From a marine gamma proteobacterium HTCC2148 (GTDB lineage: Bacteria; Pseudomonadota; Gammaproteobacteria; Pseudomonadales; Halieaceae), in the NCBI GenBank assembly GCA_000156295.1, contig DS999226.1, positions 210,781 through 274,780 of the forward strand: a DNA stretch of 64,000 nt. The letters run 5' to 3'. Position 1 is the first letter of the stretch. Each line of letters opens with the position of its first letter. The notes beneath the pieces are model-generated. The model was given only the letters and a program-made list of their open reading frames with translations. It was not told the origin of the DNA and did no database searches. Of this stretch, positions 1-64,000 are shown in pieces. The position numbers and the translations under genes were made by a program.

Positions 1-2165
1 GCCAGTTTTTGCTGCTGCAGGACCCGGCTGTGAAGTTGAGCCTCCTGAGGTTTTTGATAAAAGCCGCTACCACGCCTCGTCTGTAACAGATGCTGATAGA
101 ACTCAGGACTGAACGAAAATGCTGTAGGCGAGAAAATGTCATCCTCTAGCAATGCCATAGCTTCCCTTTGACGCATCAGCGGCACCGGCCGAAGTGGCAG
201 TTCAGACCCTGTTTGATCTTGAAAAGACTTATCGACGAATATGCCGCCTATCCAACGCGAAGCGATCATGCCCTGATTTCCAATTTCTGCCGTCAGCCGG
301 CCATAGGCGTCATACACCTCTTGCCAACTGGTATTTTCTTGAGCGAGTCGACCCATCAATTTAGCTTCAGTCGCATAGGCGAGCGCAACCATACCCCTAC
401 CTGCGGCCACTGGATCAGCACTGGAATCGTACCTGAGCACTCGCGGATCAATGCCCAGTGCCGAATCATTCATCGTTTCGGCATCCATTGAAAATGCATG
501 ACCGGGAAGCGTCGATCTCGATAAAATCATAGCCAGACGGTTTGCTTCTTGTTCTGGGTTATCAAGAGGCTCACTGTAGCCGTACTCGATAGCCCAGCGA
601 TCATAGATACCAACATTATTAGAAAAATACCGACCCTGAGCTCGTCCGGGTGGTGCCAGGTTAGCCGGCGTATAGTCCATTACCGAGCTCGACACACCTC
701 TCTCAGTAGTGAGTTTTTCATCTTGAAGTTGCTCCGGCGTCAAATAGGTGCTGGCGATAAAGTTGTGATTCAGCCCCAAGGTGTGTCCGACTTCATGCAT
801 TACCAGATCTACAACAGATTGCCGAATGAATTCAGAATCTTCATCGAACGTGTCATTGCTGGCTAGCGCGGCGAACGCCCCGTTTTGACCTCGCAGGGCA
901 CCCAAGTCGCAATGGCGCGCTGTGTTTTTAGGCTGGCTTTCTCTATCGATATATATACGATCGCGCCGGTTGTATGCGTTCAACCAACCAAACTCGAGCA
1001 TAATATCGCTTCCCAGCACTTCACCTGTGCGTGGGTTGGTAAATGCAGGGCCGTAACCACCCCAAGGCGATTCACTAGAGGCAGTCCAGCGAAGCACGTT
1101 ATAGCGAATGTCTTCGGCATCCCATTCGGCATCATCAGGTTGCACCTTTACTGCTATAGCATCTTTGAAACCTGCCATTTCAAAGGCTTGATTCCAAGCC
1201 AGAACACCGGCGGCTACGGCGTCACGAAACGCTTTAGGCGTAGTATTTTCAAGCCAGAATACGATGGGTTCTTCTGGCTCCGATAGCGCCGACCCAGCGT
1301 CTTTCTTGACCAAACGCCAACGCTGAATCGGATCGCGCCAGGGCGTCGCACTAAAGCTGGTCATGTCTGTAACCTGACTAGTAAAAAAGCCAACTCTCGG
1401 GTCAGCCAACCGAGGGGTGAAGTCGTCGTCAGGCATCGCCAGAAAATTGTGCTGAAGAACGAACGTTACGATTCGGGGATCGACCGAGCTTGAACCGGGA
1501 GCAACCAGTGGAGCGGGATCCTCAAATACGTAACTTGCAGTTACCAGACTGTTTTGCGGATAGGAACGTATGTCACGTATGCTACTTTTTTCAACTTTAA
1601 ATTCACCAAGTACAAAGCCCGCTCCTGGTTCATCCGTAGGGTTAAGCGCTGGTTTGATGGGCGTTAAGGCTTCACTGATAATGACCGGATCAATTTTGGC
1701 GAGAAGTCGCCCACTCTCTGCATCCTCTGCAACAATTTCCGCGACCGCCAACAGCGCCGGCTGAATATTTGCATTTGCCGACCTGGATAATTCAGAGTCG
1801 GGGTCATGATAGTAATTCACATTGACCTTTAAAAACTCGATATTTTTGAACTGCCTATGCAGCTTAAGTACTACCGCATCGAGGTGAACCCCACGCGAGG
1901 CCCAGTTACTTGAAATACCGTCTAAAAACTTCGCTGCATAAATAAACTCGGTACCTAATTGATCAGGTTCCAACGCAAGATACGTTTCACCGGTCGCACG
2001 ATCGCGGTAAAAGTCGAAGAAACCCTCGATATGTTCGCTGCGTTCAATAATTTGGTCATAGGACAGCACTGCATCTGCACTGACCGGAGGACTCTTGCCA
2101 CTACACGCGCTTAGCAGACACGCCAACAGCAGTAATATTGAAAATTTTCTGGTTAATCTATCCAT
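1..2165 (-). CDS. Exported zinc metalloprotease lipoprotein, DUF4953/DUF5117 type (3' end outside window)
   Basis: About 721 codons are present and the frame is still open at the left edge, so the C-terminus is missing. The ATG at 2163-2165 follows a GAGAGGA ribosome-binding site and is followed by a lipoprotein signal (LLLLACLLSAC, lipid Cys about residue 22), so the protein is probably lipid-anchored on the outer side of the inner membrane or in the outer membrane. HEVGHTLGLNH at residues 457-467 (coordinates about 765-797) is an extended metzincin zinc site with three His ligands and catalytic Glu458. The preceding region has the all-beta look of DUF5117 and the following one that of DUF4953. 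These large periplasmic zinc proteases are common in marine gammaproteobacteria and their substrates are unknown. Family is confident; function beyond zinc proteolysis is not. The gene stands alone, divergent from nothing and 85 bp downstream-facing from ppnP. Confidence 0.85.
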   Translation of the reverse strand, partial: MDRLTRKFSILLLLACLLSACSGKSPPVSADAVLSYDQIIERSEHIEGFFDFYRDRATGETYLALEPDQLGTEFIYAAKFLDGISSNWASRGVHLDAVVLKLHRQFKNIEFLKVNVNYYHDPDSELSRSANANIQPALLAVAEIVAEDAESGRLLAKIDPVIISEALTPIKPALNPTDEPGAGFVLGEFKVEKSSIRDIRSYPQNSLVTASYVFEDPAPLVAPGSSSVDPRIVTFVLQHNFLAMPDDDFTPRLADPRVGFFTSQVTDMTSFSATPWRDPIQRWRLVKKDAGSALSEPEEPIVFWLENTTPKAFRDAVAAGVLAWNQAFEMAGFKDAIAVKVQPDDAEWDAEDIRYNVLRWTASSESPWGGYGPAFTNPRTGEVLGSDIMLEFGWLNAYNRRDRIYIDRESQPKNTARHCDLGALRGQNGAFAALASNDTFDEDSEFIRQSVVDLVMHEVGHTLGLNHNFIASTYLTPEQLQDEKLTTERGVSSSVMDYTPANLAPPGRAQGRYFSNNVGIYDRWAIEYGYSEPLDNPEQEANRLAMILSRSTLPGHAFSMDAETMNDSALGIDPRVLRYDSSADPVAAGRGMVALAYATEAKLMGRLAQENTSWQEVYDAYGRLTAEIGNQGMIASRWIGGIFVDKSFQDQTGSELPLRPVPLMRQREAMALLEDDIFSPTAFSFSPEFYQHLLQTRRGSGFYQKPQEAQLHSRVLQQQKL

Positions 2166-2250
2166 AGTGTCCTCTCATGGGTGCCTGACATTTACATCGC
2201 CTAAGTCTTTGGGTTCTAGGCACTCTTTGCGACTGCTTTTCTAAGCAATC

Positions 2251-2532
2251 CTATTCATATTTGCAGAGATATGCGCTTTCTCGGGCCACCCGCAGTTCAA
2301 AGCGTTCGCCTGACTCCACAGTAAATGTCTCACCGTTCGTAACATCAAGCCAGTCCATCGATCCGGGGAGTTTGACCCGCAGTTTCCCTTCTACTACGGT
2401 CATGTACTCTCTTTGACTGGTCTCGAAAGTGTATTCACCCGGGGCCATCACGCCAATGGTGGCAGGTAGATCGCCGCCGTTTACCGCGATCGACTTCACT
2501 TTGCCATCAAAATACTCATTGACCATTAACAC
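2251..2532 (-). CDS. ppnP: Pyrimidine/purine nucleoside phosphorylase PpnP
   Basis: A 93-aa single-domain cupin of the PpnP (formerly YaiE/DUF1255) family, which phosphorolyses nucleosides to base and ribose 1-phosphate in the cytoplasm. The signature NEYFDGKVKSI at the N-terminus, GVMAPGEYTF in the middle and a C-terminal YLCKY match the E. coli protein (94 aa) end to end. I chose the GTG at 2530-2532 rather than the ATG two codons later: a GGAGG lies 9 nt upstream of the GTG but 15 nt from the ATG, and the GTG gives the same N-terminal length as E. coli. A still longer reading frame exists upstream but has no homologous sequence. Monocistronic. Confidence 0.93.
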   Translation of the reverse strand: MLMVNEYFDGKVKSIAVNGGDLPATIGVMAPGEYTFETSQREYMTVVEGKLRVKLPGSMDWLDVTNGETFTVESGERFELRVARESAYLCKYE

Positions 2533-2906
2533 GCTGGCGCACCTCCGTTGAAAAGCCGGGATTTTACACCAATCGAACGCCCAAAACCGCGATTGGAGGT
2601 AGATCACAACGCTTTTTCAGCGCCCGCTAACAAAACAAGGGCAAGATAGAGCGGCATCGTCACAATTACTGTGGTAGAATCGCGCGCCCGCTGAGAAACC
2701 CTTTAGTTTTTAGCCTGTTACGAACTATCAACCCGCCTTCTTGCGCACCCTTTCGGGGCGTCAGGTTGGACACTCTCGTCTCAGGCAGGCCATTTCGAAT
2801 GCGCTCTACAAAGATGCAGCCAGGTCTAGCCACCGACAGGGTCGGGGCTGCGGGTATTGAATATTACCGCCAACAGCGGATTGAGACAAAACACAGGAGA
2901 AACTGA
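2533..2906. other. Divergent intergenic stretch, 374 bp, with a possible promoter and a possible short leader ORF
   Basis: No recognised gene. A TAGAAT at 2675-2680 followed directly by a GC-rich CGCGCGCCC looks like a -10 with a stringent-type discriminator on the plus strand, but I find no good -35. A 35-codon plus-strand frame (2799-2906) starts with ATG, is basic, and its TGA touches the ATG at 2907; it could be a leader peptide or chance. I searched for 4.5S, 6S and tRNA-like folds by eye and saw none. Confidence 0.3.
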
Positions 2907-3449
2907 ATGCTCACCACCAAAAATCTTGAGAAACTGATCGAACTGGAAGACAAGCTTAGAACTGAGTACCAGAGCCAGCTGGACGCAAAAACAGCGGAAA
3001 TTGATACGCTGACCAAAGAAAAAGAACAGCAAAAAGAACGTTTGGACACTCAGCTGAAAGAGATTTCCACGTTGTCGACAAGTGCCACAGCGAATAAGCA
3101 CACCGAACAACTGAATCGCGAGCTGACCAGCCGTGGTGAAAACCTTCAGGAAGAAGTGACAACCCTAAAGAAGCGCGTCAAGTCACTGCAAAAGGATCTC
3201 GCTCAAGAGCGCGACGAGCTCAAGGCCCTGAAGCAGTTCGACCCGAAGAAAATGAAGAAGAACCTGGACGCAAACAAGAAAAAGCTGGCCGAGAAGACCA
3301 AGTCGGCAGACGCATTGCAGAAATCACTCGCGAAAAGCAAATCTGAATGTGCCGAACAGAAGCGTGCCATCGAGGAACTCGAAGCCAAACTGGCTGAGCT
3401 GGAAACCGATCTGGATGACGACGAAAACAGCGAAGCCGAGGCAGCATAG
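2907..3449 (+). CDS. Coiled-coil protein of unknown function
   Basis: A 180-aa protein that is almost entirely predicted coiled coil, with heptad-like Leu/Ile spacing from about residue 5 to 100 and again from 120 to 172, very rich in Lys, Glu, Gln and Ala, and with an acidic tail (DLDDDEN). No signal peptide or membrane segment, so cytoplasmic. An AGGAG lies 7 nt before the ATG. It is followed after 7 nt by an S4-domain RNA-binding protein, so the two are probably co-transcribed. I do not recognise a characterised relative; proteins with the same MLTTKNLEKL-like start occur as hypothetical proteins in related gammaproteobacteria, but I cannot verify that here. Real gene by codon pattern, spacing and RBS. 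Confidence 0.75.
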   Translation: MLTTKNLEKLIELEDKLRTEYQSQLDAKTAEIDTLTKEKEQQKERLDTQLKEISTLSTSATANKHTEQLNRELTSRGENLQEEVTTLKKRVKSLQKDLAQERDELKALKQFDPKKMKKNLDANKKKLAEKTKSADALQKSLAKSKSECAEQKRAIEELEAKLAELETDLDDDENSEAEAA

Positions 3450-3456
3450 GCTCAAA

Positions 3457-3669
3457 ATGCGCGATGTCCTGATAAACCACGAACCGGTTGAACTCTACAA
3501 GATTCTCAAGTTTGAGGGTCTTGTAGCCAGTGGCGGTGCTGCCAAATCCGCCATTGACGGTCGCGAGGTGACAGTCAACGGCACAACTGAAACTCGCAGG
3601 CGCAGAAAAATATTGGCCGGTGATACGATTAGCTTCAATGGCGAATCTTTGCGGGTCTCACTCGCCTAG
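3457..3669 (+). CDS. S4-domain RNA-binding protein (YbcJ-like)
   Basis: A 70-aa protein consisting of one S4 domain: LYKILKFEGLVASGGAAK, then VTVNG and a basic ETRRRRKI stretch that in this family contacts structured RNA. Its length and layout match the YbcJ/RlbA group (about 70 aa) rather than the S4 domains of pseudouridine synthases or HslR. The frame is open further upstream, but the ATG at 3457, 7 nt after the stop of the coiled-coil gene, gives the family's normal N-terminus (DVLINHEPVEL). Cytoplasmic. Role unknown; ribosome or tRNA association is plausible for the family but not shown by the sequence. Confidence 0.82.
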   Translation: MRDVLINHEPVELYKILKFEGLVASGGAAKSAIDGREVTVNGTTETRRRRKILAGDTISFNGESLRVSLA

Positions 3670-3747
3670 GCTGGACTTACAATAGGCCTGCAACGCCTAT
3701 CAATCCGCTCTATACTGCGTCCTGTCTCTCATCAGGATGCCAGCATA

Positions 3748-5754
3748 ATGAGCAACCCCCTTCTCATTCCAACACCGTCACATGGCGTACCCAACTTTCC
3801 CGCAATCAAACCAGGGGACTTCGCCAGCGCCTTCGACGCCGCTTTTACGGCACATGACCTTGAAATAACTGCCATCATCGACAACCCGGAACCGGCGGAC
3901 TTTAGCAATACCATTGAAGCCCTGGAACGAGCGGGCGCAGTGCTCGACAGCGTCAGTTCGATATTTTTCAACCTTATTTCTGCGCACACCAATGATGCCC
4001 TGCAGGCCCTGGACCTCGATATCGCTCCACGCTGTGCTTTGCATGATAGCCGAATTTTCGCCAACCCCGCCCTCTTCGCAAAAGTCGAGAAAGTCAATTC
4101 GAGCGAACTGCAACTGACCGGTGAGCAAAGCCTGTTGCTGGAAAACACTTACCGACACTTCATACGCGCAGGTGCAGCCTTGGAAGAGGACGGGCGTCAA
4201 CGCATGGAACAGATCAGCGAACAGCTCGCGCTATTGACCACTCAGTTCAGCCAGAACGTATTGGCCGATACCAATGATTACCAGCTACTGCTGGAGGAGG
4301 AGCAACTGGACGGACTCCCACAATTTGTGCGATCAGCCGCTCGCAAAGAAGCTGAGTCCCGCGACTATCCAGGACAATATCTGTTCACGCTGTCCCGGTC
4401 TTCGATTACGCCTTTTTTACAATATTGCGAGCGCCGCGAACTGCGCGAAGCAATCTATAAAGCCTATACACAGTGTGGACAGAGTAAGACTGATAACCAC
4501 GCTATCATCCAGAAAATTATTGCCCTGCGGTCAGAGCGTGCAAAGTTGCTTGGCTATGCCAGCCACGCGGATTTTATGCTGGATGACCGCATGGCAAAAA
4601 TACCCTCGAACGTAATGGCGCTGTTGAATCAGGTATGGGAACCCTGTCACCGTAAGGTTGACGAGGAGTCTCAAGACTTGCAAACGCTTATCGACAAAGA
4701 AGATACCCCTTTCACGCTGGCGGGTTGGGACTGGTTCTATTACACCGAAAAACTCAGACAACAGCGTTACGACCTTGATGACAATGAACTCATGCCCTAC
4801 TTTCAGCTGGAGAGAGTGCGCGATGGAGCGTTCGAGGTGGCGCGAAAACTCTACGGCATCAGCTTCCAGCCGCGCACCGACCTCCCTCTCTATCACCCGG
4901 ATATGCAAGCCTTTGAAGCTCACGAAGCTGATGGTTCCAGCATTGGCATTTTCCTGTTTGACTTTTATATGCGCCCTTCCAAACGCAGCGGAGCCTGGAT
5001 GTCCACCTACCGCAATCAGTCGAACCTGGATGCCCATGTAGCACCTGTTATCGTTAATTGCTGCAACTTCCCTCACGCTGATCCCTGCTTGTTAAGCCTG
5101 GATGAAGTCCGCACCTTATTTCACGAGTTTGGGCACGGGCTGCATGGCCTACTTTCCAATGTGCGCTATGAGAGCCTCAGCGGTACTGAAGTGAAGCAGG
5201 ATTTTGTTGAGCTCCCATCACAAATCATGGAGCACTGGGCGATAGAACCAGACGTCTTACGCAGCTACGCGAGACACTTTGAAACGGACGAAGTTATCCC
5301 TGAAGAGCTCATCGCGCGGCTGCGGGCTGCTTCGAAGTTCAATACCGGTTTCGCAACCACAGAATATCTAGCAGCGTGTTTCCTGGATATGGCGTGGCAC
5401 GGAGAGAATGCGACAGACATTGAAGATGTTCCTGCTTTTGAGGAAGCGATTGCCCATCAAATTGGCAACACAACGGTGGTCGATCCTCGTTACAAGTCTT
5501 CCTATTTTCAACACATTTTCTCAGACGACCACTACTCTGCAGGCTACTACGTTTACATATGGGCCGAAGTATTGGATGCGGATGCGTTTGAGGCATTTAA
5601 AGAAAATGGACTGTTCGATCCAGCAACAGCAAAGGCCTTTCGGCAAAATATTCTCGAGCGAGGCGGTTCGGCGGACCCCATGGCGCTTTACCGTGCATTT
5701 CGCGGCCGTGATCCCGAGGTGCAGGCACTATTGCGTAACAGAGGGCTTAACTGA
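3748..5754 (+). CDS. prlC: Oligopeptidase A (M3 family zinc peptidase)
   Basis: A 668-aa cytosolic M3 metallopeptidase that cleaves short peptides, including released signal peptides, to recycle amino acids. The zinc site FHEFGHGLH is at residues 458-466 (HEFGH 459-463) and the downstream third ligand region ELPSQIMEHW is intact, as is the substrate-side C-terminal region with HYSAGYYVYIW. Length is close to E. coli OpdA/PrlC (680 aa) and no signal peptide is present. Start ATG at 3748; upstream spacing of 78 nt to the S4 gene suggests its own promoter. The usual E. coli partner, the rsmJ methyltransferase, is not beside it. Confidence 0.95.
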   Translation: MSNPLLIPTPSHGVPNFPAIKPGDFASAFDAAFTAHDLEITAIIDNPEPADFSNTIEALERAGAVLDSVSSIFFNLISAHTNDALQALDLDIAPRCALHDSRIFANPALFAKVEKVNSSELQLTGEQSLLLENTYRHFIRAGAALEEDGRQRMEQISEQLALLTTQFSQNVLADTNDYQLLLEEEQLDGLPQFVRSAARKEAESRDYPGQYLFTLSRSSITPFLQYCERRELREAIYKAYTQCGQSKTDNHAIIQKIIALRSERAKLLGYASHADFMLDDRMAKIPSNVMALLNQVWEPCHRKVDEESQDLQTLIDKEDTPFTLAGWDWFYYTEKLRQQRYDLDDNELMPYFQLERVRDGAFEVARKLYGISFQPRTDLPLYHPDMQAFEAHEADGSSIGIFLFDFYMRPSKRSGAWMSTYRNQSNLDAHVAPVIVNCCNFPHADPCLLSLDEVRTLFHEFGHGLHGLLSNVRYESLSGTEVKQDFVELPSQIMEHWAIEPDVLRSYARHFETDEVIPEELIARLRAASKFNTGFATTEYLAACFLDMAWHGENATDIEDVPAFEEAIAHQIGNTTVVDPRYKSSYFQHIFSDDHYSAGYYVYIWAEVLDADAFEAFKENGLFDPATAKAFRQNILERGGSADPMALYRAFRGRDPEVQALLRNRGLN

Positions 5755-5784
5755 CACCGGCCCAGCTGCTCTTATCGGGCAACA

Positions 5785-7242
5785 TCAGCCGTAATTGAGC
5801 ACCCCGTCATCCAGGTCGCCTTCCTCAAAAAACGATTTTTCTACGCTCAGAATCTGAGGATTTGTCCAGGGAGCTTCAGGGCCCTGCTTCGGAAACAGGT
5901 GCTCGCTCCTAGTGATATAGCCCGCTGGGAAACCATCTATCCATGGGCGAGGCTCCATCCCAGAATCTTCAGGGCGCAGCGTAGGCGTTACGCTCTCGCT
6001 ATGTTTGCTATCCATGTGGTTTAACAGGCGGCAGACAAAACCAGCGATCAAGTCGGCGCGCAGTGTCCACGAGGCGTTAATATAGCCAAAGGTACTCACT
6101 AAATTGGGCACCCCGGAATACATTAGCCCACGGTAATACCAGGTATTGCTAAAGTCGACTGGTGTTCCATCAACACTGAAGTCAACCTTGCCCAAGCGAG
6201 TCAGATTAAGGCCTGTTGCGGTCACAATAATGTCAGCTGGCAATTCCTCACCTGACTTCAGCGCAATCCCACGGGGTGTAAAGTGGTCAATCTCATCGGT
6301 GGCAATACTTGCCTTACCTTCGCGCAAGGCAACAAAGAGATCACTATCAGGCACCAGGCAAACTCGCTGATCCCAAGGGTTGTAATTGGGAGTGAGATGA
6401 GTATCGACATCATAATCGGGCCCCACCTCCTTGCGGATCATCTTCAATAACTTTTTCTTGGTAAATTCAGGGCGAGTTCGAGTCAGATGGTACAAACGCT
6501 GCTGGAATTGAACGTTTTTCCAACGGGCAAACCGGTAAGCCCAGGTGGCAGGCAGGAATTTTCGAAGCGTTAGCGCGAGCCTGTCTTTAGCAGGCTTGGA
6601 GACTATCCAGGTAGGAGAGCGCTGCAGCATGGTCACCGATTTGGCCTTGTCCACCATGGCTGGCACCAGGGTTACTGCGGTTGCGCCAGAACCAATAATT
6701 ACGACCTGTTTACCGGTGTAATCCAGATTCTCGGGCCAGTGCTGGGGGTGGACAATTTCACCATCGAAAGATGATTCTTCAGTAAATTCCGGACGAAAAC
6801 CGCGATCGTAGTCATAATATCCAGAGCACATATAGAGAAATTTGGCATGGCATTGAACCGTTTCTCCATCGTTCAATTGGGCGATCACCGTCCAGTGCGA
6901 CTGCTCTTTGGACCAGTTCGCACTCAGTACCTTGTGGCCAAACTGAATGTGTTTATCGATGCCGTGCTCGGTGGCGGTTTCAGTGACGTAGGATCGAATA
7001 GCCGTCCCGTCCGCCAAACTCTTGCCCCCTTCCCATGGCTTGAATTCATAGCCAAGAGTGTACATATCGCTATCAGAACGAATACCCGGATAACGAAATA
7101 AATCCCAGGTACCGCCTATTGCATCACGCCCCTCAAAAATCGAGTAAGACTTTTCCGGACAACGCTCTTGCAAAAATACCGCGGCGCCGATGCCAGACAA
7201 ACCAGCCCCGACTATGAGTACATCTACACTTTTAATTGGCAT
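5785..7242 (-). CDS. FAD/NADPH-dependent monooxygenase of Baeyer-Villiger/FMO type
   Basis: A 485-aa flavoprotein monooxygenase. The FAD Rossmann motif VGAGLSGIGAA is at residues 11-21, GGTWDLFRYPGIRSDSDM at 43-60 is the typical type I BVMO active-site stretch, and a second Rossmann motif VIIGSGATAV at 181-190 binds NADPH. Between them, FDGEIVHPQHW (159-169) fits exactly the BVMO fingerprint FxGxxxHxxxW. The enzyme should insert oxygen into a ketone or oxidise a heteroatom; the substrate cannot be read from sequence. It converges on prlC with only 30 bp between them. Length (485) is at the short end for type I BVMOs (500-550), as for the NAD(P)/FAD oxidoreductases seen with alkane and steroid degradation. 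Confidence 0.88.
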   Translation of the reverse strand: MPIKSVDVLIVGAGLSGIGAAVFLQERCPEKSYSIFEGRDAIGGTWDLFRYPGIRSDSDMYTLGYEFKPWEGGKSLADGTAIRSYVTETATEHGIDKHIQFGHKVLSANWSKEQSHWTVIAQLNDGETVQCHAKFLYMCSGYYDYDRGFRPEFTEESSFDGEIVHPQHWPENLDYTGKQVVIIGSGATAVTLVPAMVDKAKSVTMLQRSPTWIVSKPAKDRLALTLRKFLPATWAYRFARWKNVQFQQRLYHLTRTRPEFTKKKLLKMIRKEVGPDYDVDTHLTPNYNPWDQRVCLVPDSDLFVALREGKASIATDEIDHFTPRGIALKSGEELPADIIVTATGLNLTRLGKVDFSVDGTPVDFSNTWYYRGLMYSGVPNLVSTFGYINASWTLRADLIAGFVCRLLNHMDSKHSESVTPTLRPEDSGMEPRPWIDGFPAGYITRSEHLFPKQGPEAPWTNPQILSVEKSFFEEGDLDDGVLNYG

Positions 7243-7267
7243 ACATCAGTCACTTAGATATCAGTAG

Positions 7268-7540
7268 TTAGTCAGCAAGGCGCGCATTACGCTCAAACAG
7301 TTTTCCGCCATGGCTTATCTGCACATCTGGTTTTGCTTGAATTCGCGCCGGATCGCGCTCAGCAAATAATTTGCTCTGTTTCACTTGCGGGACCGGATTC
7401 GCTGCATTTTCACCCAGAACAGTAGCATATAGGTTACCGATTCGAGCTTCAATTGTGGCCCTGTTAGCGCCTGTAAGCTCAGCTGTTCTGTGCTCATTGG
7501 TACACCTCGCTGGCCTATTTGCTGCGCACTGCATCGGCAT
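7268..7540 (-). other. Doubtful small ORF, possibly frameshifted
   Basis: Between the BVMO and the divergent amidohydrolase lies about 340 bp with no recognised gene. On the minus strand a frame from 7540 to 7268 (90 aa) has ordinary composition in its second half (IEARIGNLYATVLGEN...). A better start with an AGGTG site exists in the neighbouring frame, ATG at 7495-7497 (MSTEQLSLQALTG), but that frame stops after 38 codons. Joining the two by one base would give a sensible roughly 79-aa protein, so this could be a real gene with a frameshift or no gene at all. I recognise no homologue. Confidence 0.25.
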
Positions 7541-7584
7541 GGCAAACTGGCTAGACTCCTGAAACTGACAAACGAACATAAATA

Positions 7585-8949
7585 ATGCATAAAACAGCCT
7601 GTTTGATCGGTCTTTTTTCAACACTGATGCTCGCTTGCTCCGATGAACTGCGGTCCAACGAATCTGCCAAAACAACCGAAGAAGCGCTGCTCATTCACTG
7701 TGGCAGCCTGATCAACGGACTGGACGAGCAAGTCAGAACAAGCCAGATAGTCACTATTAAAAGCGGTCGAATTACTGGCATCGAGCCGGCGAGCAACACC
7801 ACGGGAACTGCGACACTCGATCTGCAGGAATATACCTGTCTACCTGGAATGATCGATACCCACGTCCATTTGGACATGTACCCTGAGGACGCAGAAGACT
7901 ACCGCATTTATCTGAAGCGCACGCCCGAAGACACTCGAGCAATTGCCCTGGACAACGCCCGTATTACGCTTGAAGCCGGCTTCACCAGCGTCCGTCACAT
8001 TGGCAGTTACCTGGCCTGGGTAGATCGGGACACCAAGGCGAGCATTGAGTCCGGGCAAGCGATAGGTCCGCGGATACAGGTGGCGGGCTTTTATCTCACC
8101 ATCCCCCACGGCGGTGGCGACCTCACCATACCGGGTGTTGATGATAATGATATACCAGACTATTACCGCATGGGAGTCGCCCGCGGCCCCGAGGCTTACC
8201 GTGAGAAGACCCAGGAGTTAATAGATGGTGGAGCAGAGGTCATTAAAGTCATAGCCTCCGGCGCTGTATTCGGGTTCGGTGGCAAGGTGACAGAACCAGA
8301 GATGAGCGAAGAAGAAATCCGGGCAGTCGTTGAAATAGCGCACGCAGCTGGACTCAGGGTGACAGCGCATGCCCATGGTGCGCGCTCCATTAAGCAAGCG
8401 ATACGCGCCGGCGTCGATAGCATCGAGCATGCTTCTCTGGCAGACCCGGAAGCAATCGCTATGGCGGTGCAAGAGCAAGTGGCATTCTCAATGGATGTTT
8501 ACAATGGTGATTATACGGCGGAGGTCGGTGCTATCAACAATTGGCCCCAGGAGTTCATGGAAAAGAACGAACAGACCACGGAAGCTCAGCGCCTGGTATT
8601 CGAAAAGGCGGTCATTGCAGGCGTACCTATTCTTTACGGCACTGATGCTGGTGTTGCACCTCACGGGGGTAACGGCCGACAGTTTCGCATCATGGTGGAG
8701 CGTGGCATGAATGCCATGCAAGCTATTCAATCAGCGACCTCCCTGGCCGCTGTCCACATGGGTTGGCAAGACGATATCGGAGCCCTGGAAGCTGGCCGCT
8801 ACGGCGACCTGGTCGCGGTAAAGGGAAACCCCTTAAAAGATATCACCCTACTTGAATCCATTGACGTCGTGGTCAAAGGAGGAAAAATCATTCTTCCAAA
8901 GTGCGCTGCCCTGCTCCCACAGGAGTGCCTCGCTGCTCCAGGGCGCTAA
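7585..8949 (+). CDS. Metal-dependent amidohydrolase lipoprotein (Xaa-Pro dipeptidase-like)
   Basis: A 454-aa TIM-barrel amidohydrolase of the subgroup that cleaves L-Xaa-L-Pro or other dipeptides and N-acyl amino acids. N-terminal lipobox LMLAC puts the lipid Cys at residue 18, so it is exported and membrane-anchored. Metal ligands are all visible: HVH at 93-95, the candidate carbamylated Lys in EVIKVIASG (K221), HAH at 262-264, EHAS (H282) and GTDAG (D354). The closing beta domain contains the usual GxLxxGxxADLV-type segment (GALEAGRYGDLVAVKGNP). The 3' end overlaps the convergent lipoprotein gene by 62 bp. Substrate uncertain; a role in peptide scavenging fits the exported location. Confidence 0.87.
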   Translation: MHKTACLIGLFSTLMLACSDELRSNESAKTTEEALLIHCGSLINGLDEQVRTSQIVTIKSGRITGIEPASNTTGTATLDLQEYTCLPGMIDTHVHLDMYPEDAEDYRIYLKRTPEDTRAIALDNARITLEAGFTSVRHIGSYLAWVDRDTKASIESGQAIGPRIQVAGFYLTIPHGGGDLTIPGVDDNDIPDYYRMGVARGPEAYREKTQELIDGGAEVIKVIASGAVFGFGGKVTEPEMSEEEIRAVVEIAHAAGLRVTAHAHGARSIKQAIRAGVDSIEHASLADPEAIAMAVQEQVAFSMDVYNGDYTAEVGAINNWPQEFMEKNEQTTEAQRLVFEKAVIAGVPILYGTDAGVAPHGGNGRQFRIMVERGMNAMQAIQSATSLAAVHMGWQDDIGALEAGRYGDLVAVKGNPLKDITLLESIDVVVKGGKIILPKCAALLPQECLAAPGR

Positions 8950-9469
8950 CCCCTGAATCTGGGCTGCTTGCGCTGTTCAAGGGCGCAGGGAGTGCTCGCA
9001 ACCACATCGCACCCCATTGATGCTGGGGCATAGGCGTTAACAAATCACTGACGTCCACCACATCGATAAATCCAAGTGAGGGTTGCACGGCAGTGCCACC
9101 ACCGGCGCTTTCATCCCAGCGCGTAAAACTATAATCAGTGGCTTGATGCGATCGATCAAACCGCAACATCAAGAACTCGCCTGCCATGCGCGCTCCACCC
9201 CAATCAATAGAGAACAAGTCCACCCCCAGAGGGCCCAGGCTAACACCCAGACTTTTCTCTGAAATTCGCCAGTGCTCCCACGCCATCACATAACCATCGA
9301 CGATACCGGCAACTCGCTGCGGTGGCCCGAGTTCATCAAGAACCTGCGCCAGTTCTACCTTGCCTGAGACGCGCTCTAGTTGCTGATCGCTCAACGGCGA
9401 GCCAAGCTGATAAGACATGCGACTGCAGCCGGCCAGAAGACAACACAGCAAAATTGCACAGCACCGCAT
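8888..9469 (-). CDS. Hypothetical lipoprotein with BamE-like segment
   Basis: A 193-aa lipoprotein with a very short signal (MRCCAILLCCLLAGC, lipid Cys 15). A segment near residues 38-55 (ELAQVLDELGPPQRVAG) resembles the turn of the SmpA/OmlA (BamE-like) fold, where a helix is followed by LGxP and a strand; the neighbouring lipoprotein has the same motif. No further function can be named. Its start codon lies one base after the stop of the upstream lipoprotein gene, so the two are an operon. The C-terminal 20 codons overlap the convergent amidohydrolase gene and look low in complexity, so this tail may be poorly conserved. Confidence 0.7.
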   Translation of the reverse strand: MRCCAILLCCLLAGCSRMSYQLGSPLSDQQLERVSGKVELAQVLDELGPPQRVAGIVDGYVMAWEHWRISEKSLGVSLGPLGVDLFSIDWGGARMAGEFLMLRFDRSHQATDYSFTRWDESAGGGTAVQPSLGFIDVVDVSDLLTPMPQHQWGAMWLRALPAPLNSASSPDSGVSALEQRGTPVGAGQRTLEE

Positions 9470-9470
9470 A

Positions 9471-9839
9471 TCAGGGATTGCCAGCGGTAACGAATTCGCT
9501 GGAGAAATCAGTCAGGCGGTCATCAGCATCGAAGAAAAAGATCGCTCGATCGTACCGTGTATCAGTCTTGAACTCATTGTAAACAATCAAGATCAAGCCC
9601 TTTCCTTCAGTGCGCTCGAACAAGTAATACAAAACGGTTTCGTCCCCTAGGGCGATGACCTGCGATGGAGGACCCAGCGCCTCCAAAATATCCTGGCGAC
9701 TCGACTCACCGCGCACGAATTCCTGCTGGCTGCCGCCCTGCCACTGCTCCAGCACGCCGCGCTTGTTCTCATATTGCGCGCAGCCACTGGCCAAGACTGC
9801 TAACGCTGCAAGTGCGCAACCCACAAAATATTTATTCAT
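9471..9839 (-). CDS. Small SmpA/OmlA-like lipoprotein
   Basis: A 122-aa lipoprotein; the ATG at 9837-9839 has a TGGAG site 8 nt upstream and starts a signal ending LASGC (lipid Cys 20). A start five codons earlier is possible but would disturb the signal peptide. Residues about 45-65 (ESSRQDILEALGPPSQV) are the helix-LGPP-strand motif of the BamE/SmpA-like fold, followed by strands (VLYYLFERT, LILIVYNEF, YDRAIFFFD). It is first gene of a two-gene operon with the next lipoprotein. It is too divergent to call BamE itself; outer-membrane location is an inference from the fold. Confidence 0.78.
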   Translation of the reverse strand: MNKYFVGCALAALAVLASGCAQYENKRGVLEQWQGGSQQEFVRGESSRQDILEALGPPSQVIALGDETVLYYLFERTEGKGLILIVYNEFKTDTRYDRAIFFFDADDRLTDFSSEFVTAGNP

Positions 9840-10009
9840 AATCGCTCCACACAAGCGTCATAGAAGATTGAAGAGCCGGTAGGCTAACAGGAACCCCGGC
9901 GAATTACCCGCCCAGCAGACGAAAAGCGTTATCCAATTCCCAGTGTAAGATCCTGTCAATCTCTGCAGGATACAGACCTGCTGGATTTACTCTCGTCAGC
10001 TTGTTTGAT

Positions 10010-10921
10010 TCAGCCGTGGCCGCGGCCCGACAGTTCATCAGAAAAAACTTCACCCGCAGGATCAATTGCCACCCATGGAAGCCCCAACCTGCTCAACCAT
10101 TGCAGCGATTCTTCCTGAGGTTTCAGCATCGCCACAGTCGCTGCACTCCCTGCCACCAGACACTGGGGGGCACTCACGCTGACCGCAGCAAATCCCTGCA
10201 CAGGCCAACCAGTGCGCGGGTTGAGTATATGTCCGTAGCGATTACCCTCAAACTCAATAGCACGCTCGTAATCCCCACTGCTGGCAAGCGCTTGTCCTGA
10301 CAACTCCAGCGTGGCAGCCGCATGCGCGGGACTGTTGGGGTGGCGAATACCAATCACCCAGGGTTCGCCGTCACCGCGTCCGCCAACACTCGCCATATCT
10401 CCCGCGAGATCTACCAGTGCATGATCGATACCCCTATTTCGGAGAATGCCTGCCGCGCTGTCTGTGGCGTATTCCTTTACGCAACCACCGAAGTCCAACT
10501 CCATTCCAGCCTCCAGCAGAAAAGCGCTGGTTTTAGTCCACCGTAGTCCCTTCCAGCCAACCTTACGCAGGAGTGATTTAACCAGTTCTGGATCAGGAAT
10601 TTTCCCGGAACGGAAGTCCCAGGCTTGTCGTAGTAACCCAGAGGTCGGGTCGAACAGACCAGCACTCTCTCGCCATGCCGTATCAGCGTATGCAAGCAGA
10701 CCTGCCGTTTCTTTGTCGATCTCCACTGCCTCAACGCCGGCCGCACTGTTAATTGCCGTAGTGACGGAGCCCTCGCGATAACGGCTGTACTTTGACTCCA
10801 ACCGCCGGACCTCGGCCTCGCAGGCAGCGAGCGCGGCCACAGCAGTTTTCTCGTGGGGGGAAATGACATGTATTTTGCAGGGGCCACCCATCGCCTTGAA
10901 ACTGTGTTCAAAGCTCTGCAT
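10010..10921 (-). CDS. ApbE-family FAD:protein FMN transferase, non-canonical metal site
   Basis: A 303-aa ApbE-family protein. Flavin-binding elements are present: DFGGCVKEYATD (canonical DLGGIAKGYAVD), DLAGDMASVG and HILNPRTG. The position that in characterised ApbE proteins carries a Mg2+-binding Asp (ADALATA) reads AGSAATV here, so Asp is replaced by Gly near residue 258 while the following Thr is kept. Canonical ApbE attaches FMN to Thr/Ser of exported proteins; whether this one does is open. No clear signal peptide. I took the ATG at 10919-10921 because AGGTG precedes it; a GTG at 10931-10933 directly abuts the DUF3570 stop. Last gene of the TlpA/DUF4266/DUF3570 operon. Confidence 0.85.
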   Translation of the reverse strand: MQSFEHSFKAMGGPCKIHVISPHEKTAVAALAACEAEVRRLESKYSRYREGSVTTAINSAAGVEAVEIDKETAGLLAYADTAWRESAGLFDPTSGLLRQAWDFRSGKIPDPELVKSLLRKVGWKGLRWTKTSAFLLEAGMELDFGGCVKEYATDSAAGILRNRGIDHALVDLAGDMASVGGRGDGEPWVIGIRHPNSPAHAAATLELSGQALASSGDYERAIEFEGNRYGHILNPRTGWPVQGFAAVSVSAPQCLVAGSAATVAMLKPQEESLQWLSRLGLPWVAIDPAGEVFSDELSGRGHG

Positions 10922-10933
10922 TACCCCGAACAC

Positions 10934-12094
10934 CTAGCGGAATCGATAATCCAGGCCAATACTGGTTCGCCAGAAGTCCACCAATGCTGGCGATTCCTCA
11001 CCACCGTAAATGCCCCACTCATTGTTAGATTGATAACGCTCTGCAGCAAGGTTCAGCCGCCAGTTGCCAATATCGTGACGCAACTTCAGACCCAGGCTGA
11101 CGGCACCGTAAGCTGAAAGGCGGTAGTCATCTGCGTAGTAGCGCTCGCTGAAATCGACACTATTGGCAAAAAAGTCCGCCTCGTCCTGCGTGTGGTAGCG
11201 CAAGAAAGGAATAATAGCCGTTCGCCCGCCCACATTTTGGTGCCAGGCGATATCGACAGTGTGGGCGTCTATGCCCCAGTCATCGTTGAAGTAACGATAG
11301 TCCACATGCAGCGCCGCATTAGGGGTCACCAGGAACTGGCGGTATCCACCCTGTATAACCCATTCGTTGCGACGGTCGGGGCGTTCATCATTCAGTTTAT
11401 AGGGATCCGTCAAAAAGCCATCCCGGTAGGTATAGCTCAGGCCAAAGCGAAGTATCGCCCGCTTGCTCACTATTCTACTGACACCTACCCAGGCAGAACG
11501 AATATCTTTTTCGTCTTTTAGGGTACCAGTAGGTGTGACACCCTGGGTTGGCTCAATCTCGTCTGCAGAAGCACTCAGTGATGCGCTATAGGTGGACATG
11601 CCATCGTCGCTGTCATAAGAGGCATCCACAGCGACCGCATCAGATTCGTAATCGTCTTCATCAGAGCGAGAATAGTTAAACCCCGCGCTGCCTCGGTCGT
11701 AGTAGTAACGGGTGGTCACACTGACTTCAGTGCGGGTATCTTCAATACTCGCACCGCTCATGACAACCTTGGAATCTCCCTCGGCACTCTCACCAACAAA
11801 CCAGGGAGAAGCGCCGCTCATATCCTCCCAGGAAACATCAAGTGCAACGGACCAATCGTCAGCCACCGGCGCCAACAGGTGAAATTGGGCAACGTCCACT
11901 TCCATGCGTTCGCTACTACCGCCAAAGGTTTTACTGCTTGCAGTGTCGTCTTCCTCATAATTACTGTAGCGCAATCCAACCTCAGTAAACTCCGGCGGAG
12001 CTTCAGCATTTGCCGCCTGATAAGCCGGAAGCAATAAGGCGCTGGAAGTCAGTGCCAACAGGGTACTGTTACTCTCCTTCTTATCGCCCGACAT
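10934..12094 (-). CDS. DUF3570 outer-membrane beta-barrel-like protein
   Basis: A 386-aa protein with an N-terminal signal (SSALLLPAYQAANA then APPEF) and repeated amphipathic strands rich in Tyr, Trp and Asp (VGLRYSNYEED, RTEVSVTTRYYYDR, AILRFGLSYTYRDG, AALHVDYRYFNDD), ending in an aromatic-basic LDYRFR as expected for a beta-barrel C-terminus. Matches the DUF3570 family, always reported as an uncharacterised outer-membrane protein found with DUF4266 and ApbE genes. Start ATG overlaps the DUF4266 stop (TAATG), so translation is coupled. Likely the outer-membrane part of the operon's system. Function unknown. Confidence 0.85.
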   Translation of the reverse strand: MSGDKKESNSTLLALTSSALLLPAYQAANAEAPPEFTEVGLRYSNYEEDDTASSKTFGGSSERMEVDVAQFHLLAPVADDWSVALDVSWEDMSGASPWFVGESAEGDSKVVMSGASIEDTRTEVSVTTRYYYDRGSAGFNYSRSDEDDYESDAVAVDASYDSDDGMSTYSASLSASADEIEPTQGVTPTGTLKDEKDIRSAWVGVSRIVSKRAILRFGLSYTYRDGFLTDPYKLNDERPDRRNEWVIQGGYRQFLVTPNAALHVDYRYFNDDWGIDAHTVDIAWHQNVGGRTAIIPFLRYHTQDEADFFANSVDFSERYYADDYRLSAYGAVSLGLKLRHDIGNWRLNLAAERYQSNNEWGIYGGEESPALVDFWRTSIGLDYRFR

Positions 12095-12303
12095 TAATTA
12101 CACCCACATCCGCCACCAGCAGCGCCACCACCGCCACTCGCAGCTTCCTTGCTGTTGTAAAGCTGACCTTTGAGCCGGGCTTCCATCGTATCGGTTTGCC
12201 ACTGCATCTCCGGCTTTGCCAGAGTGCCGCGCTCCCACGGTGCTACGGTTTCACATCCGCCAAGCATCAATGCAAGGACTAACAAGCTTAAGAGTTTCAT
12301 CAT
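12094..12303 (-). CDS. DUF4266 lipoprotein with C-terminal Gly/Cys tail
   Basis: A 69-aa lipoprotein: signal MMKLLSLLVLALMLGGC (lipid Cys 17), the conserved APWERGTLAKPEMQ block, a short helix, then a flexible tail GGGGAAGGGCGCN at the very C-terminus. The Cys-Gly-Cys three residues from the end is striking: it could bind a metal, form a disulfide handled by the TlpA-like protein encoded just upstream, or be modified. Start overlaps the thioredoxin gene stop (ATGA), end overlaps the DUF3570 start. The family is defined only by this context. No conventional ApbE target motif (DGxTG[S/T]AT) is present, which argues against it being flavinylated in the usual way. Confidence 0.85.
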   Translation of the reverse strand: MMKLLSLLVLALMLGGCETVAPWERGTLAKPEMQWQTDTMEARLKGQLYNSKEAASGGGGAAGGGCGCN

Positions 12304-12812
12304 TCGGTACTCTCCAGCAATTGCACAATTTCTTTCCTGAGTTTCTCGCCATCACTGCGCCGGTAACCCTGATGTACGCGTTTCACCACGCCTTCGCGAT
12401 CCAGCAAAAGGCCGGTTGGCATACCAAGAATGCCATAGCGCGCAGGACTGTCGGCATCCGCATCTCTAACCACCGGGTAAGTCACGGGAATTGCGTCGAG
12501 GAACGCCAGCGCATCGTCTTCAAACTCATCGACATTAACGGCAAGGACTTCGAAGCCCCGTGGCCCAAGTTCCTGTCGCAATGCTTCCAGTTGGGGGAAA
12601 GACAATCTGCAAGGCCCGCACCAGGATGCCCAAAAGTCCAGGTAAACCACTTTTCCGCGCAGCGCCTCAAGACTCATGGATTCGTCCGCTCGCGCTCCCA
12701 GCAGCGGCAGATTCAGGGCGGGAGCCAACTGGCCCTCCTTCACCGATTCCGCCTGCACTGAAAAGCCCAGCAGTAATAACAGCAATGCTAGCCAATGGCG
12801 TTTAAAACTCAT
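12300..12812 (-). CDS. TlpA/ResA-like periplasmic thioredoxin
   Basis: A 170-aa thioredoxin-fold protein with a cleavable signal (LALLLLLLGFSVQA), the AhpC/TSA-Redoxin start (VKEGQLAPALNLPLL), FWASWCGPCRLSFP with redox Cys65 and Cys68, and a cis-Pro loop (GILGMPTGLLLD). Expected to reduce or shuffle disulfides in the periplasm. Translationally coupled to the 54-aa ORF upstream (TGA/ATG overlap) and to DUF4266 downstream. The obvious candidate substrate in the operon is the Cys-Gly-Cys tail of the DUF4266 lipoprotein; this is inference. No membrane segment beyond the signal, so soluble or periplasmic. Confidence 0.9.
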   Translation of the reverse strand: MSFKRHWLALLLLLLGFSVQAESVKEGQLAPALNLPLLGARADESMSLEALRGKVVYLDFWASWCGPCRLSFPQLEALRQELGPRGFEVLAVNVDEFEDDALAFLDAIPVTYPVVRDADADSPARYGILGMPTGLLLDREGVVKRVHQGYRRSDGEKLRKEIVQLLESTE

Positions 12813-12973
12813 CGCTCTACCTCCACCCTGAGCAGCGGCCAGGTAATATAGTCATGATCGTGAAAATACCTTCCAACAGCGTTCCCTGCTGGCACGAAGT
12901 CCTGCAGGGGTAACTTCACAACAAAGATTTCAACCTCGGAAGAAATGTCGATTTTCCGCTTCCAGATCAGCAT
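12809..12973 (-). CDS. 54-aa ORF leading the TlpA/DUF4266/DUF3570/ApbE operon
   Basis: An open frame of 54 codons from ATG 12971-12973 to TGA 12809-12811; its stop overlaps the TlpA start (CGATGAG), the same ATGA coupling used by the following genes. The product is mixed (MLIWKRKIDISSEVEIF... then NAVGRYFHDHDYITWPLL), with a HDHD stretch near residue 38-41 and no signal peptide or membrane helix. No strong Shine-Dalgarno sequence before the ATG, and the frame is closed by TAA only eight codons upstream. The gap it fills has no other explanation. I recognise no family. Coding status rests on uninterrupted frame, composition and coupling. Confidence 0.55.
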   Translation of the reverse strand: MLIWKRKIDISSEVEIFVVKLPLQDFVPAGNAVGRYFHDHDYITWPLLRVEVER

Positions 12974-12981
12974 GAGAAGTG

Positions 12982-13806
12982 TCAGCCCGCTGGCTTAACA
13001 AAAACCAGTGTCATGCGATCACTTTCGCCGATTGCTCGATAAGGCGCCTTCTCTTCTTCGGACTCCAACTGATCCAGGGACGGAGGAAGACGCCACACAC
13101 CAACATCATAGCGCTTATTGTCCAGCGGATTGCGGTTGAAGAAGCCTTCTGCCTCCAGCACAAAGCCGGCTTTCATCGCAGCCGACACGATAGCGTCACG
13201 CCCGACGTAACCAATATTTCCAGACGTCCAGTCCTGCTCTGGATCGGCACGATGCTGAACCAGCCCCAGCTTGCCTCCGGGCTTAAGAATATCGAAAAAG
13301 TGACTGAGAGCGGCGTCTGTTGTGCCTTTTGCATACCAACCGTGTGCATTGCGGAAAGTCACAACCCGATCCACCGAATTGGATTTTGCCGCACCTTTGG
13401 CCAGGGTCCCCTCAGTTTCATCAAACATAAGCGAGGCAACCTGCACCTGTCCATACGCAGTACTATTAGCCGCCATTTTTTTCTCAAAGCTTGCGCGAGA
13501 ACGCGGACGATAGCTCGCTTGCGTGTCTTCACTGTCATAGTGCGCTGCAATCAGTTGGCCGTTTTCCGCCAAATAGGGAGCGAGAATTTCGGTGTACCAA
13601 CCACCGCCTGGCCATACTTCCACAACCGTGTGATTGGGCTGCACATCAAACAAGTTCAAGGTTTGTAGAGGGTGTCGATAAACATCGCGGTCGACATAAG
13701 CCGGCGTACGATGATCGCCGGCAATTGCGGTCGACAATTGTCCGACATCTGCCTGCACGAGTCCGGGGGCAGCTAAAGCCAGTAACAGGGCCATTCTTCC
13801 AAGCAT
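12982..13806 (-). CDS. Exported class I SAM-methyltransferase-fold protein
   Basis: A 274-aa protein with a clear cleavable signal (MLGRMALLLALAAPGLVQA) followed by a class I methyltransferase fold: VVEVWPGGGWYTEIL is motif I in the form (E/D)xxPGxGxxT, and LKPGGKLGLVQH is the post-core strand. The ATG at 13804-13806 has AGGA 8 nt upstream; a longer in-frame start would destroy the signal. Proteins of this sort occur in many gammaproteobacteria as predicted methyltransferases although SAM is not expected in the periplasm, so the catalytic role is doubtful. It ends 8 bp before the 54-aa ORF and may be the first gene of that operon. Confidence 0.8.
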   Translation of the reverse strand: MLGRMALLLALAAPGLVQADVGQLSTAIAGDHRTPAYVDRDVYRHPLQTLNLFDVQPNHTVVEVWPGGGWYTEILAPYLAENGQLIAAHYDSEDTQASYRPRSRASFEKKMAANSTAYGQVQVASLMFDETEGTLAKGAAKSNSVDRVVTFRNAHGWYAKGTTDAALSHFFDILKPGGKLGLVQHRADPEQDWTSGNIGYVGRDAIVSAAMKAGFVLEAEGFFNRNPLDNKRYDVGVWRLPPSLDQLESEEEKAPYRAIGESDRMTLVFVKPAG

Positions 13807-13861
13807 AACGCTATCCTTTTTACACAGATTAATTGGCACGACAATCAATTAGCCAAAGGCG

Positions 13862-15934
13862 CTACGCCTCTGGAGTTTTTGATTTTCCATCGGGACTACG
13901 ATACCAGATCGGAGACGACCAGGCGCGTTCTTGTATTGTTCTGGGCAAGTCACTGCGCGGCGCTGCTCCTGCGCGAAGGGCATCCCAGGTAGACCAGCGA
14001 CAGCTGGGGTCTTCCAGCGCGCGGGAGTAGTAAAATGCCTCCTGATTGACATCGAATTGAGGGTCCTCCCACAATACCTTCAGCTCTGCTGCTCCGGTGC
14101 CTTCCTTCAAACTGCAGTCTTCGGCATAAACTTCTGCTCCATTGTCAGGACATCGATGCGTTGACGGATCAACTTTGGCACCGCCTGCGCAGGCGACGTC
14201 GAAGATTTGTTCATGAGTTTTACCGCCCTGCTCCCAGCCTTTGATCACCTGTAGACGCTGCAACGGAGCACTACTATCGTCAGCCATTGCCCATACCAGA
14301 AATGCAGGAGTGGCAGCAGGGTCGCCCTCAAGGTCCCCGCCCATGGCAACACCTCCCGCATATGCCTTGCTTACCGCCATCGGGTCGTTGACCAAGTCTG
14401 GCGAATAGTCCAAGCCGGCAAAAAACCGCATACGAATACGCGGCCCACTGGTAGCAAAGGTCTCTTTGCGCCGAAACGCCTCGTAAATCGACTCTCTAGT
14501 GTTGTCCTCGGCCCACACCGCCGCCACCCCAGACGCACCCCAATATTCGAAGACATTGGCGGCCATATAGGCCTTGCCATCGACTTCCTTGACCAGATCA
14601 GGAACCAACCATTTAGCCGCGGTACCAATCACAAAACTGGCCGGCACCGACCCCCTGCTTTCTGCTGTCCCGTCCATCAATCCTGCTTTGGAGAAAAACT
14701 TTTCCTCGCGCAGTGCGCCCCCTCCTACGTGAGTGTCAGTAGAGCCTATCAAACCGAATTTATAAGGATTACCTGCTCCCTTGCTCGCCAACTCAAGACC
14801 AACACGCAGAGCCTGACGCACATAGGAACCGTTGGCTTCACTAGGCAATTTGCTTGCCACACGGTAGTCCATAATCTCAAATCCGGCCCACTCATCATTG
14901 TCTGACAGCAGCGGATGAGTTTCAGACGTACCTTTTATCTGGGTCACTTCCACCAGTGGCTCGTTGCGTAGTCGTTGATCACTGTAGCGAACGTCGACAG
15001 GATTTTCGGCCCAGTCCACCAGTTTAAACATTTGTCCATTAGAGCCATTGGAATTGTGAGGTATAGCCAGACTTTCCATGCCCTGGTCACGGAGTTGATC
15101 CATCCAATCCCAGAGACCCTCCGGGCTGCGAGAATTCAGCCTGGAAAACGGGACTGCTGGCAATTTATCTGAACGTTTAAATATGACGTTGCGATGGAGA
15201 TTGCCACGGGTGGTGGTGGAGGACGTGTATTCATAGGCTGGAAAGGTTGTGAACTCACCAGGGCGATAAGCCTCATCGGCAGCATCGACACTGTCCTCCC
15301 AGGCTGAGCGGGTGATATCCATCACCATTTCAGTATCTATCTCGCCATCAGTAATCAACTGCACCATGGCAGGCGCAAATTGCCCGAATGCCTGACTTCT
15401 GGCCAACAAACTCAATACACCCCTGTTTTCGGGGACGTTCATATCATGCATGGGGTCCGATATTGGCTCCCTGGAGAGCACTGAAGACGTATCGGCTGCT
15501 TCGCGAGCCACACCCAGAAACATCGCATGATCCGTTACCGCGTAAAAATCCAGAGGGCGATCCAACTGAATAGAGAAACCTGACGGGTGAGGAATTGCCT
15601 CTCCCAACGCATAGCGATAAGCATCGCGAGGGGTAGCGAGAGAACCAAAGGCATAGGCGTCAAAGGAATATTCTGTGTGGACGTGCAAATCACCAAAATA
15701 GGCGTTTCGATCCGGGTTTCCGACCGAGGTTGAAATCGGTAAATTTACCTCACGCTCGAGCACACCTGAATCCGTCTCCAACACTTGATTGGATGTATCC
15801 TTGCCAGTCAGGGATGACTTCTCATCGGTGCTCACTGAAGAAATAGCATCCAGATCTACACCACAGGAAACCAACATCGGCATTACCACTGCCAGGAAGC
15901 CAAGCACCGACATCATTGGAGTTGAGTGGGTCAT
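13862..15934 (-). CDS. DUF3604 (PHP-like) lipoprotein
   Basis: A 690-aa exported protein; signal MMSVLGFLAVVMPMLVSC gives a lipid-modified Cys at about residue 24. The body is DUF3604: YFGDLHVHTEYSFDA near residue 86 and FYAVTDHAMFLG, both PHP-type metal-binding motifs, then IPHNSN and GSTDTHVG further on. Family members are predicted metal-dependent hydrolases with a PHP-like active site and are numerous in Halieaceae-type genomes; no substrate is established. C-terminal region has four Cys (VACAGG, HRCPD, EDCSL, PSCRW) that may form disulfides after export. Single gene; 55 bp upstream of the methyltransferase-like gene on the same strand. Confidence 0.85.
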   Translation of the reverse strand: MTHSTPMMSVLGFLAVVMPMLVSCGVDLDAISSVSTDEKSSLTGKDTSNQVLETDSGVLEREVNLPISTSVGNPDRNAYFGDLHVHTEYSFDAYAFGSLATPRDAYRYALGEAIPHPSGFSIQLDRPLDFYAVTDHAMFLGVAREAADTSSVLSREPISDPMHDMNVPENRGVLSLLARSQAFGQFAPAMVQLITDGEIDTEMVMDITRSAWEDSVDAADEAYRPGEFTTFPAYEYTSSTTTRGNLHRNVIFKRSDKLPAVPFSRLNSRSPEGLWDWMDQLRDQGMESLAIPHNSNGSNGQMFKLVDWAENPVDVRYSDQRLRNEPLVEVTQIKGTSETHPLLSDNDEWAGFEIMDYRVASKLPSEANGSYVRQALRVGLELASKGAGNPYKFGLIGSTDTHVGGGALREEKFFSKAGLMDGTAESRGSVPASFVIGTAAKWLVPDLVKEVDGKAYMAANVFEYWGASGVAAVWAEDNTRESIYEAFRRKETFATSGPRIRMRFFAGLDYSPDLVNDPMAVSKAYAGGVAMGGDLEGDPAATPAFLVWAMADDSSAPLQRLQVIKGWEQGGKTHEQIFDVACAGGAKVDPSTHRCPDNGAEVYAEDCSLKEGTGAAELKVLWEDPQFDVNQEAFYYSRALEDPSCRWSTWDALRAGAAPRSDLPRTIQERAWSSPIWYRSPDGKSKTPEA

Positions 15935-16018
15935 CGATTATTCACCTGTATTTGATTTCACTGACATTTAACGTTATTGATTATTCTCGGTTTGGGCGAA
16001 AAGCGCCAGCATTCGCCG

Positions 16019-16914
16019 TTATAGAGCCGTCGTTTCAACGTGGTCGACTGCTCCGGATTGTTGACCGAGCGCCAGCAAGCACCCCGCTACAATCAAAGCT
16101 GTTCCCAGCAAAGTCAGCACGGTCACCTCTTCAGCGTAAATCAACCAACCCAGCAAAGCGGCCCATACGAAGGCAGTGTACTCCACTGGAATCAATAGCC
16201 GCGCCTCCGCTCTCCCGTAAGCCCAGGAAACCAGCATTATAGAAACGATTGCCAGAATAGACGCGAACACCAGGTTCGGTAGTGCCGTCATGGGCGGCGG
16301 TACAGCAAGCAGCGGCGCTAACAGCAGATAAGTTACAAAAATGGCAATGGTTTGAAAAAAACAACCTCTACTGGCTTCGCAATTAAAGCCTGGCGTCGCT
16401 GCAGAATAAGGTTATAGGCGTACAATATGGCAGAGACAAGAATGGCACCGATACCCTTCCCCACATCCTCATCGTATTCACCCGATAGTTTACCCGCTAC
16501 CACAACCACCGCCCCACATAGGCCGATAATAGAGGCCAAGATGGCCTTGCTATCAACCCGCTCGCCCAGCAGAACCGCGGCGAGATACAGCGCTACCAAA
16601 GGAGCGATAAAGGTCAAACTGATAGCCTCAGCCAGCGGCACATAAATTAGCCCCCAAAAAAACAGGAACGCAGTAGCGGAAATCACCACTCCCCGCCAAA
16701 AGTGCAGCCTGATTGTTGCCCAGGGCGGCCACGCGGGACGCTTTAGAAGGTATAGAAAGGTCACGATCAAGACACCGCAGCCGGTGCGCCAGAGCATGGC
16801 ATTATAGGCACCCAATTCAATAGCCAGCCCCTTCATCACCGCGTCCATGACGGCGAAACAAGCAATGCCCAAAGTGGCGACAAAAAAGGGAGCGGCAGTA
16901 GTATGAGTCGTCAT
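16019..16914 (-). pseudogene. EamA/DMT-family transporter, broken by a one-base loss in a T7 tract
   Basis: Two minus-strand frames together encode a standard ten-helix EamA permease of about 298 aa: 16914 to about 16361 (start MTTHTTAAPFF, helices through LYAYNLILQRR) and from about 16354 down to 16019 (FQTIAIFVTYLLL... to VETTAL). They are joined at a run of seven T (minus strand; A at 16355-16361). Reading eight T gives VVFFQTIAIF and restores the whole protein; reading seven gives a stop ten codons later. So this is either a sequencing or assembly error, a recent mutation, or slippage-based switching. Substrate unknown; DMT exporters carry amino acids, nucleobases or drugs. Confidence 0.85.
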
Positions 16915-17167
16915 GTAAAAATTCAGTCGAATCGGAAAACCGATACTACGAAATTCATGCTCCGCATGCACCGGTCTTTTCTTATTTACTTCCTTCACTC
17001 CGCTATCGCTACACAGCACACTGGCCGCGCAACCCGATGGGCAAGCAAGCTGCTCCTGTGCGCTTGGGCGGTTTCAGCGCCGGACGAATGCTGGGTGTAT
17101 ATGCAGACCGGGTTGGCGGCGGTAGTATACGCAGCTGACCCACCCCCAAGTGACTCCAGGAAGTAAC

Positions 17168-19645
17168 ATGTCCGAAAAGCAAAGTTCCTCCGATGGAAAA
17201 CTACCCGCCAGTGCCCGTGTCGTTGTCATCGGCGGTGGCATTATCGGCACTTCTATTGCGTATCACCTGGCCCACATGGGCTGCGATGAAGTGGTGTTGC
17301 TGGAACGTGACGAAATCACGTCGGGGACCACCTGGCATGCAGCGGGACTCATGGTCACCTATGGCAGCCTTTCTGAGACAGCTACTGAGATACGCAAGTA
17401 CTCGAAATCACTCTACAGCAGGCTCGAAGCAGAGACTGGACAAGCCACCGGCATCAACAACTGTGGATTCATAGAGCTGGCAACCAGCAGTGACCGTCTG
17501 GAAGAGTATCGACGGGTATCGGCCTTTAACCGCTATTGCGGGGTAGACGTGCAGGAAATTTCTGCAAAGGAAGTTCAAGATCTTTTTCCTATCGCCAGAG
17601 TAGACGACGTACTCGCAGGCTTTTATGTCGAAGATGATGGCCGCGTGAACCCCGTTGACGTCACCATGGCTTTAGCCAAAGGGGCAAAAATGCAGGGCGC
17701 AAAGCTAATAACCGGGGTGACGGCTACCGGGGTGACTCGGCAACGCGGCAAAGTGACGGGGGTGACTACAGATCAGGGCACCATCGCCTGCGAGTTCGTT
17801 GTCAATTGCGCCGGCATGTGGGCCAGACAGTTTGGTGAAAATCACGGCATAGTCATTCCTAATCAGGCGGCCGAGCATTACTACCTTATTACCGAAGATG
17901 TCGACGGAATCAGCCGGGATTGGCCGGTCCTGGAAGACCCTTCAAATTACGGCTACTACCGCGAGGAAGTTGGCGGCCTGATGGTAGGTCTCTTCGAGCC
18001 TGTATCTGCTCCCTGGCGAGTGGAGGGCATACCTCACAATTTCTCATTTGGCGAACTGGAGCCCGATTGGGAGCGCATGACGCCGTTCCTGGAAAATGCG
18101 ATGAGCCGCATACCCATCAGCATGGACAGCGGAATCAAAAAGTTCTTCTGTGGACCGGAGAGCTTTACCCCTGACCTTGCCCCAATTGTTGGTGAATCAC
18201 CTGAACTGAAAAACTATTTCGTTGCCGCAGGACTCAATTCCATCGGCATTCTTTCTGCCGGCGGCCTGGGCAGAATAATGGCGCACTGGATACTCAAGGG
18301 CAGCCCTGACGTAGACGTGACTGGCTTCAACGTGGACCGCTTTCATGCCTACCAGTGCAACCCGGACTATCGGCGTGACAGGGCTGTGGAGTCACTGGGC
18401 ACGGTTTACAAGTGTCATTACCCGACCAAGACTACAGAAACGGCTCGCAACGTTCGCCGCTCGGCCCTCCATGATCGCCTGAAAGCTGCAGGCGCTTACT
18501 TCAGTGAAGTCAGCGGTTGGGAAGCACCTAATTGGTATGCCCCGGCTGGAGAAAAAGCCGAAGTGGAGCAGTACTCCTTCGGTCGAATGAACTGGTGGCC
18601 ATACTGGGCAGAGGAGCATCGGGCCTGCCGCGAAGATGTGATTTTGATGGACATGAGCATCATGTCAAAGTTCCTGGTCCAGGGTCGCGATGCGGGTGCT
18701 GTCCTGGAACGTATTAGCGCTAACCGGGTCAACGGAGCAACCGGCGTTATCACCTACACCCAGTGGCTCAACAACGACGGCATGCTTGAAGCCGACCTCA
18801 CCGTAACAAAACTCGCTGATGATAAGTTTCTGGTCGTTGTTACCGATACCATGCATCGACACGCCGAAACCTGGATGCAACGCCATATCCAGGAAAATGA
18901 ATTTGCTGTAGTTACCGACGTTACCGCCGGGATGACGCAAATTAATATACAGGGTCCTAAAAGTCGCGCGTTACTGCAGGCGGTAAGTTGTGCCGATCTC
19001 AGCAATGCAGCCTTTCCCTTTCGCGCTGCACGCGAGATCGACATAGGCTATGGCCGGGCCCTGTGCATTCGCATCACTTACGCCGGCGAGCTGGGCTATG
19101 AACTTTATATCTCCAGTGACCAGGCCGTAAACGTTTATGACCGACTGGTTGAGGAGGGCCATCAGCACGGTTTAGTTCACGCCGGACTGAGAGCTCTGGG
19201 CAGCCTGCGTCTGGAAAAAGCCTATCGCGACTACGGGCATGATATAGACAATACTGATAACGCCTTTGAGACTGGTCTGGGTTTTGCTGTTGCGTTGGAC
19301 AAACCGGAAGGGTTTATCGGCCGGGACGCCGCAATCGCCCAGAAAGCCAACGCACCCTATGACAGGCGGCTGGTGCAGGTGCTGGTGGAAGACCCCGAAC
19401 CCATGTTGTGGCACGCCGAGGTCATTTATCGCAACGACAAAGCGGTGGGCTATGTCAGGGCAGGCAGCTACGGACACACTCTGGGTGGTGCCGTCGGCCT
19501 TGCAATGATTGAACCTGGCGAAACAGTTAACCCGGGGTACCTCAATGAAGGCACTTGGGAAATTGATATCGCCGGCACGCGCTACCCCTGCCGCTGTTCT
19601 TTACAGCCGCTTTATGACCCAGGCATGGAACGCATTAAATCCTAA
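17168..19645 (+). CDS. Dimethylglycine/sarcosine dehydrogenase-like FAD oxidoreductase with GcvT domain
   Basis: An 825-aa two-module enzyme. Residues about 15-385 are a DAO-type FAD domain (GGGIIG at 22-27) and include TTWHAAGL with His57, the equivalent of the His that carries covalent FAD in dimethylglycine and sarcosine dehydrogenases. A FAO_M linker (about 390-440) leads to a GcvT aminomethyltransferase domain and GcvT C-terminal barrel (about 450-815), which bind tetrahydrofolate and take up the one-carbon unit. Expected reaction: oxidative N-demethylation of a methylated glycine-type amine to 5,10-methylene-THF. ATG at 17168 has AGGAAG 5 nt upstream; the earlier ATG at 17150 has none. 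Divergent from the EamA gene. Confidence 0.9.
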   Translation: MSEKQSSSDGKLPASARVVVIGGGIIGTSIAYHLAHMGCDEVVLLERDEITSGTTWHAAGLMVTYGSLSETATEIRKYSKSLYSRLEAETGQATGINNCGFIELATSSDRLEEYRRVSAFNRYCGVDVQEISAKEVQDLFPIARVDDVLAGFYVEDDGRVNPVDVTMALAKGAKMQGAKLITGVTATGVTRQRGKVTGVTTDQGTIACEFVVNCAGMWARQFGENHGIVIPNQAAEHYYLITEDVDGISRDWPVLEDPSNYGYYREEVGGLMVGLFEPVSAPWRVEGIPHNFSFGELEPDWERMTPFLENAMSRIPISMDSGIKKFFCGPESFTPDLAPIVGESPELKNYFVAAGLNSIGILSAGGLGRIMAHWILKGSPDVDVTGFNVDRFHAYQCNPDYRRDRAVESLGTVYKCHYPTKTTETARNVRRSALHDRLKAAGAYFSEVSGWEAPNWYAPAGEKAEVEQYSFGRMNWWPYWAEEHRACREDVILMDMSIMSKFLVQGRDAGAVLERISANRVNGATGVITYTQWLNNDGMLEADLTVTKLADDKFLVVVTDTMHRHAETWMQRHIQENEFAVVTDVTAGMTQINIQGPKSRALLQAVSCADLSNAAFPFRAAREIDIGYGRALCIRITYAGELGYELYISSDQAVNVYDRLVEEGHQHGLVHAGLRALGSLRLEKAYRDYGHDIDNTDNAFETGLGFAVALDKPEGFIGRDAAIAQKANAPYDRRLVQVLVEDPEPMLWHAEVIYRNDKAVGYVRAGSYGHTLGGAVGLAMIEPGETVNPGYLNEGTWEIDIAGTRYPCRCSLQPLYDPGMERIKS

Positions 19646-19716
19646 GCGCCGATAAAGGAACCCAGCCCTCCGCTAGCTACTGACACTGCGTATCGCTCTG
19701 TCGGTAAATCTAGGGC

Positions 19717-20316
19717 CTACAGCGCTGACCAGCGCAGTGCCCAGCCGCTCCCCGTATCGAGCAGCTTGTAGACAAGCTTGCGAGTTCCGCCCGTGGGCGC
19801 GGCGTTAACGTCGCCCGATTGATAAAGCGGGAATCGCCTGACCAGGGAATTTCCTACGATAGAAAATTCATCATGTCCCATGTAGCCGGCACTGATTACG
19901 GCATCGCTACCCAAAGCTTGTAATGAGATCGGGATCAATTGGAGGTTGTCAGCAATCGCATAAGCAACCACTGAACCGTAACTACCGCTGCCGGCAGACG
20001 ACACATAAGCAAACACTTCTGGCCTGCCATCCCCATTGAGGTCGGCTATTTCAGCACGGTAAACAATGCCGTCCACTTCGTCCGTTACACCGGCTTGAGC
20101 GTCACCAAGGCGGATACTTAAGCTATTCATAGAGCCCACGCCGGAGGAAGACATAATCACGTTGAATTCGAACAAGGTCAGCACGCAAGCCCCCTCCTCC
20201 AGGAGTGCCTCCTTGCCACAATCCAAGCCTGATGCCTCAGCTTGAACAGGGCCCGTAATTACCGACGTCAACACGGCCAGAAAAACCCAGGAAATACCCT
20301 GTAATACTCTCTTCAT
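19717..20316 (-). CDS. PliI-like periplasmic protein (possible I-type lysozyme inhibitor)
   Basis: A 199-aa exported protein; the ATG at 20314-20316 (AAGG upstream) begins a signal ending GPVQA. Residues about 90-125 contain DLNGDGRPEVFAYV, a Ca-binding-like FG-GAP turn, followed by SAGSGSYGSVVAY. That pairing is what I remember of the PliI family (periplasmic inhibitor of invertebrate lysozyme), whose inhibitory loop includes Ser and Tyr of an SGSYG segment. The assignment rests on this motif and could be wrong; a generic FG-GAP-like protein is the alternative. Single gene with 57 bp to the PLD lipoprotein gene on the same strand. Confidence 0.55.
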   Translation of the reverse strand: MKRVLQGISWVFLAVLTSVITGPVQAEASGLDCGKEALLEEGACVLTLFEFNVIMSSSGVGSMNSLSIRLGDAQAGVTDEVDGIVYRAEIADLNGDGRPEVFAYVSSAGSGSYGSVVAYAIADNLQLIPISLQALGSDAVISAGYMGHDEFSIVGNSLVRRFPLYQSGDVNAAPTGGTRKLVYKLLDTGSGWALRWSAL

Positions 20317-20373
20317 AAGGAACCTTTGACCAACAGTGGCGAAGTGGGTGTTCACAAAATATGGCAGCCATGA

Positions 20374-21882
20374 TCACATCTGCGAGTCTATCGGTAACAA
20401 GCCTATAAACCAGTCTTCCAACTGCTGGAACTTGGAATCAGCAGGCGGGTGACGCAGTGTTTGGTCGTCTCCAACCCAGACTAACTCTCCTTCCTTGATC
20501 TGAACCGACCAGCTGTTTTCCGGCAAAAAGTCCACCTCGGTAAGCTCGCGCAGCCGCGTGTTCAGTTCCTGACTATGAATCATTAAGCCAATTTCGGTAT
20601 TCAACTTCAACGATCTGGGGTCAAGATTACTACTTCCAACCACTGCCTTGTCCTGGTCAATAATCATAAATTTTGCATGTAGCCCCAGTTTCTTCTGCTT
20701 GGAAGGTGCTTGCATGTAAAGATCACGGTCTTGCGCATCTGCGCGAGTTTCAAAGATCTCTACCCCCGCCCCAAGAAGGCCTCGCAAATAGCCCTGATAG
20801 GCGGCGTGCGCTGCCAGGTGATTATTAGATCGCATAGAATTGGTCAGCACCCTGACTCGTACACCGCGCTTTACTACCTTTTCCATTTCTGCCAGCAACT
20901 CAGGCGTTGGCACAAAGTAGGCTGTCACAGCGATGATATCGGTCTGGGCCTCGGCGATTGTTTGCCGCAAAAAGCTCGCCAGCTGACTGGGCTGGTCGCT
21001 ATCTGCTGCCGGATCGTTAGTGGCGGGTTGATCACTGAAAAATATCGCTTTTCCTTTTAGCCCATTGTCCATTGCCGCTCGCCATGCTGCCAGCAGTTGC
21101 TGATCCTCCAGCACATCGAACTCCTCGGTATTGTCAGCGATGTACACTCTTATCGCCTTTAGTTCAACGTCGTCTGAGGGAGCATCCACAATCTGACCCA
21201 CCGGAAAGGACCAACCACTGTTCCAGAAATTATCAAAGTGCGTGCTGACGGCAGCAACACTGTTACCAGTGGTCAACACCTCCATGTCCCGAAAGTTATA
21301 GTCCCCGTGAAACCCGAAATACTCGTCGGCCATATTACGGCCACCCACAATCGCGGCCTGACTATCGACGACCAGCGCTTTGTTGTGCATTCGGTGATTC
21401 ACCCGGGCGAAATCACCCAAATTAAAGATCGTACGGCCTACCAGGCTCGCCGGCCTATTGCTGTAAGGATTGTAAAGTCGCAGCTCGATATTGGGATGGA
21501 GATCGAGGTGATGCAGGGCTAGATCCTGGTGCGGGGTGAAGGAATCATCAAGCAGGATACGCACACGGACACCGCGGTCGCCCGCCGCCACAAGATGCGC
21601 CAAAATTTGATTCCCTGTTTCATCTGGCAGCCATAAAAAACTTTCCAGATCGATTGATCGCCTGGCGCTGTCTATTGCCAACAGCCGCCAACGCGATGCC
21701 TCGTCACCAGCATTTAACAAATGAAATCGTTCATCCTCCGCGCTGTGGACAATTTGCTGCCAAAACTCATCCTGTGATGGCAACAAGGCCAGCTCTTCTT
21801 CCAGAACGGCTCTTTTAACAGGGGAGGAGCAGGCCGAAAGCAGCGTGATGAAAAGGGTCACTGCAAGCAATGCCACTTTCAT
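20374..21882 (-). CDS. Phospholipase D-family lipoprotein (cardiolipin synthase/ClsC-like)
   Basis: A 502-aa PLD-superfamily protein with two HKD motifs, HNKALVVD...GGRN and HAKFMIID...GSSN, each on a separate PLD domain, as in cardiolipin synthases and the ClsC group. The N-terminus from the ATG at 21880-21882 is a lipoprotein signal (LFITLLSAC), so the enzyme faces the periplasm, as expected for transphosphatidylation at the membrane. A start 13 codons upstream is possible. No partner such as YmdB/MdoC is adjacent. Cardiolipin or phosphatidyl-alcohol synthesis is the family role; hydrolase activity is the alternative. Confidence 0.85.
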   Translation of the reverse strand: MKVALLAVTLFITLLSACSSPVKRAVLEEELALLPSQDEFWQQIVHSAEDERFHLLNAGDEASRWRLLAIDSARRSIDLESFLWLPDETGNQILAHLVAAGDRGVRVRILLDDSFTPHQDLALHHLDLHPNIELRLYNPYSNRPASLVGRTIFNLGDFARVNHRMHNKALVVDSQAAIVGGRNMADEYFGFHGDYNFRDMEVLTTGNSVAAVSTHFDNFWNSGWSFPVGQIVDAPSDDVELKAIRVYIADNTEEFDVLEDQQLLAAWRAAMDNGLKGKAIFFSDQPATNDPAADSDQPSQLASFLRQTIAEAQTDIIAVTAYFVPTPELLAEMEKVVKRGVRVRVLTNSMRSNNHLAAHAAYQGYLRGLLGAGVEIFETRADAQDRDLYMQAPSKQKKLGLHAKFMIIDQDKAVVGSSNLDPRSLKLNTEIGLMIHSQELNTRLRELTEVDFLPENSWSVQIKEGELVWVGDDQTLRHPPADSKFQQLEDWFIGLLPIDSQM

Positions 21883-22050
21883 TGAGCGCCCGCAGTGGAC
21901 GACAAAAGAAGAAAAATGCATGTTTAAAAGATGCCCTCACCAGCAATGGATTCGAGCGTTAATGTAACCGATGACCCACCGGGGCGCACACACTAAGGGC
22001 CTATTTTTAGTGAAGGCGCTCAGGCAGGAGGAGTGGAGAAATCAAAGCAA

Positions 22051-22152
22051 CTAGAAATGCGTATGCACAGCGATGGCCACACAAATCGCACAGAACGCGA
22101 TCGCAACAGTAACTTCATCAATCTTAACGTGAAAGCTTTCAAACCTGGCCAT
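22051..22152 (-). CDS. 33-aa single-helix membrane peptide (candidate)
   Basis: In the 354 bp between prpE and the PLD gene a 33-codon frame starts at ATG 22150-22152, 8 nt after a GGAG site, and ends TAG 22051-22053. It reads as a short charged N-terminus (MARFESFHVKIDE) followed by a hydrophobic stretch of about 17 residues (VTVAIAFCAICVAIAV) and a HTHF end: the layout of a small single-pass membrane protein. It lies 84 bp after the prpE stop on the same strand and could be co-transcribed. No homologue recognised. Apart from this frame I see nothing in the interval. Confidence 0.45.
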   Translation of the reverse strand: MARFESFHVKIDEVTVAIAFCAICVAIAVHTHF

Positions 22153-22236
22153 TCGCACTCTCCATTGCACTTCGCCGAGCGTTAGTAATAGCAAAATGTG
22201 ACTAATGCCCTCAATTACAGTGAATTACACCAAGTT

Positions 22237-24102
22237 TCAGCGAGCCTGATTCGCGTAACCCAGGGTCTGAAGAGCACTACTGATTTCATCGAGAATAATC
22301 GGATCATCAATAGTGGCCGGCATTTTCCAACGCTCACCATCGGCAATGTTGCGCATGGTACCTCGCAGTATTTTGCCTGAGCGAGTCTTGGGCAAACGCT
22401 CCACCACCGCACATAGCTTAAACGCAGCCACTGGTCCGATTTTATCGCGCATAAGCTGAATACTTTCAGCCACTATGTCTTCCAAAGGCCGGTCAACGCC
22501 GGCATTCAGCACCAGCAGTCCCAGCGGCAACTGACCCTTCATCGGATCGGCCACACCAACCACGGCACATTCCGCCACGTCAGGATGATCCGCCAACACT
22601 TCTTCCATTGCCCCAGTAGAAAAACGATGTCCCGCCACATTGATAACGTCATCCGTGCGTGCCATCACAAAAATATAGCCATTTTCGTCGATATAACCGG
22701 CATCACCGGTTTCGTAATAGCCCGGGTAGCGGCTGAAATATGCGCTGATGTACCTGTCTTCAGCATTCCATAAGGTGGTAAATGTACCGGGCGGCAGTGG
22801 CTGCTTAATCACCAGCGCGCCAATATCACCCGCGGCGACCTGCTCTCCCTGCTCATTGAGCACTTGCACGTCATACCCAGGGACCGCCCTCGCTGGGGAT
22901 CCGGGCACGATAGGCAGCAACTCAATGCCCAGACAGTTTGAACATATAGGCCAGCCGGTCTCCGTCTGCCACCAGTGGTCAATTACCGGTACGCCCAGTT
23001 TATCCTCGGCCCACGCCAGGGTATTTGGGTCACAACGCTCCCCGGCAAGGAACAATGACTCCAGACAGGACGTATCGTATTGCTGCAGCAACTTTCCCTG
23101 AGGATCCTCTTTCTTGATCGCCCTGAACGCGGTGGGCGCAGTGAACATCACGTTTACCTTATGTTCAGCGATAACTCGCCAAAAAGCACCGGGGTCGGGC
23201 GTTCCCACCGGTTTGCCCTCATAGATAACCGTGGTACAGCCAGCGAACAATGGGCCATAAACAATATAGGAGTGGCCAACCACCCAGCCCACATCAGAAG
23301 CCGCCCAGTAGACGTCACCCGGCGCCACGTTATAGATATTTTTCATGCTCCACTTGAGCGCTACAATACTGCCTCCGGTGTCACGCACGACCCCTTTAGG
23401 TTGTCCAGTGGTACCGGAGGTATAAAGAATGTAAAGCGGATCATTGGCCGCGACAGGAACACAGGGAACGGGTTGCGCACCAGCCATGGCCTCAGCCCAG
23501 TCCAGGTCCCTGCCAGAGATCATGCTGGCATCCTGCATGGGACGATGGAGGATAATGCAGGCACAGGGCTTGTGCTTCGCCAGGTCAATAGCGGCATCAA
23601 GCAGCGGCTTATAAGGAACTACTCGAGCAGGCTCGACACCGCAAGTTGCCGACACAATCACTTTGGGTGAAGCATCATCAATGCGCACAGCCAGTTCGTT
23701 GCTGGCAAACCCGCCAAACACCACTGAGTGCACTGCGCCCAACCTGGCACAGGCGAGCATGGCGATAAGCGCTTCAGGCACCATGGGCATGTAAACGATG
23801 ACACGATCACCCTTCTCAACCCCTTGCGCGGCCAATACACCAGCAAACCGCGAGACTTCGTCGAGTAATTCGTTATAACTGTACTGGCGTTTGGTCGCTG
23901 TAATGGGGCTATCGTAAATCAGCGCAGCCTGATCACCTCTTCCCTGCTCCACGTGCAGGTCCAGGGCGTTATAACAGGCGTTGGTTGAGCCATCCGAAAA
24001 CCAGCGATAGAACGGCGGGTTCTCCTCATCCAGCACGGTGTCTGGGGCCTGGTACCAGTGAATATTTGCCGCGGCGTGTCGCCAGAATTCCCGATTGTTC
24101 AT
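22237..24102 (-). CDS. prpE: Propionyl-CoA synthetase (propionate--CoA ligase)
   Basis: A 621-aa acetyl/propionyl-CoA synthetase-type adenylating enzyme. The ACS N-terminal domain (FWRHAAANIHWYQ), P-loop YTSGTTGQPKG followed by VVRDTGG (the RDTGG form is typical for PrpE/ACSS3 rather than Acs), WWQTETGWPI, YYETGDAGYID and the C-terminal acetyl-lysine site PKTRSGKILRG are all present. It makes propionyl-CoA from propionate and ATP. Cytoplasmic. Located 31 bp after the ALDH gene on the same strand, so probably one transcript; no 2-methylcitrate cycle genes are in the window. Confidence 0.92.
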   Translation of the reverse strand: MNNREFWRHAAANIHWYQAPDTVLDEENPPFYRWFSDGSTNACYNALDLHVEQGRGDQAALIYDSPITATKRQYSYNELLDEVSRFAGVLAAQGVEKGDRVIVYMPMVPEALIAMLACARLGAVHSVVFGGFASNELAVRIDDASPKVIVSATCGVEPARVVPYKPLLDAAIDLAKHKPCACIILHRPMQDASMISGRDLDWAEAMAGAQPVPCVPVAANDPLYILYTSGTTGQPKGVVRDTGGSIVALKWSMKNIYNVAPGDVYWAASDVGWVVGHSYIVYGPLFAGCTTVIYEGKPVGTPDPGAFWRVIAEHKVNVMFTAPTAFRAIKKEDPQGKLLQQYDTSCLESLFLAGERCDPNTLAWAEDKLGVPVIDHWWQTETGWPICSNCLGIELLPIVPGSPARAVPGYDVQVLNEQGEQVAAGDIGALVIKQPLPPGTFTTLWNAEDRYISAYFSRYPGYYETGDAGYIDENGYIFVMARTDDVINVAGHRFSTGAMEEVLADHPDVAECAVVGVADPMKGQLPLGLLVLNAGVDRPLEDIVAESIQLMRDKIGPVAAFKLCAVVERLPKTRSGKILRGTMRNIADGERWKMPATIDDPIILDEISSALQTLGYANQAR

Positions 24103-24133
24103 TGAGCTATCCGATTAAAGCTGAGGCGAGAAA

Positions 24134-25576
24134 TCAGCTCTTCAATTTGACTAACAGGTTATACATCCGAGTCGCAAAACTGCCATAGGGCGGACGCAGA
24201 AACTGCAGCGATGAGAAGCCCGCCTGATAGAACACCGGACGCAGTTTAGAAAACGTAATAAACCCCTCTTTGCCGTGATAGTGCCCCATGCCGCTGGGGC
24301 CCACTCCTCCAAAGGGTATGTCGTGCTGGGCGACATGAAGCAAGGCATCATTCACTGTCACGCCGCCGGACATAATTCTTTCGATATAGAGATCAGCCAG
24401 CTTGCGATCATTGGTGAACGGATACAGAGCAAGGGGTCTGTCCTTGCTGTTCACGTAGTCGATCACTTCCTGCGGTTCCTTATAACTTTGTACCATCAAC
24501 AAGGGGCCAAACGTCTCCCGGTTGCGGATTGTCATCTCTTCGGTAGTGTCCAGGACCAGGTGCATAGGGAACTTGCGGGACTCATAATTAATCGGCTGAT
24601 CACCGCACAGATTGACGATAGTCGCGCCTTTTTCCTGCGCGTCGGCGAGGGTATCGGCGAGGCGTTTCATGGAGCGATCATCGATAACTGAGGTGTAATC
24701 AGTGTGCTCAATATTCGGACAATGCTTAGCCACGTAAGCCCTGGTGTGCTCTATAAATTCCTCTCGCTGGCTCTCGTGGACGAACACGTAATCAACGTTG
24801 GTGCATATTTGGCCGGCGTTGAACTGCTTCACGAACATGATGCGTTCAGTCGCCTTCTTCAAATTGTAGTTGGGGTCTATTACTGCTGGGGCTTTACCGC
24901 CGAGTTCAAGTACGACAGGTGTCAGGTTTTGGGCGGCGGACGCCATAACGGACTTGCCGGTTTGGCCAGAGCCTGTGAACACAATCAGGTCGAAAGGTAT
25001 TTTGGAAAATTCAACGCCTACGCCACCGGTTTCTTCGAAAAAGCGTAGCTTGTCCACCGGGAAGTATTTGGGCGAGAGTTCCATCAGCAGGCGGGTCAAG
25101 TTAATAGAATTTTCCGACATTTTAACCATCGCGCGATTACCCGCGGCAAAGGCTGAAGCCAAAGGCATAAAGCTCAAATTGATCGGGAAATTCCACGGTA
25201 CTATCATGCCCACCACGCCCAGCGGCTGGGGGATCACTCGGTTTTTAGCACCGGGAAACATCATGATATCGACATGGCGTTTCTGCACCTTCATCCAACC
25301 CTTGAGGTGCTTGATAGCGTCGTTAATGCCATCTGTGACCGCAATGATTTCCGCAAACTGGGTCTCATGCCGGGAGCGGTTGCCATAGTCTGCGCTGATA
25401 GCATCGATGATTGCATCCATGTTTTCCGACAGCATTCTTTTGAGGTTCTGCAAATCCTGCTTACGCTGCTGGTAATCGGGATTAGGAGCCGCCAGGTATT
25501 CGGTGCGTTGCAGCTGAAATTGGCTGTTTAGCATCGCAGCGTTATCAAGGGTCGGGGTTTCCTGTGCAACAGTCAT
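24134..25576 (-). CDS. Class 3 aldehyde dehydrogenase (coniferyl aldehyde dehydrogenase type)
   Basis: A 480-aa NAD(P)-dependent aldehyde dehydrogenase of the short class-3/coniferyl aldehyde dehydrogenase group. Motifs: PWNFPINL, FTGSGQTGK (Rossmann turn), ELGGKAP with general-base Glu, and NAGQICTNVDYV with catalytic Cys near residue 257. The C-terminus ends with a hydrophobic-aromatic helix (PPYGSFATRMYNLLVKL) like membrane-associated fatty-aldehyde dehydrogenases. It oxidises aromatic or medium/long-chain aldehydes to acids; together with prpE a role in carboxylic acid catabolism is plausible. Divergent from the SRPBCC-SDR gene. Confidence 0.88.
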   Translation of the reverse strand: MTVAQETPTLDNAAMLNSQFQLQRTEYLAAPNPDYQQRKQDLQNLKRMLSENMDAIIDAISADYGNRSRHETQFAEIIAVTDGINDAIKHLKGWMKVQKRHVDIMMFPGAKNRVIPQPLGVVGMIVPWNFPINLSFMPLASAFAAGNRAMVKMSENSINLTRLLMELSPKYFPVDKLRFFEETGGVGVEFSKIPFDLIVFTGSGQTGKSVMASAAQNLTPVVLELGGKAPAVIDPNYNLKKATERIMFVKQFNAGQICTNVDYVFVHESQREEFIEHTRAYVAKHCPNIEHTDYTSVIDDRSMKRLADTLADAQEKGATIVNLCGDQPINYESRKFPMHLVLDTTEEMTIRNRETFGPLLMVQSYKEPQEVIDYVNSKDRPLALYPFTNDRKLADLYIERIMSGGVTVNDALLHVAQHDIPFGGVGPSGMGHYHGKEGFITFSKLRPVFYQAGFSSLQFLRPPYGSFATRMYNLLVKLKS

Positions 25577-25662
25577 GGCGATCTCACTTAGGTTGTTGTC
25601 GAAAATTCAGTGCCGACTAGTTTACTCTCCTTCATCGCTATTACCTGCACTTTATCATCCGA

Positions 25663-25692
25663 TGATCAGTCATATATGGCCAAACTTAAGGT
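25663..25692 (+). promoter_or_regulatory. Candidate ECF sigma-ChrR type promoter before SRPBCC-SDR/photolyase operon
   Basis: TGATCA at 25663-25668, 18-bp spacer, TAAGGT at 25687-25692. This is the -35/-10 arrangement known for RpoE of the RpoE-ChrR pair (TGATCC, 18-19 bp, TAAGA) and matches the two copies beside the sigma gene in this window. It lies about 65 bp before the ATG at 25758. Reading made by eye; a position-specific search would be needed to give a score. Confidence 0.6.
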
Positions 25693-25757
25693 GAGCCATA
25701 GCGAACGATGATGCGTATCTAAAGACACTTGAATTCAACTGTTAAAAGAGATCGCCA

Positions 25758-27200
25758 ATGACCATCCTGCGGGAAGTAATAACCGTCAAACGCCCTGTCG
25801 ACGAGGCTTTTGCCTATGTGGCGGACTTCACTACGACTACCGAGTGGGATGCAACAGCGTTGAAGGCGGTTAAGGTAACCCCTGGCACCATCGCAGTGGG
25901 TACCCGTTTCCTGGTGACCTGCGCCATGCCGGTGGGCTCAATAGACATTGAATACACGGTTGCAGCGTTGGAAATTCCAAACCGCATCGTGTTAAGCGGG
26001 AAAAGCAAACTGTTCGATATTGAGGACACTATTACCTTCGCCACGGTCTCTGGGGGAACCAAGATTAACTACCAGGCGGAATTTAAATTTGGCCCGCTTG
26101 TCGGCTCTCTCTCCGGCATGATGCAGTCGGGACTGGACAAGATGGGCCGAGAGTCACTGGCAGGGCTTAAAAAAGCCCTGAACAACCGTTTTCCGGCTCC
26201 CAAGTACGACGGCGCCGCGAATGTCGCAGATCGACTTATTATTCCGAAGCTGGCGCGATTTACCCGCCATGGCTACACCCGAGGTCGCAAGCACTGGAAC
26301 CCAATTTCGGCTGACCTGCGTGGCAAGCACATGCTTATCACTGGTGCATCGACCGGACTTGGCCACGCATCTGCCTTGGAACTGGCAAGGCGCGGAGCCG
26401 AGCTAACCCTGGTAATGCGTAACCCGACCAAAGCTAAAGCAGTGAAGGCAGAGATTTTGCGCGAGACTGGTAATGAAAACGTCGCTATTGAAATCGCTGA
26501 CCTCAGCTTATTAGCACACGTTGATGCCCTCGCGGAACGCTTGTTATCCGCAGGAAGACCGATAGACGTGCTAGTAAACAATGCGGGCGCACTCTATAAC
26601 GAGCGTCGGGAGACCAGCGAGGGACTGGAGGCCAGCTTTGCGCTGCTTCTGGCTAGCCCGTATCGCCTGACATTGGCGCTCAAACCACTACTGCAAGCGG
26701 CGGGCAGGGCGAGAGTGATTAACGTTGTTTCCGGCGGCATGTACAGCCAGAAGCTATCAGTGAAAAATCTGGTGTCGGATACCTCTGACGGCTATTCCGG
26801 CTCTGTTGCTTATGCTAAAGCGAAGCGTGCACTCATGGTGGTGACCCGCCACTGGGCGAGCGCATGGCGAGGCGATGGTATTGCGGTTAATGCGATGCAC
26901 CCTGGCTGGGCAGATACCCCGGGGGTACAGACATCACTCCCGTTGTTCCATGCCATTACCCGATTTGCGCTGCGCAGCCCCGCTGAGGGCGCAGATACTA
27001 TCGTCTGGATGGCAGCTGCCACTGAGGCCAGTAAATTAAGCGGTCAGCTGTTGCTGGATAGAGAGCCACAGACGCTGTATTTGCTGAGGGGAACGCAGGA
27101 GGCGCCCGCAGAGCGCAAAAAGCTGCTGCAGTTCATGGAAGATTTTGCACCCGTGGACGCGCCTAATGATGCAGCACAAAAGCAGGCACACGCAGGGTGA
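25758..27200 (+). CDS. SRPBCC domain fused to short-chain dehydrogenase
   Basis: A 480-aa fusion. Residues 1-145 are a START-like polyketide-cyclase/SRPBCC domain (VKRPVDEAFAYVADF, then VGTRFLV, INYQAEFKF), a hydrophobic-ligand pocket. After a 35-residue linker comes an SDR domain: TGASTGLG, NNAGALYN, catalytic Ser in VVSGGMYS and YAKAK (Tyr-x-x-x-Lys). It resembles DHRS12-like proteins with an added lipid-binding module and could present a hydrophobic carbonyl substrate to its own reductase. Stop overlaps the photolyase GTG by 4 bp, so one operon. The same SDR/photolyase pairing occurs in photo-oxidative stress clusters of other proteobacteria. Confidence 0.85.
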   Translation: MTILREVITVKRPVDEAFAYVADFTTTTEWDATALKAVKVTPGTIAVGTRFLVTCAMPVGSIDIEYTVAALEIPNRIVLSGKSKLFDIEDTITFATVSGGTKINYQAEFKFGPLVGSLSGMMQSGLDKMGRESLAGLKKALNNRFPAPKYDGAANVADRLIIPKLARFTRHGYTRGRKHWNPISADLRGKHMLITGASTGLGHASALELARRGAELTLVMRNPTKAKAVKAEILRETGNENVAIEIADLSLLAHVDALAERLLSAGRPIDVLVNNAGALYNERRETSEGLEASFALLLASPYRLTLALKPLLQAAGRARVINVVSGGMYSQKLSVKNLVSDTSDGYSGSVAYAKAKRALMVVTRHWASAWRGDGIAVNAMHPGWADTPGVQTSLPLFHAITRFALRSPAEGADTIVWMAAATEASKLSGQLLLDREPQTLYLLRGTQEAPAERKKLLQFMEDFAPVDAPNDAAQKQAHAG

Positions 27201-28648
27201 GCCTAACTGACCCGGTTATTTATTGGTTCCGCCGGGACCTGCGCCTTACCGACCTGCCTGGATTACACGCAGCACTCGCTTCCGGCAAACCCGTTATCCC
27301 CTGCTTTATTCTCGATGATGAGAGCACGGAGGAATGGGCGATGGGCGGGGCCAGTCGCTGGTGGCTGCACCACAGTCTGCAAGCACTCACCAAAAGCGTC
27401 GCTGAGCAAGGCGGCAACTTGCTTGTCCGTCGCGGGGATACTCAGGCCCAGTTAAACGCTTTAGTCAACGAAACGGGCGCCGCTGCCGTCTATTGCAGCG
27501 AGTTATATGAGCCCGACGCTCGCGAGTTAGAAAAAACGTTAGGCGAGGAATTGGCAAAGAGCGGTGCCGCTCTCCACTGCCTCCCGGGGACGCTGTTTTT
27601 CAGGCCTCATGAGGTGCGTAACGGTTCCGGTCTGCCATTCAAGGTGTTCACACCTTTCTGGCGACACTGCATGCAACGACTCCCCTCAATGCCGCTGCCG
27701 CAGAAGACGACATTTACGACCAATAGCTTCTTACAACACTCTTTGACCGGACTGAGCTGTGAGCAGTGGCAACTGTTACCCGATTCTCCCAACTGGGCCG
27801 CAGACTGGCACAGCTACTGGACTCCCGGGGAAGCGGGTGCAACAGAGACATTAAAGCAGTTCGTCACCAACACTCTGGCCGATTATGCTCAGGGGAGAGA
27901 CTTTCCCGCAAGAGATGCCTCGTCGCGACTTTCAGCGCACTTTCACTGGGGTGAAATTTCTCCTCGGCAAGCGTGGGCGGCCGTCAACAAGGCGCCAGGC
28001 AGCAATGAAAAAGATCAGCATAAGTTTTTATCTGAGCTTGGGTGGCGTGACTTCAATCATCACTTGCTGTTTCATTTCCCCCATATTGCCGACCGCCCTT
28101 TCAAGCCCAGCTTCTCGCAGATGCCGTGGCAAGGGTCTGATGAGACTTTTAAGGCATGGTGCGAGGGTCGCACCGGTTACCCCATTGTCGATGCAGGTAT
28201 GCGGGAACTCTGGCAAACCGGTTTTATGCACAACCGGGTAAGGATGATTTGTGCTTCCTTCTTGACCAAGCACTTACTGCTACCATGGCAGTGGGGTGCT
28301 CGCTGGTTTTGGGACACTCTGGTTGACGCCGATCTGGCCAACAACAGTGGCGGCTGGCAATGGGTCGCCGGTTGTGGAGCGGATGCCTCCCCCTGGTTCC
28401 GCATTTTCAATCCTATGCTTCAGGGCAAAAAGTTTGATGGCGACGGAGAATACGTGCGTCGCTGGCTGCCCGAATTAGCCGGACTCAGTGATCGCGATTT
28501 ACAGATTCCCTGGGAGGCACCTCCCCTGGTGCTGGCAGACGCAGGTGTCACATTGGGAAGCGACTACCCGTTTCCGATTGTCGACCATAAGGAGGCCCGC
28601 GTTGCTGCGCTAGATGCTTATGACGCAGTGTCCAAAGCGTCTTCTTGA
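27197..28648 (+). CDS. phrB: Deoxyribodipyrimidine photolyase
   Basis: A 483-aa class I cyclobutane pyrimidine dimer photolyase. N-terminal antenna domain begins VIYWFRRDLRLTD; the C-terminal FAD domain carries SRLSAHFHWGEISPR, ELGWRDFNHHLLFHFP, WCEGRTGYPIVDAGMREL, FMHNRVRMICASFL and WFWDTLVDADLANNSGGWQWVAG, all standard. It repairs UV dimers with blue light. GTG start at 27197 overlaps the previous stop (GTGA). 3' end overlaps the convergent exported-protein gene by 31 bp. Regulation by the local ECF sigma factor through the promoter at 25663 is likely. Confidence 0.96.
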   Translation: MSLTDPVIYWFRRDLRLTDLPGLHAALASGKPVIPCFILDDESTEEWAMGGASRWWLHHSLQALTKSVAEQGGNLLVRRGDTQAQLNALVNETGAAAVYCSELYEPDARELEKTLGEELAKSGAALHCLPGTLFFRPHEVRNGSGLPFKVFTPFWRHCMQRLPSMPLPQKTTFTTNSFLQHSLTGLSCEQWQLLPDSPNWAADWHSYWTPGEAGATETLKQFVTNTLADYAQGRDFPARDASSRLSAHFHWGEISPRQAWAAVNKAPGSNEKDQHKFLSELGWRDFNHHLLFHFPHIADRPFKPSFSQMPWQGSDETFKAWCEGRTGYPIVDAGMRELWQTGFMHNRVRMICASFLTKHLLLPWQWGARWFWDTLVDADLANNSGGWQWVAGCGADASPWFRIFNPMLQGKKFDGDGEYVRRWLPELAGLSDRDLQIPWEAPPLVLADAGVTLGSDYPFPIVDHKEARVAALDAYDAVSKASS

Positions 28649-29265
28649 TAACGGTACTGTATTGTCACTTGTTGCGACTTGCCGTCATCGTCGCGAAGGT
28701 TACTAACGCCCCTAAACTGCAATAAGCGCCTACTGTCTTGGTCATACTGCAGTCGAATAGGATCAATAAGGGCAGCAAATAACCAATTGTCCAGCGTGAC
28801 CGAAAGGCAGAGCCTACTCTCGGGGCACGCCATCGCTGATTCCATTTGCGCGCGCATATTCAGTGGTTTGTCGCGGCCGACAACCAGGAACGGAAATTGC
28901 ACCGCGGCGCCGCTAGACAGTTCGTCCCAACGCATACGGACATAGTGATCAAAACCGGCGTCTACCACCACGTCTTCACCAAACTCACTGTCGATGACCA
29001 CTGTCTCACCGGCTCGCAAGTCTTCTATCTGCAGACCTGGAGCCTGCATAGACCCGCGATAGTCAATTCGCTTACGGGCGAACACATCGCCCTCGGGATA
29101 TCGGTATTCCACCAGGCATTCTTCGCCGTTCGTGGCGCACTTGTGCACTTCCAGGTAGCGCAAAGCGCCTCCGTCTTCAGCATAGGCTTCGCCTATGACT
29201 GATTGTGCGTGCGCCGAAGACACTCCCAGAATAAAGACCACCATCAAGGAACTAGTAGCTCGCAT
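28618..29265 (-). CDS. Exported protein of unknown function, last gene of lipid/photostress operon
   Basis: A 215-aa protein with a signal peptide (SSLMVVFILGVSSAHA), then beta-rich sequence with a Cys pair CATNGEEC and another CPESRLC that could form disulfides in the periplasm. Segments such as VTLDNWLFAALIDPIRLQYD suggest a small folded domain. I do not recognise the family; in similar clusters this place is often taken by a lipocalin, DUF3833 or chalcone-isomerase-like protein, so a lipid-ligand role is a guess by position only. Start overlaps the DUF2878 gene end by 14 bp. Confidence 0.75.
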   Translation of the reverse strand: MRATSSLMVVFILGVSSAHAQSVIGEAYAEDGGALRYLEVHKCATNGEECLVEYRYPEGDVFARKRIDYRGSMQAPGLQIEDLRAGETVVIDSEFGEDVVVDAGFDHYVRMRWDELSSGAAVQFPFLVVGRDKPLNMRAQMESAMACPESRLCLSVTLDNWLFAALIDPIRLQYDQDSRRLLQFRGVSNLRDDDGKSQQVTIQYRYQEDALDTAS

Positions 29266-29776
29266 GGCCGACCCCTATCTTGCGCAAATCGGTAAACTTT
29301 CGCGCAACCAACAGCAGTGTTGGAAACATCAAAGCCCAAAATAGTGCCAGGACCACCCCGCTCTGCTGCAATGTTCCGAACTCGATGCTTGATAAAGACA
29401 CTCCGAGTCGGTAGCTGCCATAGCCGCCAAATGCACCTAACACAGCGGCTAGCCAGGGGCGATCTCCCAGTGTTGAAAACGCATGCATGAAGGTTGTTGC
29501 CAGAACAGGCCAAAGTGCAGAAAGCCAAAGCGGCGCGACCGGCGCCGCGCCAGGCGATTGCAGAACGCCGCTGACAAACAGTAGCTGATCAACCACGAGG
29601 CCTATTGCGGTAATGGTAAATACGAAATACCACTCCTCTCTGCCCCTGCCTAGCAGGGCCATATGAAGACCCACATGAACTGAGGCCACCAGCCAAGCGA
29701 GAGCGGCGTCCTGACTGAGTACAATCAGTAACCAGCTCACATTAAACAGCACACCATTGAATAATTTCGCTTTCAC
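29252..29776 (-). CDS. DUF2878 membrane protein
   Basis: A 174-aa integral membrane protein with about five hydrophobic helices (LFNVSWLLIVL, LAWLVASVHVGLHMALL, YFVFTITAIGLVVDQLLF, LWLSALWPVLATTFMHAF, VVLALFWALMFPTLLLV). Matches DUF2878, which in gammaproteobacteria is found with CFA-type methyltransferase, DUF1365 and FAD oxidoreductase genes. Inner membrane. Function unknown. Located 1 bp after the methyltransferase gene stop; part of the five-gene operon running from 33090 to 28618. Confidence 0.85.
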   Translation of the reverse strand: MKAKLFNGVLFNVSWLLIVLSQDAALAWLVASVHVGLHMALLGRGREEWYFVFTITAIGLVVDQLLFVSGVLQSPGAAPVAPLWLSALWPVLATTFMHAFSTLGDRPWLAAVLGAFGGYGSYRLGVSLSSIEFGTLQQSGVVLALFWALMFPTLLLVARKFTDLRKIGVGHASY

Positions 29777-29777
29777 A

Positions 29778-31040
29778 CTAATGCTCCGGGAAGCGATATC
29801 CGGGTTTGGCGAAAGTCATTTGCACAGTGCCAATAATGCGTTCCCGGAACCCTCCTTCGCAGTAACAAAGGTAGAATTCCCACATGCGTTCAAAGATATC
29901 GTCAAAGCCCTGCGCCCTGACCTCCTCCCTGGCGGCCATGAAACGCCTGCGCCATTCTTCCAGTGTTCGCGCATAATCGAGGGTGATATCCTTGAGATGC
30001 ACTATCTGCATATCGGTGTCCTTCGCAATATGCTTTGAGATGACTTCCACAGAAGGCAAACAACCCCCGGGGAAGATGTAACGCTTAATAAAATCGACAG
30101 AATCGCGAGCAGCTGCGTAGCGCTGGTCTTGCACAGTAATCGCTTGCAACGCAAACTTCCCGCCGGGGGCCAACAGATCACTGCAGCGCCGGAAGTACTC
30201 GGCATAGTATTCGTGGCCCACTGCTTCAATCATTTCGATCGATACGATCTTGTCGTATTGGCCCTCCAGTTTCCGGTAGTCTTCACACAGCAAGGTAATC
30301 TGGTCCTCTAGCCCCAACTCCCGCACCTGATCGCTGGCGTGCTTGTATTGTTCCTGGGAAATCGTAGTTGTGGTGACCCTGCAGCCATACTTCTGCGCAG
30401 CGAAAATTGCCATACCGCCCCAACCTGTGCCGATTTCTAGCAAATGGTCCTCCGCTTTCAGCTCTAACTGTTGGCACAGCAAGTCGAGTTTGTGAAGAGA
30501 AGCCTGCTCCAGACTGGCGTCCGCTGAGGGATATACCGCTGCCGAATACATCATAGTTGGATCCAGGAACAGGTTGAAAAATTCGTTCCCCAGATCGTAA
30601 TGCGCGCTGATATTCCGGCGCGAGCCACTCAAGCTATTGATGTTGACGCGCTGGAAAATACGCAGCAGCCACTGGCGAACTCGAGAAGAGCCCGCATCCA
30701 TGCTGTCCATAGTCGCCATGTTGGCTGAGAAGAGGCGAATGACATCAACCAAATCCGGTGAGGTCCAGTAGCCCTGCATATAAGCTTCTCCTGACCCTAT
30801 CACGCCGCCGGTCAAGACAGCCTGGTAAATAGCGGCGTCGTGAACACTGACGACCGCGTGAATTCCCTCCGAGCTATCGGGTTGGCCGAAGTGCTCTGTG
30901 TGCTCACCCTCATGGATCGTAAGAGACCCAAACTGCAGCCCTGAAAGGACTCGGACCAACATTGAACGAGCGAACCCCTGCCCGCGCCAGTGGCTGCGAA
31001 TACCAGGAAGACTAACGGCGCTTACACTTGCATCACTCAT
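29778..31040 (-). CDS. Cyclopropane-fatty-acid-synthase-type methyltransferase
   Basis: A 420-aa SAM-dependent methyltransferase of the CFA synthase family. Motif I is [15 protein letters not shown]; further family landmarks are [35 protein letters not shown] and the C-terminal [22 protein letters not shown]. It transfers a methyl(ene) group to unsaturated acyl chains of membrane phospholipids. In Rhodobacter a CFA-like member (UfaM) of a ChrR-regulated cluster makes methylated precursors of furan fatty acids, and this copy is in the same type of cluster. Overlaps DUF1365 by 4 bp (ATGA). Whether the product is a cyclopropane or a methyl/furan fatty acid cannot be read from sequence. Confidence 0.9.
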
Positions 31041-31804
31041 ACGGAGTTCTCACTATTTATCGTTTTTGGATGGGGGACAAAAGGAATACGCTTGAGCCAC
31101 AGTTTCAGTGCTTGCCAGTAAATTCCTATCACGACCTGCAAGGTCATCATGGGATACAGCGCAAGGTGGCGGGTGAAGCAGCCGGTCGATTCGCCCTGTT
31201 TTTCCAAGGTCAGAGTGGCATCAAACTGCTTAATCCCGCCACGGGAGTTGGCGAGGTGAACCACCAGCTTTTCATCTGGGGTGTTGCTGCGCCAGTGGTA
31301 GCGCATATCCATAGGCATGAAGGGGGACACGTGCATGGCTTTTTGGAACTCCGCGTCCACCCAGTCATTGCGGACATCACCACCTTTGGCAGGCAGCACG
31401 TAGGTACACCGCTGGTTCCACGGAGTGTTGGTCACCTCCGCCACCACGTGAGTCACTTCTTCGTCAGCAGAGCAGCAGTAGTAGCAGGTGATCGGGTTAA
31501 TGATAAAGCCGAAATAACGTAGATTCGCCAGCATTAGCACAGGCCCTTGAGGGCGAACGCCAGTTTCCAGCTCCACTTTGTCCAGAACCGCTTGTTTTAA
31601 CGGTATCTCCGGGTTTCCCAGGAAATCGCTGCGGCGGAATCTGGCCAATGCAGGATAACGTGCAGACCAGCCCCATGTTTTATCTAACAAAGCGGGCATT
31701 TCATCAAGATTGAATAAGGGCATGAACACCTTGTAGCGAAAGCTATGCCCCTTAGGCACCAACCTCCGGTGTTTTACCCAACCGCTGTAAACCGCACTTT
31801 TCAA
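31037..31804 (-). CDS. DUF1365 protein
   Basis: A 255-aa DUF1365 protein: [18 protein letters not shown] at the N-terminus, the conserved [17 protein letters not shown] block, then MPMDMRYHW and a C-terminal [13 protein letters not shown] amphipathic segment that may lie on the membrane. The family accompanies CFA-type methyltransferases and flavin amine-oxidase-like proteins in many proteobacteria, and is assumed to act in unusual fatty-acid formation. No catalytic mechanism is known. Coupled by ATGA overlaps to both neighbours. Confidence 0.9.
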
Positions 31805-33090
31805 GCAGCTGACCCTACCAGACTCAGGGGCACACCATTGCTGCGACTGCCGCCCACACCGATGCCATTAGCCACTTTAAGGGCTGAGTAGACACCGTCC
31901 TCGTGGAAGCCGTTGCGCCAGTAGGCCCCGCAGAACCAGGTGCTGCCTCCGTTTATCTCTCCCCAACGTTCCTGCGCTGCTATGCCTGGCAGCGTAAAAA
32001 CCGGGTGGGAATATTCAAATTGTCCCAGGATTTTGTGCGGGTTTATCGATTCTCGATCATTAAGCGTTACGCAAAATGTTTCAGGGGCTGTTATGCCCTG
32101 GAGGATATTCATGTTGTAGGTAAGCGTGGCTCGCTGCGTGTCAGGCCTGCGCTGATAATTCCAGCTTGACCAGGCCAGCTCCCTATCAGGCAACAACTGC
32201 GTGTCGGTATGCAGCACTATGTCGTTGTTCTGGTAAGGGATGGCGCCAAGAATTTCCTGCTCCTTAGGCTTGGCATCATCCAGCATGGCCAGTGCCTGGT
32301 CGCTGTGGCAGGCGAAGACCACTGAGTCAAAATGCTCGACCGAGCCATCAATCATTCGTAACTCGGCGCCCTGCTCGCGGCGTTTCACCCCCGCGATGCA
32401 AGAATCGGTGTGTATATTGTGAGAGAAAGGATCGGATAAAGGCTTCAAATACTCCCGTGACCCCCCCTCTATTACTCGCCACTGCGGTCGGTTGCGAATA
32501 CTGAGCAGGCCATGGTTGCGGAAAAATCGTACAAAGAACTGCAAGGGAAATTCCAGCATCACCGGGACGTCAGCAGACCAAATCGCAGATCCCATCGGCA
32601 GCAAATAGTAATCGATGAAAGTCGCGCTGTATCGGCCGCGCTGCAGATACTCTCCAAGGCTCATGCCTGGGTCTAATCGGCCTGCTTCCAGGTCCTCAAC
32701 CGATTCGCGATTAAATCTCATGATATCTCGCAGCATCCCCAAAAACTTGGGGGACGCTATGTTTTTACGTTGCGCAAACAATGTGTTGAGGTTAGAGCCC
32801 GCGTATTCAAGGCCGGATCCAACATCAGAAAGGCTAAAACTCATCTCCGATGGCTTGCTGGCAACACCCAGCTCATCCATCAGCGCAATAAAATTAGGGT
32901 ACGTCCAATCGTTGAAAACAATAAACCCCGTGTCGATGGCAAACCGGCGGCCTCCCATCGCTACATCAACTGTGGCGGTATGGCCCCCAATACGGCTTTC
33001 TCGCTCAAAAACATGCACCTCGTGCTCCGGGTGCAAGTAGTGGGCGCAGGCCAAGCCGGAGATACCGGACCCTATTATTGCAATTTTCAT
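31801..33090 (-). CDS. FAD-dependent amine-oxidase-like oxidoreductase (putative fatty-acyl desaturase)
   Basis: A 429-aa flavoprotein: [10 protein letters not shown] at residues 7-16 is the dinucleotide-binding turn, followed by the [11 protein letters not shown] motif of the flavin amine oxidase/phytoene-desaturase group, and [15 protein letters not shown], a signature of the subfamily always linked to DUF1365. In Rhodobacter a related flavoprotein (UfaD) desaturates a methylated acyl chain on the way to furan fatty acids. First gene of the five-gene operon; its ATG lies about 35 bp from a candidate ECF promoter (33125-33154). Confidence 0.88.
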
Positions 33091-33124
33091 GGTTTCGATA
33101 CCCCCAAATGTATGATTTCTCCGA

Positions 33125-33154
33125 TAATTACGCCCCCTGTGAAGGGCCGGATCA
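33125..33154 (-). promoter_or_regulatory. Candidate ECF sigma-ChrR type promoter for the lipid operon
   Basis: On the minus strand TGATCC (33149-33154), an 18-bp spacer and TAATTA (33125-33130), ending about 35 bp before the ATG of the FAD oxidoreductase gene. Identical in both boxes and spacer length to the promoter on the other strand at 33181-33210. Agrees with the RpoE-ChrR consensus known from Rhodobacter. Confidence 0.72.
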
Positions 33155-33180
33155 GTAGTCTCTCAAATATGAACAAAGTG

Positions 33181-33210
33181 TGATCCATTCACTACATTAC
33201 ATCGTAATTA
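33181..33210 (+). promoter_or_regulatory. Candidate autoregulated promoter of the ECF sigma/ChrR operon
   Basis: TGATCC (33181-33186), 18-bp spacer, TAATTA (33205-33210). It places the transcript start near 33217, which rules out translation starts before about 33220 for the sigma gene and supports the ATG at 33252. A sigma factor reading its own promoter is the usual arrangement for this ECF group. Confidence 0.72.
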
Positions 33211-33251
33211 GCTACAAGATGCTAAACTCTGGACGACAAGAAGTGAATAAG

Positions 33252-33851
33252 ATGGCAGCGAGGATGCAAATGGCGGATTCCGCAGGGCAAAATACCGGTG
33301 GTAGACGAGAAGACGAGTGGAGTGTCTGCTTACAAACGGTGGCCCAAACGCAAGACAAACAAGAGTTCGCGAAATTGTTCAAGCATTTCGCGCCTCTGAT
33401 CAAAGCCTTCGCCCTTAATGGCTCCGCACTTGCCGCGGCGCATGCCGAGGAGCTCGTCCAGGAGGTCATGATCAAGGTGTGGCAGAAGGCCACTGCGTAC
33501 AACCCTCACAAAGCAGCGGCCAGCACCTGGATCTACACAATAGCTCGAAACTGTCGCACGGACATGTACCGACGTCTACAGAAGTTCGACACACCCATCA
33601 GTGCGGACGATATCTGGCCTGAGGGGGAATCCGATGAGATGTTTGTTGCCGTACAACAAAAGAGAGATGCAACCCGAATTCGGGAAATGCTGCAGGATCT
33701 GCCTCACGAACAGTGTCAGATCTTGATGAAAGTATATATGGAAGGCAAATCGCACAGCGAAGTAGCCGAGGAGCTCGATCTGCCACTGGGGACCGTCAAG
33801 TCTCGAGTCAGATTGGCAATGAAGAAATTACAACTTACCGCGGAAAGATAG
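33252..33851 (+). CDS. ECF RNA polymerase sigma factor, RpoE-ChrR (ECF11-like) group
   Basis: A 199-aa sigma factor with region 2 at about residues 40-108 (LFKHFAPLIKAF, EELVQEVMIKVWQKA, STWIYTIARNCRTDMYRR) and region 4 at about 138-195 (LPHEQCQILMKVYMEGKSHSEVAEELDLPLGTVKSR split over the helix-turn-helix). The following gene is a ChrR anti-sigma, which defines the group responding to singlet oxygen and organic peroxides. I chose ATG 33252 because the promoter read at 33181-33210 excludes the longer frame; ATG 33270, with a GAGG site, is the alternative. Proposed targets in this window are three operons carrying the same promoter. Confidence 0.9.
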   Translation: MAARMQMADSAGQNTGGRREDEWSVCLQTVAQTQDKQEFAKLFKHFAPLIKAFALNGSALAAAHAEELVQEVMIKVWQKATAYNPHKAAASTWIYTIARNCRTDMYRRLQKFDTPISADDIWPEGESDEMFVAVQQKRDATRIREMLQDLPHEQCQILMKVYMEGKSHSEVAEELDLPLGTVKSRVRLAMKKLQLTAER

Positions 33852-33855
33852 GATT

Positions 33856-34512
33856 ATGACGAAATATCATCCCGATACCAGATTACTCAACGAGTACTCG
33901 TCCGGCACTTTGGCCCTGGCGCAGTCAGTATGCGTTTCACTACATTTGAATTACTGTGAGCAGTGTCGCCGAGCGCATCAGCAGCTGCAGCAGCTCGGCT
34001 CGGTGCTATTTGAAGAACTAGCGCCACAGCAGGTAGATGACTCTTTACTCCGCACCGTGATGGGGCGACTGGACGACGAACCAGAGCCGTTAAGTTACAG
34101 CAGTACTGCTGTAGAAGACGATGATTGCCCGCCACTGATCCAGCGCCTCATGAAAGGCGACTACCGGAACCTGGAGTGGAAAAAATTAAGTTCACAGGTG
34201 CGCGTCAGCCGACTGCGGACCGGTGATGCAGTCAATGAAGTTGCGTTGTACCACATCAACGCTGGGGCGAGCATTCCAAAGCATACCCACCACGGTACCG
34301 AGTTGACGCTCGTCCTCGAAGGCGCATTCTCTGACGAGGAAGGTCGTTATGAGGCAGGAGACTTTGTGATGCGCGATGCAAGCCAGCAACATACGCCCAC
34401 CGCTACGCAAGAGCGCGATTGTATTTGCATCGGTGTGCTTGACGCTCCAATCAAGTTTACCGATTGGAAATACCGGATGGTCAACCCATTTTTGAAGCTT
34501 CAAGCTAGCTGA
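33856..34512 (+). CDS. ChrR-type anti-sigma factor (zinc + cupin)
   Basis: A 218-aa protein in two parts. Residues 1-80 form a zinc anti-sigma domain: HPDTRLLNEYSSG with His5, and H30-xxx-C34-xx-C37 (HLNYCEQC). Residues about 105-215 are a ChrR cupin: IPKHTHHGTELTLVLEGAFSDE, with a His/Glu metal set, and a later H in ASQQHTP. In the characterised pair the anti-sigma holds the sigma factor until singlet oxygen triggers its release and degradation, the cupin being needed for that response. Starts 4 bp after the sigma gene stop. Followed by a terminator. Confidence 0.93.
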   Translation: MTKYHPDTRLLNEYSSGTLALAQSVCVSLHLNYCEQCRRAHQQLQQLGSVLFEELAPQQVDDSLLRTVMGRLDDEPEPLSYSSTAVEDDDCPPLIQRLMKGDYRNLEWKKLSSQVRVSRLRTGDAVNEVALYHINAGASIPKHTHHGTELTLVLEGAFSDEEGRYEAGDFVMRDASQQHTPTATQERDCICIGVLDAPIKFTDWKYRMVNPFLKLQAS

Positions 34513-34531
34513 CATCAGTTAGTGGAAAGTC

Positions 34532-34560
34532 AAAGGGCCACTCACGTGGCCCTTTTTTTT
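34532..34560 (+). terminator. Rho-independent terminator after the sigma/ChrR operon
   Basis: GGGCCAC, TCAC loop, GTGGCCC, then eight T. A perfect seven-pair GC-rich stem with the A-run on the other side, so it may serve plus-strand transcripts ending after chrR; it separates that operon from folE. Confidence 0.9.
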
Positions 34561-34650
34561 GCCCGTAGACATTTATTCGACAACATCTCTCATCCAAATT
34601 TCTCAGCGCTCCGTAACAACTTTAAACCGCTTCGAACTTAAGGATATCTC

Positions 34651-35331
34651 ATGAATGCAATCGTTCCAGAGCACGCCCTAATAGCCTATTCTATTTCTCC
34701 GGAAGCCGAGAAGGTTCGCCGCGCACTCATCGCGGCTGGCCTTGAAACTCCGATGGTACCCACCGGTTTAGATGCTGAGGAAAAATATGATCGTCTGCGT
34801 CAATCGTTTACTGACGTGTTGAGCACGCTTGGGCTGGACCTCAGTGATGACAGCCTGTGTGAAACTCCGCACCGGATCGCCAAGATGTATCTCAACGAGA
34901 TATTTTCTGGCCTGGATTACGAGGGCTTCCCGCGCATTTCCACCATCGACAATAAGATGCAGGTTGACGAGATGGTATGCATTGACGAAATCGAGTTGGT
35001 AAGCACCTGCGAACACCACTTCGTTACCATTGACGGCTTTGCCAGAGTCGCTTATGTGCCCGGTGAAAAGGTTATTGGCCTGTCAAAAATCAATCGTATC
35101 GTGCGCTTCTTCGCCCAACGCCCCCAGGTGCAAGAGCGGTTAAACCGACAGATACTTGTAGCATTGCAGACGCTGTTGGAAACCGACGATGTTGCGGTGG
35201 CGATCGAAGCAACACACTATTGCGTGAAATCACGCGGCGTGATGGACGGCAATTCCAGCACCAGCACACTTGCCCTCGGGGGTTGTTTCAAACACGATCC
35301 TCAGCAGCGCAGAGAGTTCCTGAAGGCGTAA
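34651..35331 (+). CDS. folE: GTP cyclohydrolase I
   Basis: A 226-aa FolE that converts GTP to dihydroneopterin triphosphate. It aligns with the E. coli enzyme along its length: [40 protein letters not shown] with zinc Cys120 and catalytic His, [18 protein letters not shown], and [12 protein letters not shown] with the second zinc Cys. An AAGGA precedes the ATG. Extra folE copies occur beside photolyase and ChrR or LitR clusters, where pterins may serve photolyase antenna or monooxygenase cofactors; it could equally be the genome's only folate-pathway copy. I see no TGATC-type promoter in front of it. Confidence 0.95.
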
Positions 35332-35542
35332 GAATACTTTGCCACATACGGAGCCCTTGCCTCTGGTAAGGGCCCCAAAGCCCCGCTGATTTATCACCGC
35401 TAGTATCCCTCGCGAGCGGTTCCCCGACCTGAACCCCTGTAGTACCCTACTCGAAGAAACCGAGCCTTTGTTGATTTGGCTCAAGCACCAGACAGACACA
35501 ACGCACATACTTGTAGCCGGTAACGAACTGTTCAGGGGTTTC

Positions 35543-37801
35543 ATGCACAAGCAAAATCCGAAAGTCGCAGCGCGAGTCACCCAGGCAATGCGAACTCTGC
35601 CTCGCGACCATTTTATCGAAATGAGCAATCCCTCTTTGGTTTTGGGACGCAGTATCCCGCCAACCAATGCCGTCTCGGAAATTTTGAACCACGCCAACAT
35701 CCAGCCTGATCACAAAATGTTGCTGGTTGGCACGGGGGCCGGCTATGTGGCTGCCCTGGCCAGCAAACTTGCTGCCAAAGTTGTCGCACTGGAAATCAGT
35801 GACGCTATGGCACAGCAAGCGCAAAAAAGATTCAACGAACTAGAACTTGCCAATCTGATTCAACGGACCGCTGACGGTAGTGCTGGCGCACCGGAGTTAG
35901 GTCCTTATGATCGCATTTTTGTAGCCACCCCAAGAGTGACCGACAAAGCCCCGTTGATAGCCCAACTCACGGATGGGGGGCAGCTGTTGGCCATTGAACA
36001 AGGCGAGAACGAAACTCTGATCCTGACACGCTACGAGGTCAATGAACCGGGCGCCGCTTTGCGTAAAGAATTGGCCATGGTAGATTTTTCCCGCGATACC
36101 GGCCTGACCCTGCTGGACATGGGCATGGTTGACCAGGTGATGCTGGCCGAGGCGCGTCGAGTTGCACGAGCCAAACGACTACCTGTTATCAATGTACTCA
36201 GAGAAAAGCTCAATCTCGAAGACTCAGCACTTTATCGCCGTTTGGCTGAAGAGAACGCCATTCCTTTTGCAGCTATTGACGACTTGTTACCCCAGGTCCA
36301 ACCGGAACTAATGGAAGGCTTTTCGCGCAGCTTTCTGGACAGCAATCACCTCATCCCACTCAAGGTAAAAGATCGCACCTTGCAGGTGGTAACCGACGAC
36401 CCGGACAGCTCGGTGGACGACATCTACCACATGTACCCCTACGACCAGGTCAGTAAAACCCTGGTCACCCCCAATGATTTCAAACGGCTTTGGACCACCG
36501 TAGAACTTTCATTACAAGGCAATGCCCACCAGTTGTGGTCTGCCAAACCTGAACCAGAGGAAAAAAAAGACGACCTGTTGGACCGAGAAAAAACCCGGAT
36601 TGAAGCTCATCTTATTACCCTTTGTGACGCCTTGTTACTGGATGCGGTCAGCGAGGGAGCAAGCGACCTGCACATAGAACAATACAAAAACAGCACCCGC
36701 ATCAGACTGCGGGTAGACGGTGACCTACACGACCTCACTCATTATCGTTTATCGCCCCAGGAAGCCAAGGGTCTAATCAATGTCATCAAGATCCGGGGCG
36801 ACATGGATATCGCTGAAAAGCGTTTACCACAGGGGGGGCGCTCCCAATTGACCGCCGGCGGCGTCAGCTATGACTTGCGTATCCAGATACAGCCTTCCCT
36901 TCACGGCGAGGCGGCAGTTATTCGCATGCTGCCGCAGTCAGGCAATATCGTAGACATCGAAGACCTGGGCATGACGGCGCCACTGATGAAGAGTTACCGC
37001 CGCCTGCTACAAAACCCATCGGGTCTGGTGCTGGTGGTAGGCCCAACCGGGTCCGGCAAATCCACCACCTTGTATGCCGGACTGTCGGAGTTGGCCCGCG
37101 ACGGCCGCCGTAAAGTACTGACCATTGAAGACCCGATCGAATACTCTATCGATGGTATTCAACAAACTTTCACCCGCTCAGATATAGGGTTCAATTTCGC
37201 CGATGGCATGCGCTCTTTTGTGCGCCTGGACCCGGACGTCATTCTGGTAGGAGAAATTCGTGATACCGAAACTGCCGTGGAGGCGATCAGGGCTTCACAG
37301 ACCGGACACGTGGTGTTGTCCACCCTGCACGCCAATGATGCGGTCGATGCCCTGCAACGTATTTATGACCTGGAGGTGCACGCTAATTCTGTCGCCAGCG
37401 AATTGATGGCCGTTATCGCCCAGAAACTCGCCAAACGGGTTTGCACTGACTGCCGCCAGGACGCCGAGCCTGACCCGGTCATACTGGCCGAGCTGTTCCC
37501 GGAAGGCGTGCCGGCAAGCTTTCGCTGCTTTGAAGGTGCCGGCTGCGAAACGTGCGGTGGGCGAGGCACCAAAGGCCGAGTGGGTGTGGTCGAATATATG
37601 CAGGTCAATACCGAGATCCGCACCGGCATATCGTTGCGCTACCCGATTGCCCAATTGCGTTCCATTGCGCTGGATTCCGGGCTGATCACTATGCGCGATA
37701 GCGCGCTCAATCATGTGATCGAGGGGACGATTCCACTGTCTGAACTTCCCAGGGTATTGCCATCAGAGCGCATGGCCCCGGAGAAGCGAGGTGCCTGGTA
37801 A
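35543..37801 (+). CDS. Fusion of PCMT-like methyltransferase domain with PilB/GspE-type secretion ATPase
   Basis: A 752-aa fusion. Residues about 5-165 have the fold of protein-L-isoaspartate O-methyltransferase: RVTQAMRTLPRDHFIE, then SAM motif LLVGTGAGYVAAL (60-72) and acidic VALEIS; the usual catalytic GQTISQP loop reads GRSIPPTN, so activity is uncertain. Residues about 190-325 are an MshEN domain, and 355-745 a type II secretion/type IV pilus ATPase with Walker A GPTGSGKST (500-508), Walker B VILVGEIRD, the TGHVVLSTLHAND His box and a CxxC...CxxC zinc site (634/637, 668/671). ATG 35543 has AGGGG 6 nt upstream; a TTG at 35468 is the alternative. No pilus or secretion genes nearby. The next ORF starts right after its stop. 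Confidence 0.88.
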   Translation: MHKQNPKVAARVTQAMRTLPRDHFIEMSNPSLVLGRSIPPTNAVSEILNHANIQPDHKMLLVGTGAGYVAALASKLAAKVVALEISDAMAQQAQKRFNELELANLIQRTADGSAGAPELGPYDRIFVATPRVTDKAPLIAQLTDGGQLLAIEQGENETLILTRYEVNEPGAALRKELAMVDFSRDTGLTLLDMGMVDQVMLAEARRVARAKRLPVINVLREKLNLEDSALYRRLAEENAIPFAAIDDLLPQVQPELMEGFSRSFLDSNHLIPLKVKDRTLQVVTDDPDSSVDDIYHMYPYDQVSKTLVTPNDFKRLWTTVELSLQGNAHQLWSAKPEPEEKKDDLLDREKTRIEAHLITLCDALLLDAVSEGASDLHIEQYKNSTRIRLRVDGDLHDLTHYRLSPQEAKGLINVIKIRGDMDIAEKRLPQGGRSQLTAGGVSYDLRIQIQPSLHGEAAVIRMLPQSGNIVDIEDLGMTAPLMKSYRRLLQNPSGLVLVVGPTGSGKSTTLYAGLSELARDGRRKVLTIEDPIEYSIDGIQQTFTRSDIGFNFADGMRSFVRLDPDVILVGEIRDTETAVEAIRASQTGHVVLSTLHANDAVDALQRIYDLEVHANSVASELMAVIAQKLAKRVCTDCRQDAEPDPVILAELFPEGVPASFRCFEGAGCETCGGRGTKGRVGVVEYMQVNTEIRTGISLRYPIAQLRSIALDSGLITMRDSALNHVIEGTIPLSELPRVLPSERMAPEKRGAW

Positions 37802-38896
37802 ATGAACAAGGAAAACATACAGCGGCTGCCTGCAGAGCAGTACTTCAGCGATGAGTTAGCGAGCCTGCGCGCCAACGACGCCTGGCCTAAACCACCGGGC
37901 TGGTTAATGTCGCCCAAAGGAGTGGAGACTTTTGTGCTGGGTGATGAGGCACTGACAATAGCGCCTAAATTTGTCGCGCCCAGTGAAATTGTCACCCGAG
38001 TAATCATCTCGCTGGCAACTCAGCGAGGTGCCATGCTAGTTGGCGAACCGGGCACTGCCAAGTCCTGGCTGTCTGAGCTAATATGCGCTGCCATTTGCGG
38101 TGACTCCACCCTTATCATCCAAGGTGGTGCCATTGAGACCATTCAGCAGCTGCTTTATACCTGGAATTCCGCCATTCTCGAACGCAAAGGGCCCTGTCTT
38201 GAGGCACTGATACCCGGCCCTATCTACCGGGGCATGGAACAAGGCTTGCTGGTCCGCTATGAAGAAATAGCGCGCTCCTCCCCTGCCCTGCAGGACGCTT
38301 TACTGTCGATCATGTCAGAAAGGTCTATTACCGTGCCCGAGCTCTCTGGCGAAGATGGCATATTGTACGCCCGCGACGGCTTTAACCTTGTGGCGACTTC
38401 AAACACCACTGACGTGGGCGTCAACGAGATGAGTTCGGCCCTGAAGCGGCGCATGAATTTTGAAACGATTCACCCTATCAAGTCAGTCGAAGATGAAATT
38501 GGTGTTGTTATCAGGGAGGCCGAAAAAGCACTGAAGGCTTCCGGAGTGGATGTGCAACCCGACGAAGATATCATTCGCGCATTAGTCGTTATTTTTCACG
38601 AGTTGCGCAACGGTCAGTCTCTGGATGGGCGCAGCACTGACCGACTGGCGTCGGCGGTGATGTCCACCGCAGAGGCGGTATCAGTTGCCCATGCCATGGG
38701 GGTCTACGCCTATTACTATCGGGAAGGAAGCATGCTGGCCGAAGACTTCACTGACTTTTTAGTCGGGGCCGCTATCAAGGATAATAGCGCTGACCTGAAA
38801 CGTATGAACCATTACTTCGAAACCGAGGTCGCACACAAACAAGGCGATGTATGGCAAATTATCTACCGGCGATGGCAGGAGTCGTTCAGGTTTTGA
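37802..38896 (+). CDS. MoxR-type AAA+ ATPase (YehL-like group)
   Basis: A 364-aa AAA+ ATPase. P-loop GEPGTAKS at 81-88, Walker B-like GLLVRYEEIARS (Arg-Tyr before EE instead of the usual hydrophobic-D), sensor I LVATSNTTD and the SSALKRRMNFE arginine finger. The PPGWLMSPKGVETFVLG prelude and GDSTLIIQGG place it in the group normally found with VWA and DUF5682/DUF5691-type proteins. None of those is near; instead it starts on the base after the stop of the PCMT-PilB fusion (TAAATG), so the two are co-translated. Role unknown; MoxR proteins usually remodel or insert metal into partner complexes. Confidence 0.88.
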   Translation: MNKENIQRLPAEQYFSDELASLRANDAWPKPPGWLMSPKGVETFVLGDEALTIAPKFVAPSEIVTRVIISLATQRGAMLVGEPGTAKSWLSELICAAICGDSTLIIQGGAIETIQQLLYTWNSAILERKGPCLEALIPGPIYRGMEQGLLVRYEEIARSSPALQDALLSIMSERSITVPELSGEDGILYARDGFNLVATSNTTDVGVNEMSSALKRRMNFETIHPIKSVEDEIGVVIREAEKALKASGVDVQPDEDIIRALVVIFHELRNGQSLDGRSTDRLASAVMSTAEAVSVAHAMGVYAYYYREGSMLAEDFTDFLVGAAIKDNSADLKRMNHYFETEVAHKQGDVWQIIYRRWQESFRF

Positions 38897-38930
38897 CCAG
38901 GTATCCGCAGCAGTGATGACCTCGCGCAGA

Positions 38931-39494
38931 TCAGTCCTCTTCACGTAACTTGATCGGGCCAAACATTTCAGGGAACCGCCCTTCCATGCCCTTATAAAAC
39001 TCACGAAAATAATTCATATCTTCGGTCACGTTGCCGGTTACCGTGATCGCTGGACCAAAGCCCCCGCGTTTTTGGCCAAAGTCCAGGAATGAGGGGCAAA
39101 TAGGTACATTCGCCTGTCTGGCGATGTGATAAAAACCAGACTTCCAGTGCTCCGCTTTTGCCCGGGTTCCTTCCGTGGGCACCACCAGAACCAGCTCGTT
39201 CTGTGCTGCAAAAGCGGCGATCATGCTGTCTACTGTGTTGGTGCTTTTATGGCGAACAATGGGCATCCCACCCATGGCCCGCATCAACCAACTTAGCGGC
39301 GGCCAGAACAACGAATGCTTAGCCATCCAGGTCACTTTCATATCGAAAGCGGCGGCAAATAGCAGCATCAGCGGAAAATCCCAATTCGAGGTGTGAGGGG
39401 CGGCAATTAACACGTACTGCGGGTATTCAGGCTTGGCGCCTTCCAACTTCCAGCCAAACAGACCCAGCAGCTTGCGGGCCAGTGACTGTTTCAT
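38931..39494 (-). CDS. PlsC-like lysophospholipid/glycerol acyltransferase
   Basis: A 187-aa single-domain acyltransferase: HTSNWD (the HX4D catalytic motif) near residue 34 and VPTEGTR (block III, EGTR) near 105, with hydrophobic segments between. The short length and WDFPLML sequence fit the group of small 1-acyl-glycerol-3-phosphate acyltransferase-like proteins often annotated only as glycerol acyltransferase. Membrane-associated on the cytoplasmic side. Convergent with the MoxR gene; physiological substrate not known. Confidence 0.85.
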   Translation of the reverse strand: MKQSLARKLLGLFGWKLEGAKPEYPQYVLIAAPHTSNWDFPLMLLFAAAFDMKVTWMAKHSLFWPPLSWLMRAMGGMPIVRHKSTNTVDSMIAAFAAQNELVLVVPTEGTRAKAEHWKSGFYHIARQANVPICPSFLDFGQKRGGFGPAITVTGNVTEDMNYFREFYKGMEGRFPEMFGPIKLREED

Positions 39495-39537
39495 ATTAGC
39501 GGTCCGAGATGGGCATCACACAATAGCATAAGCAAAC

Positions 39538-39999
39538 TCAAATAGCTCCGCTGTTGCGAGCCAGATAACGGTCAAGGGCGTTCGCAAATGCCTGCTTATC
39601 TCGGGGGCCCAGCGCCGCAGGACCGCCGCCTATATCACCGCTCGAACGCATCGTATCCATAAAGTCCCGCATGTTCAGGCGGGGTTTAATATTGTCTGCT
39701 GTCAATTGCTCTCCCCTTGGTGATATCACCCCGGCGCCCTTTTCAATCACTTCCGCAGACAGTGGAATATCGGATGTGATCACCAGATCTCTTTCACTTA
39801 CCTGCGCCACAATATAGTCATCAGCGACATCAAAACCCTGAGGTACCTGGCGACAGCTAATCCAGGGTGAACTAGGGGCGGGGATAACATGGTTTGCGAC
39901 CAGAACCAGAGGCTGTTCCAGGCGATTGGCAGCACGATACAAAATTTCCCGGATGACCTTGGGGCACGCATCGGCGTCTACCCATACCGTTATGGCCAT
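39538..39999 (-). CDS. yaiI: UPF0178/YaiI protein
   Basis: A 153-aa DUF188/YaiI protein with the PIN-like start [19 protein letters not shown] and the conserved [13 protein letters not shown] and [11 protein letters not shown] segments. Length matches E. coli YaiI (152 aa). A nuclease function is suspected from the fold but unproven. Same strand as the acyltransferase 43 bp away; divergent from the kinase gene. Confidence 0.93.
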
Positions 40000-40150
40000 T
40001 AATTCTCTCCAGCGGCTTGATTACCATACCGTATCCGAAGCCATGGCATATTGCGATACTGGCTCTTTCCTATCTCCATCATGCGACAGCAAAACAGCCA
40101 AAGCACGACGCCTGCTATATACTCCAGCTTTCAATCAGGGAGGGATGCAA

Positions 40151-41356
40151 ATGAACGACGAGTTGTTTCGACACACCCAAACCGTCGATCGAAGCAGCGA
40201 TGACTCGGCAATTAACGGACGAACACCGACTGACCCAACTCAGAATGAAGTGGCACCGCAACAAGAAGGCGACGTCATCCTCGATCGCTTTGAGGTGAAA
40301 CGCTTCCTTGGCAGTGGTGCTTTCGGGTTTGTTTTTCTCGCTTATGACATGGACCTTGATCGTCTGGTCGCCATAAAAAAACCCTCCCAGAGAATGCTGT
40401 CCCAGCTGGGCAATATCGACCAACTCATCAGAGAAGCGCGCACTGTAGCCCAGCTCGATCATGAAAACATCGTTCCTGTCTACGATACCCTCAGCGCACC
40501 AGACGGTTCCTGCTACATCATTTCAAAGTTTGTTCGCGGCCAGGATCTGCGCTCATTGCTGCTGCAAGGCCGCCCAGGAATGCCTAAAATTGTCAAAACG
40601 ATAAAAGACGTTGCCTTCGCATTGCATCACGCCCACCTTAACGCGATTGTTCACTGCGACATCAAGCCAGCGAACATCATGCTCGATGACAATGGCAAGG
40701 CTCACGTTACCGACTTTGGCATTGCATTCAACCTGAAAGCCTGTCTGCAAGACACAGCATCAGACGGTACACCCGCTTATATGAGCCCGGAACAAACCCA
40801 GGAGCAGAATAAATCGCTGGACGGTCGTTCCGATGTTTACTCGCTGGGCATTGTGCTTTATGAGCTACTGTGCGGGCAGCTGCCGTTCTCTGGTGAAACT
40901 CGGACCGAGCTGGTCAACAACATACTTAGTGCCAATGCCAGACCACCTCGCCAAATAGACGATAGCATACCCAGGATTATTGAAACCATTTGCCTGAAGG
41001 CGATGGCTCGCGACCCCGCACAACGATACACAACAGCGCTGGATATGGCCCGTGATCTTGAACAATACGCCGGCTATGATCCCAAGCCCATTGATGTTTC
41101 GATGGTCGACGTACCGCCAGAACTCAATAAGCTCATTGAAGAGCTCTCCGAGAACACCCATGACATTTGGGCAGTTCAGCGGTACCAGGATGGCTGGAAG
41201 TTAGGAGACGTGCGCAACGACAGTCACAAGACTCACCCTTGCCTGATAGCTTATGAGCAACTTCCTGAATCAGAAAAGCAATATGATCGTGCCACCGTAT
41301 TAGGCACTATCAAGGGCATGCTGGCACTGGGCTACACTATTGAAAAGAAAAACTAG
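40151..41356 (+). CDS. Serine/threonine protein kinase with C-terminal RyR domain
   Basis: A 401-aa soluble kinase. After a 45-residue polar leader the kinase domain has the Gly loop GSGAFGFVF (54-62), Lys76 in VAIKKP, HCDIKPANIML (168-178; Cys replaces Arg of HRD, so a non-RD kinase), DFG 188-190 and MSPEQ. Residues about 322-398 (VPPELNKLIEELSENTHDIW, GWKLGD, KTHPCLIAYEQLPESEK, GYTI) are an RyR domain, a ligand-binding module named after ryanodine receptors. No transmembrane or PASTA segment. ATG 40151 has GGAGGG at correct spacing; the ATG two codons earlier is too close. Convergent, 23 bp, with the SLOG-like membrane protein. Confidence 0.88.
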   Translation: MNDELFRHTQTVDRSSDDSAINGRTPTDPTQNEVAPQQEGDVILDRFEVKRFLGSGAFGFVFLAYDMDLDRLVAIKKPSQRMLSQLGNIDQLIREARTVAQLDHENIVPVYDTLSAPDGSCYIISKFVRGQDLRSLLLQGRPGMPKIVKTIKDVAFALHHAHLNAIVHCDIKPANIMLDDNGKAHVTDFGIAFNLKACLQDTASDGTPAYMSPEQTQEQNKSLDGRSDVYSLGIVLYELLCGQLPFSGETRTELVNNILSANARPPRQIDDSIPRIIETICLKAMARDPAQRYTTALDMARDLEQYAGYDPKPIDVSMVDVPPELNKLIEELSENTHDIWAVQRYQDGWKLGDVRNDSHKTHPCLIAYEQLPESEKQYDRATVLGTIKGMLALGYTIEKKN

Positions 41357-41379
41357 CCGCTAGCGTATCAAAGCCATGT

Positions 41380-43089
41380 TTAGGCATGCAGGCCAGAGTG
41401 CTCCAGCGGTCGCTCACGATGAATCAATATCCATTCTGAATGCTCTTCCAGACAAGCCTCTCCCAAAGCTCGCAATACTTTTTCCTGCATAACCGGGTCC
41501 GATTTGGCGGCGAGCGATTGACGCTGTGCATTGCTGAACGTCTTGTGCATGAACTGATATTGCTTGGTCAACTCTTTATCAGCCTTCTTATACGCATAAG
41601 CTTGCCGAATGCCCGCGGTCAAAGGCAGAAGACCCATCAGGATGAACAGAATGTTGGTTGCGGTATCGTCAAGAATGGATCCAATCGCAAGCAGTAACAA
41701 GGCGATAAAAATGCCCACCCACAGAGTGAACGTGCCATAGAACTCATTCCGCTTCAGCTTTTTTTCCCTGTGCAGGGAGGCCGAATCGTAATACCCGAGC
41801 TGCCCTGTTTCCGCTTCTGCATCGCCAATCCAGTTATCAATGGCCAGCTCCAGGCCATTGCTGGCACGGTCTGGATTGACTCTTCCTGAGCCACCTACGC
41901 TCCTCATCACATGTCGAATCCAGACTAACTCCATATCCTGCTTTTGCATCATATTGTCATAGGTAAAAGCGGCTCCGTTGTAATCCTCAATGCCTGCCAG
42001 AGTCCAGTAAAATTGAACGCGCAGCCCTTCGGCCAGGGCTCGGTTATCGAGGTACTTCCGGTGCCATTGGAAATGGCCCGCCATTTTGTTAAGAAACAAG
42101 GCCACAAAAAAGAAAAAGAGAAAGGCTGGCAGCAGGATGGAAAACTCAACGTACTCCGAATAGATGATAAAACTGGCACCCATCAACACCGCCAAAACGT
42201 GAGTAAAGAAAAGCTCCCGCTCGACAAATCCTCGATATCGAATAGCCAGCCAGTCCGCGGTCTGGTGCGCGTTATCAATCTCCTTCAGATTAGGATCGGA
42301 ACGCATATCCCGATGTTCAATCAGACTAATACCAGAAGACTTTATCGCCGATTGATACTTAAGACCATCGAGACGGAAATCCTGCAGATGGAGAAATGGG
42401 GCTCGATACCTTTCCGGCATTTCGACACATTCAAACACGCTTTCGTTGCTAAGCCAGCGGCCACGGTCGCGAGTTTCTTCCTCGGCACGGGGGCAGTGAA
42501 TATGATAAATCAGGTCGCTTTCTTTATCCGCCAGCAAGTGGTCAACACCGTGTTCACCGGTAATCCCGCTCATTTCGTCATGTAACTGGAAGTTGACTAC
42601 ACTGCCTGTGCCACCCGGCTTATAAACATCTTTCCCATCCCAGAGTGCCAGTACAATGTGTGAGTGACTGGCGACATAGGTTCCAAGCTGGGCATACTGC
42701 AAGTTTCTGGCGTCTCCTTGTTCTCTTATCGATTCGAGGGAATTGCCCTGAGCGAGCGGTAATTCAAAGACTAAGGACTGTCGCAAAAGCGCCTGAAATA
42801 CTTCCAAGGAGTGGGGGTCTACAAAGTCTTCTTGGTACTCTGTCAGTGGCATAGGTAAGGGCACTTCCAGGGAGAGCCCCATGTTGATCGCTACCTGGGC
42901 AACCAGGGTATCGCCACCTGTTGCGAGCGGATTGACAACAACCAGCGGCAAATCCGGAAACATGTGCTGCAAACTGGCAAAGAACTCGCGAGTTTGTCGG
43001 GTGATGCTTTCTTCATCAGCGTGGCTTAAGTCGCGATGCGCCGTTACTCCGATTTTCAGACAAATATTGCCATCTCTAAGACTTGTCAA
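41380..43089 (-). CDS. Membrane protein with N-terminal SLOG-like Rossmann domain and four TM helices
   Basis: A 569-aa protein. Residues about 8-160 have a Rossmann-like SLOG pattern: CLKIGVTAHRDLSH, a strand plus PLATGGDTLVAQVA (52-67), LEVPLPMPLTEYQEDF (phosphate-handling style loop), and HSHIVLALWDG. Two membrane hairpins follow, at about 294-333 and 452-494, each flanked by long helices, resembling the SLATT-type two-TM modules associated with SLOG and nucleotidyltransferase systems. TTG start at 43087-43089 with AGGGA 8 nt upstream; no ATG fits. It should sense a nucleotide-like ligand and act at the inner membrane. Assignment to SLOG/SLATT is by motif, not by search. Confidence 0.72.
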   Translation of the reverse strand: MTSLRDGNICLKIGVTAHRDLSHADEESITRQTREFFASLQHMFPDLPLVVVNPLATGGDTLVAQVAINMGLSLEVPLPMPLTEYQEDFVDPHSLEVFQALLRQSLVFELPLAQGNSLESIREQGDARNLQYAQLGTYVASHSHIVLALWDGKDVYKPGGTGSVVNFQLHDEMSGITGEHGVDHLLADKESDLIYHIHCPRAEEETRDRGRWLSNESVFECVEMPERYRAPFLHLQDFRLDGLKYQSAIKSSGISLIEHRDMRSDPNLKEIDNAHQTADWLAIRYRGFVERELFFTHVLAVLMGASFIIYSEYVEFSILLPAFLFFFFVALFLNKMAGHFQWHRKYLDNRALAEGLRVQFYWTLAGIEDYNGAAFTYDNMMQKQDMELVWIRHVMRSVGGSGRVNPDRASNGLELAIDNWIGDAEAETGQLGYYDSASLHREKKLKRNEFYGTFTLWVGIFIALLLLAIGSILDDTATNILFILMGLLPLTAGIRQAYAYKKADKELTKQYQFMHKTFSNAQRQSLAAKSDPVMQEKVLRALGEACLEEHSEWILIHRERPLEHSGLHA

Positions 43090-43249
43090 TCTGCGGTCCC
43101 TGCGGTCTGGAAGCTCGCGCTTCTATGGAATCATAATACCGCGACTTTTCTATTGTTTGCACTAAGCTAGACGCAATACCGCGAGTCCCTTGGAGGCACT
43201 CAACGTTGCCAATTTCCCAGGAAAAGCCCTGTCGGCTTTAACACTCATC

Positions 43250-43267
43250 AAAACCGTTAAAACCGTT
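43250..43267 (+). repeat. Two tandem 9-bp repeats upstream of yjbQ
   Basis: AAAACCGTT occurs twice in a row, followed by an A-run. Possibly a binding site or chance; it lies 30 bp before the yjbQ start. Confidence 0.4.
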
Positions 43268-43296
43268 AAAAAATGAAGTAAACTGTCGACAGATTA

Positions 43297-43713
43297 ATGG
43301 CAGGTAAAGCAGTGATAGAACAACTGGACATCAGAATCTCAGGACAGGGACTACACCCCTTCACCCCCGTCGTGAGCGAGCTGGTCAAAAGCAGCGGCCT
43401 CGATGAAGGTCTGTGCTCACTTTTTATCCGCCACACCTCTGCCAGCCTGTTAATTCAGGAAAACTATGATGATAGCGCCAGAGTCGACCTGGAAAACTGG
43501 CTCAACAGGCTAGTGCCGGAAAACGATTCGCTTTACACCCACACTCTGGAAGGCGCAGATGATATGCCAGCACATATTAAATCAGCCCTCACTGCGAGTC
43601 AGTTGGCTATCCCCTTTCAGCGGGGGCAACTGATGTTAGGCACATGGCAGGGTATTTATCTTTGGGAGCACCGGCATTACACCGGTGAGCGACAGGTCGT
43701 AGTGCACCTGTGA
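43297..43713 (+). CDS. yjbQ: YjbQ/UPF0047 family protein
   Basis: A 138-aa UPF0047 protein with the conserved LFIRHTSASLLIQENYDD, EGADDMPAHIKSAL and GTWQGIYLWEHR segments. E. coli YjbQ has weak thiamine-phosphate-synthase activity; its true substrate is unknown. The ATG at 43297 lacks a clear ribosome site; GTG 43312, with AGGT before it, is an alternative start. Its stop overlaps the glcD GTG (GTGA), so it leads the glycolate oxidase operon. Confidence 0.9.
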   Translation: MAGKAVIEQLDIRISGQGLHPFTPVVSELVKSSGLDEGLCSLFIRHTSASLLIQENYDDSARVDLENWLNRLVPENDSLYTHTLEGADDMPAHIKSALTASQLAIPFQRGQLMLGTWQGIYLWEHRHYTGERQVVVHL

Positions 43714-45157
43714 ACCCCGACAAGCCCTTTACAAAAAACGCCTTACTAGCTGGCTTGCGCGCAATTTTGCCCGCCGACTGCCTGATTGAGGACCAAGAGT
43801 CTCAGCGTCCCTTCGAATGTGATGGGCTGTTACTGTATCGAGAATTGCCACTACTTGTCGCTCTGCCTGAGACGGTGGCGCAAATACAGTCAGTGCTCAA
43901 ATGCTGCCACCAGCTGGGTGTGCCGGTTGTCGCCCGCGGCTCAGCACTGGGCTTTGCGCGGGCGCCATGCCGCATCCTGAAAGCGTGCTGCTTGGCCTGT
44001 CCAAACTCAACAATATTCTGGAAGTAGACCCAAAAGCGCGCACGGCGCGGCTACAACCGGGTGTCACCAACCTGGCGATCTCTGAGGCTGCCGCTGCTCA
44101 TGGTCTTTACTACGGTCCCGACCCTTCCTCCCAGATCGCCTGCAGCATCGGCGGCAATGTGGCTGAAAATTCAGGTGGAGTTCATTGCCTAAAGTACGGC
44201 CTGACGGTACACAACCTGCTCTGCGTAGAAATGCTTACGGTGGAAGGTGAGCGCACAACCCTTGGCGGTGGTGGCTTGGACAGTCCGGGCTACGACTTGA
44301 TGGCCCTGGTCACTGGCTCCGAGGGCCTGCTGGGCATTGTTACCGAAGTGACTGTAAAACTACTCCCCTGTCCGGAAGTCGCCCGCGTAGTGATGGCAGG
44401 TTTCGACAGCGTGCGTGCCGCCGGCGATGCGGTGGGCGCGGTGATCGCTGCAGGCATTATACCAGCGGGCCTGGAAATGATGGACGCACTCGCCATCCAA
44501 GCGGCAGAAGACTTTGCCCAGGCCGGATACCCAAAAGAGGCACAGGCATTATTATTGTGTGAACTGGATGGCACCGCCGAGGAAGTTGACCAGCATGTTG
44601 AGGCAGTAACGAATATTTTTAACCAACACGGCGCCAGCTCACTGCGCGTCTCCAGTGATGATGCTGAGAGAGCGCTGCTGTGGAAAGGTCGCAAATCTGC
44701 CTTCCCCGCTATCGGTAGACTAAGTGCCGACTACTACTGCATGGATGGCACCATCCCGCGTAGTCAGGTCTCTCATGTGCTGGAAGAAATCAGCAAACTA
44801 TCAGCGAAATACCAACTGCGCTGTGCCAATGTATTTCATGCAGGAGACGGTAATTTGCACCCGCTGATCATGTTCGACAGCGGTGACCCTCAGCAGCTAG
44901 CGCGGGCCGAACGTTTCGGCGCAGACATACTCGAACTGTCAGTGGCCGTCGGCGGCTGCATTACCGGTGAACACGGCGTAGGACTGGAGAAATTGAACCA
45001 AATGCCCAGTCAGTTCAGTGAGGCCGAGCTACACCAGTTTGAAGACATCAAGCACGCTTTTGACCCGGCACTCACTCTCAACCCGGGCAAAGGCATCCCT
45101 ATATTGAAGCGCTGCCAAGAATACCGTGCACTTCCCCGCAGGCACAGCCATGACTGA
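43710..45157 (+). pseudogene. glcD: Glycolate oxidase subunit GlcD, interrupted by a one-base loss
   Basis: GlcD is the FAD-binding catalytic subunit oxidising glycolate or D-lactate. The frame from GTG 43710 gives the normal N-terminus (ALPETVAQIQSVLKCC, VVARGS) up to about 43942, then runs out of frame into a stop at 44027. From about 43943 another frame gives the rest: STGLCAGAMPHP, GGNVAENSGGVHCLKYG, GSEGLLGIVTEVT, HAGDGNLHP, ITGEHGVG. Adding one G (TCAGGCACT for TCAGCACT at 43941-43948) restores RGSGTGLCAGAMPHP, the conserved FAD pyrophosphate loop, and a protein of 482 aa. Either an error or a real loss; the intact glcE and glcF argue for an error or a recent change. Confidence 0.88.
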
Positions 45158-46184
45158 TGCACTGCAGCAACTGGCCGCCAGAGTTTGCGCAGCAAAAGCG
45201 GACGCCACGCCGCTTTATGTCCACGGTGGTAATACTAAAAAACACTTACTGGGAAGAACTTGCTCGGTCGAGCGCACACTCGATATCTCGAAGTATCGTG
45301 GGATAAGTCACTACCAGCCCCAAGAGTTGGTTATTAGTGCACGCGCAGGCACTCCGATCAGCGAACTGGAGAGCGCCCTGGCTGAACAGGGGCAAATGCT
45401 GCCCTTTGAGCCACCTCGCTACGCTGGCCAGGCGACAATCGGTGGCACGCTGGCTGGCAACCTGTCGGGCCCGGGAAGGCCCTGGTTGGGCTCAATAAGG
45501 GATTCGGTTCTGGGGGTGCAATTAATCAACGGCAGCGGCCAAATTCTGGAATTCGGTGGCAAGGTAATGAAAAACGTCGCTGGCTATGACGTTTCCAGGC
45601 TGCAAGCTGGAGCACTGGGAACCCTGGGCGTGATTTGCGAGGTACACCTCAAGGTTTTGCCATTGCCGGAAGCTAGCGTCACCCTCGCCCGGGACACCTC
45701 GCCGGACGAAGCGCTGGCTCTGATGACAAACTACGCTGGCCAGCCAAAACCTCTGACGGGCGCCTGCTGGGTGAACGGAAAGCTGTATCTGCGTTTGGCC
45801 GGGGCTGCCAGTGCCGTGGAGCACACTGCCCAAATCTGGGGTGGTGATCGGGTCGATGGCGCTATCTGGACACAACTGCAAGACATGACTCACTCCTTCT
45901 TTACGCCTTCCGCTGAGCTTTGGCGTCTTGCCACCACTCCAACGGCGCCCTGCTCGGATCAGGCTGACCAGTGCATTGACTGGGGTGGATCCCAGCGCTG
46001 GCTGCGAACACCACCAGCAAGCATTCCTCAGGGCGCGCACCTCAATCTGTTTTCGGGTGGAGATCGACAGACTGAAGTCAGGGGTAAGCTCGATCAAGTT
46101 CAACAAACATTGCAGCTTAGACTCAAAAAAGCCTTTGATCCGGCAGGAATCCTCAATCCTGGCCGCCTGTACAGTTGGATGTAA
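45150..46184 (+). CDS. glcE: Glycolate oxidase FAD-binding subunit GlcE
   Basis: A 344-aa FAD_binding_4 protein, second subunit of glycolate oxidase: ISARAGTPISELESALAEQGQMLPFEPP, GATIGGTLAGNLSGP-like turn, VMKNVAGYDVSRLQAGALGTLGVI and the C-terminal DPAGILNPGRLY. E. coli GlcE has 350 aa. ATG 45150 overlaps the glcD end (stop 45155-45157), consistent with coupled translation; a GTG at 45126 is possible but would extend the N-terminus without family support. Confidence 0.92.
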   Translation: MTDALQQLAARVCAAKADATPLYVHGGNTKKHLLGRTCSVERTLDISKYRGISHYQPQELVISARAGTPISELESALAEQGQMLPFEPPRYAGQATIGGTLAGNLSGPGRPWLGSIRDSVLGVQLINGSGQILEFGGKVMKNVAGYDVSRLQAGALGTLGVICEVHLKVLPLPEASVTLARDTSPDEALALMTNYAGQPKPLTGACWVNGKLYLRLAGAASAVEHTAQIWGGDRVDGAIWTQLQDMTHSFFTPSAELWRLATTPTAPCSDQADQCIDWGGSQRWLRTPPASIPQGAHLNLFSGGDRQTEVRGKLDQVQQTLQLRLKKAFDPAGILNPGRLYSWM

Positions 46185-46188
46185 GGCC

Positions 46189-47415
46189 ATGCATGTAGAA
46201 CTACACCCGCGTTACAGCGATAACACTGAAGCCAAGCGCGCTGGCGAATTAATCAGCGCCTGTGTGCACTGCGGCCTTTGTCTGGCCACCTGCCCTACTT
46301 ACCTGGACACAGGTGATGAACGAGACAGTCCTCGAGGCAGAATATACCTGCTCAAACAGTTGTTGGAAGAAGGCGAGGCCGGCGCTGTAACCCGCACCCA
46401 CCTCGATCGCTGCCTGAGTTGTCGCAGTTGCGAGACCGCCTGCCCCTCCGGCATGCAGTATGGCAAATTGGCTGACATTGGCCGCGGCATGCTGAATATA
46501 GAAGCACCGCGCGGTCCCGTTGAACGCCTGTTTCGTTTCTCACTTAGACAGACACTTTCACGACCAGCCCTTGTCGCCGCACTGCTGCGAACAGGCCAGC
46601 TGTTTCGCCCCCTGTTGCCCCCCAGGCTAAAGCGCAAAATACCCTTGCGGCAAACACCCGGGGCAATGCCTGTATCAACGCAGCCTCGCACCATGTTGGC
46701 CTTATCAGGCTGCGTTCAGTCGGCAGCAACCCCATTAACTCATGCCGCCGCCGCACGGGTACTGGATCGGTTGGGAATCTCGCTGAAGATTGCATCCGAG
46801 GCAGGTTGCTGCGGGGCCGTGAACTACCACCTGGGAGCTCACTCCGATGGCCTGGATAATATGCGCCGCAATATTGATGCCTGGTGGCCAATGATTGAGG
46901 CGGGTGCTGAGGCAATCATCAGCAGTGCCACCGGCTGCGGCAGCACACTGGTCGAGTACGGTGACCTGCTGCAGCACGACTCAGTCTATGCTGCAAAAGC
47001 AAAACGGGTATCCGCTCTATGCCGAGATATTGCCGATGTGCTTGTGGATGAGGATTTGACCCTGCTCAATATTGAGCGAGACATTGGTCGCGTTGCTGTA
47101 CACACACCCTGTAGCCAACAACACGCACTCAAGCAGCCCGATATTGTTAACACCATACTGCGCCGCGCCGGATTCACCCTGGCAAAAACACGGGATGATC
47201 ACCTTTGCTGCGGTTCAGCCGGCACCTATTCCATACTCCAGCGTTCACGCAGCGAGCGCTTGCGCCAGCGCAAACTGGAAGCTTTGCAAGTGGATAATCC
47301 AGCGCTGATCGTCTCAGCTAATGTGGGCTGTCAGTTGCATCTGGATGAAGAGAGCAAGATTCCTGTTAAGCATTGGATTGAGCTACTCGATCCCTTGACC
47401 CATCAGGGCCATTGA
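46189..47415 (+). CDS. glcF: Glycolate oxidase iron-sulfur subunit GlcF
   Basis: A 408-aa subunit carrying electrons from GlcDE to quinone. Two 4Fe-4S clusters are visible: CVHCGLCLATCP and CLSCRSCETACP, followed by two CCG domains (SEAGCCGAVNYHLG, DHLCCGSAGTYS). Length equals E. coli GlcF (407). The ATG at 46189, 4 bp after glcE, gives the exact family N-terminus; the open frame upstream is out of glcE phase and not real. With GlcD and GlcE this allows growth on glycolate, a common algal exudate, in line with a marine lifestyle. Confidence 0.95.
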   Translation: MHVELHPRYSDNTEAKRAGELISACVHCGLCLATCPTYLDTGDERDSPRGRIYLLKQLLEEGEAGAVTRTHLDRCLSCRSCETACPSGMQYGKLADIGRGMLNIEAPRGPVERLFRFSLRQTLSRPALVAALLRTGQLFRPLLPPRLKRKIPLRQTPGAMPVSTQPRTMLALSGCVQSAATPLTHAAAARVLDRLGISLKIASEAGCCGAVNYHLGAHSDGLDNMRRNIDAWWPMIEAGAEAIISSATGCGSTLVEYGDLLQHDSVYAAKAKRVSALCRDIADVLVDEDLTLLNIERDIGRVAVHTPCSQQHALKQPDIVNTILRRAGFTLAKTRDDHLCCGSAGTYSILQRSRSERLRQRKLEALQVDNPALIVSANVGCQLHLDEESKIPVKHWIELLDPLTHQGH

Positions 47416-47497
47416 TAACAAAAATCGACAGGTATTTGCCCACACGCCCGCTATACTGTAGCAATCCCATGACGACTAAGAACAGGACCGATACGCA

Positions 47498-49165
47498 ATG
47501 ATCCACACTACTGACAAGTTGGTACTCCAGGCTGCATTCGCACGAGAAAAGGCGCACCCGCAGCGGGTGTTTATGACCCAGCCTATCCTGGGTGAAGCCA
47601 CCGACTATACCTGGGGAGATACCATGGATCAGGCGCGGCGCATGGCCACCTACCTGAATGCCCTGGATTTACCAGCCAACAGTAACATTGCCCTGATCTC
47701 AAAAAATTGTGCCCACTTCATTATCGCTGAGCTGGCAATCTGGATGGCAGGGCATTGTACCGTTGCTCTTTACCCTACACTCAATGCAGATACGGTTGAA
47801 TACATACTCGATCACTCCGAGTCGAAGCTGGTGTTTGTCGGCAAACTGGACGACTGGGAGCATATGCAAGCGGGCGTGTCTGATGCACTACCAAAGATAG
47901 CGTTGCCGCTCGCACCCGCCAACGATTACGACCAATGGGACGACATTATCGCGGGCAATGAGCCGCTTAATGAGGACCCTGTATGGCCCGCAGATCAGCG
48001 AGCACTGATTTGCTATACCTCGGGAAGCACCGGCCGTCCCAAAGGTGTCGCCCACTCTTTTGGATCGATCTCAGCACCCGCCTCTCTCCAGGGAGACACG
48101 CTGGGCATCACCGAAGACGATCGCATAATATCTTATCTGCCCCTGGCTCACGTCATGGAGCGGGCACTGGTAGAAGCCGGGTCGATTTATCAGGGGGTGC
48201 ATGTGTTCTTCGCCGAAGAGCTCGATACGTTCCTGCAGGACCTGCGTCGGGCGCGGCCAACTCTTTTTATCAGCGTGCCCAGGCTTTGGCTGAAGTTCCA
48301 GTCCGGCGTATTCCAGAAATTTCCCGAGAAAAAGCTGAACCTGCTATTAAAGATTCCGATTGTGAACAACATGATCCGCAAGAAGCTGCTCGACGGACTG
48401 GGCCTTGGCGATGTGCGCATGGCAGCTAGCGGGTCGGCACCGATTCCGGCAGATCTGATTCGCTGGTACGACCGACTGGGTCTTAACATCATGGAAGGCT
48501 ATGGAATGACAGAAGACTTCGCCTATTCCCACATGTCCACCCTGGAGCAGCGAGCCCCGGGGACTGTCGGCTTCCCTGCAACTGGCGTTGAATGTCGCAT
48601 TTCCGACGCCGGTGAGATTGAAGTCAAATCACCCGGATTGATGATGGGCTACTACAAAGCCCCCGAGCTAACCGCTGAAGTAATGACCGAGGATGGCTAC
48701 TTTAAAACAGGCGACCGCGGTGTTTATGACGATGGCCTTCTGCGCATTACCGGTCGGGTTAAGGAACTGTTTAAAACCAGCAAGGGCAAGTACGTCGCCC
48801 CTGTTCCACTGGAAAACCTGCTCAGTGCAGACAGCATGATTGAACAGTGTTGCGTGTCTGGCTCTGGCCGCCAGGCCTGTTATGCCAGCTTGCAACTGGC
48901 TGACGGGTTGCGCAGTAAGTTTGACGACCCCGAATTCAGGGGCAAGGCCAACGCTCATTTTGAAAAACTGCTGAACGAAGTTAACGCCCAGGTAGAGGGT
49001 TACGAAGCACTTCAATTTCTCGCTATCGTACGTGATTCCTGGCAGGTCGAAAACGACTTCCTGACCCCCACGCTCAAGATTAAGCGCAACAATATTGAGG
49101 CTGCCTACGAACCCTTCCTGGATGACTGGTACGACTCTCGTCAAAAGGTAATTTGGCAGGACTGA
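47498..49165 (+). CDS. Long-chain acyl-CoA synthetase-like AMP-binding enzyme
   Basis: A 555-aa adenylate-forming ligase: P-loop YTSGSTGRPKG near residue 171, SYLPLAHVMER, GYGMTEDFAYSHMS, and YFKTGDRGVYDDGLLRITGRVKELFKTSKGKYVAP, the gate and Lys region of fatty acyl-CoA synthetases. The C-terminal domain is shortened and lacks a standard PKTxxGKI; eukaryote-like long-chain ACS members end similarly. Activates a carboxylic, probably fatty, acid. AGGA site 10 nt before the ATG; ends 1 bp before the GNAT gene, so they share a transcript. Confidence 0.9.
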   Translation: MIHTTDKLVLQAAFAREKAHPQRVFMTQPILGEATDYTWGDTMDQARRMATYLNALDLPANSNIALISKNCAHFIIAELAIWMAGHCTVALYPTLNADTVEYILDHSESKLVFVGKLDDWEHMQAGVSDALPKIALPLAPANDYDQWDDIIAGNEPLNEDPVWPADQRALICYTSGSTGRPKGVAHSFGSISAPASLQGDTLGITEDDRIISYLPLAHVMERALVEAGSIYQGVHVFFAEELDTFLQDLRRARPTLFISVPRLWLKFQSGVFQKFPEKKLNLLLKIPIVNNMIRKKLLDGLGLGDVRMAASGSAPIPADLIRWYDRLGLNIMEGYGMTEDFAYSHMSTLEQRAPGTVGFPATGVECRISDAGEIEVKSPGLMMGYYKAPELTAEVMTEDGYFKTGDRGVYDDGLLRITGRVKELFKTSKGKYVAPVPLENLLSADSMIEQCCVSGSGRQACYASLQLADGLRSKFDDPEFRGKANAHFEKLLNEVNAQVEGYEALQFLAIVRDSWQVENDFLTPTLKIKRNNIEAAYEPFLDDWYDSRQKVIWQD

Positions 49166-49166
49166 A

Positions 49167-49664
49167 ATGAGCGAAATCACGGTCTACTACCTGGAGATGC
49201 TGTCCAGAGAGCAATTGGTTCCGGGAAAAACAGCCACAGACCTTATCGTCCACGAGGCTTGCGTGAAGCGCTGGCCCCTGAATCGTTTCCTTTACCAGTA
49301 CGTGGGCGGGCCCTGGGAGTGGACAGACAAGCTCAGCTGGTCGGACCCCCAGTGGCAGGAGTATGCCGAGTCCGACCAACTGCGCACCTGGGTAGGCTAT
49401 GAACAGGGATCACCTGCCGGCTATTTTGAGCTGCAACGGCAAACCGACGATACTGTCGAAATTAAATACTTTGGCCTTGCGGAAGGCTTTATCGGCAAGG
49501 GCTTTGGCGGCCATCTGCTCAGTCGCGCTATTGATGAGGCCTGGCGTTGGGGTGATGTGCAGCGAGTTTGCGTAAACACCTGCTCACTGGATCATCCAGC
49601 TGCCCTTTCCAACTACCAGGCCAGAGGCATGCAGCTATACAAAACCGAACAGGAGAACGCTTAG
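49167..49664 (+). CDS. GNAT-family N-acetyltransferase
   Basis: A 165-aa GNAT: a strand EIKYFGLAEGFIGKGFGGHLL contains the acetyl-CoA pyrophosphate loop (GKGFGG, of R/QxxGxG/A type) followed by helix SRAIDEAWRWG and the VCVNTCSLDHPAALSNYQARGM ending typical of the fold. Substrate unknown. Starts one base after the acyl-CoA ligase stop; its 3' end overlaps the convergent methyltransferase-like gene by 4 bp. Confidence 0.87.
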   Translation: MSEITVYYLEMLSREQLVPGKTATDLIVHEACVKRWPLNRFLYQYVGGPWEWTDKLSWSDPQWQEYAESDQLRTWVGYEQGSPAGYFELQRQTDDTVEIKYFGLAEGFIGKGFGGHLLSRAIDEAWRWGDVQRVCVNTCSLDHPAALSNYQARGMQLYKTEQENA

Positions 49665-50233
49665 GTTCGTGCCTCAAGCAGAAGCTCGAGGCGGCTTTCC
49701 GCTAACAGTACCGAACGTTTCACGGCAAACCCGTCTAACCACTCTTTCAACTTCCCTTGTGACTGCGGCGCATAACCCGGAACTTTATGTTTTCTGGACC
49801 TGAGTGCTATTTCTGAAGTCGAAACAATGCCAAAACGACAATCGCGCTGTGGTGAGCGGAGGTTATGAACAACGAACGCATGTGCCATGGTGGTAGGTGC
49901 CAGGTAAGGTCTGAGGCATTCCATTAGAGCGATAATTCCGTCTTGATCCAGGTAGTTCAACAAGTCCCAAAAAAAACACACGTCAAAGCGAGTTCCCTCA
50001 GGAAAACTCACCAAATTGGACATACGCTCCTGCACAGTCAGTTCGTCCCCGGGTTGAAAACCCAGAGGTAGCTCTGCGAACAAGTCGTTAACGTGCAGTT
50101 TGCAGCGGAAACCGGAAAAGTACTCCATGGTTTCCGGCAACACCGGACCCAGATGCAAGACAGTGACGCACTGATCTTCTGCAATCGACTCGAAAAGACC
50201 GGGCAGCAGTTGACTACTCTGCCGCTCATTCAT
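49661..50233 (-). CDS. Methyltransferase-like protein of unknown function
   Basis: A 190-aa protein whose pattern is that of a degenerate class I methyltransferase: VTVLHLGPVLPETMEYF in place of motif I (no GxGxG), FDVCFFWDLLNYLDQDGIIALMECLRPYLAP as the motif II/III region, and an all-beta end. The missing Gly-rich loop suggests it does not bind SAM normally. Lies 22 bp after the bactofilin gene on the same strand, so the two may act together. Confidence 0.72.
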   Translation of the reverse strand: MNERQSSQLLPGLFESIAEDQCVTVLHLGPVLPETMEYFSGFRCKLHVNDLFAELPLGFQPGDELTVQERMSNLVSFPEGTRFDVCFFWDLLNYLDQDGIIALMECLRPYLAPTTMAHAFVVHNLRSPQRDCRFGIVSTSEIALRSRKHKVPGYAPQSQGKLKEWLDGFAVKRSVLLAESRLELLLEART

Positions 50234-50255
50234 AGCGGGTGTTATCCGTGTTGCT

Positions 50256-50777
50256 TCAGCCGCTCTTCAAGTCCAGCTCGGGGGCTTTTTCTGACAGACT
50301 AGTTGAAGTTTTGGGGGCCAGGGAAACCTTGGCGGGCACTTCACCAGGATCCATATCGATAGAGCCCTTGAATATCGCCCCGTCCTCGAGCGTTACTCGA
50401 GGCGCGACAATATTGCCACGCACATTGCCCGACTTGGAAATCACCACTTTCTCGTTGCCCCGAATGTCACCGGCAACTTCACCGTCGACCCGAACCGTGC
50501 GAGCGGTAATATCAGCGTTGACCTTGCCGGACTCACCCACTGTCACCTGATGCGCGCTCAGTTCAACGGATCCCTCTACCTTGCCCTGGATAACCAGGTC
50601 CTCGTCTCCAGTGACGGTGCCTTTAATTTCGATACTAGGTCCAATCATCGCGGTGCTCCTGTTGATTGCCGGGCTGGGGCTGGCCTGAGAGGCCGTCTTG
50701 GTGGGCGGGGTGTCTGGGCGCGAGCCCTGCTGCTCGGCAGTCACTGCCGTCTGCTTATTCTTATTACGTTCGAACAT
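50256..50777 (-). CDS. Bactofilin (polymer-forming cytoskeletal protein)
   Basis: A 173-aa bactofilin: polar N-terminal tail, then the beta-helix core from about residue 45 to 140 with repeating hexapeptide-like turns (IEIKGTVTGDEDLVIQG, VNADITARTVRVDGEVAGDIRG, VRGNIVAPRVTLEDGAIFKGSIDM), and a disordered acidic tail. Bactofilins polymerise without nucleotides at the membrane and position cell-wall or motility proteins. No M23 peptidase partner is adjacent, unlike many bactofilin loci; the following gene is the methyltransferase-like protein. Confidence 0.93.
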   Translation of the reverse strand: MFERNKNKQTAVTAEQQGSRPDTPPTKTASQASPSPAINRSTAMIGPSIEIKGTVTGDEDLVIQGKVEGSVELSAHQVTVGESGKVNADITARTVRVDGEVAGDIRGNEKVVISKSGNVRGNIVAPRVTLEDGAIFKGSIDMDPGEVPAKVSLAPKTSTSLSEKAPELDLKSG

Positions 50778-51102
50778 CGGGATGTCACCTTACTCATTCC
50801 GGGCAAAATATCCTACCAGTGCCCCTGAAAATCGACCAGTCAAAAACCGCAGATTTTGAAAAAAAACGATTTACAGCTTTTTCGTTATATGGATCGCTGC
50901 TTTCAGAACTATTCGTTGTTGGCGAAGCCCTCTGGCCTCTGGTTTGATGGATAGTGTGCCTGTTGGCACCCTTCGATGTATTGCTGCGCGTTATTTTAGC
51001 CAAATACATGCCAAAATCTGAATCGACCGCCGTTCGCGGTGAGCGAGGGGGAACTCTCGCGGCTCTCGGACGGTACTTACGCCTGAAACGGAGACATCCT
51101 CT
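50778..51102. other. Intergenic stretch with probable rmf 5' leader
   Basis: 325 bp between bactofilin and rmf, which diverge. No gene seen. The last 90 bp before rmf contain two short inverted repeats (CCGCC-GTTC-GCGG near 51030 and GCGAG...CTCGC near 51042-51060) and a GGAG 9 nt before the ATG, so a structured leader on the rmf mRNA is likely. A-rich tracts near 50850-50870 may be part of the bactofilin promoter. Confidence 0.4.
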
Positions 51103-51306
51103 ATGAGAAGACAGAAGCGCGACATGAACACCAGGGCATTTGATAAAGGTTACCAGGCCGGCGTTTCAGGACGCAGCCAGGACTTTTGCCCCCACGAGAA
51201 CGACGCCCATCGTCAAAACTGGATTTCCGGTTGGCGAGAAGGCCGTTGTGATCAATGGGATGGCTTGACCGGAATCTCTGGCGTTCACAAGATTCGAGCG
51301 CTCTGA
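51103..51306 (+). CDS. rmf: Ribosome modulation factor
   Basis: A 67-aa Rmf: MRRQKRDMNTRAFDKGYQAG aligns with the E. coli start, followed by GRSQDFCPHENDAHRQNWISGWREGR. Rmf dimerises 70S ribosomes into inactive 100S particles in stationary phase. About twelve residues longer than E. coli Rmf (55), as usual in related marine groups. Its stop lies 2 bp from the convergent glutamate dehydrogenase stop region; no terminator visible between them. Confidence 0.96.
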   Translation: MRRQKRDMNTRAFDKGYQAGVSGRSQDFCPHENDAHRQNWISGWREGRCDQWDGLTGISGVHKIRAL

Positions 51307-51310
51307 CTTC

Positions 51311-54300
51311 TCAAACCTCTACCTGATCCACCGGCCGCTTGCTGCTCTGAGCAAGATCCAGTAGCTCCCTGTTTGCCACGGCGAACATGGCAAAGTCTGG
51401 CGCGTCGGTGGCATGCAGTTCAGCCAACATCGCTTGCCAGCGGCTCAGCAGGCTTTCCTGTTCACCCTCCCAGCGCTGCATGCAGGTCAGTAGGTTGGCA
51501 TCCTCATCAAGGTGCTTTAACGCCCCCACGGCCAGCGTACGCTGCTGCCACTCCAGGTCTTCCATATAAGTGTCGCGAGCCAGCGCTTGCCACTCGTTTT
51601 CGACTTTTGATGCCAGTATTTGTCCACTGAACCAATCCAGTTCAAGGCGTTCACCGATGAAAAAATAAAGATTGGCGACATCCAGCAAGGACGCCTCGCT
51701 CTCTTTCGCGGCCTGGATAATACCTAAACCCGTGTAAGCCAATTGCGTGCCGGCAATTCGCGAGGCCAGCTCCTCGCCCACCCCCTCTTCCACATAGCGA
51801 TCATAGGCCGACTCATACAGTTCAGCTGAACTGCCGCGCAGCATTGCAGGATAGGCTTCCCGCAGCTGTTCCAGGCCTGCACTGAACTCCTCCACCAGTG
51901 GTGTGGGCGCCAGTTCGTGACGACGATTACGCAATAGCCAGCGAGTGGCACGTTTCACCAGCCGCAAGAGCTTGAGCATCATATCCATCTGCACGGCGGA
52001 TGAGACTCGATGATCAAGCAGTTCGATCCACTCCCACAGTTCTCGTAAGCGAAACACTTCCGTCACCGTAATGAAGGCGCGGGCCACATCTGCCGCCGAT
52101 GCACCCGTGGCCTTGGCTTGGCGTGAAACAAAGTTCAGCCCCATGCGGTTAACAATGTCGTTAGCCACCTGGGTGGACATGATTTCACGGTGCAGCCGGT
52201 GACTGAGAACCTCGTCGGAATACTGTTCAACCAAACGCTGGGGGAAGGCAGTATTCACTGCATTGGCCAGATAGGAGTCTTTGCCCAGGTCCGAATCGAT
52301 CAATTGCTCCTTGAGCACCGCCTTGCTGTAAGAGATCAGCACCGATAATTCGGGCCGAGTCAGCGGTTGCCCCTGCGTTCGCCGCTCCAGCAGCTCCTCG
52401 TCACTGGGCAAAAATTCCAGCGCCCTGTCTATGCGCCCTGCCTCCTCCATGTTCTCAATGAAACGCCGATATTCGCCGAACCGTTCCTCAGCCTGCAACT
52501 CGACCATACTGATCGCCTGCACCTGATGGTAGTTGTTCTGAAGCACCAGTTCAGAGATGCTATCTGTCATTTCCTCCAGCAACTGATTACGCTGTTTTTC
52601 AGTGAGGTCGCCGCGGGCAACAACCGCATTGAGTAATATCTTGATATTCACTTCGTGGTCTGAGCAATCCACGCCGCCGGCGTTATCAATAAAGTCGGTA
52701 TTGGAACGACCACCGGTCAGGCTATATTCAACTCTTGCGAGCTGTGTCATACCCAGGTTTCCACCCTCTCCAATCACTTTGCAGCGCAAGTCTTTACCAT
52801 CGGCTCGCAATGAATCATTGGCTTTGTCACCAACGTCAAAATGAGTCTCGGTAGAAGCCTTCACGTAGGTCCCGATGCCGCCATTCCACAGCAAATCGAC
52901 CCGCGCCTTGAGTAAGTGAGAAATCAATTCATTGGGTGTTAACTGCGTGGCCTCAATATCGAATCGATCCTGCATTTGCGGTGATATCAATATGGATTTG
53001 GCATTACGATCAAACACTCCGCCGCCTTCAGAGATGAGTTCCGACGCATAATCTCTCCAGCTGGAACGAGGCAGGTCAAACAAACGCTTGCGTTCAATAT
53101 AACTGGCAGCTGCCTCTGGCGCTGGATCAATAAAGATGTGCAGATGATTAAACGCCGCTAGCAGTTGAATATGCTCCGACAGCAGCATGCCGTTGCCGAA
53201 TACGTCGCCGCCCATATCACCGACTCCAACAACGCTAAAGTCTGCAGACTGAATGTCGACACCCATTTCCCGGAAATGCCGCTGCACCGAGACCCAGGCA
53301 CCTTTAGCGGTGATACCCATTTTCTTGTGGTCATAGCCGGCACTGCCACCGGAGGCAAAGGCATCGCCCAGCCAAAAACTGTACTCGTCAGAGAGGCTAT
53401 TGGCTATGTCAGAGAACGTAGCTGTGCCCTTATCCGCAGCTACAACCAGGTACGGGTCGTCATCATCTTTGGCAACCACATGGGGCGGGCGCACCACTGA
53501 GACATCTCCCCGATTGTCCGTAATATCCAGAAGTCCACGAATAAATAACTTGTAGCACTCTATCCCTTCTTTCTGAATCTCATCTCGTGACATTTCTGCA
53601 TTCAACTGCCTTGCTACAAAACCTCCCTTGGCGCCAACAGGGACAATGACTGCATTTTTGACCTGCTGTGCCTTTACCAGGCCCAATACTTCGGTACGAA
53701 AATCTTCATGACGGTCTGACCAGCGCAACCCGCCCCTGGCGACCTTGCCACCGCGCAAGTGCACGCCCTCCACCCGAGGTGAGTACACATAGACCTCAAA
53801 CATGGGTACCGGCTGAGGGATTCCCGGTATAGCAGAAGGTTTCAACTTAAATGACAGGTAGGGTTTGAGACCACCTCCCTCAGCTTGCTGGAAGAAATTA
53901 GTGCGCAGGGTGGCCTTAATCAACTTCACATACTGCCGAATAATGCGATCCTGGCCCAGGTTTTGCACCTTCTCCAGTGAAAGCAAAATACGCTGTTCAA
54001 CGTCGAGTTCGCGCTCTCCCCGCCATGATTCGTCACCGTCAAACACCGGCGAGAAACGGGTCAGGAATAATTCAACGATCAGCGCAGTAATTTGCAGATG
54101 GTCTGCCATAGTTTCGGCAATGTACTTCACACTGTAGGGAAAGTTGAGCTGCTGTAAGTAGCGGGCATAGGCGCGCAATGAAGCAATTTCTCGCCAACTA
54201 AGCCTGGTACCAATCAGCAGGCGATTAAAGGAATCGCTCTCTGCTTCGCCAAACCAGATGCGAGCGAAGGCATCCTCAAACTCCTCTTTGACCTGCTCGA

Positions 54301-56173
54301 GATCAAAGTCGGTCGACAGCCGATAAAACATGGAGAATTCCTGAATCCAGTATTTTTCTCCACTGCCTGTACGGATACCGTAAGGTCGCTCGGTGACCAC
54401 CCTGAGACCCAGATTTTCCAGGATTGGCAATACATCGGACAGCGGCAAACTCTCACCCTGATGGTAAAGCCGCAATCGCAACATATGCTCACCGTCTTCC
54501 ATGGGACGATAAAGCGACATAGCCAGACGTTCACCCTGGGCCAACCGAAGAATTTTTTGGATGTCGGCTACCGCCATGCGTGAATCAAAGTCATCGCGAT
54601 AACCCGGAGGAAATCCTGTGCCAAATTCCTCTGCATACTCGTTGCCGTGCTCCTCACCGAATTCTTCTATCAGCCGGTTGCGCAACCGGTCCTTCCAGGC
54701 GAGTGTCGCCTGAACGATCTGTTCTTCCAGCTCGGAATCATCGTAGTCCAGCTGCAAGCCGGGATTCACCCGCAACACAAAGTGGCATCGCACCAGGATA
54801 GACTCCGAGAACTGAGTGGTAAATTCCGACTCCTCAGCCTGAAAAACATCGCGCAAAATATTCTGGATTTGCTCGCGTAGTTCAGTGGTATAACGATCTC
54901 TTGGGACGTACACAATGCAGCTGACAAATTTACCGTGTATGTCGCGACGGACGAAAAGGCGTGTTTGTCGACGCTCCTGAATACGATTAATTGCATTGAC
55001 GGTGGTGGACAGCTCGGCAATGCTGCTCTGGAACAACTCGTCTCGCGGGAAGAGTTCCAGCACCCTCGCCAGCTCCCTGGTCTCGTGCTCGGCCCAGTCC
55101 ATATTCGACATTTCCATCACTGCCTGCACCTTGCGCCTGAGGATGGGAATGTATTTAGGATGCATGGTGTAAACCGAGGACGTATACAATCCGATGAAGC
55201 GATGCTGTCCAATCAACACACCTTCCTCATCAAACACCCGCGCTTCTACATAGTCGGGGTAGGTGAGGCGATGCACTCGGGAGCGCTGCCTGGACTTGGA
55301 GAAACTCAACTGCCTGCGCTGCATCTCTTCCTGAGAAAGATTGGCCAGGTCGGTCTCCAGATCCGCCACCCCCCGAGTTTCCCGGTCACGCAATAATCCG
55401 AGGCGGCCCTTGCTCGACGCGGTCACCACCGGGCTACCTCCGCTATGGTCCACTTCCAGATATTCATAGCCGAGCATGGTCATGTGATGTTGGCGAAGCC
55501 ATGCCAGAAACGACTCGGCTTCCTCGCGCAGCCTCTTCTCCACGCAGGCACTACCCTGCACCAGCCCGATCACTTGGCCAAGCTGCTCATTCATTGCCGG
55601 AAAATCGTCTACGACATCGCCTACCTCACCAAGAATATCCAGTAAGGTTTGCCGCAACTCATCCAGGTCTTTGGGCTGCGAGTGTCTCGCTAGCTCAAAA
55701 TAAATAACTGCCTCACTGGCGCTGTTCTCATGCTCGCCATCGCTATGACCGAGAATACTCTCAAGGCTGCCATCATCACTGCGCCGCACCGCCAGGTTCG
55801 AACTAGCAATGATATGAATGGGCATGTTGCGCCGGTTAATCTCCCCGCGCACAGACGCAGTTACAAAGGGAATGCCTCTACAGTGGATTGCCAGTACGGT
55901 GTTACCGCTCTCCCAGCCATGGGGTTGCAGCTGCGGGTTAAAAAATATGACTTGGGAATCGGTACCATTCGAAGCCCGCATGAAGCGCAAGAGATAGCAG
56001 AGACAACCATACAGGTTCTCTACCGAGCGCCCCCGCAAGTCCTCGGCTGCGAAACGCTGATAGAAATTATTCCCGAGGTTAATAAGGGATTCCCGGTCAG
56101 CCTCTTTAGCATGACTCTGAATTCGCGTGTTCAGGTCCTTCATCAAACTTTTCTTGAAGTTTTCCCAGATCAT
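51311..56173 (-). CDS. gdhB: NAD-specific glutamate dehydrogenase, large (GDH-180) type
   Basis: A 1620-aa NAD-dependent glutamate dehydrogenase that converts glutamate to 2-oxoglutarate and ammonia for catabolism. The long N-terminal half carries ACT-like regulatory domains; the catalytic core starts near residue 800 with ARGGLRWSDRHEDFRTEV, KNAVIVPVGAKGGF (about 835-848) and the nucleotide domain VGVGDMGGDVFGNGML; GEGGNLGMTQLARVEYS follows. Full length for the family (about 1600 in Pseudomonas). The start ATG 56171-56173 is not far from the divergent moxR promoter. gdhB is the Pseudomonas name for this gene. Confidence 0.96.
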   Translation of the reverse strand: MIWENFKKSLMKDLNTRIQSHAKEADRESLINLGNNFYQRFAAEDLRGRSVENLYGCLCYLLRFMRASNGTDSQVIFFNPQLQPHGWESGNTVLAIHCRGIPFVTASVRGEINRRNMPIHIIASSNLAVRRSDDGSLESILGHSDGEHENSASEAVIYFELARHSQPKDLDELRQTLLDILGEVGDVVDDFPAMNEQLGQVIGLVQGSACVEKRLREEAESFLAWLRQHHMTMLGYEYLEVDHSGGSPVVTASSKGRLGLLRDRETRGVADLETDLANLSQEEMQRRQLSFSKSRQRSRVHRLTYPDYVEARVFDEEGVLIGQHRFIGLYTSSVYTMHPKYIPILRRKVQAVMEMSNMDWAEHETRELARVLELFPRDELFQSSIAELSTTVNAINRIQERRQTRLFVRRDIHGKFVSCIVYVPRDRYTTELREQIQNILRDVFQAEESEFTTQFSESILVRCHFVLRVNPGLQLDYDDSELEEQIVQATLAWKDRLRNRLIEEFGEEHGNEYAEEFGTGFPPGYRDDFDSRMAVADIQKILRLAQGERLAMSLYRPMEDGEHMLRLRLYHQGESLPLSDVLPILENLGLRVVTERPYGIRTGSGEKYWIQEFSMFYRLSTDFDLEQVKEEFEDAFARIWFGEAESDSFNRLLIGTRLSWREIASLRAYARYLQQLNFPYSVKYIAETMADHLQITALIVELFLTRFSPVFDGDESWRGERELDVEQRILLSLEKVQNLGQDRIIRQYVKLIKATLRTNFFQQAEGGGLKPYLSFKLKPSAIPGIPQPVPMFEVYVYSPRVEGVHLRGGKVARGGLRWSDRHEDFRTEVLGLVKAQQVKNAVIVPVGAKGGFVARQLNAEMSRDEIQKEGIECYKLFIRGLLDITDNRGDVSVVRPPHVVAKDDDDPYLVVAADKGTATFSDIANSLSDEYSFWLGDAFASGGSAGYDHKKMGITAKGAWVSVQRHFREMGVDIQSADFSVVGVGDMGGDVFGNGMLLSEHIQLLAAFNHLHIFIDPAPEAAASYIERKRLFDLPRSSWRDYASELISEGGGVFDRNAKSILISPQMQDRFDIEATQLTPNELISHLLKARVDLLWNGGIGTYVKASTETHFDVGDKANDSLRADGKDLRCKVIGEGGNLGMTQLARVEYSLTGGRSNTDFIDNAGGVDCSDHEVNIKILLNAVVARGDLTEKQRNQLLEEMTDSISELVLQNNYHQVQAISMVELQAEERFGEYRRFIENMEEAGRIDRALEFLPSDEELLERRTQGQPLTRPELSVLISYSKAVLKEQLIDSDLGKDSYLANAVNTAFPQRLVEQYSDEVLSHRLHREIMSTQVANDIVNRMGLNFVSRQAKATGASAADVARAFITVTEVFRLRELWEWIELLDHRVSSAVQMDMMLKLLRLVKRATRWLLRNRRHELAPTPLVEEFSAGLEQLREAYPAMLRGSSAELYESAYDRYVEEGVGEELASRIAGTQLAYTGLGIIQAAKESEASLLDVANLYFFIGERLELDWFSGQILASKVENEWQALARDTYMEDLEWQQRTLAVGALKHLDEDANLLTCMQRWEGEQESLLSRWQAMLAELHATDAPDFAMFAVANRELLDLAQSSKRPVDQVEV

Positions 56174-56397
56174 TCAACCCGTTCCCTATCAATTTGTTCG
56201 CTGCTCATTCCCAAACAGCTACCTGTGTACAATTCTAGACTAAACCAGCCGATCTGGGCGCCGCCGGGAACTATTACATGGGTGAAAAGTCACATAATTG
56301 AGCCGCCAGATAAGGGGATGGACGCTACGGCAAGTTGCGATACAATGCGCCAGCCTTTTCAGGCTTCTACACAACACCATCAAAGATAGGAGAACGC

Positions 56398-57354
56398 GTG
56401 GCTAGCGCAGAAATCAGGGCCCTGCAAGAGTGGCTCAGCGGTCAAATCATCGGCCAAACCCATCTGGTACAGAGACTTATCATCGCATTGCTGGCTGACG
56501 GACACCTTCTGGTTGAAGGCGCACCCGGGCTTGCCAAGACTCGGGCCGTGAAGAGTCTGGCTGATGGGCTGGAAGGCGATTTTCAACGTATTCAGTTCAC
56601 TCCAGATTTACTGCCGGGCGATGTCACCGGCACCGAAATTTATCGCCCTCAGGAAGGCACGTTTCACTTCCAGCGTGGGCCAATATTCCACAACCTGGTG
56701 CTCGCCGACGAAATTAACAGAGCACCGGCGAAGGTGCAGTCAGCATTGCTTGAGGCCATGGCCGAGAGACAGGTAAGTGTTGGGTCAGAGACCTACGACC
56801 TGCCTCGGCTATTTCTGGTCATGGCGACGCAAAACCCGATCGAGCAAGAGGGAACCTATCCTCTACCTGAAGCCCAGTTAGACCGCTTTTTATTGCATGT
56901 GAACGTAGACTACCCCGACGCAGCAGCCGAGGCAGAAATCCTGCGCCTAACCCGGGCTGAAGCCAGTAGCCCGGCTGCAGCAGCACCTGAGCCGCTCCAT
57001 CAGGACGCAATTTTCGCTGCACGCGAAGAAGTGTTGGGTTTGCATATGTCCAGCGCTGTGGAGGACTACATGGTGCAGTTGATAGTCGCGACGCGCTCAC
57101 CGGCTCGCTACAGTGAGCAATTGGACCACTGGATTGAATACGGTGGTAGTCCAAGGGCAACGATTGCCCTGGATCGCTGCGCCCGGGCACACGCCTGGTT
57201 AGCGGATAGAGACTTCGTCGGTCCAGACGATGTTCAAGCTGTCGCCGCCGACGTTTTACGCCACCGCCTGCTATTGAGTTTCGAGGCCGAAGCCAGCGGC
57301 GTAACGCCAGACCAGGTCACTCGTGAACTATTGGCCCTGGTCCCCGTAGGCTGA
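56398..57354 (+). CDS. MoxR-family AAA+ ATPase of the Bat operon
   Basis: A 318-aa MoxR ATPase: P-loop EGAPGLAKT, Walker B LVLADEINRAPAKVQSALLEAMAER, sensor I MATQNPIEQEGTYPLPEAQLDRF. The GTG at 56398 with GGAG 7 nt upstream gives the normal family start (ASAEIRALQEW); the open frame further upstream has no support. First of six overlapping genes. With the VWA proteins it is thought to form a periplasm-facing stress-tolerance complex, as in the Bacteroides aerotolerance and Francisella MoxR systems. Confidence 0.93.
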   Translation: MASAEIRALQEWLSGQIIGQTHLVQRLIIALLADGHLLVEGAPGLAKTRAVKSLADGLEGDFQRIQFTPDLLPGDVTGTEIYRPQEGTFHFQRGPIFHNLVLADEINRAPAKVQSALLEAMAERQVSVGSETYDLPRLFLVMATQNPIEQEGTYPLPEAQLDRFLLHVNVDYPDAAAEAEILRLTRAEASSPAAAAPEPLHQDAIFAAREEVLGLHMSSAVEDYMVQLIVATRSPARYSEQLDHWIEYGGSPRATIALDRCARAHAWLADRDFVGPDDVQAVAADVLRHRLLLSFEAEASGVTPDQVTRELLALVPVG

Positions 57355-58292
57355 TGCAAAGGGCGGATATCGCAACCCCGGCCAGGGGCGCCTATGCGTC
57401 TCTGGATGAACTGATTAGCCTACGTTTCCCTGCCCGGCAGCTGAAACTCGCCCGTCGCAACCGCGCGCTTTCAGCTCTTACCGGTCCCAACAAGTCAAAC
57501 TTTCGCGGCCGTGGCATCGACTTTGAAGAAGTCAGAAGCTATCAGCCCGGGGATGATATTCGCAGCATAGACTGGCGCGTGACCGCTCGCACTGGCGGTG
57601 CGCACACCAAGCTGTTTCGTGAAGAGCGAGAGCGACCAGTGCTGTTAGTGGTTGACCAGCGACCGGGCATGTTTTTTGGCTCCAGCCATTGCTTCAAGTC
57701 GGTACTGGCGGCCCACCTCACAAGCCTGCTTTGCTGGAGTGCCCTGGACAGTGGTGACCGGGTTGGTGGTCTGGTATTTGACGGCAAGCATCACCGTGAA
57801 GTGCGACCTCGTCGCTCTCGGCGCACTGTACTGGCGCTGTTGTCTCAGCTGGAGTCCTTTAATCATGCGCTACCGGTAGAGACTGCCCCCGACACGGACA
57901 GCTTTGCCGACATGCTGGCTAACCTGCGGCGCATAGCCAAACCGGGTAGCAATATCTACCTGATCAGTGATTTTCAAGGCGCCGATCGCGAGAGCGCCCA
58001 CAAACACCTGTTCCAACTCGCCCAGCACACCCAGGTTACGGCCCTTGCCTGCACCGATCCGCTGGAGGCTACACTTCCCCGGGGAGGACGGTACGCGGTT
58101 ACTGATGGACAGCAGCGCAGCGAGCTCAATACCGGGAGTCGTTTACTGCGCAAGGAATACAGCGACAGTTTCAATAGCGCACAGCAACAACTGCAGCAAA
58201 ATATGGCCAGGTTGGGGATTCCAGTGCTGCAGGCGTCTACGGCAGAGCCGCCTTTTTCCCTGCTACAAACCTATTATGGTGACAGGCGCTGA
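57354..58292 (+). CDS. DUF58 protein of the Bat operon
   Basis: A 312-aa DUF58 protein, cytoplasmic, with the hallmark FRGRGIDFEEVRSYQPGDDIRSIDWRVTARTG split over a strand-turn-strand near residues 40-75 and KLFREERERPVLLVVD leading into a VWA-like domain (VDQRPGMFFGS). ATG overlaps the MoxR stop by one base (TGATG), typical coupling. DUF58 proteins always accompany MoxR and VWA partners; no biochemical role is established. Confidence 0.93.
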   Translation: MQRADIATPARGAYASLDELISLRFPARQLKLARRNRALSALTGPNKSNFRGRGIDFEEVRSYQPGDDIRSIDWRVTARTGGAHTKLFREERERPVLLVVDQRPGMFFGSSHCFKSVLAAHLTSLLCWSALDSGDRVGGLVFDGKHHREVRPRRSRRTVLALLSQLESFNHALPVETAPDTDSFADMLANLRRIAKPGSNIYLISDFQGADRESAHKHLFQLAQHTQVTALACTDPLEATLPRGGRYAVTDGQQRSELNTGSRLLRKEYSDSFNSAQQQLQQNMARLGIPVLQASTAEPPFSLLQTYYGDRR

Positions 58293-58768
58293 TGAACCCA
58301 GTCGACCCCCTCGCCCAGCTCAACCCTCTGCGCGAACCAGTGGCTATTGGTTGGTGGCCTCTGGCTCCGGGCTGGTGGCTATTGATCGCGATAATTGCTG
58401 TCGGCTGTGCCCTGGTGGCGTGGCGACTAATGCTGCGCTATCGCCGCAACGCCTATCGCAGGCAAGGCATTGCAACCCTGAATGAGATCCGCAACCGCTG
58501 GCAAAATGACGGGGATACAGGTGCCTGCCTTACTCGCACCAATGCTCTACTTAAAGCTGTCGCCCTGCGCGCTTACCCTCAACGCGACGTTGCCAGCGTC
58601 ACGGGCGAGAGTTGGCAGGCATTTCTTAATGACAGCGGCATGGCCGACGGCAAATTTTTGCTGCCGCCCTTGCAGGCACAGTATCAGGCCATTCCCGTCA
58701 GCACCGACATTGAGGGTCATCTGCACACCAGTGCCCGCTGGATCAACAAGCACAAGGTCAAGCCATGA
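58292..58768 (+). CDS. DUF4381 membrane protein of the Bat operon
   Basis: A 158-aa single-pass membrane protein: LNPLREPVAIGWWPLAPGWW, then helix LLIAIIAVGCALVAWRLML near residues 30-48 and a cytoplasmic helical domain (ALLKAVALRAYP, VTGESWQAFL). Matches DUF4381, a constant member of gammaproteobacterial Bat operons between DUF58 and BatA. Start overlaps the DUF58 stop; end overlaps BatA by 4 bp. Confidence 0.92.
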   Translation: MNPVDPLAQLNPLREPVAIGWWPLAPGWWLLIAIIAVGCALVAWRLMLRYRRNAYRRQGIATLNEIRNRWQNDGDTGACLTRTNALLKAVALRAYPQRDVASVTGESWQAFLNDSGMADGKFLLPPLQAQYQAIPVSTDIEGHLHTSARWINKHKVKP

Positions 58769-59802
58769 TTGAGTGGATTTGGCCCTTAATGATAGTAATG
58801 GCTCCGCTGCCATGGCTGGTCAGGCGTTTTACGCCCACGGCCCAGGGACAAGAGCCCGCCCTGCGTGCGCCCTTTTTTACGCAATGGCAACAGCTCAGTG
58901 CCAATCAGGGGCGCAGCAGTCAGGCTGCCGGCCGTCTGCCGGTATTGGCCCTTTGGAGTATCTGGCTTCTGCTCCTGATGGCTGCCGCGCGACCAGTATG
59001 GGTCGGAGAGCCTATTGAATTACCCAATAGCGGGCGCGACCTGATGTTGGCGGTGGATATTTCTGGCTCCATGAAAATTGAGGACATGGAGGTCTCGGAT
59101 GAGTTAGTGAGCCGCATCCGAGCGGTAAAACAAGTGGGCAGTCGCTTTATTGAACAACGCGAAGGTGACCGCCTGGGACTCATTTTGTTTGGCAGTAATG
59201 CCTATGTACAATCCCCTCTCAGCTTCGATACCGCCACCGTAAAGCGCTTCCTGCTAGAGGCCCAAATCGGTTTTGCCGGCCAGGATACCGCCATCGGTGA
59301 CGCCATCGGTCTGGCGGTAAAACGACTCAAAGAACGGCCGGCGGAGAATCGGGTGCTGATCCTGCTCAGCGATGGTAAGGACACTGCCAGTTCAGTACAG
59401 CCCCTGAATGCGGCGAAACTCGCGGCAGACCTGGGCATTCGAATCTATACCATTGGCATTGGCGCCGACAGCCTGACCATGCCAGGCTTGTTTGGCTCAA
59501 GTTTTGGTGCACGCCAGGTTAACCCGTCGGCAGAGCTGGATGAGGCAGGCTTGCAACAAATTGCAAAGATCACTGACGGCAAGTATTTCCGCGCCCGCAA
59601 CCCTGAAGAACTTGCCAATATCTACCAGTTGCTAGACCAACTGGAGCCTATTGAAGTGGACAGCACCAGCTATCGACCGCGCCAGGCGCTGGGCTACCTG
59701 CCACTGCTACTGGCTCTGGCGATCAGCTTTGGACTGGCAATTTATCGACTGTGGCAGGCCAGCCCTGCAATGGGTTCAGGCGCTCGTGAGGGGGCAGCGT
59801 GA
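58765..59802 (+). CDS. batA: VWA-domain membrane protein BatA
   Basis: A 345-aa protein with an N-terminal helix, a second at about 58-76, a VWA domain with MIDAS motif DISGS at 98-102 and later Thr and Asp ligands (GQDTAIGDAIG, LLSDGKDT), and a C-terminal helix (LGYLPLLLALAISFGLAIYRLW). The VWA domain lies outside the membrane and binds partner proteins through a metal ion. Overlaps both neighbours by 4 bp. Confidence 0.93.
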   Translation: MIEWIWPLMIVMAPLPWLVRRFTPTAQGQEPALRAPFFTQWQQLSANQGRSSQAAGRLPVLALWSIWLLLLMAAARPVWVGEPIELPNSGRDLMLAVDISGSMKIEDMEVSDELVSRIRAVKQVGSRFIEQREGDRLGLILFGSNAYVQSPLSFDTATVKRFLLEAQIGFAGQDTAIGDAIGLAVKRLKERPAENRVLILLSDGKDTASSVQPLNAAKLAADLGIRIYTIGIGADSLTMPGLFGSSFGARQVNPSAELDEAGLQQIAKITDGKYFRARNPEELANIYQLLDQLEPIEVDSTSYRPRQALGYLPLLLALAISFGLAIYRLWQASPAMGSGAREGAA

Positions 59803-61625
59803 GCTTTCATCTGATGCGTCCCGAATGGCTATGGGCGCTGTTGCCCGCGATTGTTCTTGCTGGCCTTTTATGGCGGCTTCGCCACCGCAGCGGCAGTTGG
59901 AGTTCAGTCATCGCACCCGACTTGTTGCCCTACCTGATTGGTGATTCCAGCGGTCCCCGCAAACGCAACTTCACCCCCGCTCTTTTATTGATCTGGGCAT
60001 TGGCAGCGCTCGGAGCGGCGGGGCCCAGCTTTGAAAAAATACCCCAACCGGTGCACCAAAAACAGGACGCGCTGGTATTGGTCCTGGATCTGAGCTACTC
60101 GATGATGGCAGCTGACCTCGCTCCGTCACGCAACGACCGGGCACGGCAAAAGCTGCTGGATTTACTGAGCCAGCGCAAAGAGGGCCAAACAGGCCTGATC
60201 GCCTATGCCGGGGACGCCCACATTGTGACACCCCTGACCGATGATAATCCCACCATTGCCAACCTGCTGCCGGCGCTGAATCCCGGCATGATGCCGTTGG
60301 CAGGCTCGGAACCAGCCGCCGCTCTTTCGCAGGCAGTCGAGCTGATGTACTCAGCGGGCGTCCAACGGGGGCGAATAATGCTGGTAACAGATGGCATTAC
60401 CGAGCAAGACCGGGAGGAAATATCCGAGCTTCTGCAAGGCAGCGGTATGGGCCTGGTCATTATGGGCATAGGCACAGCGACTGGAGCACCGTTACCCTTG
60501 CCCAAGGGCGGTTTTCTTAAGGATGACTCCGGGACAATTGTCATGCCTGCGCTCGAAGAGGACTTACTGCGGCGCCTCGCCAGGGACACAGCCGGACGCT
60601 ACATGCGCCTGCAAATTGACGACAGCGACCTCGATTATTTACTCGCAGATGATTTACTGGCCATTCCCGAACAAACCATGGTTCTGGATCGAGCGGCCGA
60701 TGCCTGGGAGGACCAGGGGCACCTGCTAATCCTGCTATTGTTGCCGGTGGTGCTGAGTCTGTTCCGCAAAGGATGGATTGTGTGCCTGTTGCCGCTGATG
60801 TTTGCACCTCTGCCACAAACAGCACACGCCGATGTCTGGGATGATCTCTGGCTCACTCCCGATCAACAAGGCCAACGCGCCCTGCAAGAAGGCAACAATG
60901 AGGCGGCCGCTAACCTGTTCGAGGATAATAATTGGGCCGGCACAGCAGCTTATCAATCCGGCGACTATGAGAGAGCTACCCAAAGCTTCACTGACAAAGA
61001 CAGCGCAGATACGCTTTACAATCGAGGTAACGCGCTGGCCAAAGCCGGCCAGATAGATGAGGCAATAGAAACTTACCAAGAGTCGCTTAAAATCAAACCT
61101 GAGCAGCAAGACGCGATAGAGAACCTGGCCTTACTGGAAAAGTTACAGCAGGAGCAGGAGCAGCAACAAGAACAATCCGACAAGCAAGATCAGGAAAATC
61201 AGGAAAATCAGGAAAATCAGGAAAGTCAGGAAAATCAGGATCAGGATCAGGATCAACAGAAAGACGAGCAAAACCAGGATCAGCAACAGCAGGACAGTCA
61301 GTCAGACGACCAGCAGACTTCCGACCAAAACTCAAAAGACAAGGAGGAACAGGCGTCGGAATCTCCACAGGATCAGCCGGAAGAACAGGAGAAAACGCCT
61401 GAGCAGGAAGAAGCATCCAGGCAGGAGAAGGAGCAACAACAGGAAGCGTTGGACGAGGCCATCGCCCAGGCGCAACAGGAAGATCTGGAAAAAGATCAGG
61501 CCATGGAGCAGTGGTTACGACGGATACCAGACGACCCCTCCGGACTATTGCGGCAAAAATTCCGCTACGAAAGCCAGCAGCGACAGCAGCAGGGAAACAC
61601 GAAGGATGATGAGACGTATTGGTAA
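59799..61625 (+). CDS. BatB/BatC fusion: VWA domain, TPR and Gln/Glu-rich region
   Basis: A 608-aa fusion. Two N-terminal helices frame a VWA domain with DLSYS (97-101; Tyr takes the place of the small residue before Ser of DxSxS), then a TM near 320, a TPR region at about 350-430 (AANLFEDNNWAGTAAYQSGDYERA, YNRGNALAKAGQIDEAIETYQ), and a low-complexity Gln/Glu/Asp/Asn tail of about 130 residues encoded partly by 9-bp repeats. In many gammaproteobacteria BatB and BatC are joined like this. The tail is probably disordered and variable in length between strains. Confidence 0.92.
   Translation: MSFHLMRPEWLWALLPAIVLAGLLWRLRHRSGSWSSVIAPDLLPYLIGDSSGPRKRNFTPALLLIWALAALGAAGPSFEKIPQPVHQKQDALVLVLDLSYSMMAADLAPSRNDRARQKLLDLLSQRKEGQTGLIAYAGDAHIVTPLTDDNPTIANLLPALNPGMMPLAGSEPAAALSQAVELMYSAGVQRGRIMLVTDGITEQDREEISELLQGSGMGLVIMGIGTATGAPLPLPKGGFLKDDSGTIVMPALEEDLLRRLARDTAGRYMRLQIDDSDLDYLLADDLLAIPEQTMVLDRAADAWEDQGHLLILLLLPVVLSLFRKGWIVCLLPLMFAPLPQTAHADVWDDLWLTPDQQGQRALQEGNNEAAANLFEDNNWAGTAAYQSGDYERATQSFTDKDSADTLYNRGNALAKAGQIDEAIETYQESLKIKPEQQDAIENLALLEKLQQEQEQQQEQSDKQDQENQENQENQESQENQDQDQDQQKDEQNQDQQQQDSQSDDQQTSDQNSKDKEEQASESPQDQPEEQEKTPEQEEASRQEKEQQQEALDEAIAQAQQEDLEKDQAMEQWLRRIPDDPSGLLRQKFRYESQQRQQQGNTKDDETYW
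61191..61253 (+). repeat. In-gene tandem repeats, 9 bp x5 then 6 bp x3
   Basis: CAGGAAAAT (Gln-Glu-Asn) is read five times with one GT variant (61191-61235), followed by three CAGGAT (61236-61253). All in frame with the BatB/C gene, so copy-number change alters tail length without a frameshift. Confidence 0.85.
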
Positions 61626-63279
61626 ATCGGCACGGTGGGCAGTCATTCTGCTCCTGTGCCAGGCCCCATTGATGGCAAACGCTGCCGTCGAAGCGACTGT
61701 AGATCGCCAGCAGGTTGCCATGGGCGATACCTTGCAACTGGTCATCAGTGCCACCGAGGACGATGAAGACCTGGGAACTGTCAGTCTCAATACCTTGCTG
61801 ACAGACTGGGAAATCCTGTCGCGCAAAACGAGCAGTAATACCACCATCGTGAATGGCAAACGCAACCATAACCGCCAACTGCAAATTGAAATCACCCCAC
61901 GGCGGCCAGGTGCCTTAATTATTTCCTCGTTCCAGGTGGGCGCTAGCAAAACAGCTCCCGTTTGGGTCAATGTCAGCAAAATGGCACGTGTGGATCCGGG
62001 CACAGAAGCTATTTTGTTTGAAGCCACCGTCGACAGTGACTCGGTCTATGTGCAGGGACAACTAATCCTGACACTGCGCCTGCAACAAGCGGTCAACCTC
62101 GATGGACGCAGTATCAGCGACTTGCAGTTGCCCGGCGCATTCGTCGTGCCCCTTGAACAAAAGTCATTCCAACGTACGGTCAGTGGCAGGCCCTGGCTAG
62201 TGCATGAAGTACGGTATGCCATTTTTCCGGAAAAAAGTGGTGTTCTGGAAATTCCAGCGCAAAGTTTTTCCGCGAGGGAGAGCGGGCCACGCCGCAGCGT
62301 ATTCGACACATCCAGAGGCAAGCTGATACGCCTGCAAAGTAAAGCCTTGAAAATCGAGGTGCTGCCCAGACCCGCGGCCTATTCCGGTAGTACCTGGTTG
62401 CCGGCACGCAATATTGTAGTTGAAGAAGAGTGGTCGACAGAACCCGAAAAACTACGCGCCGGTGAATCGGTTACCCGCACTATTCGTCTTCGCGGTGAGG
62501 GCTTGCAGGGGGCGCAACTGCCTCCGGTGCTCCTCACCACCACTGATGGCATAAAGCACTACCCGGACCAACCCACCATTGCCGATGCAGAAATATCGAC
62601 CGGTTTACTGGGTTCACGTAGCGACAGCGTGGCCATTGTGCCAACGCGCGCAGGCAGTATCGAACTGCCGGCTGTTGAGATTCCCTGGTGGGACACTCAG
62701 ACGCAGGCCATGCGTACCGCTGCAGTACCCGCTAGAACACTCCAAATAATGCCAGCTGCAAATGCAGTCACGGCAAGCCCGGTAGCAGGCAATGAGCAGC
62801 TCGCGCCCGGAAGCACCGCCGACACCGGGCAACAACCCCTTTGGCAATGGCAGCTGGCCACACTTTTTTGTGCCATAGGCTGGGCATTCAGTCTGTTGCT
62901 GCTGCTACGTAAGGGCGCCACCAAGAATTCAAGCCAGGCAGCGGATGACCCTAAAACGGTATCACCCAAAGCAGCCTATAAATCACTCATAGCAGCCTGC
63001 GCGGCAGATCAACCATCACAGGCCAGAAAAACCCTTATCCAATGGGCCGCTGCAATTCAAGATAATCCCAGCATCACCTCGCTGAATGCGGCCGGCAACG
63101 CAATGGCGGATTCCGAGCTGAAGCTCGAGCTGCTAAAACTCGAACAGGCGCTTTACAGCAGCGCGACTGATCTTTGGCACGGAGCACCATTACGAGCCGC
63201 TGTTGAAAGGCTGCAAAGACTACAACGCAGCCCGAACTCTGGCGAAACTGATGAGCTCAGCCTCTACCCCAGCGACTGA
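61606..63279 (+). CDS. batD: BatD family protein
   Basis: A 557-aa BatD: signal peptide (WAVILLLCQAPLMANA), three to four Ig-like beta domains (VEATVDRQQVAMGDTLQLVIS, VYVQGQLILTLRL, IEVLPRPAAY, ESVTRTIRLRGEGL), a TM near 410-430 (ATLFCAIGWAFSLLLLL) and a cytoplasmic helical tail. BatD proteins are the exported scaffold of Bat operons. The start overlaps the end of BatB/C by 20 bp. Last gene of the operon; its stop is 12 bp from the convergent aminopeptidase. Confidence 0.93.
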   Translation: MMRRIGKSARWAVILLLCQAPLMANAAVEATVDRQQVAMGDTLQLVISATEDDEDLGTVSLNTLLTDWEILSRKTSSNTTIVNGKRNHNRQLQIEITPRRPGALIISSFQVGASKTAPVWVNVSKMARVDPGTEAILFEATVDSDSVYVQGQLILTLRLQQAVNLDGRSISDLQLPGAFVVPLEQKSFQRTVSGRPWLVHEVRYAIFPEKSGVLEIPAQSFSARESGPRRSVFDTSRGKLIRLQSKALKIEVLPRPAAYSGSTWLPARNIVVEEEWSTEPEKLRAGESVTRTIRLRGEGLQGAQLPPVLLTTTDGIKHYPDQPTIADAEISTGLLGSRSDSVAIVPTRAGSIELPAVEIPWWDTQTQAMRTAAVPARTLQIMPAANAVTASPVAGNEQLAPGSTADTGQQPLWQWQLATLFCAIGWAFSLLLLLRKGATKNSSQAADDPKTVSPKAAYKSLIAACAADQPSQARKTLIQWAAAIQDNPSITSLNAAGNAMADSELKLELLKLEQALYSSATDLWHGAPLRAAVERLQRLQRSPNSGETDELSLYPSD

Positions 63280-63291
63280 AGTTGCCCACCT

Positions 63292-64000
63292 TCAGAGGGA
63301 CTTGGTTACCACCTCGTAAACATCTGGCGATAAGCCCGGTAACTCGGCCAACCGCTGCAGCTCGGCTCGCATCAATTCCGCACGACCACTGTAATAGCGC
63401 CACTTGGTCAACGGAGCGAGTAAGCGTGCGGCAGTCTGGGGATTGATGCTATTAAGCTCGGCGATAACGTCACCGAGCAGGCGATAGCCCTCGCCGTCGG
63501 AGCGATGAAAATTGACTGGATTCGCGCTGGCAAAGCCACCGATCAGAGAACGAACCTTGTTCGGATTACGGATATCGAAATCCGCATGCTGCATAAGACT
63601 GCGCACTCGATCAACAGCACCCAAATCAGGCATGGCTGCCTGCACCTGTAGCCACTGATTAACCACCAGAGTCTCGTGCCCCCAGTCGCTGTAAAACTGC
63701 GCCAGTGGTGACTCCAATGCTGAAGGTTCACCATAAAACGCCAGTACTTTCAGAGCCGCGAGACGGTCGCTCAAATTACTCGCTGATTGCAACTGACTGG
63801 CTGCCAATGGCAGATGCTCGGGGCCACCGGCTGCAAGATAAACAAGACAACAGTTACGCAGTGCACGGGCCGCTATTTGTTCTCCGCTGGGAGCGTAAGC
63901 AGCATCGCTGGCCAGACTGTGATATCGCGCCAAAAACTGATCCTTGACCGCAATACCAATGGCTTTTTGCACAGCCTGCCGTGCCCGGTGAATCAGCTCA
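63292..64000 (-). CDS. pepN: Aminopeptidase N, C-terminal part (5' end outside window)
   Basis: The last 236 codons of a PepN-type M1 aminopeptidase, open to the right edge. This is the helical-repeat C-terminal domain (DUF3458_C): ARALRNCCLVYLA, LSDRLAALKVLAFYG, WLQVQAAMP, NPNKVRSLIGGFASANPVNFHRSDGEGYRLLGD, and NPQTAARLLAPLTKWRYY, matching the end of E. coli PepN. The zinc site (HEYFH) and GAMEN lie outside the window, so activity cannot be judged here. Convergent with the Bat operon. Confidence 0.9.
   Translation of the reverse strand, partial: ELIHRARQAVQKAIGIAVKDQFLARYHSLASDAAYAPSGEQIAARALRNCCLVYLAAGGPEHLPLAASQLQSASNLSDRLAALKVLAFYGEPSALESPLAQFYSDWGHETLVVNQWLQVQAAMPDLGAVDRVRSLMQHADFDIRNPNKVRSLIGGFASANPVNFHRSDGEGYRLLGDVIAELNSINPQTAARLLAPLTKWRYYSGRAELMRAELQRLAELPGLSPDVYEVVTKSL

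What the first reader, a model, noticed from the sequence alone, without database searches (positions are those of the whole stretch)
40151..43089. Convergent pair: RyR-domain Ser/Thr kinase and SLOG-like four-TM protein
Seen: a non-RD kinase (HCD instead of HRD) whose C-terminal 75 residues fit the RyR domain, 23 bp from a membrane protein with a Rossmann-like N-terminus (GVTAHRD, PLATGGD) and two TM hairpins. Known: RyR, SLOG and SLATT-type modules recur together in predicted nucleotide-centred conflict and signalling systems, and RyR and SLOG-like (TRPM LSDAT) domains also sit on animal ion channels. Inference: the SLOG part senses a nucleotide derivative, the TM part makes a pore or signal, and the kinase reads a ligand via RyR and may phosphorylate its neighbour. 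I know of no described system with this exact pair.
Basis: partly seen in the sequence, partly recalled or inferred. Interest (0 to 1): 0.82.

Follow-up and report, generated by a model that had tools for sequence, protein, structure and literature searches.

The report
Likely receptor pair for NAD-derived signals
Two neighbouring genes in a bacterium look like two receivers of an alarm molecule made from NAD, one a membrane protein and the other a protein kinase that carries the ligand-binding domain known from animal ryanodine receptors; related sensor pairs recur in other bacteria, but no function has been tested.

Summary
A non-RD Ser/Thr kinase with a C-terminal RyR domain (110.7 bits) lies 23 bp from a convergent gene for a SLOG-SLATT_3-SLATT_1 membrane protein. 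The four ligand residues of RyDEP, a phage RyR enzyme that cleaves cADPR isomers, are conserved in register. Of 80 related SLOG-SLATT loci, 49 have a TIR gene within 2 kb, so this protein is most likely the membrane effector of a Thoeris-like TIR system. The exact kinase+SLOG pair is not conserved: 0 of 80 loci show RyR or this kinase type, and both sister genomes hold the two genes unlinked. But RyR and SLOG recur together: of 24 RyR loci, 7 (this one included) have SLOG fused or near, and 5 have TIR near. Here the pair is the only cargo at a junction that is empty in five relatives. I read it as two receivers of one NAD-derived signal, with a kinase in place of the TrkA_N-type RyR protein usual elsewhere. 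Function is unproven.

The parts
40137..40144 (+). ribosome-binding-site-like AGGGAGGG before the kinase ATG
   Evidence: read from the sequence
40151..41356 (+). non-RD Ser/Thr kinase with C-terminal RyR domain (P0001, 401 aa)
40289..41035 (+). protein kinase domain, residues 47-295
   Evidence: PF00069 3.3e-48
41075..41347 (+). RyR domain, residues 309-399; H337, W340, H362, D379 match RyDEP H75, W78, H100, D117
   Evidence: PF02026 110.7 bits; alignment with RyDEP gp78
41380..43089 (-). SLOG-SLATT_3-SLATT_1 membrane protein (P0002, 569 aa)
42565..43059 (-). SLOG-like N-terminal part, about residues 11-175 (limits approximate)
   Evidence: conserved blocks; weak DprA and YAcAr matches in relatives; hhalign to the SLOG part of P0003, probability 86
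41977..42276 (-). first TM hairpin with following helix, about residues 272-371
   Evidence: NCBIfam SLATT_1 sub-cutoff at 272-367, DUF4231 sub-cutoff at 280-371; SLATT_3 there in relatives
41434..41808 (-). second TM hairpin with following helix, about residues 428-552 (limits transferred by eye from relatives)
   Evidence: Pfam SLATT_1 on this part in L167, L174, L207
39538..39999 (-). left edge of the conserved junction (a DUF188/YaiI-like gene; name recalled, not scanned)
   Evidence: next to the 43297 gene in G001, G004, G005, G006, G007
43297..43713 (+). right edge of the conserved junction (an UPF0047/YjbQ-like gene; name recalled, not scanned)

Best explanation
The two genes encode two receivers of one class of NAD-derived nucleotide (cyclic ADP-ribose isomers or a relative) made by a TIR enzyme. 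The SLOG-SLATT protein binds the signal with SLOG, and its two TM hairpins then perturb the membrane, as a Thoeris-like abortive effector. The RyR domain binds the same class of signal, probably as a dimer, and switches the attached non-RD kinase, which tunes the response: it buffers the signal, or phosphorylates the effector or host targets. Shown here: the domains, conservation of the ligand residues, TIR linkage of the SLOG-SLATT family, recurrent linkage or fusion of RyR with SLOG(-SLATT), and the two-gene insert. Inferred: the ligand, the pore, kinase switching, phage defence, and that an unlinked TIR supplies the signal in this genome.
For: TIR within 2 kb in 49 of 80 SLOG-SLATT relatives, and in 35 of the 47 with both flanks of 3.5 kb or more; the TIR glutamate column is invariant in 56 of 56 linked TIRs. 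SLOG fused or near in 7 of 24 RyR loci, TIR within 2.2 kb in 5 of 24. RyDEP ligand residues conserved. The pair is the only cargo of a 3.3 kb insert at a junction that is 83-116 bp long in five relatives, and both genes diverge in parallel. Own genome: one TIR-TPR protein.
Against: No TIR is linked in the window; the genome's one TIR_2 match lies 107 kb away and there is no ThsB_TIR match. 0 of 80 SLOG-SLATT loci show RyR or a P0001-like kinase (the kinase model found kinases in 11 of 18 control loci). In G001 and G007 the two genes are unlinked. 14 of 24 RyR loci show neither SLOG nor TIR nearby. Co-occurrence may be one event, as the three carriers form a clade. SLOG rests on motifs and weak matches. 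No ligand or activity data.
Confidence: 0.5

Rival explanations
1. The two genes are independent defence-like genes that share an insertion site. The SLOG-SLATT protein belongs to a split TIR system; the RyR kinase acts alone, like single-kinase defence proteins, on its own trigger.
For: 0 of 80 SLOG-SLATT loci carry RyR or this kinase type. The genes are unlinked in G001 and G007. Best PADLOC matches of the kinase domain are PD-T4-6 kinases (2.4e-72, residues 38-307).
Against: RyR and SLOG(-SLATT) are linked or fused in 6 other RyR loci. Both genes are present in the same 3 of 140 family genomes that have the RyR kinase, and they diverge in parallel.
Confidence: 0.3
2. The RyR domain is a sponge or hydrolase that limits the signal, and the kinase is its regulator, so the kinase gene is the off-switch (immunity) of the SLOG-SLATT effector.
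For: The catalytic pair of RyDEP (H75, D117) is conserved. The preprint reports cleavage by RyDEP and tight binding without cleavage by homologues (PMC13232231).
Against: The same four residues occur in animal RyR and in non-cleaving homologues according to that preprint, so conservation does not show hydrolysis. SLOG-SLATT relatives in 80 of 80 loci do without a nearby RyR.
Confidence: 0.12
3. A housekeeping or stress-signalling pair (osmotic or metabolic) with no role in conflict with phages.
For: Both genes are chromosomal, with housekeeping-like neighbours, and no phage assay exists.
Against: Patchy presence (RyR kinase in 3 of 140 and P0002 relatives in 5 of 140 family genomes), the clean insert, and relatives beside TIR, patatin, SIR2-TIR and Cas_NE0113 genes.
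Confidence: 0.08

Closest known systems
Thoeris (ThsB TIR with ThsA SIR2-SLOG, or with TM-macro ThsA)
   Same: A TIR enzyme linked to a nucleotide-sensing effector in most well-flanked SLOG-SLATT relatives; SLOG as the presumed sensor; a membrane effector as in TM-macro ThsA (PMC11204291, passages seen).
   Different: The effector here is SLOG-SLATT_3-SLATT_1, with neither SIR2 nor macro domain matched; a small beta-rich protein often accompanies it (36 of 80 loci); in the window no TIR is linked and a RyR kinase is added.
Phage RyDEP and other PF02026 proteins (PMC13232231, a preprint; parts 1 and 2 of 6 read)
   Same: The RyR domain and its four ligand residues.
   Different: Phage anti-defence proteins, single-domain in the case aligned; here the domain sits on a bacterial protein kinase.
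TrkA_N-RyR membrane proteins of other Pseudomonadota
   Same: RyR domain near SLOG-SLATT or TIR genes in several loci.
   Different: TrkA_N-type body instead of a kinase.
SLATT effectors predicted by Burroughs et al. 2015 (paper not held; restated in passages of PMC9503650 and PMC7159879)
   Different: The RyR kinase was not mentioned in the passages that I saw.
PD-T4-6 and MAD6 defence kinases
   Same: Kinase domain similarity.
   Different: The matches cover the kinase domain only; the RyR part is unmatched.

Membership tests
RyR domain (PF02026) | match over the curated cut-off across the domain | tested here: met
   110.7 bits, cut-off 27.4, profile 1-91; phmmer to the solved RyR-like protein 3nrt E 2.8e-30
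RyR domain (PF02026) | binds adenine or cADPR-type ligands | not testable with these tools
   ligand residues conserved; no binding data
protein kinase | kinase fold with catalytic Asp and DFG | tested here: met
   PF00069 3.3e-48; HCD and DFG read from the sequence
SLATT | match over the curated cut-off | tested here: inconclusive
   the window protein is below cut-off; 45 of 51 relatives match SLATT_1 at E <= 0.01; the distant L089 is over the Pfam cut-off (40.3 against 26.3 bits)
SLOG | SLOG Rossmann-like fold | tested here: inconclusive
   DprA 2 of 51 and YAcAr 1 of 51; no PDB match to the profile at E <= 1; structure prediction unavailable
Thoeris | TIR (ThsB) gene in the same locus | tested here: not met
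   no TIR found in the window with my model; one TIR_2 match in the genome, 107 kb away; met in 49 of 80 relatives
Thoeris | effector of a described type (SIR2-SLOG or TM-macro) | tested here: not met
   no SIR2 or macro match in the Pfam scan of P0002
Thoeris | signal made from NAD activates the effector | not testable with these tools
   none
PD-T4-6 kinase | match over the whole protein | tested here: not met
   best match ends at residue 307 of 401

The most novel reading that the evidence does not exclude
RyR and SLOG-SLATT form a recurrent two-receptor module for TIR-made cADPR isomers in bacteria, and this genome carries a variant in which the RyR receptor is a protein kinase: a cADPR-gated Ser/Thr kinase that couples an NAD-derived immune signal to phosphorylation.
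Probability: 0.33. Interest if true: 0.88.

Novelty: new variant of a known kind. Interest (0 to 1): 0.7.

Why it matters
If RyR domains of bacterial hosts read TIR-made cADPR isomers, then animal ryanodine receptors would share their sensor part with a bacterial immune network, and the old question of whether and how cADPR acts on RyR would gain small, soluble bacterial models. A signal-gated kinase would add phosphorylation as an output of TIR signalling in bacteria. The TIR plus SLOG-SLATT linkage, often with a small beta-rich protein, also looks like a widespread Thoeris-like system worth testing in its own right.

Tried and rejected
Rejected: that the kinase+SLOG pair is itself a conserved operon (0 of 80 loci with RyR or P0001-like kinase). 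Rejected: that co-occurrence in the genus proves coupling. Of 8 genus genomes 3 have both and 5 have neither the RyR kinase nor the SLOG-SLATT gene, but G000, G001 and G007 form a clade (0.997) in a tree of three proteins and seven genomes, without G003 and G005, so one event may explain it. Corrected: from crude gene lists I noted that the kinase sits at different places in G001 and G007; a translated comparison showed one shared flank, so I dropped the claim. The notebook entry still carries the wrong version.

Tried without result: the first genome-contig scan with P0002 alone; a PDB sequence search with the family profile; a comparison with a phage DprA-like protein. The viral-contig scan with P0001 gave 7 kinase matches, none reaching past residue 311 into the main part of the RyR domain; the scan with the SLOG-SLATT alignment gave 3, not studied further. 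The ORF after the own-genome TIR-TPR gene (L063:7547-7978) was not found by the small-beta-protein model at E <= 1, nor was that next to one TIR gene of G007 (L068:3403-3852). No patatin ORF was found between RyR and SLOG-SLATT in G575, unlike G530. Promoter- and terminator-like sites did not exceed shuffles. No tRNA in the window.
Full report
WHAT IS THERE. The window is bases 210781-274780 of contig C27 of a 4.33 Mb genome. At 40151-41356 (+) lies a 401-residue protein with a protein kinase domain (residues 47-295, 3.3e-48) and a C-terminal RyR domain (residues 309-399, 4.3e-32). At 41380-43089 (-) lies a 569-residue membrane protein. The genes converge, with 23 bp between the stop codons. 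The kinase is non-RD (HCD) with DFG in place.

THE MEMBRANE PROTEIN. Its own profile matches are weak (DUF4231 E 0.039; SLATT_1 E 7e-4, below cut-off). In a 51-member alignment NCBIfam SLATT_1 matches 45 of 51 and SLATT_3 37 of 51; Pfam DUF4231 matches 38, SLATT_1 16, SLATT_3 14, DprA 2 and YAcAr (cpYpsA-related SLOG) 1 of 51. Single members show SLATT_3 or DUF4231 on hairpin 1 and SLATT_1 on hairpin 2. I therefore read the layout as SLOG-SLATT_3-SLATT_1. The SLOG part rests on conserved motifs and few weak hits; the family profile has no PDB match at E <= 1, and structure prediction was busy and then switched off.

ITS USUAL PARTNERS. A scan of one-genome-per-species contigs gave 355 relatives; the best 80 were kept. 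With models built here, a TIR ORF lies anywhere in the fetched flank in 52 of 80, within 1 kb in 47 and within 2 kb in 49; where both flanks reach 3.5 kb, within 2 kb in 35 of 47. By distance, 48 TIRs fall in the first kb (146 flank-kilobases available) and 8 in all further bins. The TIR glutamate column is invariant in 56 of 56; that it is the NADase glutamate is recalled. Two partners from the window's taxonomic family, scanned with Pfam, are TIR+TPR (735 and 740 aa; the second is linked to RyR, not to SLOG-SLATT). A small beta-rich protein (fold judged by eye), often with a DPxIxN-type tail, is found in 36 of 80 loci, 31 of which also have TIR. Of the 10 loci with long flanks and no TIR, four have an 'ISSPGDV' ORF upstream; the one scanned (L169) has nSTAND1, TPRs and a sub-cutoff DUF4062. 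In the window's own family, G445 has SLOG-SLATT, the small protein and TIR-TPR side by side, and in G027 a TIR lies about 10 kb from the SLOG-SLATT gene; in G001 and G007 none was found in the stretches fetched around the SLOG-SLATT gene. More distant SLOG or SLOG-SLATT relatives lie beside TIR and WD40 (Caballeronia plasmid), Cas_NE0113, a weakly WD40-like protein and TIR (G045), TIR and caspase (Agrobacterium plasmid), or patatin-like ORFs (G409, G270, G123; by eye).

THE RyR DOMAIN. A 2026 preprint (PMC13232231; [quoted passage not shown] I aligned its gene product (gp78): these residues fall on H337, W340, H362 and D379 of the window kinase. The four positions are kept in 10 of 11 RyR domains that I compared; the exception, G521, lacks the second His. 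Nothing here shows binding.

RyR AND SLOG RECUR TOGETHER. I examined 24 RyR loci: 2 besides the own genome among 274 class genomes, 15 among 140 family genomes, own included, and 7 besides the own among 398 phylum genomes. SLOG or SLOG-SLATT is fused or near in 7 of 24: fusions in G283 and G634; neighbours in G521 (52 bp), G778 (315 bp, divergent), G530 and G575 (about 1.3 kb; a patatin gene lies between in G530, none was found in G575); and the window. The fusion of G283 also scores against the family profile (hhalign probability 86, E 5e-6). TIR lies within 2.2 kb in 5 of 24: G017, G019, G283, G634 and, as a fragment, G025. The union is 10 of 24. Of the other 14, two are the sister kinases G001 and G007; G029, G448, G445 and G585 are cut short by contig ends; in G585 my model found no RyR ORF; G446 has only a SLOG signal of E 0.004, not counted; G131 has a TIR 3.3 kb away, not counted. 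A naive chance estimate for four SLOG-SLATT neighbours among 21 loci is about 2e-12; it ignores that defence genes cluster. Of nine non-kinase RyR proteins scanned with Pfam, six carry TrkA_N (one below cut-off) and three (G131, G530, G634) show RyR alone. Separately, of six plasmid records with RyR I opened three: a Priestia one has a cyclase, a Pycsar effector and, 1.4 kb away, TIR; one has a SIR2-family gene three genes away; the third shows none of these.

THE EXACT PAIR. RyR or a P0001-like kinase: 0 of 80 SLOG-SLATT loci; the kinase model found kinases in 11 of 18 control loci, so its sensitivity is limited. In 140 family genomes a RyR kinase occurs in 3 (G000, G001, G007) and a P0002 relative in 5 (those plus G027 and G445). 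In G001 the two genes are 485 kb apart, in G007 on different contigs. A tree of three core proteins groups G000 with (G001, G007) at 0.997, so shared presence may be one event. The junction between the genes at 39538-39999 and 43297-43713 is 83-116 bp in G001, G004, G005, G006 and G007 and holds one other gene in G002; G003 was not examined, and in G445 the right-hand gene was not found in the stretch fetched. So the kinase and the SLOG-SLATT gene are the only cargo of a 3.3 kb insert, 51 and 50% G+C against 54% for the window. Identities to G001 and G007 are 63.6 and 61.8% (kinase) and 57.7 and 56.8% (SLOG-SLATT), against 87.0 and 84.3% between those two. The genes diverge in parallel and more than core genes do, which fits joint acquisition but does not prove it.

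WHERE THE SIGNAL WOULD COME FROM. The own genome has one TIR_2 match, in a 723-aa TIR-TPR protein 107 kb from the kinase, and no ThsB_TIR match. By sequence it does not resemble the TIR type of G445. G001 and G007 have three and two TIR_2 matches; the small protein next to one TIR gene in each is recovered by the model (L065, L067, E 3e-5 to 5e-5). TIR_2 matches are absent from G002-G005 and present in G006. A split system is possible in these genomes but is not shown.

MECHANISM AND VERDICT. Best reading (0.5): two receivers of one class of TIR-made NAD product, a SLOG-gated membrane effector and a RyR-gated kinase. It works like Thoeris but is not filed as Thoeris, because no TIR is linked in the window and the effector type differs. 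Literature: in the listings over the held open-access library I saw no paper that pairs RyR with SLATT, SLOG or a kinase in bacteria; listings are capped, and PMC9025141, PMC5468394 and PMC13288928, which mention RyR domains, were not opened. Burroughs et al. 2015 is not held, so a prediction there cannot be excluded. PMC13373217 (CapK/CapS, a kinase that controls immune operons) was seen only in search listings. A TIR gene with transmembrane genes in phage AC1 protects E. coli (PMC9122126, passages).

Noticed in passing
L065:7709-8071, L067:3617-4006, L109:4292-4660 and ORFs in 36 of the loci L130-L209: A small beta-rich protein family, often ending in a DPxIxN-type tail, sits beside TIR-TPR genes and usually between TIR and SLOG-SLATT; the one scanned (L109) has no Pfam match. 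A possible third component.
   Followed up: partly
L014:8193-10667 (P0003) and L229:6766-8970: RyR and SLOG parts fused in one polypeptide (TrkA_N also matched in the first), with TIR genes 0.2 and 2.2 kb away.
   Followed up: partly
L110:6902-12035: A tight same-strand run TrkA_N-RyR, TIR-TPR, patatin.
   Followed up: no
L115:110-10226 and L088:1873-10272: SLOG-SLATT-like genes near a large NTPase-like gene and a SIR2-like gene; in L115 the latter is SIR2_2 plus TIR_2, and a TrkA_N-RyR gene lies next to the SLOG-SLATT gene.
   Followed up: no
L060:3653-11862: Priestia plasmid with Pycsar effector, two hypothetical genes, cyclase, stand-alone RyR protein and, on the other strand, a TIR gene.
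   Followed up: no
L012:7897-14301: Cas_NE0113 protein, SLOG-SLATT, weakly WD40-like protein and TIR in a row.
   Followed up: no
window 35468-37801: A 777-residue ORF that looks like a methyltransferase-type N-terminus fused to a GspE/PilB-type ATPase (by eye; not scanned).
   Followed up: no
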